Origin: Hyphomicrobiales bacterium
GTDB lineage: Bacteria > Pseudomonadota > Alphaproteobacteria > Rhizobiales > JAJFHB01
Direction of reading: 5' to 3'
DNA length: 58,107 nt
NCBI GenBank assembly: GCA_021775615.1
Contig: JAJFHL010000383.1
Span: 1 to 58,107, forward strand
Both the position numbers and the translations under genes were made by a program. Below are positions 1-58,107 of this stretch, piece by piece (the first letter of the stretch is position 1; each line of letters starts with the position of its first letter). The notes under the pieces were generated by a model. The model had not been told where the DNA came from and did no database searches. It was given only the letters and a program-made list of their open reading frames with translations.

Positions 1-1
1 A

Positions 2-871
2 CGCATTCTCAAATACCAGAACTCACCAGGCCTGGCCGTCAAGGGCGCGCTTGGAGGATTTTCGGATCTGTTGCTTTGGGCGCCCATCATCGATGGCCAG
101 GTGATTCCGCGCCAGCCGGTTTCCATTCGCCCCGACAAGCCTGTGATTATCGGAACAAATGCGGACGAAGGGCTGACCTTTGCAGCATTGCTGGAGGAAG
201 GGCGTCGGACCATCTCGAAGACGCTGCTGGAGGAAGGACGTCGGATCTTCCCGAAGACATTGCTGGAGGATGGGCCGCGGACCATTTCAAAAACCGCATA
301 TCGCGCGGCATTGCGTGTCTTGTTTACCCGCAAGACCGCCAAACTGATCCGCAGCACACCGCGCTACCGCCCGCTCGAAGGCGACAACACGGATGTGTTC
401 GCTCGGGTCGCCACCGACTATCTCTTCACCTGTGCCAGTCGCCATGTTCTGTCGCGGGCAAAACCAAAAGCTTTCGGCTATGAGTTCACCAAGCGGGCTT
501 CCTACGATGTATGGCCTGGTCTTGCGGCTTGCGCGCCGGCTGGCGAGCCGGCCAGAGCGTGCCACGGATTTGAGTTGCCTTACGTGTTCGGCAATCCGGT
601 TACCCTGTCGGCCCGTGAAGGCCACAAGATCCACGTCTTCAGGCCGAACGAAATCGGCCTGTCCCGGACGATGATGGCCTACTGGACCCGCTTCGCCACA
701 TATCACGACCCCAACGGTCCCAGGCACAAGCCGTGGCCCGCCTTCACACGCAAACGGCCCTATCACCAGGTTCTCGATACGCCGGTCAAAACCGAGCGAA
801 AATCTGAACTCGACTGTGATCTGTGGGACAGGATCGGATATGGCGAGCGGGGCTTGTTCGGCCGCCTGTGA
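2..871 (+). CDS. Type-B carboxylesterase, C-terminal part (5' truncated by window)
   Basis: The reading frame is open from base 2, so the start and the catalytic serine lie upstream of the window. What remains matches the C-terminal half of the type-B carboxylesterase/lipase family (alpha/beta hydrolases that cleave carboxylic esters). Seen: the PIIDGQVIP segment, GTNADEG with the family's acidic triad residue, HGFELPYVFGN with the probable catalytic His (codon 563-565), and a late FATYHDPNGP..WPAFT segment typical of the family end. Three tandem copies of a 12-residue unit (LLEEGRRTISKT-like) follow GTNADEGLTF; this insertion is unusual for the family. The gene ends 36 bp before the stop of a convergent gene. 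Substrate cannot be told. Confidence 0.85.
   Translation, partial: RILKYQNSPGLAVKGALGGFSDLLLWAPIIDGQVIPRQPVSIRPDKPVIIGTNADEGLTFAALLEEGRRTISKTLLEEGRRIFPKTLLEDGPRTISKTAYRAALRVLFTRKTAKLIRSTPRYRPLEGDNTDVFARVATDYLFTCASRHVLSRAKPKAFGYEFTKRASYDVWPGLAACAPAGEPARACHGFELPYVFGNPVTLSAREGHKIHVFRPNEIGLSRTMMAYWTRFATYHDPNGPRHKPWPAFTRKRPYHQVLDTPVKTERKSELDCDLWDRIGYGERGLFGRL
188..295 (+). repeat. 36-bp tandem repeat, three copies, inside the carboxylesterase
   Basis: Units lie at 188-223, 224-259 and 260-295, each 36 bp and in frame, encoding LLEEGRRTISKT, LLEEGRRIFPKT and LLEDGPRTISKT. The copies have diverged at the DNA level while the protein pattern stays acidic-then-basic, so the array is not brand new. It follows the conserved DEG motif and may lengthen a surface helix. 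Confidence 0.9.
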
Positions 872-907
872 CCGCCGCAACTCCGTTGCGCGCCCCTCGC
901 CGCCAAC

Positions 908-1588
908 TCACCAGGCTTCAAAGCTGATCGAGATTCGCCCGGCATGATCCGGCTTGAACGAGACCGGAACCTGTTTCAGGCCATGACAATTGGCCACCGT
1001 CCAGTTTTCCCGCCAGGCCTTGCCATACTCGGAGCCGCTCTCTGAAACATAAGCGGTTGTCAGCACGCGCACCGGCTGCGTCTGTTCACAGCCCGACGCA
1101 ATGGCCGACTGCTTTTGCTCCGCAACCAGCCTTTTGACCGTCCGGTCCTGGAGATAGGGTTGGGCGCGCGTACTGCCCAGCAACTGGGCGAAGAATACCG
1201 TCTTGCCGTCGCGCAGGGTTGCATAGACCGGCCGTTCATAGGGCTGGGCGCAGCCGGTCACGCGCACGATATCGATCCACTGCGGCTCAATCGGCGTCGG
1301 CACGCCGGGAAAGGGAATTGTCTGCTGCAGCACCAGCGTCTCGATAGGCGCGCTGATGTGCGGATCCGGGCATGGCCCAACCCAGCTTTCATATCCCGTG
1401 AGATATCTGGTGAGATCTTCGCGATACTGCGCTGAGGCCACAATCGCGCTCAGGCGGCGGCCATCGACGAGCGGATCGGCCGCGTTCGAGGTATCGCCAA
1501 CCACGGCAGAAGGCGCTGCCGCCAGCACTGCAGCGGAAATGAGCGCTGACGCTAAGCTAGTCCGCCAGCAGAGGAATGCGCGGGACAC
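908..1588 (-). CDS. Secreted protein of unknown function
   Basis: I do not recognise the family. The protein begins with a basic stretch followed by a hydrophobic segment (ALISAAVLAAAPSAVV) that looks like a signal peptide, so it is probably periplasmic. The mature part has three or four cysteines (GPCPDPH, TGCAQP, SGCEQT, NCHGL) that could form disulfides in the periplasm. Three in-frame GTG codons could start it (1612, 1597, 1588); I chose 1588 because AGAAGGG lies a normal distance upstream. Either way the 5' end overlaps the last 32-56 bases of clpA on the same strand, so the two may be co-transcribed. Function unassigned. Confidence 0.65.
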   Translation of the reverse strand: MSRAFLCWRTSLASALISAAVLAAAPSAVVGDTSNAADPLVDGRRLSAIVASAQYREDLTRYLTGYESWVGPCPDPHISAPIETLVLQQTIPFPGVPTPIEPQWIDIVRVTGCAQPYERPVYATLRDGKTVFFAQLLGSTRAQPYLQDRTVKRLVAEQKQSAIASGCEQTQPVRVLTTAYVSESGSEYGKAWRENWTVANCHGLKQVPVSFKPDHAGRISISFEAW

Positions 1589-3989
1589 TGCCGCCACCCT
1601 TCTTGCCGCCACCGCCGTTTTTCTTTTTCGGCCCTGGCTTCTTGCGCGGCCTCGCCGCCTTCGGCTTACCGCCTTTTGGCGGCGGCTTGGGCAGGGTCAA
1701 CGGCGCGCGTTCAATGAACTCGAAGCCGAGCCTCGACGGCTCGCCCTTGGGGTGCTCAACAACGACCTTCACCGTGCCGCCCTTGGTCAATCTGCCGAAC
1801 AGGACCTCATCGGCCAGGGGCTTCTTGATGTGCTCCTGAATGACCCGGCCGAGCGGGCGCGCACCATAGCGCTCGTCATAACCCTTCTCGGCGATCCAGT
1901 CGTTGGCTTCCTGGGTAAGCTCGAATGTCACGTCGCGGTCGGCGAGTTGCGCTTCCAGTTGCAGAACAAACTTCTCGACGACCCGCGACACCACTTCCGG
2001 CGGCAGGTTGGCGAAGGTGATGACCGAGTCGAGCCGGTTGCGGAACTCCGGCGTGAACATACGGTTGATCGCCTCTTCGTCGTCGCCTTCCCGTTTGGCC
2101 CGATTGAAACCAATCGGCGGCTTGGCCAGATCCGCGGCCCCCGCATTGGTGGTCATGATCAAAATGACATTGCGAAAATCCACCGATTTGCCGTTGTGAT
2201 CGGTGAGCTTGCCGTGGTCCATCACCTGCAACAAGATGTTGAAGAGATCGGGATGAGCCTTTTCGATTTCATCGAGCAGCAGCACGCAATGAGGATGCTG
2301 GTCGATGCCGTCCGTCAGAAGGCCGCCCTGGTCGAAACCGACATAGCCGGGAGGTGCGCCGATCAACCGCGAGACAGTGTGGCGTTCCATGTATTCCGAC
2401 ATGTCGAAACGGATCAGTTCGACGCCCATGAGCGACGCAAGCTGGCGGGCGACTTCGGTTTTGCCGACCCCGGTCGGCCCGGAGAACAGATAGCAGCCAA
2501 TGGGTTTTTCAGGCTCGCGCAGTCCGGCTCGCGCCAGCTTGATCGCCGACGACAGGGCGTCGATCGCCTCCACCTGACCGAAGACCACGCGCTGAAGATC
2601 GGTTGCCAGGTCTTTCAGCAATGTGGTGTCGTTCTTCGAGACCGACTTCGGCGGGATCCGGGCCATGGTGGCGATGGTCGCCTCGACCTCTTTGACGCCG
2701 ATGGTTTTCTTGCGCCGGGATACCGGAAGAAGCATCTGCGAGGCGCCGGTCTCGTCGATCACGTCGATCGCCTTGTCGGGCAGCTTCCTGTCGCCGATGT
2801 ATTTCGCCGAAAGCTCGACCGCCGTCTTGATCGCGTCGTTGGTGTAGCGGATCTGATGGAAGTCCTCGAAATAGGGCTTGAGGCCCTTGAGGATTTTAAT
2901 GGCGTCGGGAACCGTGGGTTCCTTGATGTCGATCTTCTGGAACCGGCGCACCAATGCGCGGTCCTTCTCGAAGTGCTGACGGTATTCCTTATATGTGGTC
3001 GAACCGATGCACCTGAGCGTGCCGCTTTGCAGCGCGGGTTTCAAAAGGTTCGAGGCGTCCATCGCACCGCCGGAGGTGGCGCCGGCCCCGATCACCGTGT
3101 GAATCTCGTCGATGAACATGATGGCGCCGGGATACTGCTCGATCTCCTTGACGACCGCCTTGATGCGTTCCTCGAAATCGCCGCGGTATCGCGTACCCGC
3201 CAGCAGAGAACCCATGTCGAGCTGGAAGATGGTGCAGTCCTTCAAGACGTCCGGCACCTCGGAGTGAATGATCTTGCGGGCAAGCCCCTCCGCGATCGCC
3301 GTCTTGCCGACACCAGGATCACCGACGAACAGCGGATTGTTCTTCTGCCGCCGGCACAGGATCTGGATCATGCGGTTGATTTCCTGGTCGCGGCCGATCA
3401 GGGGATCGATGCGGCCGTCTTCGGCCTTCTTGTTCAGGTTGACGCAATAGGCCTCGAGCGCATCGTTGGTTTCCTTGGTCTCGCCGTCGCTTTCGTCCGC
3501 GACCGCCTCGTCGTCGACACCACGCGCCGGCCGGGTTTCGGAAAGGCCGGCACGTTTTGCAATACCATGGGAGATGTAGTTGACCGCGTCGTAGCGGGTC
3601 ATCTCCTGCTCCTGCAGGAAGAAGGCGGCATGGCTTTCGCGCTCGGCAAAAATCGCGACCAGAACATTCGCACCGGTGACCTCTTCTCGGCCCGAGGACT
3701 GGACGTGAATCACCGCACGCTGGATCACCCGCTGGAAACCGGCCGTCGGCTTTGATTCATCTCCGTCGTCGACAATCAGGCTTGCCAGTTCCGTATCCAC
3801 GTAATTTTCGAGATTGCGGCGCAGCAGGGTCAGATCGACATTGCAGGCGCGCATGACCGCCGCCGCGTCGCTGTCGTCGATCAGCGCAAGAAGCAAATGC
3901 TCGAGCGTGGCGTATTCGTGCTGGCGCTCGTTGGCGATTGCGAGAGCCCTGTGCAGGGCGTTTTCGAGACTGCGTGAGAATGTGGGCAC
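1557..3989 (-). CDS. clpA: ATP-dependent Clp protease ATP-binding subunit ClpA
   Basis: ClpA is the AAA+ unfoldase that feeds substrates to the ClpP peptidase in the cytoplasm and receives N-degron proteins from ClpS. The 810-residue protein starts with the typical PTFSRSLENALHRAL N-domain, carries Walker A GDPGVGKT near residue 223 and a second, GPTGVGKT, near residue 502, and Walker B segments IMFIDEIHT and VLLLDEIEKAH. The start is GTG, 10 bases after the clpS stop, with AAGGAG overlapping that stop: a clpS-clpA operon. The last ~45 residues are a Pro/Lys/Gly-rich tail (PKPPPKGGKPKAARPRKKPG then KKK and GGGG runs), longer and more basic than in E. coli ClpA; its role is unknown. Confidence 0.97.
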   Translation of the reverse strand: MPTFSRSLENALHRALAIANERQHEYATLEHLLLALIDDSDAAAVMRACNVDLTLLRRNLENYVDTELASLIVDDGDESKPTAGFQRVIQRAVIHVQSSGREEVTGANVLVAIFAERESHAAFFLQEQEMTRYDAVNYISHGIAKRAGLSETRPARGVDDEAVADESDGETKETNDALEAYCVNLNKKAEDGRIDPLIGRDQEINRMIQILCRRQKNNPLFVGDPGVGKTAIAEGLARKIIHSEVPDVLKDCTIFQLDMGSLLAGTRYRGDFEERIKAVVKEIEQYPGAIMFIDEIHTVIGAGATSGGAMDASNLLKPALQSGTLRCIGSTTYKEYRQHFEKDRALVRRFQKIDIKEPTVPDAIKILKGLKPYFEDFHQIRYTNDAIKTAVELSAKYIGDRKLPDKAIDVIDETGASQMLLPVSRRKKTIGVKEVEATIATMARIPPKSVSKNDTTLLKDLATDLQRVVFGQVEAIDALSSAIKLARAGLREPEKPIGCYLFSGPTGVGKTEVARQLASLMGVELIRFDMSEYMERHTVSRLIGAPPGYVGFDQGGLLTDGIDQHPHCVLLLDEIEKAHPDLFNILLQVMDHGKLTDHNGKSVDFRNVILIMTTNAGAADLAKPPIGFNRAKREGDDEEAINRMFTPEFRNRLDSVITFANLPPEVVSRVVEKFVLQLEAQLADRDVTFELTQEANDWIAEKGYDERYGARPLGRVIQEHIKKPLADEVLFGRLTKGGTVKVVVEHPKGEPSRLGFEFIERAPLTLPKPPPKGGKPKAARPRKKPGPKKKNGGGGKKGGGSVPRIPLLAD

Positions 3990-3998
3990 TGGGATCAG

Positions 3999-4361
3999 CT
4001 ACTCCTTTTCCATGGTGCACTGCAAAGGATGCTCGTGCTGGCGCGAAAAGTCCATCACTTGTGTTACCTTGGTTTCCGCAACCTCATATGTAAAGACCCC
4101 ACACACGCCGACACCTTTCTGGTGCACATGTAACATGATCTGCGTGGCCTCATCGCGTCCCTTGTTGAAGAATCTTTCCAGGACGTGGATGACGAACTCC
4201 ATGGGCGTGTAGTCGTCATTCAACAGCAGCACCTTATAGAGATTCGGCTTCTGCGTTTTGGCGCGCGTGCGTGTGATGACACCGGCGTCGTTGTCTTCGC
4301 CGCCATTGTCACCATCGTCGGCCCCCGCGCGGGGAACGAGCCTGCCATCCCGGTCGATCAT
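3999..4361 (-). CDS. clpS: ATP-dependent Clp protease adaptor ClpS
   Basis: ClpS binds proteins with destabilising N-terminal residues and delivers them to ClpA. The core is clear: [24 protein letters not shown], followed by a conserved His-rich strand ([23 protein letters not shown]). The N-terminal ~35 residues are charged and probably flexible, which fits the known role of the ClpS N-terminal extension in ClpA engagement. I chose the ATG at 4361; a TTG three codons upstream (4370) is possible. It is directly upstream of clpA on the same strand. Many alphaproteobacteria have a second ClpS; only this clpA-linked one is in the window. Confidence 0.95.
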
Positions 4362-4523
4362 CGATCGCAATCCATCACCATCTGCGAAGCGCAGGTGCGC
4401 GTCATCAGCTATATAATCAATGTTTTACAAAATCCGAGGGGCAATGGGAATCCCCATGACGCCCATATTCTTAAACATTCCGCCGTTTTTGAGCGGCTGA
4501 CGAGCCTGCCACTCCCAAAACGA

Positions 4524-4556
4524 CAACGGCCCGGCGCATATTGCGCCGGGCCGTTG
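4524..4556 (-). terminator. Rho-independent terminator of the phasin gene
   Basis: A perfect 15-bp stem (CAACGGCCCGGCGCA with its complement) encloses a 3-base loop at 4539-4541. Read on the minus strand it lies about 40 bases after the phasin stop and is followed by GTCGTTTTGG, a short T run. It separates the phasin gene from clpS downstream. Confidence 0.75.
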
Positions 4557-4593
4557 CCATCACCCCGCACTAAACGGGGATCTCTGTGTCAGA

Positions 4594-4938
4594 TTACTTG
4601 GTGGGCTTGCCGGTAAACTGAGCAAACTGGCCTTCGAAAGGCTTATAGGCTTCCTTGGCGGCGTTCATGTACATCTCACCGATCTTCGTCATCTGGCCGA
4701 CATATGCTTCGTAAGCGCCCTTCGCGAAGTCGGTCTGGACTTCGAGTGCCTTGTCGACCGACTTGGCGGCAAACGCCTTCTCGACAACCGCGGTGCTGTC
4801 CTCGAAGGATTTACGCGAGAAATCGGCAACTTCGGTGGCGATTTCCTGGAAGCCCTTGGTCAGCGCGGTGGCGCTGGCGACGGTGGCTTCGAAGTTATCT
4901 TTGCCAATGGTCTGAAACTGGTCAAAATCTTTGATCAT
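4594..4938 (-). CDS. Phasin family protein (polyhydroxyalkanoate granule protein)
   Basis: A small (114 aa) mostly helical protein without signal peptide. FDQFQTIGKDNFEATVASATALTKGFQEI and the AYEAYVGQMTKIGEMYMNAAKEAYKPFE region are typical of the alphaproteobacterial phasin_2 family, amphipathic proteins that coat polyhydroxybutyrate granules. The start has GGAG eight bases upstream. The gene has its own promoter (4980-5009) with a TGCACTGCA-type operator and its own terminator (4524-4556), so it is probably monocistronic and strongly regulated. Some small phasins in this group do not bind PHB in vivo, so granule binding is an inference from family and promoter. Confidence 0.88.
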   Translation of the reverse strand: MIKDFDQFQTIGKDNFEATVASATALTKGFQEIATEVADFSRKSFEDSTAVVEKAFAAKSVDKALEVQTDFAKGAYEAYVGQMTKIGEMYMNAAKEAYKPFEGQFAQFTGKPTK

Positions 4939-4979
4939 GAGTGGTCTCCAAATTCCGTGTTCGGTGTGTTTCCTGATCA

Positions 4980-5030
4980 GTTATATGTGCAGTGCACAAT
5001 GAATGTCAAGAATTATTTTGCACTGCACCA
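4980..5030 (-). promoter_or_regulatory. Phasin promoter with two TGCACTGCA-type operators (PhaR-like)
   Basis: On the minus strand TTGACA (5009-5004) is followed after 18 bases by TATAAC (4985-4980), a near-consensus sigma70 promoter with an expected transcript start near 4973. The spacer contains TGTGCACTGCACA (4998-4986), a palindrome around one central base that abuts the -10 box. A second copy of the TGCACTGCA core (5019-5027) lies just upstream of the -35 box, in opposite orientation and 31 bp (about three helical turns) from the first. Repressors of PHB granule genes (PhaR) in alphaproteobacteria bind TGC/GCA-rich repeats of this kind, from memory; assignment to PhaR is inference. Confidence 0.75.
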
Positions 5031-5120
5031 ATTTAACCTTGAAACAGCATTTCACCCCAGAATCCTTGGGCTTTACGGTTTGGTAACGAACCCGAATCAA
5101 GATAGGGGGAGCTCAAGGGG

Positions 5121-5137
5121 AGTGCACTGCACTGCGA
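5121..5137. promoter_or_regulatory. Third TGCACTGCA site, upstream of the D,D-carboxypeptidase gene
   Basis: AGTGCACTGCACTGCG carries the same core as the phasin operators (5123-5131) plus an overlapping degenerate copy (5128-5136). It lies about 115 bp before the carboxypeptidase start and 110 bp behind the phasin -35 box. It may be an auxiliary operator for the phasin promoter or act on the divergent gene. Confidence 0.45.
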
Positions 5138-5250
5138 GGGAGCGAGCGGCCGCCCCACCCAGAAGGGTGCAGCGGCCCGAAGCTGTTCGCCGTATGATGG
5201 TGTATCGGGCTGAAAACCAGCGCTCTATGCGCGTAGGTGGGAAGGTGTCC

Positions 5251-6588
5251 ATGACGCACAGGAAGTTTGCGTTCGCCCTGTTTGTAGTTGTAACCGGTTT
5301 CATTATGGTGCTGGCAGCGGCCCTGCCCGGCCCGGCTGTCGCCAAGGCACGATTTGCCGCGATTGCAGTGGATGCCAAAACCGGCAAGATTCTGTTTTCC
5401 CGCAATGCGGATGCCCAGCGCTATCCGGCCTCCCTGACAAAAATCATGACACTCTATGTGCTGTTTCAGGAATTGCGGACCGGCCGCCTGACGCTTAACT
5501 CGCGTTTCGTCGTATCGAAGCATGCCGCCAGCATGCAGCCTTCGAAACTCGGCCTCAAGCCCGGCGCCACCATTCGGGTTGAAGATGCCATCAAGGCTCT
5601 GGTGACCAAGTCGGCCAACGACATTGCGGTCACCGTTGCAGAAGGCGTGTCCAAGACCGAGTTTGCCTTCGCCCAGCGGATGACACGCACCGCGCGCTAC
5701 CTTGGAATGACGCGCACCCGGTTCCGCAACGCCTCGGGGCTGCCGGATGGCCAGCAGGTCACGACGGCCCGCGACATGGCGACGCTGGGCCTGCGCATCC
5801 AGCGTGATTTTCCAAGGCTCTACAAATATTTCAAGACCGCCAAGTTCACGTACAAGGGGCGGACCTACGGCAACCACAACCGGCTTCTCGGCCGCTACCA
5901 GGGCACAGACGGCATCAAGACCGGCTACACCCGCGCGTCCGGCTACAACCTGACGTCATCGGTTCGCCGTGGCAATCGCCACATCATCGGTGTTGTGCTT
6001 GGTGCAAAGTCGGGACGCGCCCGCAACGCCTATATGATGTCCATGCTGACGCGGGCGTTCAAACGTGTTCCCAATCGCAAGGCAACCACCATCGCCAATC
6101 TTGCCGGAAAACCGCCTGGCCTCAAGCCTGCCGCCGATCCCAAGATTGCCAAAAACGCGCCGTTGCCGCAGCCAAAACCTGGCTCCGAAATCAAACAGGA
6201 ACCGGCACCGAAGCAAGAAGTCGCGAACCTCGTTCCACAACCCAAGCCTTCGCCCAACGGCCTGACCGTCCCGACCAAACCCCAGGTGCTCGAGTTTTCA
6301 CTCCAAGAAGATTCGACGGCACAACGGCCCAACACTGCGCTTGGATGGTCGATCCAGATCGGTGCATATTCGGAAGAGGCCGAAGCACAGCAGCGGCTGT
6401 CGGAGGCCCTGGGACTGGGTATGAGCCAGCTCGACGGCAAGGCGGCCTTCACAATGGCATTCTACAAGAATGACCAGCTTCTCTACCGGGCGCGCATCCG
6501 CGGCTTCGATCAGAAGGAAGCCCGCAACACCTGCCGGGCGCTGAAACGCAAATCGATCAGCTGCTTTCCCCTTGGGCCGGACGGCTGA
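5251..6588 (+). CDS. D-alanyl-D-alanine carboxypeptidase (PBP5/6-type) with C-terminal SPOR domain
   Basis: This penicillin-binding protein trims the terminal D-Ala from peptidoglycan stem peptides in the periplasm. The 445-residue product has a signal peptide (MTHRKFAFALFVVVTGFIMV..), then the serine peptidase S11 motifs SLTK (Ser61), SAN (121-123) and KTG (223-225). A Pro/Lys-rich linker (about 300-350) leads to a SPOR domain starting at WSIQIGAYS (366), which in other proteins binds denuded glycan strands at division sites. The frame stays open upstream to 4957, but that stretch contains the operator region and no signal peptide; the ATG at 5251 has GGGAAGG six bases before it. SPOR fusions to this family are common in Hyphomicrobiales. 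Confidence 0.93.
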   Translation: MTHRKFAFALFVVVTGFIMVLAAALPGPAVAKARFAAIAVDAKTGKILFSRNADAQRYPASLTKIMTLYVLFQELRTGRLTLNSRFVVSKHAASMQPSKLGLKPGATIRVEDAIKALVTKSANDIAVTVAEGVSKTEFAFAQRMTRTARYLGMTRTRFRNASGLPDGQQVTTARDMATLGLRIQRDFPRLYKYFKTAKFTYKGRTYGNHNRLLGRYQGTDGIKTGYTRASGYNLTSSVRRGNRHIIGVVLGAKSGRARNAYMMSMLTRAFKRVPNRKATTIANLAGKPPGLKPAADPKIAKNAPLPQPKPGSEIKQEPAPKQEVANLVPQPKPSPNGLTVPTKPQVLEFSLQEDSTAQRPNTALGWSIQIGAYSEEAEAQQRLSEALGLGMSQLDGKAAFTMAFYKNDQLLYRARIRGFDQKEARNTCRALKRKSISCFPLGPDG

Positions 6589-6600
6589 CGCCCGTCCGTC

Positions 6601-7302
6601 CTATTCCAGCAGCAGGTCCTTGGCCTGATTGATTTTGCTGGCGATGTAGCTCGACCCGCCCTGATCTGGATGAAACTGCTTCATCAGGGCCTTGTGCGCC
6701 TTTCTGATTTCTTCTCGTGTGGCGCCAAGCGCGAGCCCGAGGATTTCCAAGGCCTCTTCGCGGCTCATTGCCGAACTGCCGGTATGACCGTGTTCCTCAC
6801 CGGCATCCGAGACGCCTTCGCGTTCGCGCCATTCAGGATGGGCGCGGTCCAGATAAGCGCCCAGAAGGGCAGATGATTGCGGCTCCGCTGCTTCGCACTC
6901 AAGATAGAGCAGCATAAGCTCGTCCAGACCGAGCGATGACAGCTGTCGCCCGGCGAATTCACCGGTCAACACCTCGCCGTCCATCTCGCCGGTGTCGTGA
7001 TCCAGCTCCATGGCAAGAATCCGCGTGCGGACCTTGGACTTCTGCCCTTGCCCCCTGGTCGCGCCGCCCGGGAAAACCGAACCCAGTCCGCCATACTTGC
7101 GCAGCAAAATGGTGCCGACAACCATCAGTGGACCGGCAAGGATCACCTGGCCGCGGACGGCGAGAAGCGCGGCGAAACCAATCACGGCCCAGGCTGATAG
7201 TCTGCGCAGAAGCGCAGCAATGTCCGCCGGATTGGCATTCGCAAAAAAACTGAGGCCAAAGGCAACTGCAATCAGGGCCGCGACAAGAACTGCGGTGGTC
7301 AT
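6601..7302 (-). CDS. Membrane-anchored J-domain (DnaJ-like) protein
   Basis: The 233-residue protein has an N-terminal membrane region (about residues 1-75, two or three hydrophobic segments) and a J domain at the extreme C-terminus: SREEALEILGLALGATREEIRKAHKALMKQFHPDQGG, with the HPD tripeptide that stimulates DnaK ATPase. A C-terminal J domain resembles DjlA/Tim14-type co-chaperones rather than DnaJ; no zinc-finger or substrate domain is present. The acidic middle (ELDHDTGEMDGEVLTGEFAGR) resembles DjlA-family middle regions. It follows the VWA gene by 10 bp, so the two are probably an operon. Function: recruits DnaK to the inner membrane (inference). Confidence 0.85.
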   Translation of the reverse strand: MTTAVLVAALIAVAFGLSFFANANPADIAALLRRLSAWAVIGFAALLAVRGQVILAGPLMVVGTILLRKYGGLGSVFPGGATRGQGQKSKVRTRILAMELDHDTGEMDGEVLTGEFAGRQLSSLGLDELMLLYLECEAAEPQSSALLGAYLDRAHPEWREREGVSDAGEEHGHTGSSAMSREEALEILGLALGATREEIRKAHKALMKQFHPDQGGSSYIASKINQAKDLLLE

Positions 7303-7312
7303 CGGTTCAAAC

Positions 7313-8044
7313 TCACTTCAATTGCTCCAGGAGCAACTGCGCCTCTCCGCCTTTCTGTTTGCTGCGGTCGGCCAATGCCTTGCGTCCGCCTGCGGCATAG
7401 ACCGCCACGGCGGAAAGGAGATCGCGCAACTGCTGCGCCGACGCGGCATCGAAACGGCAGTAGGCGCCGCCGGTGAGGCGGGCAATCTCGCGAAACGCGG
7501 TTTCGGCGATCGGCTCCATGCCCTCCTGGAACATGAACATGGGCACGCCGAGCAGGCCGAGTTCGCCGGCGGCATTGCACAATCTGTCGACACTCTCTTC
7601 CATGCAGTCGCCGACATACACAACGGCATTGACCTTGCCGTTCGCCGCTTCCTTCCGGACATGTTTCAGAACCCGGCCAATCTGAGTATGGCCGCCGCGG
7701 CAATCGACCTGCGTCATCAGGCGCGCAAGCTCGCGCGCATCGCCGGCCCACTTGCTCGATCGGCACTCGTTGAAACCGCGGAAGAAAACCAGTTGCACGT
7801 CGAGACCGCCGATCTGCGCGGTTTCCTCGAACATTTCCGATTGTATATGCATGGCCCTGTCCCAGGTCGGCTGGCGGCTCATGGTGGCGTCCATGGCAAA
7901 GATCAGGCGGCCCCTGCCCGGCCCGGAATGAGGCGCCGGCGTCGCACGCACCTTGTCCAGAAACGCATCGATCTCCGGCTGGCCAGAGGCTTCCGGCAAC
8001 GCGCCGTCGGTTGCGACAGGTGTCTGTTTGTCTTTATCGTTCAT
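7313..8044 (-). CDS. VWA-domain protein
   Basis: The 243-residue cytoplasmic protein starts with a short Gln/Asp-rich segment and then a von Willebrand factor A fold: LIFAMDATMSRQPTWDRAM carries a DxTxS variant of the metal-binding MIDAS motif, followed by VVYVGDCMEESVD. No signal peptide or transmembrane segment is seen. VWA proteins of this size are common in Hyphomicrobiales, but I know of no proven function. It lies directly upstream of the membrane J-domain gene, which suggests a shared task at the inner membrane. The last residues (LLLEQLK) end 10 bp before that gene. Confidence 0.8.
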   Translation of the reverse strand: MNDKDKQTPVATDGALPEASGQPEIDAFLDKVRATPAPHSGPGRGRLIFAMDATMSRQPTWDRAMHIQSEMFEETAQIGGLDVQLVFFRGFNECRSSKWAGDARELARLMTQVDCRGGHTQIGRVLKHVRKEAANGKVNAVVYVGDCMEESVDRLCNAAGELGLLGVPMFMFQEGMEPIAETAFREIARLTGGAYCRFDAASAQQLRDLLSAVAVYAAGGRKALADRSKQKGGEAQLLLEQLK

Positions 8045-8106
8045 TCCGGCCTGTTTATGTCCGAGGCTTGGAAGTGCCCATAACCCGGATTGGCTACCTA
8101 TTCCCT

Positions 8107-8136
8107 ATTATAATATGGGAATGGCACAAATCGGAA
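8107..8136 (-). promoter_or_regulatory. Possible promoter of the VWA-DnaJ operon
   Basis: The minus strand has a perfect TATAAT at 8112-8107, placing a transcript start about 55 bases before the VWA gene. The -35 region (TTCCGA or TCCGAT near 8131-8136) is poor. The -10 box sits between ATTCCC (8100-8105) and GGGAAT (8117-8122), an inverted repeat that could be an operator. Weak call. Confidence 0.35.
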
Positions 8137-8145
8137 TAAAGGCGA

Positions 8146-11100
8146 TCACCCCGGCGTTTCCGCTTCGAGGGACATCAGCGCGGCATTTCCGCCCGATGCG
8201 GTCGTGTCGGTGCTGGTGACCCGTTCAGTGGCGAATCGCGGCAGATAGTGCGGGCCGCCCGCCTTTGGTCCGGTGCCGGACAGCCCTTCGCCGCCAAAAG
8301 GTTGTGCGCCGACCACCGCGCCGATCTGATTGCGGTTCACATAGATGTTACCGACACGCATACGGGCAGCGATTTCCTCAGCCGTCGAATTGATACGAGT
8401 GTGGATGCCGAGCGTCAGGCCAAATCCCGTCGCGTTGAGCGCGTCACAGACAGCGCCAAGCTTGTCGCTCTGGAATTGAACCACGTGCAGGACCGGGCCG
8501 AACACTTCTCGCTCCAGCAGAGAAATGTCCTCAAGCTCGTAGGCCGCCGGGGAAACGAAAATACCAGCGGACGCCGATGCCGGAAGCGGTAAATCGATCA
8601 ATGTGGACGCCTTGGAGGCCATGCGGGCTTTGTGCGCGTCGAGGATCTTGCGCGCGTCTTCATCGATGACCGGCCCGATATCGGTTGTATAATCCAGCGG
8701 ATCGCCGATCCGCAGTTCTTCAATGGCGCCGGTGAGCATTGGAATGACCCGGTCCGCCACATCGCTTTGGACAAACAAAAGCCGCGCGGCCGAACAACGC
8801 TGGCCGGCGCTGTCAAAGGCCGAGTAGACCACGTCGCGCACCGCCTGCTCGGCAAGTGCCGTTGAATCGACGATCATCGCGTTCATGCCGCCGGTCTCGG
8901 CGATCAACGGAACGATCGGCCCCTCGCGGGCGGCCAGGGTCTGGTTGATGATCCGTGCCGTGTCGTTGGATCCGGTAAAGGCGACGCCGGAGATCCGCGG
9001 ATCGGACACCAGCGCTGCCCCCACCACGGCGCCATCGCCTGGCAGCAGATGAAGTACCGAACCTGGCACCCCTGCCGCGTGCAGCAGTCGGACGGCCTCG
9101 AAAGCAACCAGTGGCGTCTGCTCAGCCGGCTTGGCGATCACAGCATTGCCTGCGGCGAGGGCCGCCGACATCTGGCCGGTGAAAATGGCGAGCGGAAAGT
9201 TCCACGGGCTGATGCAGCAGAAGGTGCCGCGGCCGTGCAGTTCCAGATCGTTGCGCTCGCCGGTCGGCCCGCCCATGCGCAGCGGGCCGGAGAACTCGGC
9301 GCGGGCGCGCGCCGCGTAATAGCGCAGGAAGTCCACGGCTTCGCGGATGTCGCCGAGTGCGTTGTCGATGGTCTTGCCGGCTTCGCGGATGATGACCGCC
9401 ATCAGCCGCGACGTGCTCTGCTCGTAGAGATCCGCGGCCTTCTCCAGAATTTCTGCCCGCCCGGCGCCGCCAAGCGCATTCCACGATTCCTGCGCCGCGT
9501 CGGCGAGGCTCAATGCCCGGTCGATGGTTGCGGGATCGGTTTCGACGATTTGCCCGACAGTGACACTGCGGTCATGCGGAGAGGTGATGTCCCGGGACAC
9601 ACCCTTGGCCGGCTTGCCGTCGACCAGCGGCGCCGCCTTGAAGCCGCGCTCGAGGTGAGATCCGATCTCGTCCAGGTACTGGCCCCGCGTTGCATTGTCC
9701 CACAACGGATAGCCGGAAGAATTCCGCCGCGGCGCAAAGATCTCACGGGGGCCAACGATTTTCGGGTTGGGGACGACATCAAACGAGGTCAGCGCTTCCA
9801 TTGGATCGGCGATGATGTCGCGAATGGGAGCTTCATCATCCGCCAGCCGGTTGACGAACGACGTGTTGGCGCCGTTCTCCAGGAGGCGCCGGACCAAATA
9901 GGCCAGCAAGTCCTCGTGGCTGCCGACAGGGGCATAGATGCGACACGGCCGGTTGAGTTTGTTGCCGCCGACCACTTCGTCGTAGAGCGCCTGCCCCATG
10001 CCGTGCAGGCGCTGGAACTCGAAGCCTTCCTCGGCGCCGCTCATCACCATGATGGCGGCGAGAGTGTGGGCATTGTGAGTGGCAAACTGCGGGTAGAACA
10101 CATCCATGCGGCCAAGCATCAGTTTGGCGCAGGCCAGATAGGAGACGTCGGTCGACGCCTTGCGGGTGAACACCGGATAGGTGCTGAGCCCCTGTTCCTG
10201 GGCGCGTTTGACCTCGGTGTCCCAATAGGCTCCCTTGACCAGGCGCACCGGCAGGCGGCGGTCGGTCTCCTCGGCCAACCTGGCGAGCCACTCCAATGCC
10301 GGATAGGCGCGACGGCCGTAGGCCTGGACGGCGAGGCCGAGCCCCTGCCAGCCTTTCAACTCCTTGGCATGCGCAAGAGCGCCGAACACTTCGAGCGAGA
10401 TGTCGAGCCGGTCGGCTTCTTCGGCATCTATGGTGAGGCCCAGTTCCTGATCGCGCGCCATCATTGCAAGTTCGAGAATGCGCGGCAGGAGTTCGTCGTG
10501 AACACGGTCCGCCTGGCGCTCCTCGTAACGCGGATGCAGCGCCGACAGCTTGACCGAAATCGAGGGGCGTTCGTAGACCGTTTCTTCGGGCTTCATGGGA
10601 CCCGCCACACCGGCGACCTTCTTGAGCGCGTCCTTGTAAGCTGTGAAATACCGGTCGGCGTCGACCATGGTCATGGCGGCTTCGCCCAGCATATCGAAGG
10701 AAAAGCGATATCCGATGGCCGCCTGCGGAGCGCCCACGTCCATCGCTTCCTCGATGGTGCGGCCGAGCACGAACTGCTTGCCCATGATCCGCATCGCGTG
10801 TCGCATGGCCTGGCGGATGATCGGCTCGCCGGTACGCGAAATCACATGCTTGAAGTATCCGAGCACGTCCTTTTTTGCGTCAGTGCCCAGTTCCACGACA
10901 CGGCCGGTCAGCATCAGCCCCCAAGTCGACGCATTGACGAAAAGCGAGTCGGAGCGGCCGAGATGGTCCTCCCAGCCGCGCCCCGCGATCTTATCGACAA
11001 TCAGCTTGTCCTGGGTTTCCGCATCGGGGATGCGCAACAGGGCTTCAGCCAGGCACATCAGCACGACCCCCTCCTCGCTGGAGAGAGAGTACTCATGCAT

Positions 11101-11286
11101 GAATTCGTCGACACCGCCGCTCTGTCTGCGGCCGGCGCGCACCGCATGGACCAGACGGCGCGCAAGGGTTTCGACGCTGCCGCGCTCGCCATCGGTGAAC
11201 CGGGTGAGTTCAATCAACCGGTGCACGAGTTCGGTTTCGTCGGTCAGTGTATTGGCCGCAATTGCGGAACGGTCCGGAAGTGTCAT
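8146..11286 (-). CDS. putA: Bifunctional proline dehydrogenase / L-glutamate gamma-semialdehyde dehydrogenase PutA
   Basis: PutA oxidises proline to glutamate in two steps (FAD-dependent dehydrogenase, then NAD-dependent aldehyde dehydrogenase) with channelling between the sites. The 1046-residue protein has the proline dehydrogenase barrel (RLPVRLVKGAYWD, YAPVGSHEDLLAYLVRRLLENGAN) followed by the aldehyde dehydrogenase domain with VAFTGSNDTA, ETGGMNAM and the catalytic Cys near residue 831 in GQRCSAARL. There is no N-terminal ribbon-helix-helix domain, so it cannot repress itself as E. coli PutA does; this fits the divergent Lrp-type gene putR. The start is ATG with a 158-bp spacer to putR. 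Confidence 0.97.
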   Translation of the reverse strand: MTLPDRSAIAANTLTDETELVHRLIELTRFTDGERGSVETLARRLVHAVRAGRRQSGGVDEFMHEYSLSSEEGVVLMCLAEALLRIPDAETQDKLIVDKIAGRGWEDHLGRSDSLFVNASTWGLMLTGRVVELGTDAKKDVLGYFKHVISRTGEPIIRQAMRHAMRIMGKQFVLGRTIEEAMDVGAPQAAIGYRFSFDMLGEAAMTMVDADRYFTAYKDALKKVAGVAGPMKPEETVYERPSISVKLSALHPRYEERQADRVHDELLPRILELAMMARDQELGLTIDAEEADRLDISLEVFGALAHAKELKGWQGLGLAVQAYGRRAYPALEWLARLAEETDRRLPVRLVKGAYWDTEVKRAQEQGLSTYPVFTRKASTDVSYLACAKLMLGRMDVFYPQFATHNAHTLAAIMVMSGAEEGFEFQRLHGMGQALYDEVVGGNKLNRPCRIYAPVGSHEDLLAYLVRRLLENGANTSFVNRLADDEAPIRDIIADPMEALTSFDVVPNPKIVGPREIFAPRRNSSGYPLWDNATRGQYLDEIGSHLERGFKAAPLVDGKPAKGVSRDITSPHDRSVTVGQIVETDPATIDRALSLADAAQESWNALGGAGRAEILEKAADLYEQSTSRLMAVIIREAGKTIDNALGDIREAVDFLRYYAARARAEFSGPLRMGGPTGERNDLELHGRGTFCCISPWNFPLAIFTGQMSAALAAGNAVIAKPAEQTPLVAFEAVRLLHAAGVPGSVLHLLPGDGAVVGAALVSDPRISGVAFTGSNDTARIINQTLAAREGPIVPLIAETGGMNAMIVDSTALAEQAVRDVVYSAFDSAGQRCSAARLLFVQSDVADRVIPMLTGAIEELRIGDPLDYTTDIGPVIDEDARKILDAHKARMASKASTLIDLPLPASASAGIFVSPAAYELEDISLLEREVFGPVLHVVQFQSDKLGAVCDALNATGFGLTLGIHTRINSTAEEIAARMRVGNIYVNRNQIGAVVGAQPFGGEGLSGTGPKAGGPHYLPRFATERVTSTDTTASGGNAALMSLEAETPG

Positions 11287-11444
11287 GGAGTGCCTCGATC
11301 AGACAGGTACAGCGTCTCAAATTCTTCTCAGAGTATGACAAATTCCCGGTAGCGTTTCCCACCAAAGATTTGCGCATCTCAATGTAATTCGCGCTATTCT
11401 GGGCGCCAACAGTCGTAAAATCGCTATCTTGAGGACTTATCAGA

Positions 11445-11909
11445 GTGACTTTGGACACCATCGACATCGCCATCCTTGAACAATTGCAGGCGGACAGCCG
11501 CATTCCAATGGTCGAACTGGCAAAACGCGTTCACCTCAGTGCGACGCCTTGCGTCAAAAGGGTCAAGCGCCTTGAAGCCGACGGCATCATCCAGGGTTAT
11601 CATGCGCGGCTCGACCCGAAAGCTCTGGGCCGGTCTCTTTTGGTGTTCGTTCAGGTGTCACTCAACAGCACCGATGAAAAGACGCTGGATGCGTTCAACC
11701 AGGCCATGCGCGCCATACCCGAAGTCCTGGAGTGCCACATGCTGGGTGGAGGCTTCGACTATCTCGTTAAGCTGCGCACCCGCGACATGCAGGCCTATCG
11801 ACACTTTCTCGGCCATGTTCTCGGAGCCCTCGAAACGGTCGAGACGACACACACCTATTTCGTTATGGAAGAGGTCAAGGAAAGCACGCTATTGCCGGTT
11901 GCCGGTTAG
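11445..11909 (+). CDS. putR: Lrp/AsnC-family regulator, probable proline-responsive activator PutR
   Basis: The 154-residue protein has an N-terminal winged helix (LDTIDIAILEQLQADSRIPMVELAKRVHLSATPCVKRVKRLEADGIIQGY) and a C-terminal RAM/AsnC ligand-binding domain (ending HTYFVMEEVKESTLLPV). The start is GTG with GAGGAC about ten bases upstream. Its position, divergent from a putA lacking its own DNA-binding domain, is the classic arrangement in Agrobacterium and Rhodobacter, where PutR activates putA with proline as co-inducer. The shared 158-bp spacer should hold its binding sites. panC follows on the same strand 64 bp later. Confidence 0.9.
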   Translation: MTLDTIDIAILEQLQADSRIPMVELAKRVHLSATPCVKRVKRLEADGIIQGYHARLDPKALGRSLLVFVQVSLNSTDEKTLDAFNQAMRAIPEVLECHMLGGGFDYLVKLRTRDMQAYRHFLGHVLGALETVETTHTYFVMEEVKESTLLPVAG

Positions 11910-11973
11910 AGCGCTATTTCTCACACAATCCACCGCGCACAGCGCACCGATGACAGGACACGAGCGCAACATT

Positions 11974-12822
11974 ATGTCCAATACCCCGGATGTCGTCAGA
12001 ACGGTCAAGGAGCTGCGCGGTATCACGGCCGAGTGGCGCCGAGATGGCGAAGCCTCGGCGCTCATCCCGACGATGGGTGCGCTGCACGAAGGCCACCTGT
12101 CGCTGATCGATCTGGCGCATGAACATGCCGACCGGTCGGTCGTCAGCATATTCGTCAACCCCAAACAGTTTTCGCCGGCCGAAGATCTCGCGACCTATCC
12201 GCGCGATGAAGAGGGCGATCTGGAAAAGCTCTACGAGCGCGATGCGGACCTCGTTTACATCCCCGACGGTCCGGAAATGTATCCGCCCGACTTCTCAACC
12301 TCGATCGGCGTCGAGGGCATGTCACAGAGCCTGTGCGGAGCGTCGCGCCCGCATTTCTTCGGCGGTGTCGCGACCGTGGTCGCCAAACTCCTGATCCAGG
12401 CGCAATGCGACTATGCGGTCTTCGGCGAGAAGGATTATCAGCAGCTTCTCGTGGTCCGCCGCATGGCGCGCGACCTCAACATCCCGACCGAAATCCTCGG
12501 TGCGCCGACAGTTCGCGAAGACGACGGTCTCGCCATGTCGTCGCGCAACCAGTATCTGAGCCGGCAGGATCGCGAAATGGCACCGCACCTCTATGCGGTG
12601 CTGGAAAACGTGGCGGAGAGCATTCGCGCCGGAGTCGCTGTCGGCAAGGCACTTCACGAGGGGGTGCAGGTGCTCGCCCAGGCCGGATTTGACGTCGACT
12701 ATCTGGAACTGCGGGACGGCCGCACCCTGGAACCGATAGACGCGCTTACCGAATCCTCCGGGCGCATCTTCGCCGGCGCCTATCTCGGCAAAACGCGGCT
12801 GATCGACAATATCGCAGTTTGA
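11974..12822 (+). CDS. panC: Pantoate--beta-alanine ligase
   Basis: PanC joins pantoate and beta-alanine with ATP to give pantothenate, the coenzyme A precursor. The 282-residue product has the nucleotidyltransferase signature ALIPTMGALHEGHLSLI, then SIFVNPKQF, the pantoate-binding region, FFGGVATVVAKLL, VFGEKDYQQLLVVRRM and the late SSRNQYLS segment. The frame stays open upstream into putR, but homology begins at VVRTVKELRG; ATG at 11974 gives a normal length and ATG at 11950 is possible. No strong ribosome-binding site precedes either. The gene ends 14 bp before the convergent DUF1489 gene. panB is not in the window. Confidence 0.95.
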   Translation: MSNTPDVVRTVKELRGITAEWRRDGEASALIPTMGALHEGHLSLIDLAHEHADRSVVSIFVNPKQFSPAEDLATYPRDEEGDLEKLYERDADLVYIPDGPEMYPPDFSTSIGVEGMSQSLCGASRPHFFGGVATVVAKLLIQAQCDYAVFGEKDYQQLLVVRRMARDLNIPTEILGAPTVREDDGLAMSSRNQYLSRQDREMAPHLYAVLENVAESIRAGVAVGKALHEGVQVLAQAGFDVDYLELRDGRTLEPIDALTESSGRIFAGAYLGKTRLIDNIAV

Positions 12823-12836
12823 ACCGCGCGCCAGCG

Positions 12837-13253
12837 CTACAACAATCCCAGCTCCGCGAGATCGGCGCGCATTTCCGCGGGCAGCGCGTCGGTATCGCCG
12901 CCGCGCGGCAGGTCGGGAGGGGTGTCCTCGCCCTTCAGGTAGCGCCAGCCCTGGAAGGCGCGGCGCGGCTGGGGTTTGGTCGGCACCAATTGAGGATCAA
13001 ACACGAGCTTGCAGCGCCCGATGCCTTCCTCGTCGGTGAACCGCACGATATCGACGATCCTCTGGCGCACCTGGATGAATCCCTTGATCACCCAATAAAG
13101 CGATCCTCCGTCAAGGATCTCGTCGGCACGCTTCGGCGCCATCCGGGTGATGTGAAAGATCTCCTTATGCTCGCGCAGGCGACGGTCCTGCCAATAGCGC
13201 AGGTCGTCGATCTCACTGACACCGACACAGAGCTTGATGATGTGAAGCGACAT
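12837..13253 (-). CDS. DUF1489 family protein
   Basis: The 138-residue protein matches DUF1489, a small conserved alphaproteobacterial family of unknown function: SLHIIKLCVGVSEIDDLRYW, HITRMAPKRADEIL, GSLYWVIKGFIQVRQ and RAFQGWRYL. No signal peptide or membrane segment. The open frame runs 23 codons further upstream, but the ATG at 13253 matches where the family begins. It lies 84 bp downstream of mccA on the same strand, so it may be read from that transcript. Function unknown. Confidence 0.85.
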   Translation of the reverse strand: MSLHIIKLCVGVSEIDDLRYWQDRRLREHKEIFHITRMAPKRADEILDGGSLYWVIKGFIQVRQRIVDIVRFTDEEGIGRCKLVFDPQLVPTKPQPRRAFQGWRYLKGEDTPPDLPRGGDTDALPAEMRADLAELGLL

Positions 13254-13337
13254 ACGGCTCACTCTACCGGAGAGCACCTGTCTGACAAAGCGACTGCGCC
13301 ACCGACCCGGCATCTTGTCCACAGGGGACCGGAGACG

Positions 13338-15371
13338 TCACCCGGCCTCGGCAATCTCGAGGGCAATCAACATCTGCCCTTCATCCACCTGATCTCCCTC
13401 GCCGGCGCCCAGTTCGCTGACCGTACCGTCGGCGCTGGCGACCAGCGTATGTTCCATCTTCATCGCCTCGAGAACGGCGAGACGGTCTCCCTTGCGCACA
13501 ATTGTGCCTGCCGCAACATCGATCTTGATGATCTTGCCTGACATCGGAGCGCGGACAAGACCTCCGCCGCCTTCTTGATCGGCGTCGCGGGCGAGCAGAT
13601 CCTGAGCGCGAATCTCAAGTTGGTGCCCACCGGCGGCGAGCCACAGGCGGCTTTCGGTGAAGATATACTCGGCCGACGCGTCTTCGCCGTCGACGGACCC
13701 GGTGACGCGCTCATTGCCGACAGACACACCGGTGACGGCAGCCGATGCCGACGCCTCTTCGGTCACCACCTCGACACGGTCTTCGGCATCGCCGCGATGG
13801 ATAACAATCCTGGTATCGGTTCCGTTCACCATGAGATGCAGCCAGTCGCGCCGCCCGCCGCCCAGAACCCAGCCGTCCCGGGCATCCCACGGTGATATGC
13901 GTTCGTCGGTGGATCGCTGGCCGGCTTCGTGGCCACGGCGTTTCAGAAACTCCACCCAGCCATAGGCTCCAAGAGCGAGGAGCGCCGTCGGCGTTTCCGC
14001 ATCGACCAGGGTGTCCATCCGGGCATCAATGAACCCGGTATCGAACTTTCCAGATATGAAGTCCGGATGTCCGACGAGGCGGCTCAGGAAACCGACATTC
14101 GTGCGCAGGCCCAGCACCCGTGTCTCATCAAGGGTCTGGCGCAACCTTGCCAGCGCGATCTCGCGGGTCGGCCCGGCGCAAATCACCTTGGCGATCATCG
14201 GGTCGTAGAACGGGGACACTTCGTGCCCGGCGGCAACGCCTGTGTCGATGCGAACCGACCCACCCTGCCTTGGAAAGCGCAATTCATGCAGAGTGCCGGT
14301 CTGCGGCAGGAAACCCGATGCGGGATCTTCGGCATAGAGCCGCGCTTCGACCGCGTGGCCGTTAAGCTTGTCGAGATCAGCCTGGGCAAAGGGCAAAGGC
14401 TCGCCCGCGGCCGCGCGAAGCTGGAACTCCACCAGATCGACACCGGTGACCATCTCCGTCACCGGGTGCTCGACCTGGAGGCGGGTGTTCATTTCCATGA
14501 AGAAGAAGGCGTCCGCATCGAGCCCGTTGCTGCCGTCGGCGATGAACTCGACGGTGCCCGCCCCTTCGTAGCCGACCGATTTCGCGGCCGCCACGGCGGC
14601 GGCGCCCATGGCGGCCCGCATCTCGGGCGTCATGCCGGGCGCCGGTGCTTCCTCGATCACTTTTTGATGACGCCGCTGCAACGAGCAGTCCCGCTCGGAG
14701 AGGTGGACGCAGTTGCCGTGTGCGTCGGCGAAAACCTGGATCTCGATATGGCGCGGCGATGTCACGAAGCGCTCGATCAGCACACGGTCATCACCGAATG
14801 CGTTTTTGGCCTCGCGCCGGCACGAGGCAAGCGCCGCGGCAAAGTCGCCGCCGTCATCCACGCGGCGCATGCCCTTGCCGCCGCCACCGGCAACCGCCTT
14901 GATGAGCAGCGGGTATCCGACCTTGCCGGCTTCGGCCGCCAGCAGATCGTCATCCTGGCCTTTACCGTGATAGCCCGGCACCACCGGCACGCCGGCCTTC
15001 TCCATCAGGGCCTTGGCGGCGTCCTTCAACCCCATCGCACGGATTGCGGAGGGCGGTGGACCGACAAAGGCAACACCGGCTGCGGCGCAGGCCTCGGCGA
15101 ACTCCGCGTTCTCCGACAGGAACCCGTATCCCGGGTGAATGCACTCGGCCCCGCTCGACCTGGCGACTTCGAGGATCTTTTCGCTCTTGAGATAGCTTTG
15201 CGTCGCCGCCGCCGGGCCCAGGAGATGCGCCTCGTCGGCGAGCGATACGTGCAGCGCGCCGGCATCGGCTTGCGAGTAAACCGCGATCGTGCGCAGGCCG
15301 AGGCGCTTTGCAGTACGGATGACGCGGCAGGCAATCTCGCCGCGATTGGCAATGAGGACGGATCGAAACAT
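13338..15371 (-). CDS. mccA: Methylcrotonyl-CoA carboxylase, biotin-containing alpha subunit
   Basis: This subunit carboxylates its biotin with bicarbonate and ATP; with the beta subunit it carboxylates 3-methylcrotonyl-CoA in leucine breakdown. Biotin carboxylase domain: FRSVLIANRGEIACRVIRTA, HPGYGFLSENAEFAEAC, the ATP-grasp GGGGKGM loop and EMNTRLQVEHPVTE. The C-terminal biotin carrier has EAMKMEH with the biotinyl lysine at residue 638 of 677. The ATG at 15371 matches the family start; the frame extends 12 codons further. The sequence is closer to MccA than to propionyl- or acetyl-CoA carboxylase as I recall them, and mccB is in the same window, 4.7 kb upstream in transcription order. Confidence 0.9.
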   Translation of the reverse strand: MFRSVLIANRGEIACRVIRTAKRLGLRTIAVYSQADAGALHVSLADEAHLLGPAAATQSYLKSEKILEVARSSGAECIHPGYGFLSENAEFAEACAAAGVAFVGPPPSAIRAMGLKDAAKALMEKAGVPVVPGYHGKGQDDDLLAAEAGKVGYPLLIKAVAGGGGKGMRRVDDGGDFAAALASCRREAKNAFGDDRVLIERFVTSPRHIEIQVFADAHGNCVHLSERDCSLQRRHQKVIEEAPAPGMTPEMRAAMGAAAVAAAKSVGYEGAGTVEFIADGSNGLDADAFFFMEMNTRLQVEHPVTEMVTGVDLVEFQLRAAAGEPLPFAQADLDKLNGHAVEARLYAEDPASGFLPQTGTLHELRFPRQGGSVRIDTGVAAGHEVSPFYDPMIAKVICAGPTREIALARLRQTLDETRVLGLRTNVGFLSRLVGHPDFISGKFDTGFIDARMDTLVDAETPTALLALGAYGWVEFLKRRGHEAGQRSTDERISPWDARDGWVLGGGRRDWLHLMVNGTDTRIVIHRGDAEDRVEVVTEEASASAAVTGVSVGNERVTGSVDGEDASAEYIFTESRLWLAAGGHQLEIRAQDLLARDADQEGGGGLVRAPMSGKIIKIDVAAGTIVRKGDRLAVLEAMKMEHTLVASADGTVSELGAGEGDQVDEGQMLIALEIAEAG

Positions 15372-15433
15372 GGGCGAGGTTATGTCACCGAAGGCGGCAT
15401 CAGGCAATGCCCGCGCGCGACCAGTCCACGGTG

Positions 15434-16306
15434 CTACGATGCAAGTTCGACCGGGATCTTGAGATAGCGCACGCCGTTATCCTCTTCCGGCGGCAGCTCA
15501 CCGGCACGGATGTTGACCTGGATCGAGGGCAACAGGAGGAGCGGCGTCGACAAGGTGGCGTCCCGTTCAGTGCGCATCTTGACGAAATCCGCCTGCGCGA
15601 CACCGCCGCGCAGATGAACATTCTCGCGTTCTTCGGCGACAGTCGTCTCCCAGGCGAAGTGATCGCGGCCCGGCGCTTTGTAGTCATGACACATGAACAG
15701 GCGGGTCTCACCCGGCAGGGAAAGCAACTTCTGCATCGAGGCGAAAAGCTGCTCCGCATCACCACCTGGGAAATCTGCCCGCGCGGTGCCGTAGTCGGGC
15801 ATGAAAATCGTGTCGCCGACAAATACCGCGTCATTGAACTTGTAGGCGACGCAGGCCGGCGTATGCCCCGGTGTGTGAAGCACCTCGACCTCCATGCCGC
15901 CGACATCGAACGTCTCGCCGTCTGCAAACAGGTGATCGAACTCGCGCCCCTCGTTGGAGACATCGTCGAGATTGAATACCGGCCGGAAGACCCGCTGGAC
16001 ATCGCGGATATGCTCGCCGATGCCGACCCGGGCGCCGGTCTTCATCTTGATGTAGCGCGAACTGGTCAGGTGGTCTGCATGGACATGGGTTTCCAGCACC
16101 CACTCGATGGTCACGCCGGCATCGCTCGCATCCTTCAGGATGGCGTCGGTGGAATGGGTATCCGCCTTGCCCGACTTGTGGTCGAAATCGAGCACCGGAT
16201 CCACAATGGCGCCGTGCATGGTTTCAGGGCTCCACACCAGATAGCTGATGGTGTTGGTGCCTTCGTGGAAATACCCTTTGATCTCAGGGCTGATCTGAGC
16301 CGACAT
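15434..16306 (-). CDS. MBL-fold hydrolase, persulfide dioxygenase-like (Blh/ETHE1 type)
   Basis: The 290-residue cytoplasmic protein has the metallo-beta-lactamase fold with THVHADHL (metal motif at residues 74-79), LHTPGHTPACVAYKF, AVFVGDTIF and LFMCHDYK. Spacing and the THVHADHLTSSRYIK segment resemble ETHE1/Blh enzymes, which oxidise glutathione persulfide to sulfite with a single iron, more than glyoxalase II. The start is ATG with GGGAGGAA upstream. In rhizobia Blh is often linked with the BigR regulator and a sulfur transporter; none is seen here. It lies between the mccA and alpha/beta hydrolase genes on the same strand. Confidence 0.85.
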   Translation of the reverse strand: MSAQISPEIKGYFHEGTNTISYLVWSPETMHGAIVDPVLDFDHKSGKADTHSTDAILKDASDAGVTIEWVLETHVHADHLTSSRYIKMKTGARVGIGEHIRDVQRVFRPVFNLDDVSNEGREFDHLFADGETFDVGGMEVEVLHTPGHTPACVAYKFNDAVFVGDTIFMPDYGTARADFPGGDAEQLFASMQKLLSLPGETRLFMCHDYKAPGRDHFAWETTVAEERENVHLRGGVAQADFVKMRTERDATLSTPLLLLPSIQVNIRAGELPPEEDNGVRYLKIPVELAS

Positions 16307-16425
16307 CGCAATTCCTCCCCAGGTCGAGATGGTCGCTTGCCCCTAATATCGGTTCTTTTGCGTGAGATTCCAATGGCAGATGGAGGTAATCCGCCGTCAA
16401 TGGTGTCGCAGGCACTGCATCGGAC

Positions 16426-17184
16426 TCAACGAACCGCCTCGGCCATCGTTCTTGCGATAATTCTGGCCAGTTCAACCGGCCTCTCAACACTGACGAAGTG
16501 ACCGCAATCGGCGATCTCGCGTTTCGGGACCTCACCCAGATGCGCGAGCACATCTGGATTGGCGCTCTTGTCGCCATAGACGTAGACCCGGGGCACGGTA
16601 AGACTCGCGAACATCCCCAAGAGCCGGCCTGAGTCGGACCATTCGACCACCGAACGGGCGCAGGCATGAAGAGCGTCCGCGTCGCAGGTCTCCATCCATC
16701 CGGCCCAGGCGCGGACGATGGGGTCATCGGAACGGCGTGCGCTGGCTTTGAGTTTTTCGAACTTGCCGTCGCGAAACTCAGCTGGATCCATCTCGGCGGT
16801 GCGCCGCGACAGCAGACCGCAGTCAGACGCAATCAGGTTGCCTTCGACGTTGATGAAGGAGGCGATTTGCAAGTCGGCATCCTGGGCGAGAAGCAGACCG
16901 ACCGCACCGCCCATGCTGTGGGCAACGAGATGGATCCGCCGGTCGTTCAGAGATTGCCGTTCCAGCAGTTCACGGACGCAGGTGGCCATTCCCTCCATGG
17001 CCCATGTTTCAGATGGCAGGCCGTGCGATGCGCCATGGCCCGGCAAATCGACAGCAAGCAGGCTTGGCGCGGCGAGCTCTCCTGTGTCCCAAAGTGCGGC
17101 GAAGTTTTCCTTCACACAGCCCAGCCCGTGCAGAAAAACGATCAGGTCTTCAGACCCCGATCTTTGCAGTGCTGCAAGCCCCAT
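16426..17184 (-). CDS. Alpha/beta hydrolase
   Basis: The 252-residue protein has the alpha/beta hydrolase fold: LIVFLHGLGCVKENF (oxyanion region HGLG), AVDLPGHGAS, the nucleophile elbow VAHSMGGAVG with Ser as nucleophile, VYVYGDKSANPDV with a late acid residue, and IADCGHFVSVERP with the catalytic His. No signal peptide. ATG at 17184 has GGAG nine bases upstream. It lies 20 bp downstream of the AraC-type gene and probably shares its transcript. Substrate unknown. Confidence 0.88.
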   Translation of the reverse strand: MGLAALQRSGSEDLIVFLHGLGCVKENFAALWDTGELAAPSLLAVDLPGHGASHGLPSETWAMEGMATCVRELLERQSLNDRRIHLVAHSMGGAVGLLLAQDADLQIASFINVEGNLIASDCGLLSRRTAEMDPAEFRDGKFEKLKASARRSDDPIVRAWAGWMETCDADALHACARSVVEWSDSGRLLGMFASLTVPRVYVYGDKSANPDVLAHLGEVPKREIADCGHFVSVERPVELARIIARTMAEAVR

Positions 17185-17204
17185 TGCGTGGATCTCCGGC
17201 AGAC

Positions 17205-18299
17205 TTAATCGGTGCTGGCCCCGCCTGCCCCTTGCACGACCTGACCGCGCATCCTGTTCCAGGTTGTGACGATACGGCCCGCCATGCCGGTCCCGGCGTG
17301 GCTCCTTGTTGGCGCTCCGCCAGCTGATTCGCTAATGCGGCTGCGCCTTACAACACCCTCGGTGTCCCGGTCGCGCCGGCGGCGGTACTCGGCCGGGGGA
17401 ACGTCAAAATGCTTCTTGTAGACCCGGCCGAAGGCGGCTTCCGATGTGTAGCCGCTTCTCTCGGCGATTTCGATCATCGGCAGCTCGGTCTCCGTCAACA
17501 GCTTGCGCGCCAGCTGCATGCGCCATGAGGTGATGTACTGATGCGGCGTCACCGCCATCAATTCCTTGAAGGAGGCCGCGAAGGATGTGCGCGACAGGCC
17601 CGCTTCACGCGCCAGAGTGTCCACGGTCCATGCCTTCGCCGGCTCGCCGTGAACCGCTTGGAGGGCACGGCGGATGTTCGGATTCGCGATGGCGCCGAAT
17701 ACAAGTCGGTCGCGGCCGTCATTTGCCAGATAGGTCCGCACCGCCTGGGCAAATATGATTTCGGTCAGCTTCATCGCGATCAGATCGCCGCCAAGCTCAC
17801 CGCGCCCCGCCTCGCCGCCGATCACCCGCAAGGTCGCCTCCAGCCATGAGTAGGATGTATCACCGTAATTGCGGATGTGGATCACCGGCGGCAGGGCGTC
17901 CACCAGAGGATGGCGGGCCTCCGGGTCGAACGCGAAGTGTCCGCAAATCAGCTGGGTCTCGAGATCGGTTCCCGGCTCGCCGTAAACCAGCACACCGGAA
18001 CCGGTGAAGCCTGCATCGCTCACCACCTGGTCGAGCAGCTTCGGCGCCATGTTCTTGATGTCGCAGCACAAGGTGTGCGCGGCCCCGCGGGTGATGATGA
18101 CGAGATCTCCCTGCTCAAGGAGAACAGGTTCATCGACACCCTCCACGACCGCGTAACACCTGCCGCGATGAGCATAATGAAAGCGCGAAACATTTTCAAA
18201 GGAGGGCACGGTCACGCCCCATGGCGATGTGAACGAGGTGCGGAAATACAACGTTCCCTTGAGCTTCATGAGGCTCAAAATGTCGCTTAGAACGTCCAC
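17205..18299 (-). CDS. AraC-family transcriptional regulator with cupin-type sensor domain
   Basis: The 364-residue protein has an N-terminal AraC-binding cupin domain (FENVSRFHYAHRGRCYAVVEG, LLEQGDLVIITRGAAHTL), then a two-helix-turn-helix AraC domain (WTVDTLAREAGLSRTSFAASFKELMAVTPHQYI and MIEIAERSGYTSEAAFGRVYKKHFDVPPAEYRRR). A C-terminal Arg/Gly/Ser-rich tail of about 50 residues follows and is not part of the family core. The start is GTG with GAGAGAGG four bases upstream. The next gene on the strand is an alpha/beta hydrolase; the DUF4142 gene is divergent across a 205-bp spacer, so the regulator may control either. Ligand unknown. Confidence 0.9.
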   Translation of the reverse strand: MDVLSDILSLMKLKGTLYFRTSFTSPWGVTVPSFENVSRFHYAHRGRCYAVVEGVDEPVLLEQGDLVIITRGAAHTLCCDIKNMAPKLLDQVVSDAGFTGSGVLVYGEPGTDLETQLICGHFAFDPEARHPLVDALPPVIHIRNYGDTSYSWLEATLRVIGGEAGRGELGGDLIAMKLTEIIFAQAVRTYLANDGRDRLVFGAIANPNIRRALQAVHGEPAKAWTVDTLAREAGLSRTSFAASFKELMAVTPHQYITSWRMQLARKLLTETELPMIEIAERSGYTSEAAFGRVYKKHFDVPPAEYRRRRDRDTEGVVRRSRISESAGGAPTRSHAGTGMAGRIVTTWNRMRGQVVQGAGGASTD

Positions 18300-18504
18300 T
18301 ACCTCTCTCCAGACACTGGCCGGCCCTACTCACTGTAACGCCGGGGAGTTTCTCTGCTTCGGACGAATGATCAAGAAAATTGAACATATCGTCATTCAAC
18401 TACGAGCGCAAACGCCCTTTCTATGATCCACCGGCGTTCTTCTGCACTTCACGGTGCAGACCGCACGGACTGATCAGACACATGACGCGGAAAGGAATTG
18501 AACA

Positions 18505-19035
18505 ATGAAGTTTCGTAAACTGGTGGCAGCCGCCGTCTTTCTTGGAGTGGCGAGCATGCAGGGCGTACAGGCCGAGTCGCCCGCCGAGCTGAACGATCTG
18601 CAGATTGCCCATGTCGCCTACACGGCAGACAATATCGACATTCGCTATGCCCACCTGGCGCTGGCGATTTCGAACAATCCCAAAATCCACGAATTTGCCA
18701 ACACGATGATCCGGGATCACACGGCGGTCAACGAACTGGCGCTGGCGCTGCTAAAGAAACTGGGCGTACAGCCACAGGACAACTTCCTCTCCAAGCAGCT
18801 TTCGGTCAATTCCGACGCGCTGGTGGACGAAATGAGCAAGCTCAGAGGCGCCGCGTTCGACAAGCGCTACGCGGAGAACGAGCTCGGCTATCACAAGGCG
18901 GTCAACGATCTGGTTGAAAACGCCTTCATTCCCAACATCGAGAACGGCGAAGTGAAGGCGCTCTTCAAACAGGGTCTGGAAATCTTCAAGGCGCATGAGG
19001 CCCATGCCGAAATGATGGTCAAGAGTCTGAACTAA
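18505..19035 (+). CDS. DUF4142 secreted protein
   Basis: The 176-residue protein has a signal peptide (MKFRKLVAAAVFLGVASMQGVQA) and a helical DUF4142 domain: NNPKIHEFANTMIRDHTAVNELALALLKKLGV and KAHEAHAEMMVKSLN, with several His residues (DHTAVN, YHKAVND, AHEAHAEMM) as in ferritin-like four-helix proteins. It is probably periplasmic. AAAGGA lies at a good distance before the ATG. It precedes the cupredoxin gene by 5 bp, so the two form an operon. Function of the family is unknown. Confidence 0.9.
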   Translation: MKFRKLVAAAVFLGVASMQGVQAESPAELNDLQIAHVAYTADNIDIRYAHLALAISNNPKIHEFANTMIRDHTAVNELALALLKKLGVQPQDNFLSKQLSVNSDALVDEMSKLRGAAFDKRYAENELGYHKAVNDLVENAFIPNIENGEVKALFKQGLEIFKAHEAHAEMMVKSLN

Positions 19036-19040
19036 CGATC

Positions 19041-19397
19041 ATGAATCTCACCCGACGAGACCTTGTCACGGGAGCCATGGCGGCGGGCGCCGCCATGGCC
19101 GCCTCCATCGCGCCGCGCATCAGTGCACGGGCGCAGACCACCACCGCGCAGCACGTTGTTGAGATTCACCGGTTCAAGTTTTTGCCCGACACCTTGAAGG
19201 TAAATGCCGGTGACACGATCACCTGGATCAATAAAGACATCGTGCCCCACACTGCCACGGCGGCGGACAAGAGCTGGGACACCGGCAAGATCAAGAAGGG
19301 AGAACGGCAAACGGTCGTCGTCACGAACGGCTTTCACGAAAACTATTACTGCCGCTTTCATCAAAATATGAAAGGGGCCGTCAGCGTCGAAAGCTGA
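19041..19397 (+). CDS. Tat-exported cupredoxin (plastocyanin/pseudoazurin-like)
   Basis: The 118-residue precursor starts with a twin-arginine signal (TRRDLVTGAMAAGAAM) and a single cupredoxin domain. Type 1 copper ligands are visible: His in VPHTATA, then Cys, His and Met in YYCRFHQNMKG. The short loop C-x2-H-x2-M is like amicyanin-type loops (inference). It would carry electrons in the periplasm. Operon with the DUF4142 gene, five bases apart. Its partner is unclear; no obvious oxidase or dehydrogenase is adjacent. Confidence 0.9.
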   Translation: MNLTRRDLVTGAMAAGAAMAASIAPRISARAQTTTAQHVVEIHRFKFLPDTLKVNAGDTITWINKDIVPHTATAADKSWDTGKIKKGERQTVVVTNGFHENYYCRFHQNMKGAVSVES

Positions 19398-19427
19398 TCG
19401 CACAGGCGAGGCAAAGGCCGTTTCCCT

Positions 19428-20027
19428 TTAGTCCACGTCCGCCCGGTCGAACTCCACCAGGATCTGCCCCCTCACCTTCTGCCAGGTCTTGACGATTTCG
19501 CCGCGTGCCCGGGCCGCCTCCTCCACGGGCAGGAGATCGTGGTAACCGAGGCTCTGGAACAGGTGGTGGATGTGGGTGATGCCCTCATAGGGGTAGTTGC
19601 CCGTCGCCGTTTCAGACGGGTTCCTGCGGCGGAACAGGGCGCGTGCATCGTCGATGCGGGACCTCAGCGCGGTCAGCGTGCGCTCGAACTCATCGATGTC
19701 CCCCTCGTCGCGGCGCAGATATTCGATGGTTCGCTGCACCGCCTCCACCTGTTGCGGCCAAAAGGCGCGCAGATCGTTGACGAAACTGATGCGGCGCTGG
19801 AAGGAATAGCCGATCCAGGCGGCCGGCAGCAAAACCACGACCGGGGTCAGTTCCTTGAACAACTCGAAATACTGATACTGGTGCAGGTGGCCGCCCGGGG
19901 TCAGCAGGGTCTTTTCGCCGTTGCCCAGGAGGTTGTCGACGAAGAACACCGTGACGCCGAACAGCGTCCAGCTCAGATAGATGCCGACAACGATATAGAT
20001 ATCGCGCCTCAGATCCGCTCTTCTCAT
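19428..20027 (-). CDS. Inner-membrane protein of unknown function
   Basis: The 199-residue protein has two predicted membrane segments (IYIVVGIYLSWTLFGVTVFFVDN and LFKELTPVVVLLPAAWIGYSF), followed by a soluble, mostly helical part rich in Arg and Glu, with HIHHLFQSLGYHDLLPVEEAARARGE near the end. The start has GGGGGGAGGG directly upstream. I do not recognise a family. It lies 22 bp downstream of mccB on the same strand and converges with the cupredoxin gene. Nothing ties it to carboxylase function except position. Confidence 0.7.
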   Translation of the reverse strand: MRRADLRRDIYIVVGIYLSWTLFGVTVFFVDNLLGNGEKTLLTPGGHLHQYQYFELFKELTPVVVLLPAAWIGYSFQRRISFVNDLRAFWPQQVEAVQRTIEYLRRDEGDIDEFERTLTALRSRIDDARALFRRRNPSETATGNYPYEGITHIHHLFQSLGYHDLLPVEEAARARGEIVKTWQKVRGQILVEFDRADVD

Positions 20028-20048
20028 GCCCTCCCCCCTCGGACGAAA

Positions 20049-21656
20049 TTACATGCGGAAAACGCCAAACTTGGTGTCGGGAATCGGCGCGTTAAGCGAT
20101 GCGGAGAGCGCCAACCCAAGAACGTTGCGGGTTTCGCCCGGCGCGATGACACCGTCGTCCCAAACCCTGGCGGTGGCGAAGTAGGGATGGCCTTCGCGCT
20201 CGAACTGTTCAAGCGTCGGACGCTTGAAGTCCTCTTCTTCCTCCATTGACCAGGAGCCGCCGTCAGCTTCGATATTGTCGCGCTTGACCTGGGCCAGCAC
20301 CGATGCCGCCTGGGGACCGCCCATCACGGAGATGCGTGCATTGGGCCACATGAACAGGAAACGCGGCGAATAGGCGCGCCCGCACATGCCGTAATTGCCG
20401 GCGCCGAAGGAACCGCCGATGATCACGGTGAACTTCGGCACCTGGGCACAGGCAACCGCGGTCACCATCTTTGCGCCGTTGCGGGCAATGCCGCCGGATT
20501 CGTATTTGCGGCCGACCATGAAGCCCGAGATGTTCTGCAGGAACACCAGCGGGATGTGGCGCTGGCAGCACAACTCGATGAAATGCGCGGCTTTCTGGGC
20601 CGATTCAGAATAGAGGATGCCGTTATTGGCGATGATGCCGACCGGCATGCCCATGATGTGCGCAAAGCCGGTGATCACCGTGGTCCCGTAAAGTTTCTTG
20701 AACTCGTCGAAATCAGAGCCGTCCACAAGGCGGGCGATCACTTCGCGGACATCGTACTGGACGGCGACGGATGGCGGCACGATCCCGTTCAGCTCGCCGG
20801 TTTCGTATTTCGGCGCAGCGGGATCGCGAAGGGGAATCTCGATCTGCTTGCGGGTGTTGAGGTCGCGCACGATCTGGCGCACCAGGGCAAGGGCGTGGGT
20901 GTCGTCCATGGCGTAGTGATCGGCAACGCCCGATTCACGGGCATGCACGTCGGCGCCTCCGAGGTCCTCCGCCGTGACCTCTTCGCCGGTGGCGGCCTTC
21001 ACCAGCGGCGGTCCGCCGAGAAAGATCGTGCCCTGTTTGCGCACGATGATGGTCTCGTCCGACATGGCCGGCACGTAGGCGCCACCCGCCGTGCACGACC
21101 CCATGACGCAGGCGATCTGGGGAATGCCGAGGGACGACAGGGTCGCCTGGTTGTAGAAGATGCGGCCGAAATGCTCGCGGTCGGGAAAGACTTCCGTGTG
21201 GTTCGGCAGATTGGCGCCGCCCGAATCGACCAGATAGATGCAGGGCAGACGGTTCTCGCGGGCGATCTCCTGGGCGCGCAGATGCTTCTTCACCGTCATC
21301 GGATAATAGGTGCCGCCCTTGATCGTCGCATCGTTGCAGACGATGACGCATTCGCGCCCCTCGATGCGGCCTATGCCGGTGATGACACCGGCGGAATGGA
21401 TGTCGCCGGAATACATGTCGAGCGCCGCCAGTTGCGAAAGCTCAAGGAACGGCGAGCCCGGGTCGACGAGCTGCATGACCCGGTCGCGCGGCAGAAGCTT
21501 GCCACGGCCCAGATGCCGCTCGCGCGAGCGTTCCGAGCCGCCGAGACCGACGAGCGCCCGTTTGTCGTTGAGATCGGCGACCACGGCCTCCATTGCGGCG
21601 GCGTTGGCGCGGAAGTCCTCGGACTTGGTATTGATTTGGGATTCTATCGTTGCCAT
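20049..21656 (-). CDS. mccB: Methylcrotonyl-CoA carboxylase, carboxyltransferase beta subunit
   Basis: This subunit moves the carboxyl group from MccA-biotin to 3-methylcrotonyl-CoA, giving 3-methylglutaconyl-CoA in leucine degradation. The 535-residue length and motifs fit Mcc[55 protein letters not shown], the glycine-rich [16 protein letters not shown], and [18 protein letters not shown]. The ATG at 21656 begins at MATIESQI; the frame extends 18 codons upstream. mccA is on the same strand but 4.7 kb away, an unusual split since the two are commonly adjacent. Other leucine genes (ivd, hmgL) are not in the window. Confidence 0.93.
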
Positions 21657-21716
21657 GGGCGCTATGTAGCGACCAATGCCCCGGGTCTGCAAGCCCAACG
21701 ATGCCCGCAACCGAAC

Positions 21717-22196
21717 TTACAGCCAGCGGCGCACGCGATTGCGGTACTCGGTGTAGTCATCGCCAAACTTCGCAGAAAGATAGGCTTCCTCGCGGGCGAT
21801 GACGCCATAGCGCATGACCACGAGCACAACGGGCAGGAGGAGCAGCGCCCACCACAGTCCGCCGCAGATCGACAGCCCCAGATAGATCAGAGTCAAGGCC
21901 ACATAGATCGGATTGCGCGTCCAGCGATAAAGGCCGGTGGTGACCAGCGCCGTCGACGGCAGATGGGTCGGGATGTTGGTTCCCGCCACAATGAACCTGC
22001 GGGCAGCGAACAGCAGGAGTGCTGCGCCCGCCAGAACGATCGCAAGACCGCACGCGACCTGCCAGGTCACGACGGCAAAAGCGCCCTGCCCCAATGGTGC
22101 GAGCAATTCCATACCGGTGCCCGCCACCAGTCCGGCCAGATAGATAAACGGCGGGTGCGCAACAACGCCAGCATTGTCCTTGTCGGATCCGGCCAT
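21717..22196 (-). CDS. ICMT-like membrane methyltransferase
   Basis: The 159-residue membrane protein carries TTGLYRWTRNPIYVALTLIYLGLS and AREEAYLSAKFGDDYTEYRNRVRRWL, the signature of isoprenylcysteine carboxyl methyltransferase-like or PEMT-like proteins that use S-adenosylmethionine at the membrane. Four or five hydrophobic segments are visible. Bacterial members do not have prenylated proteins as substrates and their targets are mostly unknown. It lies 12 bp after the MarR gene and 60 bp before mccB on the same strand, so all three may be one transcript. Confidence 0.85.
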   Translation of the reverse strand: MAGSDKDNAGVVAHPPFIYLAGLVAGTGMELLAPLGQGAFAVVTWQVACGLAIVLAGAALLLFAARRFIVAGTNIPTHLPSTALVTTGLYRWTRNPIYVALTLIYLGLSICGGLWWALLLLPVVLVVMRYGVIAREEAYLSAKFGDDYTEYRNRVRRWL

Positions 22197-22208
22197 CGGT
22201 TGCTCTGC

Positions 22209-22670
22209 CTATTTTGTGTTCGGATCGATCTGCTTGTCGATCTCGCTCATGACCTGCTTTAGAACGCGGCTTGCGGTCGCAATGTCATCAGCGGATATAT
22301 TCGCTCCGATTTCATCAGCAAGACCAAGCAGTCGCTTCTTCACAGATTCATAATGGACGACCCCCGCCGGCGTCACCACCACAAGCTTGGAGCGTTTGTG
22401 CGCAGGATTGCTCTCGAACGCGATTAGCCCCCGCCCGGCAAGCTCATTGGCCAGTACCTGAATGTGCTGGCGTGCAACCGGGCGCATGCGGGCAATCTGC
22501 GGCACGGTCTTGGGACCATCACGCATCAGGGTGTGCAGGATGCCCCAGGTGCCGCCGCCCGCCGCATTGACCGCACCGGCGCGCGCGCCCACTGCACGCA
22601 GCTTGTGCGAGACCCAAACCGCATCGATCATCGTCTGCAGAAGCGTTTCCGCTTTGGTGCCGTTGTCCAT
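22209..22670 (-). CDS. MarR-family transcriptional regulator
   Basis: The 153-residue protein has the MarR winged-helix fold: GTWGILHTLMRDGPKTVPQIARMRPVARQHIQVLANELAGRGLIAFESNPAHKRSKLVVVTPAG. There is no Cys, which argues against an OhrR-like redox sensor. It leads the strand run ICMT-like - mccB, so it may control them or its own promoter in the 167-bp spacer to katG. Ligand unknown. Confidence 0.9.
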   Translation of the reverse strand: MDNGTKAETLLQTMIDAVWVSHKLRAVGARAGAVNAAGGGTWGILHTLMRDGPKTVPQIARMRPVARQHIQVLANELAGRGLIAFESNPAHKRSKLVVVTPAGVVHYESVKKRLLGLADEIGANISADDIATASRVLKQVMSEIDKQIDPNTK

Positions 22671-22767
22671 AAATGCGCCGCCTGATGTCCGTTCGCGGCT
22701 GCGATCCAGATCACGATCGGCTCAGGTAGCACCACCTGGGACGATCATGATCCATTGCTATCACTTC

Positions 22768-22808
22768 GGAGCGGGACCACCGGTATCGATTTTTTCTGAT
22801 CCCGCTCC
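22768..22808. repeat. 9-bp inverted repeat between marR and katG
   Basis: GGAGCGGGA (22768-22776) and its complement (22800-22808) enclose 23 bases with a T6 run in the plus-strand loop. It lies 30 bases after the katG stop on the minus strand, where a terminator would be, but no T run follows the stem on that strand. It could equally be a weak terminator or an operator of the marR gene. Confidence 0.4.
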
Positions 22809-22837
22809 AGAAGCCCTCAAAGTCCTATCTGCCGGGG

Positions 22838-25415
<2,578 letters not shown>

Positions 25416-26135
25416 ATGGAGGATGTGCCAAAAAAACTGGCCGCAGAGTTCATTGGAACGTTCATGCTCGTTTCAGCGGTCTGCGGCTGCGCAATGATCA
25501 GTGCCGGGGTGCCGGGTGTTGGCTCAGGAATACTTGGCGTCGCACTTGGTGTCGGTTTGACGGTTACCGCGATGGCTTATGCGGTCGGCCCGATATCCGG
25601 CGGCCATTTCAATCCGGCGGTCACGTTCGGTGTTTGGGCGGCCGGCCGGTTTCCGGCCAAAGACATCGCTCCGTACGTCATCGCACAAGTGATCGGCGGT
25701 GCAGCGGCGGCGCTTGTGTTCTACATCATCTTGTCTTCGAAGGCGGGATGGACACCTGGAGGCGTTGCCTCCCACGGCTATGGGGCCAATTCACCCGGCG
25801 GGTTTTCGATGGGCGCGGCACTCATTACCGAAGTGATGCAGACGGCGCTGTTCGTGTTCGTGATTCTCACGGTAACACGGCCCAAGACGCCAGCCGGTTT
25901 CGCGCCGCTGGCCATTGGCCTGACCCTCGCGGTCATGCACATCATGAGTATTCCGGTCGCCAACACATCGCTCAATCCGGCCCGCAGCACCGCAACGGCC
26001 CTGTTTGCCGACGGCTGGGCCCTGCAACAGCTCTGGCTGTTCTGGGTTGCCCCGGTCGCCGGCGGTATGATCGGTGGAGCACTTGACCGGTGGCTTGGCC
26101 CGGTCGAGGACGAAGTGCGCCGAGTTACCAATTGA
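25416..26135 (+). CDS. aqpZ: Aquaporin Z
   Basis: AqpZ passes water across the inner membrane. The 239-residue protein has six membrane segments and two re-entrant NPA loops: GGHFNPAVTFGV and NTSLNPARSTATA. The selectivity filter residues typical of orthodox aquaporins are present: His in VMHIMSIPV and Thr and Arg around NTSLNPAR. ATG at 25416 has AAGGGGA upstream and gives the normal length; the longer open frame upstream is not homologous. It is divergent from katG, and some aquaporins also pass hydrogen peroxide, so a link to peroxide handling is possible but unproven. A strong terminator follows at 26171. Confidence 0.96.
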   Translation: MEDVPKKLAAEFIGTFMLVSAVCGCAMISAGVPGVGSGILGVALGVGLTVTAMAYAVGPISGGHFNPAVTFGVWAAGRFPAKDIAPYVIAQVIGGAAAALVFYIILSSKAGWTPGGVASHGYGANSPGGFSMGAALITEVMQTALFVFVILTVTRPKTPAGFAPLAIGLTLAVMHIMSIPVANTSLNPARSTATALFADGWALQQLWLFWVAPVAGGMIGGALDRWLGPVEDEVRRVTN

Positions 26136-26170
26136 TCAAGTTGCCCGCAGGAGTGGGCAAACAAGAAATT

Positions 26171-26197
26171 CGGCGGCTCTCCGGGCCGCCGTTTTTT
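26171..26197 (+). terminator. Rho-independent terminator of aqpZ
   Basis: CGGCGGC (26171-26177) pairs with GCCGCCG (26185-26191), and TTTTTT follows at 26192-26197. It starts 35 bases after the aqpZ stop and closes that transcript, so the next gene needs its own promoter in the remaining 41 bases or depends on readthrough. Confidence 0.85.
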
Positions 26198-26238
26198 GTT
26201 TCGCGCCAGCAGCTTTGCTCTTATCGTCTTCCCTGATC

Positions 26239-28002
26239 ATGGCGCTCAAACGCAAAGATATTCTTCCGGAGCCGGAATTGCCTGCCGGCAGCGAGCTACT
26301 GGATCGCGGCAGCGTCCTTGCGCGCGACTGGCGGCTCGGCGAAAGCGCGTTCCTGTCCCATGTCGGACACGCGTGCGAGGCCGACTTCAAGCGCGCCTGC
26401 GCCGCTTCAGGCCGCATCACGCAGCACGCCCAGATCGGCTTCCGCGACCCAGACAAAACCCGGCGAGCCTTCGCCGAGGTTCATGAAACCTGCGCCCGCC
26501 AGGGCGTCACCGTCGACCGCAGTGGGATCTGCCTTGACTGGTCCATGGGATATGCCCGCGACGACCGCACCGAAGAGATGCGCGGCACCGGGCTCCTGCT
26601 CGAAGATATCGAGGACTTCGTACATCTGACCCAGGCGGCGCCCGTCGCACCGCATTTCGGCGATTTCGTGCTCGGATTTCCCGCCGCCATCGAGAACACC
26701 CAGGCCGCTCTCGCCGCCGGCTCCACGGCGATCGGCAATCTCGGCCAATACTTCACCTTCCGGCTGCCGGGATGGGATGACGATGTGGCGGTGACAGAGG
26801 CAACAGTGACGGCGCTTGGCCTGATTGCGGCTCAGGACGTGGAAATCCTGGTGCATTCCAACCTGGATGACGGCTTTGCCGCCCTGTTTACCGACCTGGC
26901 ATCGAGCATCGGCGCGGTCCTGCTCGAAAAATACATCGTGGAGGATCTGATTGGAGCGTCGATGAGCCATTGCTACGGCCACCATTTCTCAGACCCGTTC
27001 CGGCGCCTGGCCTTTCAGACCGCGATGGCGCAGGTCACTGAAACTCCCGGCACGATGGTCTACGGCAACACCGTGAGCTATACCGGCGGCGATGCGCAAA
27101 ACTATGCAAGCCTTGCAGCCTATCTCCTGTGCGACATCACCGGCCAGAGGCATACGGCGACCGGCCATGCGGTCAATGCGGTTCCGATCCGCGAGAACAG
27201 CCGTATCCCCGACATCGATGAGATCGTTGACGCGCAGCTCTTTGCCGGCCGCCTGGTGGAGAGCGCACAAGGTTACGACGGCCTGTTTGACTTCGAACGG
27301 GCCGAGCGGCATGGCGCGGAGATTGCCGAGGGCGGCCGGAAGTTCTTTCAAAACGTCATGTCGGGCCTGACAGAAGCGGGCATCGACACGACGGACGCGG
27401 CCGAAATGCTGCTCGCCCTTAAACGGCTCGGCAGCAAACAGCTGGAACAGGCCTTTGGCGCGGGCCTCACGGACGCGGACGCCTTGCGTGGCAGGGCGCC
27501 AGTTGCGCCCTCACCGATCATGGAAGAAGTCGAACACATGGCAACCGAGCGGATCGGCCATATATCGGACGACGATATAGCGGCTGTCCGCGATGCCGGG
27601 TTCAAGGTGCTGGTCGCAACGACGGATGTTCACGAACACGGCAAGCTGGTGATCGAACGGGTGTTTGCGAATGTCGGCATCGGATCGATTGACGGCGGGA
27701 TCTCCGCCGACCCGGACGATCTTGTGGCGACGGCCAGGACAACCGGCGCGGACGCCATTGCGATCTCGACCTATAACGGGATCGCCCTTGAGTACATCAC
27801 ATCGGTGAAGGCGGAATTGAAGGCAAACGGCCTCGACATCCCGGTGCTCGTCGGTGGACGCCTCAATCAGATCCCCAAGGGGTCCAACACCAGCCTTCCC
27901 GTCGATGTCACCTCCGAGCTGCAGGCCGCCGGCGCCATCGTGTGCGGTCAGGTGGAAGATGCGATCCCCGCACTTCTGCAGACCCCCGGCAGGCAATCAT
28001 AG
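26239..28002 (+). CDS. Cobalamin-binding protein, distant glutamate-mutase-like fusion, function unassigned
   Basis: The 587-residue protein has two parts. Residues ~455-580 form a B12-binding domain of the base-off/His-on type: the DxHxxG motif is D463-V-H465-E-H-G468, then S510 in ISTYNG and G539-G540 in VLVGGRL, matching the D-x-H-x2-G...S...GG pattern of mutase small subunits. The N-terminal ~430 residues include GFPAAIENTQAALAAG, TPGTMVYGNTVSY and ATGHAVNAVPIRENSRIPD, faintly like the barrel of glutamate (methylaspartate) mutase E chains; I judge this distant. No CoA-mutase barrel or PLP lysine motif is evident. ATG at 26239 lacks a clear ribosome-binding site. A ProC-like gene follows 19 bp later. 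Reaction unknown. Confidence 0.7.
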   Translation: MALKRKDILPEPELPAGSELLDRGSVLARDWRLGESAFLSHVGHACEADFKRACAASGRITQHAQIGFRDPDKTRRAFAEVHETCARQGVTVDRSGICLDWSMGYARDDRTEEMRGTGLLLEDIEDFVHLTQAAPVAPHFGDFVLGFPAAIENTQAALAAGSTAIGNLGQYFTFRLPGWDDDVAVTEATVTALGLIAAQDVEILVHSNLDDGFAALFTDLASSIGAVLLEKYIVEDLIGASMSHCYGHHFSDPFRRLAFQTAMAQVTETPGTMVYGNTVSYTGGDAQNYASLAAYLLCDITGQRHTATGHAVNAVPIRENSRIPDIDEIVDAQLFAGRLVESAQGYDGLFDFERAERHGAEIAEGGRKFFQNVMSGLTEAGIDTTDAAEMLLALKRLGSKQLEQAFGAGLTDADALRGRAPVAPSPIMEEVEHMATERIGHISDDDIAAVRDAGFKVLVATTDVHEHGKLVIERVFANVGIGSIDGGISADPDDLVATARTTGADAIAISTYNGIALEYITSVKAELKANGLDIPVLVGGRLNQIPKGSNTSLPVDVTSELQAAGAIVCGQVEDAIPALLQTPGRQS

Positions 28003-28021
28003 CAACAAGGACCTCGATCAC

Positions 28022-28789
28022 ATGAAGCCCATTCAAGTCGGCATTCTGGGTGTCGGCCACCTGACCTATCACATGGTGCCCGGCCTGGTGGCGGGGGACA
28101 ACGCCCTGGAAATCCGGCTTTCGCCGCGCAACGCGGAACTCGCCGGCGACCTGAAGGCGCGGTTTGGCGTGGAGATTGCCGCTGACAACAAGGATCTTGT
28201 GGAAAAAAGCGACGTGGTGCTGATCGGCGTGCGTCAGTTTCATGCCCTGGATGTGGTCAAAGACCTGCCCTGGCGTGCAGACCAGACGGTCGTTTCGTGT
28301 TGCGCCGGCCTCGCTCTCGACCAGCTTGCCCCGCTCACCGGCGAAGCGTCGCTGGTCCGGGCGATGCCCACGGTGGGCGCCGAGTTTGGTGAAAGCCCGA
28401 CATGCATCTTTCCCGACAATGCAGCGGCAACCGCTGTGTTGTCGAACTGCGGGACCGTCATTCCGCTGGGCTCCGAGCACCTCTTCAACGCGGCAACGGT
28501 CACGGTTTGCTACTCGAGCATGCTGTTCGGCCTGCTGGCGCGCATGGTCGAATGGAACGAAGCGGCGGGCCTCGAACCGCAGACTGCAAGGCAACTGGTG
28601 AGCGAGCTGACGAAATCGACCGCCGTCATGGCCGCTGAGCGCAGTCACGTGCCCCTCGATGCCATTGTCGAGGAACTCGCGACACCGGGAAGCTTCACGC
28701 TGAAGGGGCTTGAGACCCTGCAGGCAGGCAATGCATTCCAGTCATGGACCGATATGAGCAACGCCCTGATCGAGGAGCTTGCCGAATAA
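28022..28789 (+). CDS. ProC-like NAD(P)-binding reductase (pyrroline-5-carboxylate reductase family)
   Basis: The 255-residue protein has an N-terminal Rossmann fold, IQVGILGVGHLTYHMVPGLV, and further ProC-like segments: VEKSDVVLIGVRQFHALDVV, TVVSCCAGLALDQLA, LVRAMPTVGAEFGES and a C-terminal helical domain with ELTKSTAVMAAE and ATPGSFTLKGLETLQAG. True ProC reduces pyrroline-5-carboxylate to proline; paralogs act on related imines or 2-oxoacids. ATG at 28022 follows AAGGA at about 12 bases. The gene is 19 bp downstream of the cobalamin-binding gene and almost certainly co-transcribed. Given that partner, I think it is a specialised paralog and not the housekeeping ProC; this is inference. Confidence 0.75.
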   Translation: MKPIQVGILGVGHLTYHMVPGLVAGDNALEIRLSPRNAELAGDLKARFGVEIAADNKDLVEKSDVVLIGVRQFHALDVVKDLPWRADQTVVSCCAGLALDQLAPLTGEASLVRAMPTVGAEFGESPTCIFPDNAAATAVLSNCGTVIPLGSEHLFNAATVTVCYSSMLFGLLARMVEWNEAAGLEPQTARQLVSELTKSTAVMAAERSHVPLDAIVEELATPGSFTLKGLETLQAGNAFQSWTDMSNALIEELAE

Positions 28790-28856
28790 CCCGCCAAACG
28801 TCACGGACGGCAATTCTACCGACGCGGCCACCGATTACCCCCAGACAACACCACAC

Positions 28857-28912
28857 TTGACATTGCTACGCGGTTTCCACATGTTCGCGCTAACTTTGCG
28901 CGGAGGTTAGCG
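28857..28912 (+). promoter_or_regulatory. Possible promoter and leader hairpin of the RNA helicase gene
   Basis: TTGACA (28857-28862) is a consensus -35 box, but the -10 position (CATGTT, 28880-28885) is poor. Just downstream CGCTAAC (28888-28894) and GTTAGCG (28906-28912) form a 7-bp stem with an 11-base loop near the expected 5' end of the mRNA. About 95 bases of leader follow before the helicase ATG. A hairpin leader would suit autoregulation by the helicase, but this is a guess. Confidence 0.4.
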
Positions 28913-29008
28913 TTTGCTGTCCGTGGTGGAAGCATAATCCGGCCCATCCCCTGAAAGATCCGCGCCCGCGAGAGATCCGATCTCCGAGAAAGAACAAGAC
29001 ACGTCGAT

Positions 29009-30484
29009 ATGAGCTTCGATCAACTTGGCCTAAGTCCCAAGGTGCTGGCCGCCGTGCAGGCGGCAGGATTTGACACCCCTACCCCGATCCAGGAACAAGC
29101 AATCCCCGTCGTCCTCCAGGGCGGTGATGTGATGGGGCTAGCACAAACCGGCACCGGCAAAACCGCTTCGTTCACCTTGCCGATCCTGAATCGGCTGGAA
29201 AAAGGACGGGCGCGCACACGGATGCCGCGAACGCTGATTCTCGAGCCGACGCGGGAACTTGCGGCTCAGGTGCACGAGAGCTTCGAGCTGGTGGGTGCCA
29301 ACCACAAACTCACGATCGCACTTCTCATTGGCGGCGTTTCCTTCGCCGATCAGGACCGCAAGCTGGCAAAGGGCGCGGACGTACTGATCGCCACACCGGG
29401 ACGCCTGCTCGATCATTTCGAGCGCGGCAAGCTGATGATGAACGGCGTCGAGGTGCTGGTCGTCGACGAGGCCGACCGAATGCTCGACATGGGGTTCATT
29501 CCCGACATTGAGCGTATTTGCAAGCTCCTGCCGAAAAGCCGTCAGACCCTCTTCTTTTCGGCCACAATGCCACCGGAAATTCAGCGAATCACAAAAGCCT
29601 TCCTGAACAACCCGACCCAGATCGAGGTTGCGGCACGAAGCCAGGCGGCGTCCACGATCACTCAGGGGTGGGTGGCCGTTCCCTCCGATCCCAAGGGGAA
29701 GCGCGACGCCCTGCGGCGCATTCTGACGACACAGCCGGTCAAAAACGCCATCGTGTTCTGCAACCGCAAACGTGATGTCGCCCTTCTTGAGAAGTCATTT
29801 GAACGTCACAAGCTTTCCGGCCGCGCCCTGCATGGCGACATGAACCAGCATGCGCGTCTCGAAACGCTTCAGATGTTTCGCGACGGAGAAATCACTTATC
29901 TGATTGCAAGTGACGTGGCGGCGCGCGGACTGGACATTCCCGAAGTGAGCCACGTCTTCAATTTCGATATCCCGGACGCACCAGAAGATTACATCCACCG
30001 CATCGGCCGCACCGGACGCGCGGGTAAGGAAGGACACGCCATCGGCCTGGTCGCACGCTCCGACAGGTCGAAGATTTCAGCAATCGAACAACTCATTGGC
30101 AGCTCTCTTCCCTGGCTCGAAGGCGAGCCGGCGGAGACCTCCGACGACGACACCCCGGAACGGCGTGGCCGAGGCCGCGGACGGGGCGCCAAGCCGGCAA
30201 GGCGGGGCCGCGAACCCAAACGTGACGATAGCAAACGCGGTGAAGACAAGCGCGGTGAAGGCAAGCCCGACGACAGAAAGCGCGACGACAGAAAGCCCGA
30301 CGACGGCGACCGTGAAGTCTCCGAGAAAACCGGAACGCCGGACGAAAAAGCGAAACCAAGACGGACTGCAACCACCGATAAGCAACCTGACTCGAGACGC
30401 AAGTCGGATCGTGGCAAAGAAGTATTGGGGCTTGGCGACCATGTACCGGCGTTTCTGATGAAGCCGCTGCGCAAAGACGGCTGA
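29009..30484 (+). CDS. DEAD-box RNA helicase (RhlE-like)
   Basis: The 491-residue ATP-dependent RNA helicase has all core motifs in order: Q-motif region (PTPIQEQAIP), AQTGTGKTASF (motif I), PTRELAAQV, TPGRLLDHF, VLVVDEADRMLDMGF (DEAD), FFSATMP, VAARGLDIPEV and YIHRIGRTGRAGKEG (motif VI). After residue ~375 comes a disordered basic tail with Arg/Gly (GRGRGRGAKPARRG) and near-repeats of KR-D/G-D/E units (about 30217-30310), as in RhlE-type helicases, which use such tails for RNA binding. Likely role: ribosome or mRNA unfolding, possibly with RNase E. The start is ATG; the GGDEF gene follows after 122 bp. Confidence 0.92.
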   Translation: MSFDQLGLSPKVLAAVQAAGFDTPTPIQEQAIPVVLQGGDVMGLAQTGTGKTASFTLPILNRLEKGRARTRMPRTLILEPTRELAAQVHESFELVGANHKLTIALLIGGVSFADQDRKLAKGADVLIATPGRLLDHFERGKLMMNGVEVLVVDEADRMLDMGFIPDIERICKLLPKSRQTLFFSATMPPEIQRITKAFLNNPTQIEVAARSQAASTITQGWVAVPSDPKGKRDALRRILTTQPVKNAIVFCNRKRDVALLEKSFERHKLSGRALHGDMNQHARLETLQMFRDGEITYLIASDVAARGLDIPEVSHVFNFDIPDAPEDYIHRIGRTGRAGKEGHAIGLVARSDRSKISAIEQLIGSSLPWLEGEPAETSDDDTPERRGRGRGRGAKPARRGREPKRDDSKRGEDKRGEGKPDDRKRDDRKPDDGDREVSEKTGTPDEKAKPRRTATTDKQPDSRRKSDRGKEVLGLGDHVPAFLMKPLRKDG

Positions 30485-30606
30485 CTCGTTGGTGCACTAA
30501 CGGTTTGGTTTACGAAACGGTAATCTCAAAAGCGCATATTGTGTCTGTTCGGGACGGTCCGCGCATGCGGTAACCAAATTCGGCACTCTCCAGAACAGAG
30601 AGGCAC

Positions 30607-31668
30607 ATGGTGAGCAACTCCTCTGAGTACGAAAAATCTCTCGCGCAGGCCCACAAGGCCATGGCGCTCATGGTCGAGCGGCGATGCCCGGCCACACCGC
30701 AGAATTTTGAACTGTGGTACAACTATTCTATGGGGCACAATCGTGCCCTGATGGCCGAAGTCGACCGGGCCGTCGGTGACGAAGGCACTCTGCCGCAGAC
30801 CGTGGCAGACAAAATTTACGATGAAAACCTCGCGCCACCTCTCGACACCGAAACGGTGACCAAGGTCTCTCAGCAGGTCAGCGGCGAACTTGAGCAGGTC
30901 ATAACAACTCTTGGCGTTGCGCAAGGACAGACGTCCGATTACGGCCGGTCGCTTGGCAGCGCCAGTGAGGAACTCGTCGGTGCGTCGGATTCAACGAATG
31001 TGCAGGACATCGTTTCACGACTGCTGGAGTCAACTCAGGCCATGCAGGACCACAACCGCGCGCTGGAAGAGAGGCTCAATACGTCGCAAGAGCAAATCGC
31101 CGAGCTGAACCAGAACCTTGAGACCGTGCGCTTCGAGTCACGCAATGATCAGTTGACCGGCATAGCCAACCGCAAGGCCTTCGACGAGACGATCAAGACC
31201 ATGTCCGGAGCGGCGATCGAGGACGAGCAGGAGCTCTGCCTGCTGATGGGCGACATCGACCGCTTCAAGAAATTCAATGACACTTACGGCCACCAAACCG
31301 GCGATCAGGTTTTGCGCCTGGTGGCGACATGCATGACGTCGGTTCTCAAGGGCCAGGACTTTGCGGCACGCTACGGCGGCGAGGAATTTGTCGTGCTGTT
31401 GCCCGATACGAGCCTGCAGGCGGCCATTACGGTTGCAAATCACATCCGCAAGACAGTTCTGACGAAAAAGCTGGTCAAGAAATCAACCGGCGAAGACCTC
31501 GGCAACGTCACTATGTCTTTTGGCGCGGCGAAATTCCGTCCCGGCGAAGGTATCGACACGTGGATCCATCGTGCCGATGCATGCCTCTATGCTGCAAAGG
31601 GCGCGGGGCGAAACCAAGTCAAATGCGAAACCGACCCTGACATCGACCTCGACATCAACGCGGCCTGA
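30607..31668 (+). CDS. GGDEF-domain diguanylate cyclase
   Basis: Diguanylate cyclases make c-di-GMP, which favours sessile growth. The C-terminal half holds the GGDEF domain: NDQLTGIANRKAFDETI, LLMGDIDRFKKFNDTYGHQTGDQVLRLVA and ARYGGEEFVVLLP (active site GGEEF). The RxxD inhibitory I-site, expected a few residues before the active loop, reads KGQD, so product inhibition is probably absent. The N-terminal ~170 residues (MALMVERRCPATPQNFELWYNYSMGHN and a Gln/Glu coiled-coil stretch) have no recognised sensor domain and no membrane segment, so the protein is cytoplasmic. ATG has AGAGAGG upstream. Convergent with the tfoX-like gene. Confidence 0.92.
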   Translation: MVSNSSEYEKSLAQAHKAMALMVERRCPATPQNFELWYNYSMGHNRALMAEVDRAVGDEGTLPQTVADKIYDENLAPPLDTETVTKVSQQVSGELEQVITTLGVAQGQTSDYGRSLGSASEELVGASDSTNVQDIVSRLLESTQAMQDHNRALEERLNTSQEQIAELNQNLETVRFESRNDQLTGIANRKAFDETIKTMSGAAIEDEQELCLLMGDIDRFKKFNDTYGHQTGDQVLRLVATCMTSVLKGQDFAARYGGEEFVVLLPDTSLQAAITVANHIRKTVLTKKLVKKSTGEDLGNVTMSFGAAKFRPGEGIDTWIHRADACLYAAKGAGRNQVKCETDPDIDLDINAA

Positions 31669-31725
31669 CCGACGCCAATCGGCGCACGTCTGCCCGCAAC
31701 GGGTACACCGGTTGGAGCCAACTGC

Positions 31726-32094
31726 CTACTTTGCTGAATGTTTGCGCTGGCGTGCCGGTTTCTTGCTGTCCGCCTGCAGCGCGACGGAGAAGGCTTTGCG
31801 GGCCCACTCGGTGAACTCTTCCGGCTCGTCATAAAGGCGTTCGGGAAGCCGCCAGTAGGACATCTCCATCGCCTTGCCGTTCTTCTCGTACATGAAAGGG
31901 CCGGACTGCTCGTTCTCGAAGTCGGCCCTGGTGGTGTCGTCAACCTTCAAAAACAACACTTCATCGGCGATCAGACCAAACATCAGGCCTTCGCGGAAGA
32001 TGCCGGCGCCGCCGAACATGCGCTTGACGTCAACAGGACCAAAACCCTCGAGCTGTTCTGAAAGGAACTCCAGAAATTCCGCGCTTACGGCCAA
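31726..32094 (-). CDS. TfoX N-terminal-domain protein
   Basis: The 122-residue protein matches the TfoX/Sxy N-terminal domain: VSAEFLEFLSEQLEGFGPVDVKRMFGGAGIFREGLMFGLIADEVLFLKVDD. TfoX/Sxy controls competence genes in Gammaproteobacteria; small alphaproteobacterial members of this type have unknown roles and usually no competence link. The start is TTG, two bases after the sufA stop, with AAGGA overlapping the end of sufA; no ATG is in place. That spacing suggests translational coupling as the last gene of the suf run. The lysine/arginine-rich tail (KKPARQRKHSAK) is unremarkable. Confidence 0.85.
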   Translation of the reverse strand: MAVSAEFLEFLSEQLEGFGPVDVKRMFGGAGIFREGLMFGLIADEVLFLKVDDTTRADFENEQSGPFMYEKNGKAMEMSYWRLPERLYDEPEEFTEWARKAFSVALQADSKKPARQRKHSAK

Positions 32095-32096
32095 AT

Positions 32097-32507
32097 CTAT
32101 GCGTCCTTGCGAGGTTCCGTTCCAGCTGCAAATTCCGGCGGCAATGCGGCCGGCGTGATCGACACGGATTCACCGCAGCCGCACGCGCTCGTCTCGTTCG
32201 GATTGGAAAATGTAAAACCGGACGACAGCTGTTCGACCTTGTAATCCATCTCGGTGCCAAGCAGGAACAATACCGCCGCGGGATCGATCAGAATGGTGAC
32301 ATCCTTGTCTTCAACGACTTCGTCCAGAGGATTGTGTTCCTCGGCATACTCCATTGTGTAGCTCATGCCGGCGCAGCCGCCATTGGTCACGCCGACCCGT
32401 ACGCCAATGACATTGCTGCCGGTGCGCGCCATGATGGCCTTGATCCGATCCGCAGCCCCGTCGGTCAGGGTGACTACTTTTGGTCTGGGACGTATTCTTG
32501 AAGTCAT
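32097..32507 (-). CDS. sufA: Iron-sulfur carrier protein SufA (HesB/IscA family)
   Basis: SufA carries [2Fe-2S] or [4Fe-4S] clusters to target enzymes. The 136-residue protein has the A-type carrier fold with the three conserved cysteines in NGGCAGMSY and SACGCGESV, and DPAAVLFLLGTEMDYK. About 15 N-terminal basic residues precede the fold; the C-terminal ~20 residues extend past the CGC motif. It follows sufT by 30 bp and precedes the tfoX-like gene by 2 bp on the minus strand, at the end of the suf run. Confidence 0.95.
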   Translation of the reverse strand: MTSRIRPRPKVVTLTDGAADRIKAIMARTGSNVIGVRVGVTNGGCAGMSYTMEYAEEHNPLDEVVEDKDVTILIDPAAVLFLLGTEMDYKVEQLSSGFTFSNPNETSACGCGESVSITPAALPPEFAAGTEPRKDA

Positions 32508-32537
32508 GTCTCGCTGCCTTCCAAGGAATCCGTGATC

Positions 32538-32939
32538 TTAAAACATATTCAGCGCAACACGCGCTTCGTCGGACATCCTTGTGATATCCCACGGAGGGTC
32601 GAATGTCAGGTTCACTCTGACCTCGCCAACGCCCTCCACCATGTGGATCGCTTCTTCGACCCAGATCGGCATGTCGCCGGCAACCGGACAGCCGGGCGCC
32701 GTCAACGTCATATCAACCTTGACGTTGCGGTCGTCGTCCACGTCAATCTTATAGATAAGACCTAACTCGTAAATGTCCACCGGGATCTCGGGGTCATAGA
32801 CCGTCTTGATCGCCGCAACCATGTCGTGGGTCAGGCGCTCCAGTTCCTCCGCCGGTATGGCGCTCTCCTGCGCTTTTTCCACCGGCTCTGCAGCCGGTTC
32901 CGGCGTGGTGTTGAGATCAATAGTATCGCGATTTTCCAT
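32538..32939 (-). CDS. sufT: SUF system protein SufT (DUF59/MIP18 family)
   Basis: The 133-residue protein has a disordered acidic N-terminus (TTPEPAAEPVEKAQESAIP) and a DUF59 domain: VYDPEIPVDIYELGLIYKIDV, MTLTAPGCPVAGDMPIWVEEAI and VNLTFDPPWDITRMSDEARVALNMF. DUF59 proteins in suf operons (SufT) help [4Fe-4S] maturation; the Cys in TAPGCP is the conserved residue. It lies 14 bp after sufS. Position between sufS and sufA is standard for alphaproteobacteria. Confidence 0.92.
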   Translation of the reverse strand: MENRDTIDLNTTPEPAAEPVEKAQESAIPAEELERLTHDMVAAIKTVYDPEIPVDIYELGLIYKIDVDDDRNVKVDMTLTAPGCPVAGDMPIWVEEAIHMVEGVGEVRVNLTFDPPWDITRMSDEARVALNMF

Positions 32940-32953
32940 GGCGACGGTCCCGT

Positions 32954-34210
32954 TTACGAGAAAAACTCAGAAGCACCGATGAGGGCGTCCACCAGCGTGT
33001 CGACCTCATCTGTGGTGTTGTACATGCCGAACGACGCCCGGCAGGTGGACGTCACGCCAAACCGCGACAAAAGCGGTTCGGCACAGTGAGTGCCCGCCCG
33101 CACGGCGACGCCTGAGCGGTCAATTACGGTGGAGATATCGTGCGCATGCACGCCCTCCATCGCAAATGAAACGATGGACCCCTTGTTCGGCGTCGTGCCG
33201 AACAGTGTCAACGAATTCAGCTCCGACAACCGCGCGGTCGCATAATCCAGCAGCTTGCGCTCGTGATCGACGATGTTCTCGCGTCCGACATCCATGATGT
33301 ACTGGACCGCTTCGCCGAGCCCGATCGCCTGAACAATCGCGGGAGTGCCCGCTTCGAACCGGTGCGGGATGTCGGCATAGGTGATGTCGTCTGTCTGGAC
33401 ATAGCCGATCATCTCGCCGCCGCCCTGATAGGGCGACATGGCGCGCAGGATCTCGGGCTTTGCATAAAGCACACCGATACCGGAGGGGCCGTAGACCTTG
33501 TGACCGGTGAAGACGAAGAAGTCGCAATCGAGCGCCTGAACGTCGATCGGCATGTGAACCGCGCTCTGGCTGCCGTCGACCAGCACCGGTATGCCGTGCT
33601 CGTGGGAGATCCGGATGATCTCCTGCATCGGCGTGATGGTGCCGAGGGCGTTGGACATATGGGTGATGGCGACGATCTTGGTCTTCGGCGTGATCAGTTT
33701 TTCGAACTCGTCGAGCTGGAACTCGCCGTCATCGGTACACGGCGCCCATTTGAGCACCGCGCCGTTGCGTTCACGGTGAAAGTGCCAGGGTACGATGTTC
33801 GAATGATGCTCCAGAATGGAAACGATGATCTCGTCGCCTTCCGAGATATTGTCCATCCCCCAGCTGGAGGCGACCAGATTGATGGCTTCCGTTGCATTGC
33901 GGGTGAAGATGACGGCGTCGCCCGTCGGCGCGTTCAGGAACTTGCGCACCTTTTCGCGGGCCGCCTCGAAATTGCTGGTTGCGGTGTTGGAGAGGTAGTG
34001 CAGGCCTCTGTGCACATTGGCATATTCGGACTCATATGCCTCGCGCATGGCGTCGATCACCACACTCGGCTTCTGCGCCGACGCGGCATTGTCGAGATAA
34101 ACCAGCGGCTTGCCGTAGACTTCCCGGCTCAGAATCGGAAAGTCCGCCCTGACGCGTTCAACATCGAACCCGCCAACGCTCTGTCTGCTCACAACGGCCA
34201 CGTCACTCAT
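32954..34210 (-). CDS. sufS: Cysteine desulfurase SufS
   Basis: SufS is a PLP enzyme that takes sulfur from cysteine for cluster assembly. The 418-residue protein shows class V aminotransferase motifs: YLDNAASAQKP, TRNATEAINLVASS, SILEHHSNIVPW, LVDGSQSAVHMPIDVQ, the PLP lysine in FTGHKVYGPSGIGVLY, and the active-site cysteine in AGTHCAEPLL. This is the group II desulfurase type, without the long flexible loop of IscS. Its start overlaps the sufD stop by one base (TAATG), so translation is coupled. A second desulfurase (iscS type) opens the same operon. Confidence 0.96.
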   Translation of the reverse strand: MSDVAVVSRQSVGGFDVERVRADFPILSREVYGKPLVYLDNAASAQKPSVVIDAMREAYESEYANVHRGLHYLSNTATSNFEAAREKVRKFLNAPTGDAVIFTRNATEAINLVASSWGMDNISEGDEIIVSILEHHSNIVPWHFHRERNGAVLKWAPCTDDGEFQLDEFEKLITPKTKIVAITHMSNALGTITPMQEIIRISHEHGIPVLVDGSQSAVHMPIDVQALDCDFFVFTGHKVYGPSGIGVLYAKPEILRAMSPYQGGGEMIGYVQTDDITYADIPHRFEAGTPAIVQAIGLGEAVQYIMDVGRENIVDHERKLLDYATARLSELNSLTLFGTTPNKGSIVSFAMEGVHAHDISTVIDRSGVAVRAGTHCAEPLLSRFGVTSTCRASFGMYNTTDEVDTLVDALIGASEFFS

Positions 34211-35535
34211 TACGACCCGTCTCCTGCGCCATCGCGCAATTCTGCCACATAGGCCTTCACCAGATCACGGATTTCTTCGGACTCAATCTCGTCCACCGCC
34301 TCTCCGATAAAAGCCGCAATCAGAAGCGACTTTGCCTCATCGGCCGGAATGCCCCTGCTGCGAAGATAGAACATCTGGTCTTCGTCGAGTTCGCCGCAGG
34401 TGGCGCCATGGGTGCAACGCACATCATCGGCAAAGATCTCAAGTTCCGGTTTGGCGTCAAACTCCGCGGTCTCGGACAGCAAAAGCCCCTGGGTCATCTG
34501 CATGCCATCGGTCTTCTGCGCGTCGGGACGAACAATGATCTTACCCTGGAAGATACCACGGGCATGATCGTCCATCACGCATTTGAAGAGTTCGCCGCTG
34601 GTACATTCGGGCACTGCGTGATCGACCATAAGCGCGGTATCGCAATGCTGCCGGTCCGACAGCATGTAGGCGCCCGCGATGCCGACGTGACCGCCCTCGC
34701 CGTCCAGCCGGGACTTGATCTGATTGCGTGTGGTCTGAGCGCCCGCCGAAAGGCAAAGCGAGTTGAATGTGGCGCCCGCGCCGATCACCGAATGGGTATT
34801 GGCCAGATGAACCGCCGAGGCCGTTTCGTTCTGCACTTTGATGTGCTCGGCCCTGGCGCCGGTTCCCAGAAACACCTCGGTCCAACTGTTGGCCACATAG
34901 CGGCCATCGCCTACGCCGAGATGGGTTTCCAGCAATGTGATTTCAGCGCCGTCACCCAGGACCAGCAGGCAGCGGGTGTTGAGTGTCTGGGGCTCGGTGC
35001 CGGTGTTGACGAATATCAGCTCCACCGGTTTGTCGACCTTTGTCCCGGCCGGCACCGAAATGGCGATGCCTCCTGTGAGGAACACCGTATTGAGTGCCGA
35101 CACGGCATCATGCTCGTCGGTGAAGGCGCTGCCGAACTTCTCGCGCAGCCACTGCGGGGCATCGTCCAGATCCTCGTCAATGCACACGCACTGCGCTGCA
35201 CCACACAGGCCTTCATAGTCGGAAAGTTCCGCGCGCAGGTGCCCGTCAACAAACATGATGACATGACGGTCGAGAGCGGTGAAAGGCGACTTCACGCCGG
35301 CCGGCACTTCGGACTGTGAACCGGTCAATGCGGGTGGGAACCCGGTGTCCAGAACCGTGCGGAGGTCGGTCCAACGCCAGGCTTCGTCACGCCGGTGCGG
35401 CAGACCGGTCTCGGCAAAACTGTCCCGGGCGGCCTGTCGTGCCGGCTCGAGCCATTGGGCCTTCGGCAGGACTTCTCCGGCCTCGGCAAAGGCTTCTAGA
35501 TACGCCGTTTCGGCTTCTGATCGTTGAATGCTCAT
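34210..35535 (-). CDS. sufD: Fe-S cluster assembly protein SufD
   Basis: SufD forms the SufBC2D scaffold on which clusters are built. The 441-residue protein has the family's beta-helix core and the C-terminal segment RCTHGATCGELDEDQMFYLRSRGIPADEAKSLLIAAFIGE, shared with SufB. The His and Cys of RCTHGATC match the conserved scaffold residues. The N-terminal ~100 residues are helical. It overlaps sufC by one base at its start and sufS by one base at its stop, so sufC-sufD-sufS is tightly coupled. Confidence 0.96.
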   Translation of the reverse strand: MSIQRSEAETAYLEAFAEAGEVLPKAQWLEPARQAARDSFAETGLPHRRDEAWRWTDLRTVLDTGFPPALTGSQSEVPAGVKSPFTALDRHVIMFVDGHLRAELSDYEGLCGAAQCVCIDEDLDDAPQWLREKFGSAFTDEHDAVSALNTVFLTGGIAISVPAGTKVDKPVELIFVNTGTEPQTLNTRCLLVLGDGAEITLLETHLGVGDGRYVANSWTEVFLGTGARAEHIKVQNETASAVHLANTHSVIGAGATFNSLCLSAGAQTTRNQIKSRLDGEGGHVGIAGAYMLSDRQHCDTALMVDHAVPECTSGELFKCVMDDHARGIFQGKIIVRPDAQKTDGMQMTQGLLLSETAEFDAKPELEIFADDVRCTHGATCGELDEDQMFYLRSRGIPADEAKSLLIAAFIGEAVDEIESEEIRDLVKAYVAELRDGAGDGS

Positions 35536-36284
35536 CAGGCCGCGTCCGCCTCATAGGCGGCGTAACCGCTCTCTTCGAGTTCGAGGGCGAGCTCCTTGCC
35601 GCCGGACCGCACGATCTTGCCGGCCGAAAGCACGTGTACATGATCCGGCACGATATAGTTCAACAGGCGCTGATAGTGGGTGATGATCACCATGCCCCGA
35701 TCGGGGCCGCGCAACGCGTTGACGCCGTCGGCGACAACCCGCAGGGCATCGATATCGAGGCCCGAATCGGTTTCATCCAGCACACACAGGGTCGGATCGA
35801 GAACCGCCATCTGCAGGATCTCCGCGCGTTTCTTTTCACCGCCCGAGAAACCGACATTGACCGACCGGCGCAGCATGTCCTGCGAAACCTTCAACTGATC
35901 GGCCTTCTCGCGCACCAGCTTCATGAAATCCGGCGTTGCCAGCTCGTCTTCGCCGCGCAACTTGCGTTGCGAGTTCACCGCCGTCTTGAGGAACGTCATA
36001 GTGGCGACGCCGGGGATCTCGATGGGATACTGAAATGCCAGAAACAGGCCATGCGCGGCGCGTTCCTCGGGCTCCATTTCAAGCAGGTCCTCGCCCTTGT
36101 ATGAGACGGACCCTTCGGTGATTTCATAGTCGTCCCGACCGGCGAGAACGTGGGACAGAGTGCTTTTGCCGGAGCCGTTCGGCCCCATGATGGCGTGCAC
36201 TTCTCCAGGGTTCACCGTCAGATCAATGCCACGCAAAATGGGCTGGTCTTCGACCTTTGCATGCAGGTTCTTAATCTCGAGCAT
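35535..36284 (-). CDS. sufC: Fe-S cluster assembly ATPase SufC
   Basis: SufC is the ABC-type ATPase of the SufBC2D complex; it is cytoplasmic and not a transporter. The 249-residue protein has Walker A MGPNGSGKSTLS, the ABC signature VGFSGGEKKRAEIL, Walker B CVLDETDSGLDIDA and the switch His in VIITHYQR. No transmembrane partner is present. It starts 46 bp after sufB and overlaps sufD. Confidence 0.97.
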   Translation of the reverse strand: MLEIKNLHAKVEDQPILRGIDLTVNPGEVHAIMGPNGSGKSTLSHVLAGRDDYEITEGSVSYKGEDLLEMEPEERAAHGLFLAFQYPIEIPGVATMTFLKTAVNSQRKLRGEDELATPDFMKLVREKADQLKVSQDMLRRSVNVGFSGGEKKRAEILQMAVLDPTLCVLDETDSGLDIDALRVVADGVNALRGPDRGMVIITHYQRLLNYIVPDHVHVLSAGKIVRSGGKELALELEESGYAAYEADAA

Positions 36285-36330
36285 TTCTGCTACGCGCTCC
36301 TCAATATCTCTTTAAACTTCCACGGACCGG

Positions 36331-37803
36331 TCAGCCGACCGACCCTTCCAGACTGATGCCGACCAGCGCCTGGGCCTCGACGGCAAATTCCATGGGCAAC
36401 TGCTGGAGGACCTCCTTGCAGAACCCGTTGACGATCAGTGCAACCGCCTCTTCCTCGTTGAGGCCGCGCTGACGGCAGTAGAACAACTGATCGTCACCGA
36501 TCTTTGATGTGGTCGCCTCATGTTCGAACTTGGCGGTTGAGTTCTTTGACTCGATGTATGGCACCGTATGCGCGCTGCAGGTCTGGCCAATCAGAAGCGA
36601 GTCGCACTGGGTGTGGTTGCGGGCGCCGGACGCGCGCCGGTGCGCGCTTACAAGACCGCGATAGGTGTTGGACGACTTGCCCGCCGATACGCCCTTGGAA
36701 ATGATCCGGCTCGACGTGTTCTTGCCGAGGTGGATCATCTTGGTGCCGGAATCGATCTGCTGATGGCCGTTCGATATGGCAATCGAATAGAACTCGCCGC
36801 GCGAATTGTCGCCGCGCAGGATGCAGCTCGGATACTTCCAGGTGATGGCAGATCCGGTTTCGACCTGGGTCCAGGAGATCTTGGAGTTCTTGCCGCGGCA
36901 GTCGCCGCGCTTGGTGACAAAGTTGTAGATCCCGCCGACGCCTTCCGCATCGCCCGGGTACCAGTTCTGAACCGTCGAATACTTGATCTCGGCATCGTCA
37001 TGCGCAATCAGTTCGACAACCGCGGCATGGAGCTGGTTCTCATCGCGCATCGGCGCGGTGCAGCCTTCCAGATAACTCACGTAGGAGCCCTTGTCGGCGA
37101 TGATCAGGGTGCGTTCGAACTGACCGGTCTGACTTTCGTTGATCCGGAAATATGTCGAAAGCTCCATCGGGCAGCGCACGCCTTCGGGAATGTAGACGAA
37201 GGACCCATCGCTGAAGACCGCTGAGTTGAGCGTGGCGTAGAAGTTGTCCGTCACGGGCACCACGGAGCCAAGGTATTTCTGAACCAGCTCTGGATGCGTC
37301 TGAACCGCTTCCGATATCGGGCAGAAGATAACGCCCGACTTGGCCAGTTCTTCCTTGAACGTGGTGACAACGGAAACGCTGTCAAAGACCGCGTCCACCG
37401 CGACCTTGGCGCCCTGTACGCCGGCGAGCACTTCCTGCTCTCTCAGCGGAATGCCGAGCTTCTCATAAGTGCGCAGAAGCTCCGGGTCGACCTCGTCGAG
37501 GCTCAGCGGCCCGTCGTCTGCGCGCTTCGGCGCGGAATAGTAATAGAGGTCATCAAAGTCGACCGGCGGGTACTTCACTTTGGCCCAGCTGGGTTCGTCC
37601 AGGTTACGCCAGCGGCGATAGGCATCCAGCCGCCATTCGAGCATCCATTCGGGTTCGCCCTTCTTGGCGGAAATGAACTTGACGATGTCCTCGTTCAGAC
37701 CCTTCGGCGCTTTTTCCGATTCGATGTCGGTGAAGAAGCCGTACTTGTACTGCTCGACAGCCAGACCCTTGACTTGTTCAACGGTTTCCTGAACAGCCGC
37801 CAT
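36331..37803 (-). CDS. sufB: Fe-S cluster assembly scaffold SufB
   Basis: SufB carries the nascent cluster in the SufBC2D complex. The 490-residue protein has the usual motifs: [111 protein letters not shown] and [34 protein letters not shown]. Cys residues in EGCTAP and FYCRQRG are conserved. ATG at 37803; 51 bp separate it from iscS. Confidence 0.97.
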
Positions 37804-37854
37804 GTTATTCCTCCAATTGAACCGCCCGTGTGGCGCGGTCGTCTACACTCATCA

Positions 37855-39003
37855 TCACGCGGCGGCTTCCGCCACCGCACTCTTCTTACGTTCGCAACAT
37901 GCCGCCAAAGCCGCGACAAAACGTTCCAATTCCTGTTCGCTGGTGTCCCATCCAATGCTGATGCGAATGGCGCAATCGGAAAGCTCATCCGCAATGCCCA
38001 TCGCACTCAGCACATGGGAGCGTGCCACCTTGCCGGACGAACAGGCCGAGCCGGAACTCACCGCAAATCCCTCAAGATCGAGCGCAATGAGCAGATATTC
38101 GGCCTGCACCCGTGGCACCATCAGGCAGGTGGTGTTTGGCAGCCTGGGCCCATCCGCACACAGAATTCTTGCATCCGGCAGTCGGATCGCGATGGCCTTC
38201 TCCATGTCATCGCGAAGACCGACAATTGAACCGTTGCCCGTGCTGTCGGCGGCCGCCTCGGCAGCAGCGCCGAACCCGACGATTGCGGCAACGTTTTCAG
38301 TTCCCGCACGCCGTCTTGTTTCCTGTCCGCCGCCGTGCATCTGCGCCCGCAGTTTGACCCCTTCACGTGTCAGAAGCGCGCCGGCACCCTGCGGTCCGCC
38401 GAGCTTGTGTGAAGACAGCGACAGCAGATTGACGCCGAGCGCATCGAAGTCGACATCGATTTTCGCGGCCGCCTGAACCGCATCGGCGTGGACCACGACA
38501 TCGTATTCGCGGGCCATGCGCACAATCTCGGCGATCGGCTGCACGGCTCCGGTTTCGTTGTTGGCCAGCATGACCGAAAGCAGCGCGCGGTCATCCGTCT
38601 CGGCCAGGGCCACCGCCAGATCGTCAAAATCAATCACGCCTTGCGCGGTGACGGCGATCTCGCGCACCGGAACGCCGGCCGCACGGCTGGGCTCGAGGAC
38701 GCTCGGATGCTCAATTGAAGACACCAGCAGACGCGCCACTCCCTCGCCTGCGATGCAGCCGGCAATTGCCAGATTGTTGGCCTCGGTTCCGCCGCTGGTG
38801 AAAACAACTCCCGCTGCCGGGGCCTTGACGAGAGCCGCCACCTGATCGCGAGCGTGTTCGATGCGGGCGCGCGCGGCGCGGCCTTCAACATGCACCGACG
38901 AGGCGTTGCCGCCGGCCTGAAGAGCGCGCGCGAACGCCTCGGCCGCCTGCGGCCGCAGCGGGGCCGTCGCGTTGTGGTCGAGATATGTACGGTGCGTGCT
39001 CAC
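37855..39003 (-). CDS. iscS: Cysteine desulfurase, IscS/NifS type
   Basis: A PLP-dependent cysteine desulfurase of group I, supplying sulfur for clusters and tRNA thiolation. The 382-residue product has TYLDHNATAPLRPQAAEAF, TSGGTEANNLAIAG, SSIEHPSVLEP, MLANNETGAVQPIAEI, VVHADAVQAAAKIDVDF, the PLP lysine in SSHKLGGPQGAGALL, RRAGTENVAAIVGF and the flexible-loop cysteine in SSGSACSSGKVARSHVL. The start is GTG at 39003 with AGGAAGG just upstream; the open frame runs 33 codons further into iscR without homology. It is the first enzyme gene after iscR, 16 bp away. Confidence 0.94.
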   Translation of the reverse strand: MSTHRTYLDHNATAPLRPQAAEAFARALQAGGNASSVHVEGRAARARIEHARDQVAALVKAPAAGVVFTSGGTEANNLAIAGCIAGEGVARLLVSSIEHPSVLEPSRAAGVPVREIAVTAQGVIDFDDLAVALAETDDRALLSVMLANNETGAVQPIAEIVRMAREYDVVVHADAVQAAAKIDVDFDALGVNLLSLSSHKLGGPQGAGALLTREGVKLRAQMHGGGQETRRRAGTENVAAIVGFGAAAEAAADSTGNGSIVGLRDDMEKAIAIRLPDARILCADGPRLPNTTCLMVPRVQAEYLLIALDLEGFAVSSGSACSSGKVARSHVLSAMGIADELSDCAIRISIGWDTSEQELERFVAALAACCERKKSAVAEAAA

Positions 39004-39019
39004 TGAACCTTCCTGCCGC

Positions 39020-39490
39020 TCAGTGTCCGACCGCCTGGTTGACACCCGCCGATGGTGCAACCACCGGCGCGGCCATGCCGAGCACCCGCTTGTTGACCAC
39101 ATCGGCCAAACTCACGGCGGCGAGGAATACGTGGATCTGACGACCCAGTTCCTCCCACAGGTCGTGCGTCAGGCAGCGAACGCCGCCGACGCACCCTTTC
39201 GGGGAGAATTCCTCGCAGCGCGTCACTTTCAGCGGTTCATCGACCGCCATGATAATGTCTGCCACCCGAATGTCTTCAGCCAGTCGCGCCAACAGATAGC
39301 CGCCTCCCGGTCCGCGCACGCTGTCCACCAGAGCGCCCTTGCGAAGCTTGGCGAAGAGTTGCTCCAGATACGCCAATGAAATGTCCTGTCGTTCGGCGAT
39401 GTCACTGAGAGAAACAGGCGCGCCGGACGAATGATGAGCAATGTCCGCCATTGCCATTACCGCGTATCTTCCGCGTGTACTGAGCTTCAT
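39020..39490 (-). CDS. iscR: Rrf2-family iron-sulfur regulator IscR
   Basis: IscR senses the cell's Fe-S status through its own [2Fe-2S] cluster and represses suf/isc genes. The 156-residue protein has the winged helix (KLSTRGRYAVMAMADIAHHSSGAPVSLSDIAERQDISLAYLEQLFAKLRKGALV then SVRGPGGGYLL) and three cysteines in the order C-x7-C-x5-C (RCEEFSPKGCVGGVRC) followed by LTHDLWEEL with the likely His ligand. ATG at 39490 has AGGAGA upstream; the frame extends 15 codons further. It heads the suf run, and its promoter at 39699-39727 overlaps a palindrome that is probably its own operator. Confidence 0.93.
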   Translation of the reverse strand: MKLSTRGRYAVMAMADIAHHSSGAPVSLSDIAERQDISLAYLEQLFAKLRKGALVDSVRGPGGGYLLARLAEDIRVADIIMAVDEPLKVTRCEEFSPKGCVGGVRCLTHDLWEELGRQIHVFLAAVSLADVVNKRVLGMAAPVVAPSAGVNQAVGH

Positions 39491-39698
39491 GGCCTTACGT
39501 CTCCTGTTCTCGCGGTTTCTCGCGGTGTGCCGCACGCAGAAAGTGAGCAGCCTTTGTTTTCAAACACTTGCATTGGAACCCCGGTTCCGTGCTATGTACG
39601 GCGCTCGCCGGTGCGTGCCATCGCTCACTGCCGGATTGCGGCCTGAATTTTGCACGTGTTCGCGTGCGTCGCAACCAGTCTTGAACGATTCTAAAGAG

Positions 39699-39727
39699 GA
39701 TATAGATAATCCGACTAAATTAGTCAA
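39699..39727 (-). promoter_or_regulatory. iscR-suf promoter overlapped by a perfect palindrome (probable IscR operator)
   Basis: On the minus strand TTGACT (39727-39722) and TATATC (39704-39699) are separated by 17 bases, a good sigma70 promoter with start near 39692 and a leader of about 200 bases before iscR. GACTAAATTAGTC (39713-39725) is a perfect palindrome around one base and covers most of the -35 box. Its TTGACTAA-type half-sites resemble the iron-responsive IscR boxes described in alphaproteobacteria (from memory). The rest of the 446-bp gap (39491-39936) up to the divergent hydrolase gene shows nothing else I can name. Confidence 0.72.
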
Positions 39728-39936
39728 GTACTCAAAGATGCCGATAAAATTTCGTTTGATAGCAATGCCTTACAGGATCGCCCTCAAAAACCATTAGTCG
39801 GTTGTCTTGCCAAAGCGCTCAGAACATATCGGGTGTTCGCGCATATCCGCCAGGCGGCACCGGCCGAAAATCGCAAGCCGGCTCGCGGTCAGAGCTCAAA
39901 ACGGCACAGAAACCAAGAAACAGGTCAGTAAACTCC

Positions 39937-40590
39937 ATGCCAGAAGTCATTTTCAACGGACCCTCAGGGCGCCTCGAAGGCCGATATCACCACTACCAGT
40001 CACCGAACGCACCGATCGCCATCATACTGCATCCGCATCCGCAATTCGGCGGCACCATGAACAACCCGATCGTGCACGCGCTTTACTATGTGTTCGTAAA
40101 GCGCAATTTCTCGGTTCTGAGGTTCAACTTCCGCGGCGTCGGTCGCAGCCAGGGCCTGTTCGATTCAGGACAGGGCGAACTGTCGGACGCGGCCACCGCT
40201 CTCGACTGGCTGCAGGGCTTCAACCATGATGCGCGCACCTGCTGGATCGCCGGCTTCTCCTTCGGCGCATGGATCTCCATGCAGCTTCTGATGCGCCGAC
40301 CGGAGATCGACGGCTTCATCTCGGTCGCTCCGCCCGCCAACCTCTACGACTTCTCGTTTCTCGCCCCCTGCCCCTCTTCCGGACTGATGGTCAATGGCGA
40401 CCGCGACTCCGTGGTCCCCAACGACGAGGTCGTCAAGCTGGTGGACCGGTTGAAGACCCAGAAGGGCATCGTCATCGATCACGAAGTGGTGCCCGGCGCC
40501 AATCATTTCTTCGAGGAAAAGATGGAAGACATGGTGGCCATCGTCGAGGCCTATCTCGACAAGCGGCTCGGAGAAACCCAGGCGGCCTAG
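39937..40590 (+). CDS. Alpha/beta hydrolase
   Basis: The 217-residue protein has the alpha/beta hydrolase core: AIILHPHPQFGGTMNNPIVHALYYVFV, RFNFRGVGRSQG, the nucleophile elbow IAGFSFGAWISMQL with Ser as nucleophile, VNGDRDSVVPNDEVVKL with the acid residue and PGANHFFEEKM with the catalytic His. It resembles small conserved hydrolases near YdeN/dienelactone-hydrolase-like proteins; substrate unknown. ATG at 39937 matches the family start; no strong ribosome-binding site. Its TAG stop uses the first G of a MITE-like element (40590-40852). Confidence 0.88.
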   Translation: MPEVIFNGPSGRLEGRYHHYQSPNAPIAIILHPHPQFGGTMNNPIVHALYYVFVKRNFSVLRFNFRGVGRSQGLFDSGQGELSDAATALDWLQGFNHDARTCWIAGFSFGAWISMQLLMRRPEIDGFISVAPPANLYDFSFLAPCPSSGLMVNGDRDSVVPNDEVVKLVDRLKTQKGIVIDHEVVPGANHFFEEKMEDMVAIVEAYLDKRLGETQAA

Positions 40591-40852
40591 GCCCTTTCAT
40601 CTTCATATGGAAACGCCTGATGGCGCCAAATCGGTTCGCTCGACAAGGCGCGGTGCGCCGTTCGATGCGGTGCATCGGGCAAGCGCTGCAACGCCGGCGA
40701 CGGGCCGATTTGGCCCACCGAAGGCTCAGGTTTTCACGCCCGCTGAACTGCGTTACGGCCCACTTGTGGTCAGCCAGACCACAGCGTGGACCGTGCCTTG
40801 TCAGCACACGTGAAAACCCGGTCAAGCGAATCCATATGAAGATGAAAGGGCC
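40590..40852. mobile_element. 263-bp MITE-like element with 22-bp terminal inverted repeats and TA flanks
   Basis: The ends are perfect 22-bp inverted repeats at 40590-40611 and 40831-40852, starting GGCCCTTTCATCTTCATATG. TA lies directly outside both ends (40588-40589, 40853-40854), the target duplication expected of Tc1/mariner (IS630-type) elements. Inside are two more 10-bp inverted repeats (GCCAAATCGG 40625-40634 with 40705-40714; GGTTTTCACG 40729-40738 with 40809-40818) and a hairpin TGTGGTC..GACCACA (40765-40783). No transposase fits. Removing the element and one TA restores the hydrolase stop as TAA and keeps the anmK stop TAG, so insertion spared both genes. It may also form a structured RNA or bidirectional terminator. 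Confidence 0.7.
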
Positions 40853-41958
40853 TAACCGGCCCGGTGCAGTACGCCTCCGGTGACCGGCTCCGAAACGCCT
40901 GTTGTTCCGGGAAAGCTTAGAGGCAGGCCCTTCAGAGACCGCGCCGCCATATAGGCGAAGGCTTCGGCCTCAATGGCGTCGCCACGCATGCCGACATCTT
41001 CGGCACTCTTTACCGGTGCATCCAGTCTGGAGCCCAGTTCGTTCATCAGTGCAGGGTTGTGACGGCCGCCGCCGCAGGCGATCCAAAGCTGTGGCGGTGC
41101 GGGCAGATGCGCCGTGGCCATCGCCACCGATGCCGCGGTAAAGGCGGTGAGCGTTGCTGCTCCGTCCGCGTCCGCCAACCCCTGCACCGGGTCAATGCTG
41201 AAATCGAATCGATCGAGAGACTTGGGCGGTTTGTGCAAGAAGTAAGAATGCTCGAGCATTCTGGAAAGCAGTTCCGGGTCGACCTTTCCCGATGCCGCCA
41301 TGGCGCCACCCTCATCCATCGACTTGCCGGTGCGCGCCGCCATCCACTGATCGATCAGTCCATTGGCGGGCCCGGTGTCGAAAGCGATTAGCGGTTCTTC
41401 GCCGTCGATCCAGGTGACGTTTGCCACACCGCCGAGATTGAGAAACACCACCGGCGCCACGTCCAGACGGCGCGCCAGCGCACGATGATAGACCGGCGCA
41501 AAGGGTGCGCCCTCTCCGCCGTGCGCCATGTCGTTTGCACGGAAGTCCGAGACGACATCAATACCCGTCGACCGGGCGAGTTCGGCGCCGTCTCCGAGTT
41601 GCACGGTCAGGCCCTGCTCCGGCCGGTGCAATATGGTTTGGCCATGGAAGCCTATGACGTCGACATCAGCCGCAGTCAGGCCGGCTTCGGACAGGAGCCC
41701 CGCCACCGCCTCTGCATGGGCGGCGGTTACCGCCCGCTCCGTTTCGCGCAAGGGTCCGGGCCGGGCCAACCGATCGTCGAGATCGGATGCTGCAGCCACG
41801 GCCCGCCACAAATGCTCCTTGAGATCGCCCGGGCACGGTATCGACCGGGACAGTCCCGCAGTGACCTTTCCATTGCCGTCGGTCTCGAGAATGGCCGCAT
41901 CGATACCGTCCATCGAGGTGCCGCTCATCAGCCCAATTGCCGTTACGGTGCCAGACAT
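40852..41958 (-). CDS. anmK: Anhydro-N-acetylmuramic acid kinase
   Basis: AnmK phosphorylates and opens 1,6-anhydro-N-acetylmuramic acid, recycling peptidoglycan fragments released by lytic enzymes. The 368-residue protein has the signature AIGLMSGTSMDGIDAAILETDG, VDVIGFHGQTILHRPE, GDGAELARSTGIDVVSDFRANDMAHGGEGAPFAPVYH, LNLGGVANVTW, AFDTGPANGLID and CGGGRHNPALM. ATG at 41958. It is divergent from tyrS, a common arrangement in alphaproteobacteria. Its last codon ends at the right inverted repeat of the MITE-like element, and C-terminal residues VTGGVLHRAG look intact. Confidence 0.96.
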   Translation of the reverse strand: MSGTVTAIGLMSGTSMDGIDAAILETDGNGKVTAGLSRSIPCPGDLKEHLWRAVAAASDLDDRLARPGPLRETERAVTAAHAEAVAGLLSEAGLTAADVDVIGFHGQTILHRPEQGLTVQLGDGAELARSTGIDVVSDFRANDMAHGGEGAPFAPVYHRALARRLDVAPVVFLNLGGVANVTWIDGEEPLIAFDTGPANGLIDQWMAARTGKSMDEGGAMAASGKVDPELLSRMLEHSYFLHKPPKSLDRFDFSIDPVQGLADADGAATLTAFTAASVAMATAHLPAPPQLWIACGGGRHNPALMNELGSRLDAPVKSAEDVGMRGDAIEAEAFAYMAARSLKGLPLSFPGTTGVSEPVTGGVLHRAG

Positions 41959-42046
41959 ATGTGATTTTCTCCCGGCAATGTTTTACAACCCGCCCGTAGC
42001 GCGATATCTAGCTCGACTGAACCATCGACATTAAACAGTAAATCCT

Positions 42047-43300
42047 ATGACAACGTATAAATCGGAATTCCTCAAGGTCCTCGAGGAACGGGGCTACATT
42101 CATCAGTGCTCCGATCCGGAGGGTCTGGACACGGCTGCCGCAGAGGGTGTGATCACCGCCTATATCGGTTTCGACTGCACGGCGCCGAGCCTTCACGTCG
42201 GGCATCTCATCGGCATCATGATGTTGCGCCGCCTGCAGCAGGCGGGCCACAAGCCGATCGTGCTGATCGGCGGCGGCACCACCAAGGTGGGGGACCCGTC
42301 CGGCAAGGACGACGCGCGCCAGTTGCTCACCGAGGAAACCATCGCGACGAACATCAAGGGCATCCGCCGGACGTTCGACAAGTTCCTCACTTTCGGCGAC
42401 GGCCCGACGGACGCCATCATGGTCAACAACGACGAGTGGCTGTCGGAGCTGAAGTACATCGAATTCCTGCGCGACTACGGCCGTCATTTTTCCGTCAACC
42501 GGATGCTGAGCTTCGACTCTGTGAAATTGCGGCTCGAACGCGAACAGCCCCTGTCGTTCCTCGAATTCAACTACATGATCCTGCAGGCCTATGACTTCAT
42601 CGAGCTGAAGCGCAAATACGGCTGCACACTGCAGATGGGCGGATCCGACCAGTGGGGCAACATCATCAACGGCATCGAGCTTGCGCGGCGCGTCGACGGG
42701 GTCTCGCTGCATGCCCTGACCACGCCGTTGTTGATGACCTCGTCGGGCGCCAAGATGGGCAAGTCCGCGGCGGGCGCGGTTTGGCTGAACGAAGACATGC
42801 TGAGCCCCTATGACTACTGGCAGTTCTGGCGCAATACGGAAGATGCCGATATCGGCAAGATGCTGCGGCTGTTCACGGAGCTTCCGCTCGACGACATCGA
42901 ACGGTTTGCCGCGCTCCAGGGACAGGACCTGAACGAGGCAAAGAAGACGCTTGCCACCGAAGCCACCGCACTGGTGCATGGCCGTGCGGAGGCTGACAAC
43001 GCAGCCGAAACGGCCCGTCAGACCTTCGAGCAGGGCGCAACGGCGGATGGCCTCCCGACGGTCGACATCGCCCGTGCCGAACTCGACGACGGGCTGGGCG
43101 TTCTGACCGCGATCGTGACAGCAGGCCTCGCCGCCTCGAATGGCGAAGCGCGCCGTTTCGTGCGCGGGGGCGGCGCCCGCATCAACGATGTCGCCATCGA
43201 AGACGAGCGGGCAAATCTGAGCGCCGGAGACGTCAACTCGAACGGTGTGATCAAGATTTCAGTGGGGAAAAAGCGCCACGCGCTGCTGCGCCCTGCGTGA
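42047..43300 (+). CDS. tyrS: Tyrosyl-tRNA synthetase
   Basis: TyrRS charges tRNA-Tyr with tyrosine. The 417-residue class I enzyme has the HIGH-type motif in [46 protein letters not shown], the KMSKS-type loop [15 protein letters not shown], and a C-terminal S4 RNA-binding domain ([23 protein letters not shown]). ATG at 42047. Ends 7 bp before the stop of the convergent AsmA-like gene. The only aminoacyl-tRNA synthetase in the window. Confidence 0.97.
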
Positions 43301-43306
43301 CGCGGA

Positions 43307-46300
43307 CTATTTGAGCTCTCGCTTCGGCTTGGGCCGTGCCTGTGGCTCTACTATGTCGCCGGCGGGTTCCGGCTGCGAGATGTCTTCTCCGATCTCCAGG
43401 AAACGCCGCAGGAAGCCGGGCGCCAGGGCCGAGACCGGGTTGATCGTAACCCGCGGCCTTGCGAACGTGCCGGTGACCGCGAAAGTCACCCCGATCAGCC
43501 CCTGCCCCTCACCGCCGAGCAGAACCTGGCCGAGGATCGGAACATTGCCGATTGCCGAATTGAGCGCATAGGCGGGCGACAGAGTGCCCGCGATCTTGAT
43601 GCGGCCGTTGTCGCGGCGGACCGAACCACGCACCGTCGAGCCTATGGATGGGCCGTGTATGATCGCCTCATCGGTGATGCGCATGTAAGTCGGATCGATG
43701 CTGAACTTCAGCTTCAGAACATCGAACCGGGTATCGTCGCTCGGCGTGTTGTTGCCGTTACCATTCGTACGCTGGGTGGTGCTGCCGAGTTCACGCAGCA
43801 CCGGCTCATTGCGCACCACGAACTTCCGGATCCCCAGACGGCCGTTCTTGACCTCGCCGGACCCGGGTTTACCAAGCACTGCCGTGAGCTTCAGCGTGCC
43901 GTTGTGACTGCGGGTATAGAGATTGACCGCGCGCAAGGTTGCGCCGGCGTCATCCGAGAGGACCTGGATCGGGCGCTGACCGGTACCGTCCGGCGCTATC
44001 GTCACCTCAAGCCCCTTGGCGTTGGCAAACTGGCCGTTCATGCGAAAGCGCTGCAGATTGCCGCCGAGCATATGCATATTGGCCGAGACGTTGGTGAGAT
44101 GCTCGTTGTTGTGGAAGAACAGGGTCTTGATCTGCGCCACCACGTTGACCCGGCTCCGGCCGGGTTGGACCGGCGCAGCAGGCTCGCTGGGGATCGCCTC
44201 GCCTTCGCCAAACATCGCATCGACGATGGGCCTTGCATCGAACGAATCGCCAACAATCCGGAAAGACGTTACGCCGTCGGCGTTCGTGGAACCGGTAATG
44301 GCGAACCGGTTGCCGGCCCCCAGGCGAACATCGGGCATGTCAATTTTAGTCAACGCGCCTTTGGCGTTGGTCGACAGGCTGCCTTGCATGGACAAATGAT
44401 CGGGCCCGACAAGGCGAAGGTTGGTGACGGTGGTCGTACCATTGGGGGCAAGGTGGACATCGAACGACGCCTTGGCCCCTTTTCCGGCATGCCTGCGCCA
44501 TTGCAGCTGGCTGAAAAAGATCTCGGCGTTGGAGAGATCCGCCTCGATATGCATGCGCTCGAACCCGCCGCCGGCGCCGCTTTCCACAACGACCGGCACA
44601 GCCCCGCGCAAGAAGCCCGAGAGATCGAGGTTCAACCGTTTGCGGGCCTCTTCGGTCAGCACGGCGGCTGCCTTGATACGGGTGCCCGCTTTCGCGTCTT
44701 CAAAGTCCTCGCGCCAGGTCAACTGGGTCTTTACGCCGTTGAGCGTCACCTTGCCCTTGCCCACGAGCCCCTGCTTGTCGACGTCGAGAACCATGGTGCC
44801 TGACTGAATGTCCCCGCCTTCAAAGATCGAGGCCAGAGCAACATCGGTCAGTTCCGAACGAGCGCTGATTTCCACCTGATCGAAGGTCAGGTGGTGCAGC
44901 ATCGGCAATCGAACATGCAGGCGGGTCACATTGGTTCCGCCGAGATCTTCGGGGGCAATGCCGGCGGCCTTGGCATACCCAAGCGGCTCACGGTCGACGA
45001 GCCGGAGAATTGACGTCGAGGTCCCTGACACGTCTATCGTTATGTCGCCTATCGTCCCGCGCTCGGCAAGATTCTCCAGGTAGAAACGGCCATTGGAGAC
45101 TTTCAGCCCGTCGCCGGTTTCGAGGGTCACGTCGCCCTCGGACAGCCTGACTTCCAGATCGTTGCCGCGCAGCAGACCTTCCGCCCGGGCGTTGGTGATC
45201 GCGGGAAAATCCCGGAAGTAGCGGGTCGTCACGTTGCGAAGCTTGAAAGCGAACGACAGCTGGTCGTTCGGCAGCGGAGCGCTTTCCAGGGCGGCGGCAA
45301 GCGCCTCTGAACTGAGGTTCACAGCGAGATCGCCGTCAAGCACCGCATCGTCGGACATGTGTTCGACAATCCAGTTGCGCGCACCGGGCGCCGCCGCGGG
45401 CGGCCATAATTTCATGATCACCGGCAGGGCCGCGTTTCGCATCGTGCCGCGAAGGAACACTGCGGGCACTTCTGGACCTTCGATGAAGGTACCGCGCAGT
45501 TTGATCACCGAGTCTCCCGCAGTCAGTTTTAATTCCTCGATATCCAGCCGCCCTTCCTCAATGGCGGCAAGACCACGCAGATCAAAACTGTCAATTGCCA
45601 GGAGATTGCGGAAGGTTCCCTGGGTATCCAGGCTGACATTGCGGGCCGACATGCGGTAGCGCCACGACACGAGCTTCCCGGTGTCATTGTGCATCGGCGA
45701 GAACCGGCCATTCAGGCTGGCACGCGAGCCGCCCACGTAAATCGATGAGTCTTCCAGAACGATGTCGCCACTGTCCGGTTCGTAGGTGAGCTGCAAGGCT
45801 CCCTCGTCGACCAGTACCGATTCGGTGATAAAACCCGGAAACCCAACCAGCCCGGCGCCTGCGGCAAAGGACGCCTTCGCCTCCAGCAGGGTTCCCTTGC
45901 TGTCAAACTCGAAATTCGCTTCGCCGTTGAGCGGCACCTGAACTTTGGCAAGATTGGACAGGGCGAAGATCAGATCGGACATCTCGGCCGGGATCAGATC
46001 GAAGACCTTGGCCGTGACCTTGAAGCGACCGCTGTCGGCGAGATAATCGACTGCCAACTGCAACTTCCAGGGATGCTGGCCGCTTGATACATTGCCATGG
46101 GCGAGCAGTGAAATGCCGTATGGGACGCGCTGGAAGACAAGATTTGTTTTCGGCGCATACCAGAAGGATTCGTTGGCTTCGTCGTAGATCGACACCGCCG
46201 CGTCGCTGATGGCGATCGTTCCCAGGTCCGAGGTCGCGGAATCATTGGCGGTGCGGGCCGCGAATGCCTGCAAAATATAAGCAAGAAAACCGCCCGACTC

Positions 46301-46810
46301 AGCTTCAATATCCTCTGCGCTCCGGTCTGTAACGCCGTCCGGAGAGCCGGCATCCGAAACATCGGCGACGCCGTTGTCGGCCGGTGTGCCGGCATCACCG
46401 AAACCAAGCTGGAAACTCCCGTCGAGTTTCCGCTTGATGAGTATTCTGGGGCCGATGAATTCAAGATCCGTCGGGCGGATCTCGCCGGACAGCAGGGCGG
46501 CGGCGCTCAGCCCGACACCGGCCCGCGGCGCACGGGCGATCATCTGGCCCTCGCTGTCTTCGAGATGGGCGCGACGCAAACGCAGATGTATCGTATTGCT
46601 TTGCGGGTCGCGCTCGATCACCACGTCCTTGACGCGCAGGCGCATTCCATCAAGGCTGGAGTTTACAAACCGCTCGACAGGGCCGGACAGGAAACCCAAC
46701 GACAACGGTCCCTGGGAGATGCGCCAATAGCCAAAGCCGGCGCCAAGAACCAGCACCGACACAAAACTGAGCACTCCGTAAAGGAATCCTCTTCTCGCGC
46801 GCTTACCCAA
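43307..46810 (-). CDS. AsmA-like/DUF3971 envelope protein
   Basis: The 1167-residue protein has one N-terminal membrane anchor (GFLYGVLSFVSVLVLGAGFGYW) and a long periplasmic beta-rich region of the DUF3971/AsmA-like type, ending in a Pro/Arg/Lys tail (ARPKPKRELK). Segments such as GSFQLGFGD, LTDVALASIFEGGDIQSGTMVLDVDKQ, GAGNRFAITGSTNADGVTSFRIVG and the C-terminal FARPRVTINPVSALAPGFLRRFLEIG resemble AsmA-family proteins (YhdP/TamB-like), thought to bridge inner and outer membranes for lipid movement. The start is TTG at 46810 with AGGTCA just upstream; no closer ATG is seen. Function inferred from family only. Confidence 0.85.
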   Translation of the reverse strand: MGKRARRGFLYGVLSFVSVLVLGAGFGYWRISQGPLSLGFLSGPVERFVNSSLDGMRLRVKDVVIERDPQSNTIHLRLRRAHLEDSEGQMIARAPRAGVGLSAAALLSGEIRPTDLEFIGPRILIKRKLDGSFQLGFGDAGTPADNGVADVSDAGSPDGVTDRSAEDIEAESGGFLAYILQAFAARTANDSATSDLGTIAISDAAVSIYDEANESFWYAPKTNLVFQRVPYGISLLAHGNVSSGQHPWKLQLAVDYLADSGRFKVTAKVFDLIPAEMSDLIFALSNLAKVQVPLNGEANFEFDSKGTLLEAKASFAAGAGLVGFPGFITESVLVDEGALQLTYEPDSGDIVLEDSSIYVGGSRASLNGRFSPMHNDTGKLVSWRYRMSARNVSLDTQGTFRNLLAIDSFDLRGLAAIEEGRLDIEELKLTAGDSVIKLRGTFIEGPEVPAVFLRGTMRNAALPVIMKLWPPAAAPGARNWIVEHMSDDAVLDGDLAVNLSSEALAAALESAPLPNDQLSFAFKLRNVTTRYFRDFPAITNARAEGLLRGNDLEVRLSEGDVTLETGDGLKVSNGRFYLENLAERGTIGDITIDVSGTSTSILRLVDREPLGYAKAAGIAPEDLGGTNVTRLHVRLPMLHHLTFDQVEISARSELTDVALASIFEGGDIQSGTMVLDVDKQGLVGKGKVTLNGVKTQLTWREDFEDAKAGTRIKAAAVLTEEARKRLNLDLSGFLRGAVPVVVESGAGGGFERMHIEADLSNAEIFFSQLQWRRHAGKGAKASFDVHLAPNGTTTVTNLRLVGPDHLSMQGSLSTNAKGALTKIDMPDVRLGAGNRFAITGSTNADGVTSFRIVGDSFDARPIVDAMFGEGEAIPSEPAAPVQPGRSRVNVVAQIKTLFFHNNEHLTNVSANMHMLGGNLQRFRMNGQFANAKGLEVTIAPDGTGQRPIQVLSDDAGATLRAVNLYTRSHNGTLKLTAVLGKPGSGEVKNGRLGIRKFVVRNEPVLRELGSTTQRTNGNGNNTPSDDTRFDVLKLKFSIDPTYMRITDEAIIHGPSIGSTVRGSVRRDNGRIKIAGTLSPAYALNSAIGNVPILGQVLLGGEGQGLIGVTFAVTGTFARPRVTINPVSALAPGFLRRFLEIGEDISQPEPAGDIVEPQARPKPKRELK

Positions 46811-47074
46811 TGACCTAGATCCCCTACCCCCGATGCTCTTGGCAATGGTGGCACAAGATTATGAGAAAAACGAGCCTGTATTCCACAATGCTCGTCGTAC
46901 AGGCACCCCCTAACGGGTACCACCGCCGCTCACGTTCTGGCAATCAAACAACTTTCGGCTGACGGCTGCGCATGTTCCTGTTTCGTATTGTGAACCAGAC
47001 GGCCTTAAATTTCTGTTGAAACATCCGCGACACAGGCCGATACGACATGCAAATAAAGACGAAAGGATGGCGGC

Positions 47075-47554
47075 ATGATCACAAATCCAGACATTGGCGA
47101 CAACGTTCCGGAATTTACCTTAACCACCGATGGCAACGGTGAAATTTCAAGTTCCGCAATGCGCGGCGCGCCGACGGTCATCTACTTCTATCCCAAGGAC
47201 GACACCCCTGGCTGCACCAAGCAGGCAATCGCCTTCAGCGCCCATAAATGCCGTTTCGACAAGCTCAACACAAGAATCATCGGAATTTCGGCGGACACAC
47301 CGAAGAAACACGATAAATTCAAGCAAAAACATGATCTTACCATAACACTGGCGTCTGATGAGGATCACAAGGTCCTCAATGCGTTCGGCGTTTGGGTGGA
47401 AAAGAACATGTATGGCCGCAAATACATGGGCATTGAGCGTTCGACGTTTCTGATTGACGCCGATGGAACGATTTGCGCGGTCTGGCGCAAGGTCAAGGTG
47501 CCCGGTCATGTGGAAGCGGTCCTCGAGGCGGTGGAGCGGCTGGTTCAGCCATGA
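47075..47554 (+). CDS. bcp: Peroxiredoxin Bcp (thiol peroxidase)
   Basis: Bcp reduces hydroperoxides with electrons from thioredoxin. The 159-residue protein has the AhpC/TSA fold: DNVPEFTLTTDGNGE, the peroxidatic Cys47 in YPKDDTPGCTKQAIAFS, and ERSTFLIDADGTICAVW. The E. coli-type resolving Cys five residues on is Ile52 here; Cys59 is the only nearby alternative, so the enzyme may use Cys59 or behave as a 1-Cys peroxiredoxin. The gene overlaps the DUF455 gene by four bases (ATGA), so both are co-translated. Confidence 0.93.
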   Translation: MITNPDIGDNVPEFTLTTDGNGEISSSAMRGAPTVIYFYPKDDTPGCTKQAIAFSAHKCRFDKLNTRIIGISADTPKKHDKFKQKHDLTITLASDEDHKVLNAFGVWVEKNMYGRKYMGIERSTFLIDADGTICAVWRKVKVPGHVEAVLEAVERLVQP

Positions 47555-48375
47555 CCGGTCTCGATACCCTGGCCGATTGTGCAAAAGCCGTCGTCAGTTC
47601 CGAATCAACCAGTGAAAAAGTGCGCATCGCGCAGCATGCGGCGCGGCAGTGGCAGGCCCGACAACTGTCCAAGGGGCGGTTGGGAGGCAGGTTTGCGATG
47701 CCGGACCGGCCCGGTCGCCCGGACCGGCCGCACCTGCTTCCGGCGCGCGACATGCCGAAGCGGTCCGCGAAAGGTGCGCGCGGACGCATAGCGCTGATTC
47801 ACTCGCTGGCGCATATCGAACTGAACGCCATCGATCTCACCTGGGACCTGATCGGCCGCTTTGTCGATGAACCGATGCCGCGGTCATTCTTTGATGACTG
47901 GGTGCAGGTTGGATTGGAGGAGGCAAAGCACTTCGGCCTTCTCGAGCGCCGGCTTCATGAACTCGATCAGCGCTATGGAAACTTGCCGGCGCATGACGGC
48001 CTCTGGCAGGCCGCGCAGGACACCGGACACTGCCTGCGCGCACGCCTCGCCGTGATCCCCCTGGTTCTTGAAGCCCGGGGGCTCGACGTCACCCCGCCGA
48101 TGATCGAAAAAACCGAAGCGGCCGGCGATACGGCGACCGCCGCGATCCTTATGACCATCTACAGAGACGAAAAACGCCACGTCGGCTTCGGATCAAAATG
48201 GTTCCGCTTTCTGTGCGAGCGGGACGGGTTCAGACCGGAACCGGAATTCCACAAGCTGGTTCGCAAGCACTTTCGAGGCGCACTGAAACCGCCCTTCAAC
48301 GATAAGGCACGGTCCGAAGCCGGGCTATCCCCAGGTTTCTACAAACCGCTTGTTGGATTGCAGCGGTTCGACTAA
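47551..48375 (+). CDS. DUF455 ferritin-like protein
   Basis: The 274-residue protein matches DUF455, a ferritin-like four-helix family: RGRIALIHSLAHIELNAIDLTWDLIGRF, SFFDDWVQVGLEEAKHFGLLERRL, LVLEARGLDVTPPMIEKTE and IYRDEKRHVGFGSKWFRFL. The Glu/His residues in HIELNAID, EEAKHF and DEKRHV are as expected for a di-iron site. No signal peptide. It overlaps the stop of bcp (ATGA), linking it to peroxide defence by context only. Function of the family is unknown. Confidence 0.9.
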   Translation: MTGLDTLADCAKAVVSSESTSEKVRIAQHAARQWQARQLSKGRLGGRFAMPDRPGRPDRPHLLPARDMPKRSAKGARGRIALIHSLAHIELNAIDLTWDLIGRFVDEPMPRSFFDDWVQVGLEEAKHFGLLERRLHELDQRYGNLPAHDGLWQAAQDTGHCLRARLAVIPLVLEARGLDVTPPMIEKTEAAGDTATAAILMTIYRDEKRHVGFGSKWFRFLCERDGFRPEPEFHKLVRKHFRGALKPPFNDKARSEAGLSPGFYKPLVGLQRFD

Positions 48376-48516
48376 TTTGCAAACTGGTGAGTACTGCGTT
48401 GTCTAGTTGCGTATCTTTCCGGACCGGGTGACGGAATCAGTCCCGGTCCATGGTAAGCGTTCGCATCTGCCCGCGTCGGCGGGCGGTATCGGTTCCGGGG
48501 ACATCGGTAGCACAAC

Positions 48517-49839
48517 ATGAATTTCGACGGCTCACACTCCAAACAATCGCCCGGGGAAGTGCTTCGCCGGGCTTTTCGGGAACGGCAGGTCTACGTGCGC
48601 TCCGATGGCGGGCTGCGTTACCTCGTGGTGCGGCCATGGCATCTTGTTCTCGGCACCTGCCTGTGTGCCGCCAGTTTAGGCTGGCTGTCGGTCTCGACGT
48701 TCACGTTCCTCTACAACGCCGATGAGATTTCCGACGCACGAAACAGAACCGAGCGCGTTCAGGTGTTGTATGATCGGCGGCTTGCGACCATGCAGACGGC
48801 GGTTGAGCGCCTGAACGAAAAGCTCATGCTCGACCAGGGAGCCTATATCGGCAAGGTTGAAGCACTTCGCAGCGACTTCGTCAGGTTGGCCGACCGGCAA
48901 CGCCGTCTCGAAATCTTCTTCAAACAAGGCTGGCTCCCCGCAAAAGTCCTTGATGGCACTTTGCCTGGGCCGACGCCCAAGCCGCACAGCGACAATCGAC
49001 GCGAAGACAACCAGCGCGAAGACGACCAGCGCGAGGACAACCAGCGCGAGGACAAGCAGCCGATCGTACGCGCGACGGCTCCCGCCGGCGAATTCAGGAC
49101 CAGGGCCGAAGCCGAGCAGCCGATTGCCGAAATCCAACAGGGATTCGCCGCGTTCGAAGCCACTCAGATGACGCTTGTGGCGCGTATCCTGGAGTTTGGA
49201 GAGAATAAAGCGGCGGATCTGAGAAAGGTCTTCACCAAGCTGGGGCTGGACCCGGTGAAGGTCGCCGCACGCGTCAAACTGCCGAAAGATGCGACCGGCG
49301 GTCCGTTGCTTCCGGTGCAGACAAACGGCCAGCCACACGACTATCTCGACCGTCAGTTGCTCAAGGCGCACAAGATACTTCTTGAAGCGGAAAAGCTGCG
49401 CCACGCCATCACGATGATGCCGGTCAGGCTGCCGTTCGACAAAGGTTACCGATTGACCAGCGGCTTCGGATTTCGGCGCGATCCGATCAAGGATGTCCTG
49501 GCCATGCACACCGGGGTGGACCTCATGACCGCCTATGGAGCGCCGATCAAGGCCACCGCGGCGGGCGAAGTCATCCGCGCCGACATGAGCGCCGTCTACG
49601 GCCGCGTTATCGATATCCGGCATGACAACGGCATAACAACACGCTATGCTCACATGAGTGCGATGGAAGTGGTAGAGGGCCAGCGCGTCACGGTTGAGCA
49701 GTTGATCGGACGGGTCGGAACATCGGGACGAAGCACGGGTCCGCATCTGCACTATGAAACCAGAGTGAACGACAAACCCATTGATCCGTATGAATTTTTG
49801 CGTGTAGCTCGGAATGTTCTTCAAGAAAAAGACCAATAG
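48517..49839 (+). CDS. M23 family peptidoglycan endopeptidase (LytM type)
   Basis: The 440-residue protein has a cytoplasmic N-terminus (~45 aa), one membrane anchor (HLVLGTCLCAASLGWLSVSTFTFLY), a coiled-coil stretch, a DNQRE-repeat linker (residues ~159-182) and a C-terminal LytM domain. The zinc motifs are intact: HTGVD, and HLHYE after the GTSGRSTGPH loop, plus YAHMSAMEVVEGQRV. It should cut peptide crosslinks in the periplasm. The final 26 bases overlap the bactofilin gene, and such M23-bactofilin pairs shape cell growth zones in other alphaproteobacteria (for example LmdC-BacA), from memory. A weak ribosome-binding site precedes ATG 48517. Confidence 0.92.
   Translation: MNFDGSHSKQSPGEVLRRAFRERQVYVRSDGGLRYLVVRPWHLVLGTCLCAASLGWLSVSTFTFLYNADEISDARNRTERVQVLYDRRLATMQTAVERLNEKLMLDQGAYIGKVEALRSDFVRLADRQRRLEIFFKQGWLPAKVLDGTLPGPTPKPHSDNRREDNQREDDQREDNQREDKQPIVRATAPAGEFRTRAEAEQPIAEIQQGFAAFEATQMTLVARILEFGENKAADLRKVFTKLGLDPVKVAARVKLPKDATGGPLLPVQTNGQPHDYLDRQLLKAHKILLEAEKLRHAITMMPVRLPFDKGYRLTSGFGFRRDPIKDVLAMHTGVDLMTAYGAPIKATAAGEVIRADMSAVYGRVIDIRHDNGITTRYAHMSAMEVVEGQRVTVEQLIGRVGTSGRSTGPHLHYETRVNDKPIDPYEFLRVARNVLQEKDQ
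48991..49059 (+). repeat. 15-bp tandem repeat in the M23 peptidase linker
   Basis: Four full units and a partial fifth encode DNRRE, DNQRE, DDQRE, DNQRE and DKQ. Units start at 48991, 49006, 49021, 49036 and 49051. The run is charged, likely disordered, and lies between the coiled coil and the catalytic domain, so it should set the reach of the enzyme. Copy number may differ between strains. Confidence 0.88.
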
Positions 49840-50308
49840 ATCCGGCGGCTCGGCAGCCCGTTCAGCACGTGTTGGCCCGTCCATCATCGGCGCCGACGTG
49901 GTCATTCAAGGCAATATCGTCACCGGCGGCGATCTTCAGGTCGAAGGCACGATCCAGGGAGACGTGCGCGCCGCGGCGGTCGTTGTCGGCCCTCAGGGCA
50001 CCATACATGGCGAAGTGTCGGGAGACGAAATCGCGGTTCAGGGCCGGGTGATCGGACCGATTCGCGGGTTGCGGGTTCAGGTGTTTTCCGGCGCCCATGT
50101 GGATGGTGACATTGTGCACGATTCGCTGGCGGTCGAGACCGGCGCTTTCTGCCAGGGCAACATCAGGCGCTCGGAAGAACCATTGACGCCGCAGCACGGA
50201 CATGAGCCGGTGCGGCATCATGAAGCTGAAATGCAGGTTGAGGGTGACGACGAACCGCGGCGCCCGCAGCGACGGCCCATAATGTTGCGCTCAAGGGCGG
50301 CCGAATAA
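49814..50308 (+). CDS. Bactofilin
   Basis: Bactofilins (DUF583) polymerise into non-nucleotide filaments at the membrane and recruit cell-wall enzymes. The 164-residue protein has a short basic N-terminus (MFFKKKTNRSGGSAARSAR, a probable membrane-targeting patch), a beta-helix core with regular six-residue turns (IIGADVVIQGNIVTGGDLQVEGTIQGDV, TIHGEVSGDEIAVQGRVIGPIRG, GAHVDGDIVHDSLAVETGAFCQGNI) and a disordered His/Arg-rich tail. It overlaps the M23 peptidase gene by 26 bases, so the two are translated together. Convergent with prfB, 30 bp away. Confidence 0.95.
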   Translation: MFFKKKTNRSGGSAARSARVGPSIIGADVVIQGNIVTGGDLQVEGTIQGDVRAAAVVVGPQGTIHGEVSGDEIAVQGRVIGPIRGLRVQVFSGAHVDGDIVHDSLAVETGAFCQGNIRRSEEPLTPQHGHEPVRHHEAEMQVEGDDEPRRPQRRPIMLRSRAAE

Positions 50309-50338
50309 CCCCCTGCCCGACCGTTCAAACTCTTCCGT

Positions 50339-51470
50339 CTATTCCAGGTCTTCGACTTCGCCGTCACCGGTGCCGTACACTCTTTGCGCCAGGGCGGCTT
50401 CGAGGAACAAGTCGATGTCGCCGTCGAGAACGGCCGACGGGTTGCTGCTTTCGACACTTGTGCGCAGGTCCTTGACCATCTGATAGGGCTGCAGCACGTA
50501 CGAGCGGATCTGATGTCCCCAGCCGATTTCCGACTTGCTCGCCGCTTCGGCCTGAGCCTCCTCCTCGCGGCGCTGCAGCTCTGCTTCATAAAGCCGCGCA
50601 CGCAGCATTGACCATGCTGTCGCGCGGTTCTTGTGCTGCGAGCGGTCGTTCTGGCACTGCACCACGATGTTCGTCGGGATATGGGTCATTCTGACCGCGC
50701 TGTCGGTCTTGTTGACGTGCTGCCCGCCGGCACCTGACGCCCGGTAGGTGTCGACCCGCACATCACTTTCGTTGATCTCGATCGTTATCGTGTCGTCGAT
50801 CACCGGATAGACCCAGGCGGACGCAAATGACGTATGGCGCCGTGCGGCGGAATCATAGGGCGAGATCCGAACCAGCCTGTGCACGCCCGATTCGGTCTTG
50901 AGCCAGCCATAGGCGTTGCGCCCCTTGATCAGCAAGGTCGCGGATTTGTAACCCGCTTCTTCGCCCGGATTGACCTCGATCACTTCGACCTTGTGACCCT
51001 TCGATTCGGCCCAGCGCGTATACATGCGGGTGAGCATCTGGGCCCAGTCCTGGCTTTCGGTTCCCCCGGCCCCCGAATGGATCTCGATATATGAGTCGTT
51101 GGAATCGGCTTCGCCCGACAGCAGTGTCTGAAGCTGTTCCTTGCCAGTCTGCTTCTGCAATTCAAACAGCGCCTGTTCCGCTTCGGAGACGATTTCGGCA
51201 TCGCCTTCCGCTTCCCCCAGCTCGATCAGCTCGATGCTTTCTTCCAGGGTACTGGCAAACTGCTCGCAGTGGCTGATCTGGTCGTCTAATTCCTGGCGCG
51301 CACGCATCAGGCTTTGCGCCCGCTCCGCATCGTTCCACAGATCCGGGTTCTCGACCTTGGAATTCAGGTCGCGCAATCGCTCATGGGCGGTGTCCCAGTC
51401 AAAGATGCCTCCTCAGCAGTGCCAGCGCCCGCTCTATCTCATCGACAACCGATTGTACTTCCCCACGCAT
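50339..51470 (-). CDS. prfB: Peptide chain release factor 2, expressed by programmed +1 frameshift
   Basis: RF2 ends translation at UGA and UAA. The gene is in two frames: 23 codons from ATG 51470, ending at an in-frame TGA (51401-51399), then a +1 shift into the frame that runs to 50339, giving 376 residues. The main frame has the GGQ motif in [23 protein letters not shown] and [15 protein letters not shown], where Tyr replaces Phe of the SPF codon-recognition motif, a common alphaproteobacterial variant. The frameshift site at 51399-51413 is an exact analogue of E. coli's, so RF2 level controls its own synthesis. PBP1A lies upstream on the same strand. Confidence 0.95.
51399..51413 (-). promoter_or_regulatory. 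prfB programmed +1 frameshift site
   Basis: The minus strand reads AGGAGGCATCTTTGAC: an internal Shine-Dalgarno-like AGGAGG three bases before CTT, then the TGA stop in poor context (TGAC). The spacing matches E. coli prfB. When RF2 is scarce, the ribosome slips from CTT to TTT and continues as L-D-W-D-T-A-H-E; when RF2 is plentiful it stops after 23 residues. Confidence 0.95.
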
Positions 51471-51588
51471 TCTGCCGTCGTTCCTGTTCGTGTGAATTGC
51501 CTCAAGCCGCAGATGGCGGCGAGGGAAAATAGACCTGCGGCCGGCAGGTGTAAACGCCTGCCTGACCGGACATTGTTGAAATACCGGA

Positions 51589-54057
51589 TCAGTAGAGGCC
51601 GCCGGTCCCCGTAGTCAGCTCATCGGTTCCTTCCGACGTGCTGTATGACGGCTCAATGATGTTGCCATCAACGTCAACCACCGTGGACTCGTCGTTCGGC
51701 GCTTCTCCCGGCTTGAATGCCTCCCAGATGACTTTCTCGTCCTCCGGCCGGGCACGCTGGCCGGTTTCCTTGTTGATGCGAATGAACTGAATTCCGTTGG
51801 GCACCCGGAACGGAATAGCGGTCTTGTCCTGAAGCGCCAGCTGCATGAAGTCGCGGAATATGGGGGCGGCAAGATGCCCGCCGGTGTAGCCGCGGCCCAT
51901 CGGGCGCGGAGTGTCATATCCGACAAAGACCCCGACCGCCAGGTCGGGTGAGAAGCCAACGAACCAGGCATCGCGCTCGTCGTTGGTGGTCCCGGTCTTG
52001 CCGGCAAGCGGCTTGCCCACCGCTTTGACCACGGTGGCGGTGCCGCTCTGGACTACACCCTCGAGCATATAGACGACCTGATAGGCGGTCATCGGGTCGA
52101 TAAGCTGGGCGCGGGCGTCCGGCAGATCCGGTTCGGACTGATTTTCCCAGGCGGCGGCGGTACAGCTTTCGCACGTCCTTGGATCGTGACGGTAAATCGT
52201 CTTGCCGAACCTGTCCTGAATACGGTCGATCACGCTCGGCTCGATGCGTTTGCCGCCGTTCACCAGCATTCCGAAAGCGGATGTGATCTTGAGCAGGCTG
52301 GTTTCTTCAGCACCCAGTGCCATCGACGGCACGGCCTGCGGACGGTCGTAGATCCCGAACATCTTGGAATATTCGACGACCTTGTCCATTCCCATCTGAA
52401 CGGAGAGGCGCACTGCCGACACGTTGTACGACTTCTCCAGCGCGGTGCGCAGCGTCGACGGACCGTAGAAACGGCCACCGTAGTTTTGCGGTCGGTAAGT
52501 GGGCTGGCCCTTGATCTCGATCTCGATCTCTTCGTCCACGACGATGCTTGCAGGCGTGTATCCGTTGTCGAGGGCGGCAGCATATGCGAACGGCTTGAAC
52601 GACGATCCCGGTTGCCGCTTGGCCTGGACGGCGCGGTTGAACACGCTCTTGCCATAGCTGAAGCCGCCGACCAGGGCATGGACACGGCCCGTGTGAGGAT
52701 CGAGAGCGACCAGCGCCCCTTCAATTTCAGGTATCTGCACCAGATGCCAGGTTCCAGGTTGCGCCGGATTGGGGGCAACGTGCACAACGTCCCCGGTCTC
52801 GACGACATCGCCCGGCGTCTTGACCTTCGGGCCCAGCTCTCTGTCCGAAACGGCCTTGCGCGCCCACTTCATGAGGTCGAGCGGAATGGCGCCGGTTTCC
52901 GGTTCCGCCTTGGGCTGGCCCGACCTCACTGGTTCCGGGCGCAGCCCGATATCGGCTTGCGTATCGGTGACACCAAGCACCACCGCCATCCGCCATGGCG
53001 ACAAGTCGCCCGGCATTTCCATTTTCGAGAGTTCGTCCGCCCAGTTTCCTTCCGGTGACGCCTTGGCGACGGCACCGCGCCAGCCCTTTTCGCGGTCAAA
53101 CTTCATCAGGCCGCGGGTCAGCGCCTGTCGTGCCCAGACCTGCATTTTGGGATCGAGCGTGGTTCTGATCGACAACCCGCCCTCGTACAAGACCTTTTCA
53201 TCGTACTGTTCGATGACACGGCGGCGAACCTCTTCGGCAAACACTTCGGCCTGCTCGATCTCGATAACCGCATCGCCGAACGGTCTGAGATCGACATCGA
53301 TGCCGGTGGCCTTCGCCTCGGCTGCCTGCGCCTCGTCGATATAGCCGTTGATCTGCATCCGGTCGATGACCCAGTTACGCCGCGTCAGCGCGCGTTTCCG
53401 GTGCTTGGTCGGATGGTAGTTGTTGGGCGCCTTCGGCAGGGCGGCAAGATAGGCCGCCTCCTGCAATGTGAGTTCGTGCAGGGACTTGTTGAAGTAGCTC
53501 AGTGACGCGGCCGCAATGCCGTACGACTTCAGCCCAAGGTAGATTTCGTTGAGATAAAGTTCGAGAATCTTGCGTTTGCTGAAGGCCTGTTCGATACGCT
53601 TTGCCAGCAGGGCCTCTTTCAGTTTCCGGTTGAGGTTCCGCTCCGGGGTCAGCAGGAAGTTTTTCGCAACCTGCTGAGTGATCGTCGACGCACCCTGAAG
53701 ACGCCGTTTGCCCTGCAGGAAGCCCTTGGCCATGGCGACCGCGGCGCGGGTGATGCCGCTCCAGTCGATACCGCCATGCTTGAAGAAATTTTTGTCTTCC
53801 GCCGAAATAAAGGCGTGGACAACCTGATCGGGGATGGCGTCGATCGGCACGAAGAGCCGCCGCTGGCTGGCATATTCGGCGAGCAACTGACCGTTGGCCG
53901 CATGCACCCGCGACATGACCGCCGGTTCGTATTTCGCCAACTGTGCGTGCTCGGGGAGCGTTTTGCTGGTTTCAAACACCAGATAGGCGAACGCGACCAC
54001 GCAGCCCAGAAAAACCACGAACCCAAATCCGAACAGGTATCCGAGCAATCTCAGCAT
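51589..54057 (-). CDS. Penicillin-binding protein 1A (class A, bifunctional)
   Basis: PBP1A polymerises glycan strands and crosslinks peptides in the periplasm. The 822-residue protein has one membrane anchor (LLGYLFGFGFVVFLGCVVAFAYLVF), the glycosyltransferase 51 domain (FISAEDKNFFKHGGIDW, catalytic Glu; GASTITQQVAKNFLLTPERNLNRKLKEALLA) and the transpeptidase domain with SSFKP (Ser-x-x-Lys), KSYN and KTGTTNDERDAWFVG. An OB-like insert lies between (MAVVLGVTDTQADIGL). The gene is in the conserved order prfB - PBP1A - amidase - rne. Called mrcA or ponA in other species. Confidence 0.95.
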   Translation of the reverse strand: MLRLLGYLFGFGFVVFLGCVVAFAYLVFETSKTLPEHAQLAKYEPAVMSRVHAANGQLLAEYASQRRLFVPIDAIPDQVVHAFISAEDKNFFKHGGIDWSGITRAAVAMAKGFLQGKRRLQGASTITQQVAKNFLLTPERNLNRKLKEALLAKRIEQAFSKRKILELYLNEIYLGLKSYGIAAASLSYFNKSLHELTLQEAAYLAALPKAPNNYHPTKHRKRALTRRNWVIDRMQINGYIDEAQAAEAKATGIDVDLRPFGDAVIEIEQAEVFAEEVRRRVIEQYDEKVLYEGGLSIRTTLDPKMQVWARQALTRGLMKFDREKGWRGAVAKASPEGNWADELSKMEMPGDLSPWRMAVVLGVTDTQADIGLRPEPVRSGQPKAEPETGAIPLDLMKWARKAVSDRELGPKVKTPGDVVETGDVVHVAPNPAQPGTWHLVQIPEIEGALVALDPHTGRVHALVGGFSYGKSVFNRAVQAKRQPGSSFKPFAYAAALDNGYTPASIVVDEEIEIEIKGQPTYRPQNYGGRFYGPSTLRTALEKSYNVSAVRLSVQMGMDKVVEYSKMFGIYDRPQAVPSMALGAEETSLLKITSAFGMLVNGGKRIEPSVIDRIQDRFGKTIYRHDPRTCESCTAAAWENQSEPDLPDARAQLIDPMTAYQVVYMLEGVVQSGTATVVKAVGKPLAGKTGTTNDERDAWFVGFSPDLAVGVFVGYDTPRPMGRGYTGGHLAAPIFRDFMQLALQDKTAIPFRVPNGIQFIRINKETGQRARPEDEKVIWEAFKPGEAPNDESTVVDVDGNIIEPSYSTSEGTDELTTGTGGLY

Positions 54058-54377
54058 CGATTCGTCCGTCCCTGGTCCATTGACGCGTCAGGTAAAACTC
54101 CGGTGTGTCCGATATCCGAGCAATGCACCACCGGCATCGTCTTCAGTTCATTACACCAGTAAAAGCTGTAGGCACACATACGAGTAAGCCTCGCCGGCCA
54201 TTGGCACCCGCTTCGGGTTCACCGCCATTCGCTCGTCCCACCGGCAGCACAAAAGCTCACTAGGGGCTAAAGCGCAAATATGGCGATCAATTGGCACTTT
54301 CGGCCGGACCCTATGTCAATCGCCACATCCAGTACAGGGAAAACTGATCAGGTCCGCAATGGCCTGCGATGGGCGGC
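54058..54377. other. Gene-free stretch between the amidase and PBP1A genes
   Basis: This 320-bp stretch holds no credible gene. Both neighbours are on the minus strand, so it should contain the amidase terminator and the PBP1A promoter, but I found neither a clear stem with T run nor -10/-35 boxes. A short AGGGA lies about 12 bases before the PBP1A ATG. Confidence 0.6.
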
Positions 54378-55751
54378 TCAGCCACCGCTTGCAAGGTTGG
54401 TCGAGAAGAACTGGCCGACCGCTTTCACCAGCGCGGCAGAGACCTTGTCGCGCCATTTTTTAGACAGCAGCAAGGCTTCGTCCTGGCGATTCGAGATATA
54501 GCCGAGCTCCAGGAGTATGGATGGTATGTCAGGCGCCTTCAGCACGCGAAAGCCGGCCTGGCGGTGCGGGACGCGCGTCAGTCGGGTCGCCGAATCAAGT
54601 CGTTTGACCACCATCTTCGCAAACGCCACTGACGATTTGTTTGTTGCCCGCTGCGCCAGATCGATGAGTATACCGGTGACGTCGCCGTTCTGCGTGGCCA
54701 GATCGACGCCGGCGATCAGGTCAGCCTTGTTCTCCCGCGCGGCGAGCGCGGCGGCCTCCTTGTCCGAAGCACGGTCCGAGAGCGTGTAGACCGTGGCGCC
54801 ACGCACCGTGGCCCTGCGGCTGCCGATGGCATCGGCATGGACCGCAATGAACAGGTCGCCATTGTGTTCGCGCGCGAATTTCACCCTGTCATGAAGCTTG
54901 ACGAAGGTGTCCGTGCTGCGCGTCATGAAGACACGGTAGCGCCCGGTTGCTTGCAGTTTTCGCCGCAGCGTCTTGGCGAATTCAAGGACCACTGTCTTTT
55001 CCGCCGTGCCCCTTCGCCCGACCGCACCAGGATCAACACCGCCATGCCCGGCATCGATAATGATGACCGGCTTTCGCGGTTTCGGCTTGGGAATCGGCAC
55101 CAGTGGCGTGCGCACGCTTGCCGTTCGCTTCACCTGTCCCCTGCGCGGATTGGGCTGTGGCAGCGGAAGCAAGGCATATGAGGGTTCGGCCGAACGCGTG
55201 CGGGGCGCCTTCGGGTCGTCGGCTTTCTTCGGGTCCACGAGTTTGTTGATCTTTGCGAATGTGCCGCGATCGGTCCGCACAAGATCCACCACCAGGCGCG
55301 CCGGCTGTCCATTTTGTGGCTTCAGAACGAAAGACTTCTCGATCAGTACGGGCTCTGCGGTGTCGAGCACGATCCTCGATTTTCCGGCGGCGAACAGTCC
55401 ATACCGGTACGCGGTCACCAGCCCGTGCCCGTTGGCCCCGAGCCCCGGGGGAAACTGAAAGTTGACCTCCGGCATGTCGATGATGACCCGGAAAGGATCG
55501 GCCAGGACATAGACGCTGAACCCGACACTGCCGGACAGATCGGCAACAAAGCGCGTTCGATCGAGATCGCCGCCAAGCCGCGCCGCGGTCGCGACCGGAA
55601 TCGTCCGGGCTTCCTGAGCGGTGCCGGTACCGGTCATGCCCGATGCCGCAAGGCACAGAACAACCGCAATCAGAAAGGCAACACACGCGTGTTTCGCGTG
55701 TTGCAGACACGGCTGGCAGATTTTGTGGAGCACTTCCACCTGAACTCGCAC
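54378..55751 (-). CDS. N-acetylmuramoyl-L-alanine amidase (AmiC type)
   Basis: The enzyme cleaves the bond between muramic acid and L-Ala to separate daughter cells. The 457-residue precursor has an N-terminal hydrophobic signal (ACVAFLIAVVLCLAASG), an AMIN domain for envelope targeting (TRFVADLSGSVGFSVYVLADPFRVIIDMPEV), a Pro-rich linker and an Amidase_3 domain. Zinc ligands and catalytic Glu are visible in IIIDAGHGGVDPGAVG, EKTVVLEFAKTLRRKL, LFIAVHADAIG and SILLELGYISNRQDE. The start is uncertain: GTG at 55751 is the longest; GTG at 55739 or 55733 gives a shorter signal. Conserved neighbour of rne and PBP1A in alphaproteobacteria. Confidence 0.93.
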   Translation of the reverse strand: MRVQVEVLHKICQPCLQHAKHACVAFLIAVVLCLAASGMTGTGTAQEARTIPVATAARLGGDLDRTRFVADLSGSVGFSVYVLADPFRVIIDMPEVNFQFPPGLGANGHGLVTAYRYGLFAAGKSRIVLDTAEPVLIEKSFVLKPQNGQPARLVVDLVRTDRGTFAKINKLVDPKKADDPKAPRTRSAEPSYALLPLPQPNPRRGQVKRTASVRTPLVPIPKPKPRKPVIIIDAGHGGVDPGAVGRRGTAEKTVVLEFAKTLRRKLQATGRYRVFMTRSTDTFVKLHDRVKFAREHNGDLFIAVHADAIGSRRATVRGATVYTLSDRASDKEAAALAARENKADLIAGVDLATQNGDVTGILIDLAQRATNKSSVAFAKMVVKRLDSATRLTRVPHRQAGFRVLKAPDIPSILLELGYISNRQDEALLLSKKWRDKVSAALVKAVGQFFSTNLASGG

Positions 55752-56543
55752 CCTGAGCGACTGTCAAATCCCACTCTCTTCATCTTGCTTAATGCGGGTT
55801 AACCTTTGGTTTCCAAATCGCAGAAGGTCGGGCATGGCCACGCTTTTCTTGCCCTAAACTCGTAAGCTACGGCTGCGCTTACCATATTCTCTCTGACCGG
55901 CGGGATTGATAGGCGCTTGCAATGCGTCCCTTCTCTCCGTAATAAGGACGCGTGAAAGGTTTCAGTTCGGGTGGTTTCGCCACACATCGACGCAGTTGGT
56001 TGGCCCGGTCTGACCGTGGTTCGGAAAAGTAACCGGGCGGGCGGTGGCGAAATCGAGTTGAGGCACCAGCGAACGGCGTCATACGGCGCACGAACGCTTA
56101 AAATGCGGCCTGACGTTATCCGAACTCATCGATGTAATGGAGCTAACTGGCAAGGATTGTTCACAGTTCAGATGAATGCAGTCCAAGCGGTTTTCGACCT
56201 GCCATTCGGCGGGTCAATGAATGATCCGGGCACCGATTGTACGGCCGGATTGAGTCAATAGAAGCTGTGCTTTCCGGCATGTCCGGAAAGTGTATGTTGG
56301 AAGAAAAATGAACCAGACCCCCGCATCCGGCAGCGCATTGTCGATTCGGAGTTTGCCCCCGGGAGCGATGAGCATCGCACCGATGGGGCCGCCGTTGAGG
56401 CGCCCGAACGATCGCGGATTTAACGCCGGCGGGATGTCTAAAGAATTTTTCAGTTTGTGCGCAGGTGCGCGGAGCCGCCCGGGACGAAACAGCATCCCAC
56501 ACGGGCCGCCCCATGGTTCGCGCTGCGCCGGAGATTTCAAAAA
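55752..56543. promoter_or_regulatory. amiC-rne divergent region with long rne leader
   Basis: The 792-bp gap holds both promoters but no convincing gene. A perfect 8-bp hairpin with a 5-base loop (CTTTCCGG / CCGGAAAG, 56270-56290) lies about 255 bases before rne, followed by a GC-rich, self-complementary stretch and a U-rich patch (AAAGAATTTTTCAG, 56440-56453). Autoregulatory RNase E leaders in other bacteria have this kind of hairpin-plus-U-rich design; here it is a suggestion. TTGACA on the minus strand at 55767-55762 is too close to the amidase start to use as its -35 box. Confidence 0.45.
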
Positions 56544-58107
56544 ATGGGTAACAAGATGCTTATCGACGCCGGCCACCCGGAAGAGACCCGGGTCGTCGTG
56601 GCGCGCAACAACAACAGGATCGAAGAGCTAGACTACGAGGCGGCTTCCCGCAAACAGCTCAGAGGCAACATATACCTCGCCAAGGTCACACGGGTCGAAC
56701 CGTCCCTGCAGGCGGCGTTTGTCGACTACGGCGGAAACCGGCACGGATTTCTCGCCTTCAACGAAATTCATCCTGACTACTATCAGATACCGATCGCCGA
56801 CCGGCAGGCGCTGCTCGAGCAGCAAGCCGCCGACGACCGGGCCGATGAAGAATCGGACGACGGCGAAAGCACCTCGAAGCGCGGCTCGTCCCGCGGCTCG
56901 CGCGGCCGCAGGAAGGCCGCGGCAACTCGGGCCGAGGTAGATGACACCGTCTCAGAGGCGAGTGAAGACGATGCATCGGAAGATGATGCTTCGGAAGACG
57001 AGCCATCTGATGATACGCCGGACGAAACCGAGCTGACGGAAGCCGGCGGCGAAAACGGTGCCGGCGATGACGACGAATCGGAAAACGCCGATGCGGCGGA
57101 TGACCAGGTCGAATCGATTGGCGCCGGCGATGCCATGGAAGACGTGCCGGTCCGCAAAGCGCCGCGGCGCCGGGCCTACAAAATCCAGGAAGTCATCAAG
57201 CGCCGCCAGATCATCCTGGTGCAGGTCGTCAAGGAAGAGCGCGGCAACAAGGGCGCCGCGCTGACCACCTACCTTTCGCTGGCCGGCCGCTATTGCGTTC
57301 TCATGCCCAACACCGCACGCGGCGGCGGCATTTCGCGCAAGATCACCGACGCTCAGGACAGAAAGCGACTGAAGGACGTTGCCAGGTCAGCCGAGGTTCC
57401 CGACGGAATGGGCCTCATTGTCCGCACCGCCGGCGCCGACCGGACCAAGGCGGAGGTCAAGCGGGACTTCGATTATCTTTTGCGGCTTTGGGAGAACGTG
57501 CGCGATCTCACGCTGGAGTCCAGTGCTCCGTGCCTGGTCTACGAAGAAGGCAGCCTGATCAAGCGGTCCATCCGCGATCTGTATAACAAGGATGTCGATA
57601 CGGTCCTTGTGGAAGGTGACGACGCCTACCGGGAGGCCAAGGATTTCATGCGCATGCTGATGCCCAGTCATGCCAAGAACGTCCAGGCGTACAAGGATCC
57701 TCAGCCGATCTTCATCCGCAATCAGATCGAGTCGCAGCTCGATGCGCTTTTCAGTTCCCATTGCAGCCTGAAGTCGGGCGGGTATCTGGTTCTCAATCAG
57801 ACCGAGGCACTGGTCGCCGTCGACGTCAACTCCGGCAAGTCGACCAAAGAGCATAATATCGAGGATACCGCTCTGAGAACCAATCTCGAAGCCGCCGAGG
57901 AGGTAGCGCGGCAATTGCGGCTGCGTGATCTGGCTGGCCTGATCGTTATCGATTTCATCGACATGGAAGAAAAGCGCAACAACCGCGCGGTCGAACGCAA
58001 GCTGAAGGACAAACTCAAGGACGATCGCGCCCGCATCCAGGTTGGCCGGATCAGTCACTTCGGCCTTCTGGAGATGTCGCGCCAGCGTATGCGTTCCGGG
58101 ATGCTTG
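56544..58107 (+). CDS. rne: Ribonuclease E (3' truncated by window)
   Basis: RNase E starts bulk mRNA decay and rRNA and tRNA maturation. The 521 codons present start NKMLIDAGHPEETRVVVA; the S1 domain (YLAKVTRVEPSLQAAFVDYGGNRHGFLAF) is interrupted near residues 100-205 by an acidic Ser/Asp/Glu-rich insertion, typical of alphaproteobacteria. The DNase I-like subdomain shows the magnesium aspartates Asp427 (AVDVNSGKS) and Asp470 (VIDFIDM). The Zn-link and C-terminal scaffold lie outside the window. ATG at 56544 has GGAG about ten bases upstream; ATG 56556 would lose the conserved first residues. The RNA helicase at 29009 may be a degradosome partner (inference). Confidence 0.96.
   Translation, partial: MGNKMLIDAGHPEETRVVVARNNNRIEELDYEAASRKQLRGNIYLAKVTRVEPSLQAAFVDYGGNRHGFLAFNEIHPDYYQIPIADRQALLEQQAADDRADEESDDGESTSKRGSSRGSRGRRKAAATRAEVDDTVSEASEDDASEDDASEDEPSDDTPDETELTEAGGENGAGDDDESENADAADDQVESIGAGDAMEDVPVRKAPRRRAYKIQEVIKRRQIILVQVVKEERGNKGAALTTYLSLAGRYCVLMPNTARGGGISRKITDAQDRKRLKDVARSAEVPDGMGLIVRTAGADRTKAEVKRDFDYLLRLWENVRDLTLESSAPCLVYEEGSLIKRSIRDLYNKDVDTVLVEGDDAYREAKDFMRMLMPSHAKNVQAYKDPQPIFIRNQIESQLDALFSSHCSLKSGGYLVLNQTEALVAVDVNSGKSTKEHNIEDTALRTNLEAAEEVARQLRLRDLAGLIVIDFIDMEEKRNNRAVERKLKDKLKDDRARIQVGRISHFGLLEMSRQRMRSGML

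Follow-up and report, generated by a model that had tools for sequence, protein, structure and literature searches.

Which reaction could be carried out by a protein that joins a B12-binding domain to a long N-terminal part, and does the ProC-family reductase gene that follows it belong to the same activity? This question was raised by the first-pass annotation of a stretch of 58,107 nucleotides from a Hyphomicrobiales bacterium (the whole stretch is hereafter called the window), in which the pair was described as a fused, glutamate-mutase-like radical enzyme with a reductase acting on its product. To our knowledge, few carbon-skeleton mutase reactions dependent on adenosylcobalamin (AdoCbl) are known, and each of them defines a pathway. 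The best reading of our models and comparisons is that the window protein represents a fused, glutamate-mutase-like AdoCbl family, previously uncharacterised. We give a probability of about 0.7 to its being an AdoCbl carbon-skeleton mutase with a ProC-linked imine/amine step, as in the scheme proposed below. In the literature searched, including excerpts of PMC2667541, PMC10378866, PMC4682846 and PMC10481361, no description of the family or of the pairing was found. The features of the locus are listed in Table 1.

Table 1. Features of the mutase-like gene, its ProC-type partner and the adjoining sequence in the window.
Feature	Position	Strand	Basis
Cobalamin-dependent mutase-like gene, B12 domain fused, 587 aa (P0001)	26239..28002	+	ORF
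Glutamate-mutase-epsilon-like barrel domain (predicted), N-terminal, residues 1-437	26239..27549	+	Predicted models, fold searches
B12-binding domain, C-terminal, GlmS-like, residues 452-586	27592..27996	+	Pfam PF02310, GlmS fold match
Cobalt-ligand motif D463-x-H465-x-x-G468	27625..27642	+	Sequence, alignment
B12 motif residue S510	27766..27768	+	Present in 82/83 rows
B12 motif residues G539-G540	27853..27858	+	83/83 rows
E319 and R322 (E-x-x-R-I-P, after last barrel strand)	27193..27204	+	83/83 rows; E319 aligns with GlmE Glu330
Terminator-like hairpin between aqpZ and the pair, with 9 pairs and a run of six T after it	26171..26191	+	
ProC-family (PRK06476-type) reductase gene, 255 aa (P0002)	28022..28789	+	Pfam, NCBIfam
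19-bp gap ahead of the ProC-like start, containing a ribosome-site-like AAGGA stretch	28003..28021	+	Read in sequence

The open reading frame, the Pfam match and the positions of the motif residues agree on a protein of the length described earlier, with a complete C-terminal base-off/His-on B12 domain. B12-binding is the sole Pfam family of this protein (41 bits over residues 458-542; cut-off 32). A form of 642 amino acids with a GTG start was considered and set aside as unnecessary, because the two nearest matches that start at residue 1 (L002 and L004) align from residue 1 of the ATG form. The spacing to the ProC-family gene was also as described, and both Pfam domains of its product (F420_oxidored and P5CR_dimer) were found over their cut-offs.

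In 46 homologs scanned, all of which match B12-binding, the N-terminal part of about 440 residues gave no Pfam family, in agreement with its first description as no recognisable CoA-mutase, aminomutase or methyltransferase; beyond B12-binding, the scan of these homologs returned two single chance-level matches only. The GlmE family PF06368 was not matched at E 0.01 in the 46 homologs, nor in the window's own genome, and neither the MM_CoA_mutase family nor the cap domain PF02607 of the corrinoid methyltransferase type was matched in the 46 homologs. The nearest solved sequence is 2yxb (E 8e-6), for the B12 domain only. A close match to a characterised B12 enzyme would, by the first-pass annotation, count against its proposal; searches of the PDB and of the family libraries, a comparison that did not extend to 2-methyleneglutarate mutase (Mgm), returned none.

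The whole protein was modelled with a pLDDT of 89 and a pTM of 0.91, and the N-terminal domain alone, from 45 sequences, with a pLDDT of 94.4. When the predicted N-terminal domain was compared using VIA-align, GlmE of Clostridium cochlearium glutamate mutase (1cb7, 6h9e) ranked first (Z 28.9, 386 residues, 3.7 A), followed by lysine 5,6-aminomutase (26.6), ornithine 4,5-aminomutase (22.2) and methylmalonyl-CoA mutase (about 20); the best non-mutase barrel, at Z 17.6, ranked below the B12 mutases. GlmE was also the top match of this domain in Foldseek (E 8e-10). With the whole protein, Foldseek ranked methylmalonyl-CoA mutase above GlmE, probably because both domains match in order. For the C-terminal domain, GlmS (1i9c_A, Z 15.3) and the B12 domain of a CoA mutase (8dpb_D, Z 15.7) matched about equally well. 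As modelled, the chain resembles GlmE joined to GlmS, the B12 domain coming last and being preceded by two helices (residues 426-439 and 444-453).

The window protein differs from GlmE/GlmS in being one chain with a C-terminal B12 domain, in its ProC partner, and in a sequence similarity that is not significant. The earlier statement that the B12 subunit is normally separate in such enzymes proved too strong, since two GlmS-GlmE fusions (L119 and L120) were found in which, as in the window protein, a single polypeptide holds the barrel together with the B12 domain. In these two, however, the B12 domain is N-terminal and the proteins are clear PF06368 members, so that their fusion was probably independent of that in the window family. 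The Mgm of Eubacterium barkeri is likewise one chain with a C-terminal B12 domain.

The residues of the B12 motif are highly conserved. The alignment consisted of 83 rows, namely the window protein, 79 of 80 loci (L044, which has a broken frame, was dropped here and from the mutase tree) and three more rows. D463 and H465 were present in all of them, so that the loss of the motif histidine in close homologs, named in the first-pass annotation as evidence against its proposal, was not observed; G468 was present in 79, and R94 and D100 are as invariant (83/83) as E319 and R322. A distant copy outside the 83 rows, L135, keeps D463, H465, the GG pair, E319, R322 and R94, and has Ala468, Thr510 and Glu100.

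At least 314 relatives were found in a scan of a species-level set (one genome per species). As the best 80 of the 314 were kept for locus analysis, several of them on short contigs, the neighbour counts lean to near relatives; these 80 are mostly from Alphaproteobacteria, with some Gammaproteobacteria and one Ramlibacter. In a class-wide draw of 289 genomes, less biased than the best-80 set and sharing at least one genome with it (L130 = L073), the fused gene was found in 12 genomes, the window's own included, indicating a rare but widespread family. Among 41 genomes (the window's own, counted, and 40 relatives), seven carry a near full-length copy at 49% identity or more, and two (G002 and G007) carry copies of about 33% identity; both of these also have a closer copy (fragment only in G002). 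In the records examined, full-length copies, where annotated, appear as "cobalamin-dependent protein" or "hypothetical protein".

A comparison with GlmE by profile and by structure, as proposed in the first-pass annotation, gave a divided result: GlmE is the best predicted fold, but the profile-profile alignment of the N-terminal domain reached an hhalign probability of about 1% or less and was discarded as evidence of homology. As the sequence alignment is not significant, the residue mapping is tentative, and a colinear low-confidence alignment, produced with four settings over 46 rows, was used for this mapping only. In it, GlmE R66 faces residue 65, and E330, I334 and P335 face E319, I323 and P324, in all four settings, which gives a glutamate followed by a shared I-P in both proteins. 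R149 faces H139 in three of four settings, the partner of R100 shifts between settings, and the partners of R149 and E171 fall in a gap in one. In GlmE, R66, R100 and R149 (the arginine claw) together with E171 serve to bind glutamate. By this low-confidence alignment, the window protein retains none of the six GlmE glutamate contacts, and the residues facing the claw and E171 are neither Arg nor Glu; residue 65 is Q in 26, H in 18 and N in 2 of the 46 rows, and Arg occurs at position 101 in 2 of 46. Because these contacts are not kept in the low-confidence mapping, L-glutamate itself is probably not the substrate.

The partner's best NCBIfam match is NF005063, the model of the PRK06476-type P5C reductases, at 136 bits and thus below the cut-off of 254; against the proC equivalog model it scores 94 bits, under the cut-off of 197. 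The NF005063 model was matched by all 29 ProC proteins scanned (the window protein plus 28 of the 48 found next to or near a mutase gene). Elsewhere in the window's genome there are a canonical ProC (L118, 258 bits against the proC cut-off of 197), which sets the window ProC apart from the housekeeping enzyme, and a second PRK06476-type ProC (L117, 247 bits).

A ProC gene lies adjacent and on the same strand in 35 of the 80 loci (31 downstream, 4 upstream) and within 10 kb in 12 more, giving 47/80; none was seen in 33/80. For the 73 loci flanked on each side by 900 nt or more, the corresponding counts are 33 adjacent, 11 within 10 kb and 29 with none. In the class-wide draw, 8 of the 13 clade-A copies have ProC directly downstream; with the window left out, the count is 7 of 12. 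From the 56 ProC-family matches over 28 genome handles, two of which (G573 and G706) have identical matches and are probably one genome, we estimate a chance adjacency of about 1 in 10,000. When the mutase and ProC trees were compared by eye, the groups L047+L051, L042+L053+L083, L086+L104+L111, L058+L060+L075 and window+L036 recurred in both, as expected for co-inheritance. We regard a functional link between the mutase and the ProC-type protein as quite likely.

The partner is conserved, but not obligate. The survey of homologous neighbourhoods upheld the co-occurrence, the lack of which the first-pass annotation had named as evidence against its proposal, and in many loci the ProC gene was distant or missing. 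Of the 19 genomes checked that lack a ProC near the mutase gene, 10 have no partner-type ProC (at least 197 bits), and the other nine have one elsewhere (four in the larger partner clade, five in the other). The partner ProCs do not form a single exclusive clade, an arrangement that was considered and rejected, as two deep subclades were obtained, each with free members; as the tree was midpoint-rooted, we do not claim two recruitments.

A second type of imine/amine enzyme was observed in part of the family. An AspDH-like gene is present in 16 of the 80 loci (one weak, L043, at 76 bits), eight of which also have ProC. All 16 AspDH-linked mutases have His65 and Phe275, and the ProC-adjacent rows have Tyr275 in 36 of 36; as these differences lie mostly within one clade, ancestry may explain them.

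Additional evidence was obtained from a sister clade (clade B) comprising L008, L028 and L135, copies at about 32-33% identity, L135 being 41-43% identical to L008 and L028. A MutL gene (PF13941, 397 and 452 bits) lies directly beside two of the three members, as would suit a relative of GlmE/GlmS; MutL is a chaperone that reactivates glutamate mutase according to PMC4682846. This neighbourhood links the family, on grounds that do not depend on the fold, to the chemistry of AdoCbl mutases. MutL was over the cut-off in just 2 of 25 genomes, both of the sister clade, and not in the window's genome, which differs in this respect from a GlmE/GlmS system. Methylaspartate ammonia-lyase was below the cut-off in 25 of 26 genomes, the window's too, the remaining match lying at the 27-bit cut-off. 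The window's genome does have a partial match to a PduO-type adenosyltransferase at a contig end. Together, the predicted fold, the intact B12 motif and MutL beside the sister clade support the description of the protein as a fused, glutamate-mutase-like radical enzyme, and we consider that it is very probably an AdoCbl mutase.

The wider context was examined using 253 same-strand neighbours, which fell into 159 clusters. As a means of naming the substrate this census was abandoned, because the contexts are too varied and a full pathway was not assembled. Several neighbours recur but are lineage-bound, with the following counts in the 80 loci: proline-racemase-family 10, DapA-like 7, D-amino-acid-dehydrogenase-like 7, PhyH 7, ArgE-type 5, alpha/beta hydrolase 12 and cupin 17. 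Loci of Brucellaceae and Xanthobacteraceae contain trans-3-hydroxyproline-dehydratase-like and DapA-like genes, those of Gammaproteobacteria an ArgE-type deacetylase, and those of several lineages a PhyH dioxygenase. Single members have other over-cut-off neighbours: a crotonyl-CoA carboxylase/reductase within 80 bp downstream of the mutase-like gene (L069), a malate-CoA ligase beta gene that lies upstream and has the same orientation (L101), BhcA at a distance of about 4 kb (L108) and an ACC deaminase alongside (L080). These neighbours point to the catabolism of amino or imino acids, perhaps of C5 methyl-branched acids, but do not single out one substrate. The conserved ProC, together with the AspDH, hydroxyproline-type, PhyH and ArgE-type neighbours, narrows the chemistry enough for a directed assay, which could raise the family to a new reaction.

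In the following scheme, the radical chemistry, the class of substrate and the sequence in which the two steps occur are inferred. His465 would act as the lower cobalt ligand of bound AdoCbl, and homolysis of the Co-C bond would generate a 5'-deoxyadenosyl radical in the barrel, held partly by Glu319. The radical would abstract a hydrogen from a small acid, the skeleton of which would then rearrange. This acid would probably be of the amino, imino, oxo or hydroxy type and about C5 in size; for an imino or amino acid in particular we see an even chance. Either before or after the rearrangement, the ProC-type partner would interconvert imine and amine, and in one branch an AspDH-type enzyme would act in addition to ProC or in its place. 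A more specific version is tentative, and we hold it to be rather improbable as a whole: the reaction might be a novel B12 radical rearrangement of an open-chain or pyrroline-type cyclic imino acid, with the C=N group migrating as acrylate does in Mgm and ProC- or AspDH-type reductases locking the imine as an amine. Aerobic Alpha- and Gammaproteobacteria could then possess in these genes a module for catabolism, divided into subfamilies according to substrate.

Some of the same observations would fit an aerobic relative of Mgm that rearranges an acrylate-type dicarboxylate, with the ProC-like protein elsewhere in the pathway. The single chain, the C-terminal B12 domain and the similar size, all as in Mgm, are consistent with it, as are the loss of the GlmE amino-acid contacts in the low-confidence alignment and the scarcity of methylaspartate ammonia-lyase over the cut-off. 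The recurrence of imine/amine enzymes beside the gene speaks against it, and Mgm went undetected in a 2009 survey of sequenced genomes (PMC2667541). We judge this explanation unlikely, and slightly more so a true glutamate mutase variant that converts L-glutamate to 3-methylaspartate, the product being taken on by AspDH-like or other enzymes. The rank of GlmE as the closest fold of the N-terminal domain, MutL beside the two sister-clade members, and a malate-CoA ligase and a crotonyl-CoA carboxylase/reductase, each neighbouring the gene in one member, speak for such a variant; the Q/H and H at the R66 and R149 positions and the loss of all six glutamate contacts in the low-confidence alignment, the ammonia-lyase result and the unmatched PF06368 in the homologs argue against it.

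Two explanations outside the carbon-skeleton mutases are very improbable. Although the B12 domain, taken by itself, is also similar to the one in methionine synthase, a corrinoid methyltransferase or other non-mutase B12 protein agrees poorly with a predicted barrel that ranks with the AdoCbl mutases in both VIA-align and Foldseek, and with two modelled helices in the place of a helical cap domain, for which Pfam gave no match in the 46 homologs. To a similar degree we doubt a PLP-and-B12 aminomutase, which the second and third ranks of the lysine and ornithine enzymes in the fold comparison would suggest. In the pathways of these two enzymes the aminomutase steps are followed by amine dehydrogenases. 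With the PLP lysine of KamE placed 11 residues after the B12 motif histidine, none of 46 rows of the window family has Lys at the expected position, and 44 have Leu or Phe; no PLP-type domain was among the Pfam matches of the 46 homologs. The ProC-linked AdoCbl mutase remains our preferred reading. A pairing of related kind was predicted in PMC2667541, where an uncharacterised B12 protein family lies beside opine dehydrogenases. It resembles the window pair in that an uncharacterised B12 protein adjoins a CH-NH oxidoreductase, and, compared by description only, it differs in being from Firmicutes, Chloroflexi and Thermotogae and in having the B12 region N-terminal.

As to the limits of the pair, its description as a transcription unit of its own held on the upstream side, where the terminator-like hairpin lies, but not downstream, where no plus-strand terminator was called before the DEAD-box gene at 29009. 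A helicase of the DEAD-box cluster is present in 13 of 86 clustered loci, the window included.

The distant, sister-clade copies of the mutase (~32-33% identity to the window protein) were examined together with their neighbours. In two of these loci, L027 and L148, the gene directly adjoining the mutase gene encodes MutL, the glutamate mutase chaperone, and the order of the two genes differs between the loci, the mutase preceding MutL in one and following it in the other. The further sister-clade neighbours in L028 and L027 (see the table) are again imine-type enzymes, with different folds. The KatG-like and carboxyltransferase genes of the window are ordinary genes.

Genes near the mutase, and altered mutase copies. 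L-numbers denote loci of other genomes, with local coordinates.
Locus	Coordinates	Strand	Feature
Window	20049-21710	-	acyl-CoA carboxylase carboxyltransferase, near mutase-ProC pair
Window	22838-25084	-	peroxidase family, KatG (catalase-peroxidase)-like, near mutase-ProC pair
L027	568-3749		sister-clade mutase with adjoining MutL
L148	9001-12156		sister-clade mutase with adjoining MutL
L028	2372-3406	-	ornithine-cyclodeaminase family, near sister-clade mutase
L027	5991-6848	+	NAD_binding_2 and reductive-aminase-like domains, near sister-clade mutase
L069	9986-13039		mutase with crotonyl-CoA carboxylase/reductase after it
L082	8502-9977		arylsulfatase-like, upstream of mutase
L059	1376-8400		tandem mutase genes
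L070	638-9631		tandem mutase genes
L035	9728-10693		C-terminal part of mutase

Other neighbours vary with lineage. The crotonyl-CoA carboxylase/reductase gene of L069, which begins <80 bp after the mutase gene, is a link to the ethylmalonyl-CoA pathway. In L082 the arylsulfatase-like gene (436 bits against a cut-off of 481) lies immediately upstream of the mutase gene, and a sulfated, amino-acid-like substrate is possible for this mutase. Amino-acid ABC transporter genes were also read by eye near it.

Four mutase genes stand in tandem in L059, where the contig end cuts the last copy, and five in L070, where one copy is split into two pieces and two ProC copies lie downstream of the array; these expansions may reflect different substrates. 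The partial mutase on a Rhizobium lentis plasmid (L035), annotated as DUF1349, retains only the C-terminal part (39% of the query), adjoins IS66 genes and looks like a decayed copy.

The mutase-ProC pair is also present in records labelled Mesoflavibacter (Bacteroidota) and Hodarchaeota (L104 and L107), whose mutases are placed among proteobacterial sequences in the tree; the labels or bins of these records may be wrong. Finally, two Pseudomonadota loci (L119 and L120) encode fused GlmS-GlmE proteins in which the B12 domain is N-terminal. Directly after the L119 fusion, a PLP-decarboxylase-like gene was read by eye.
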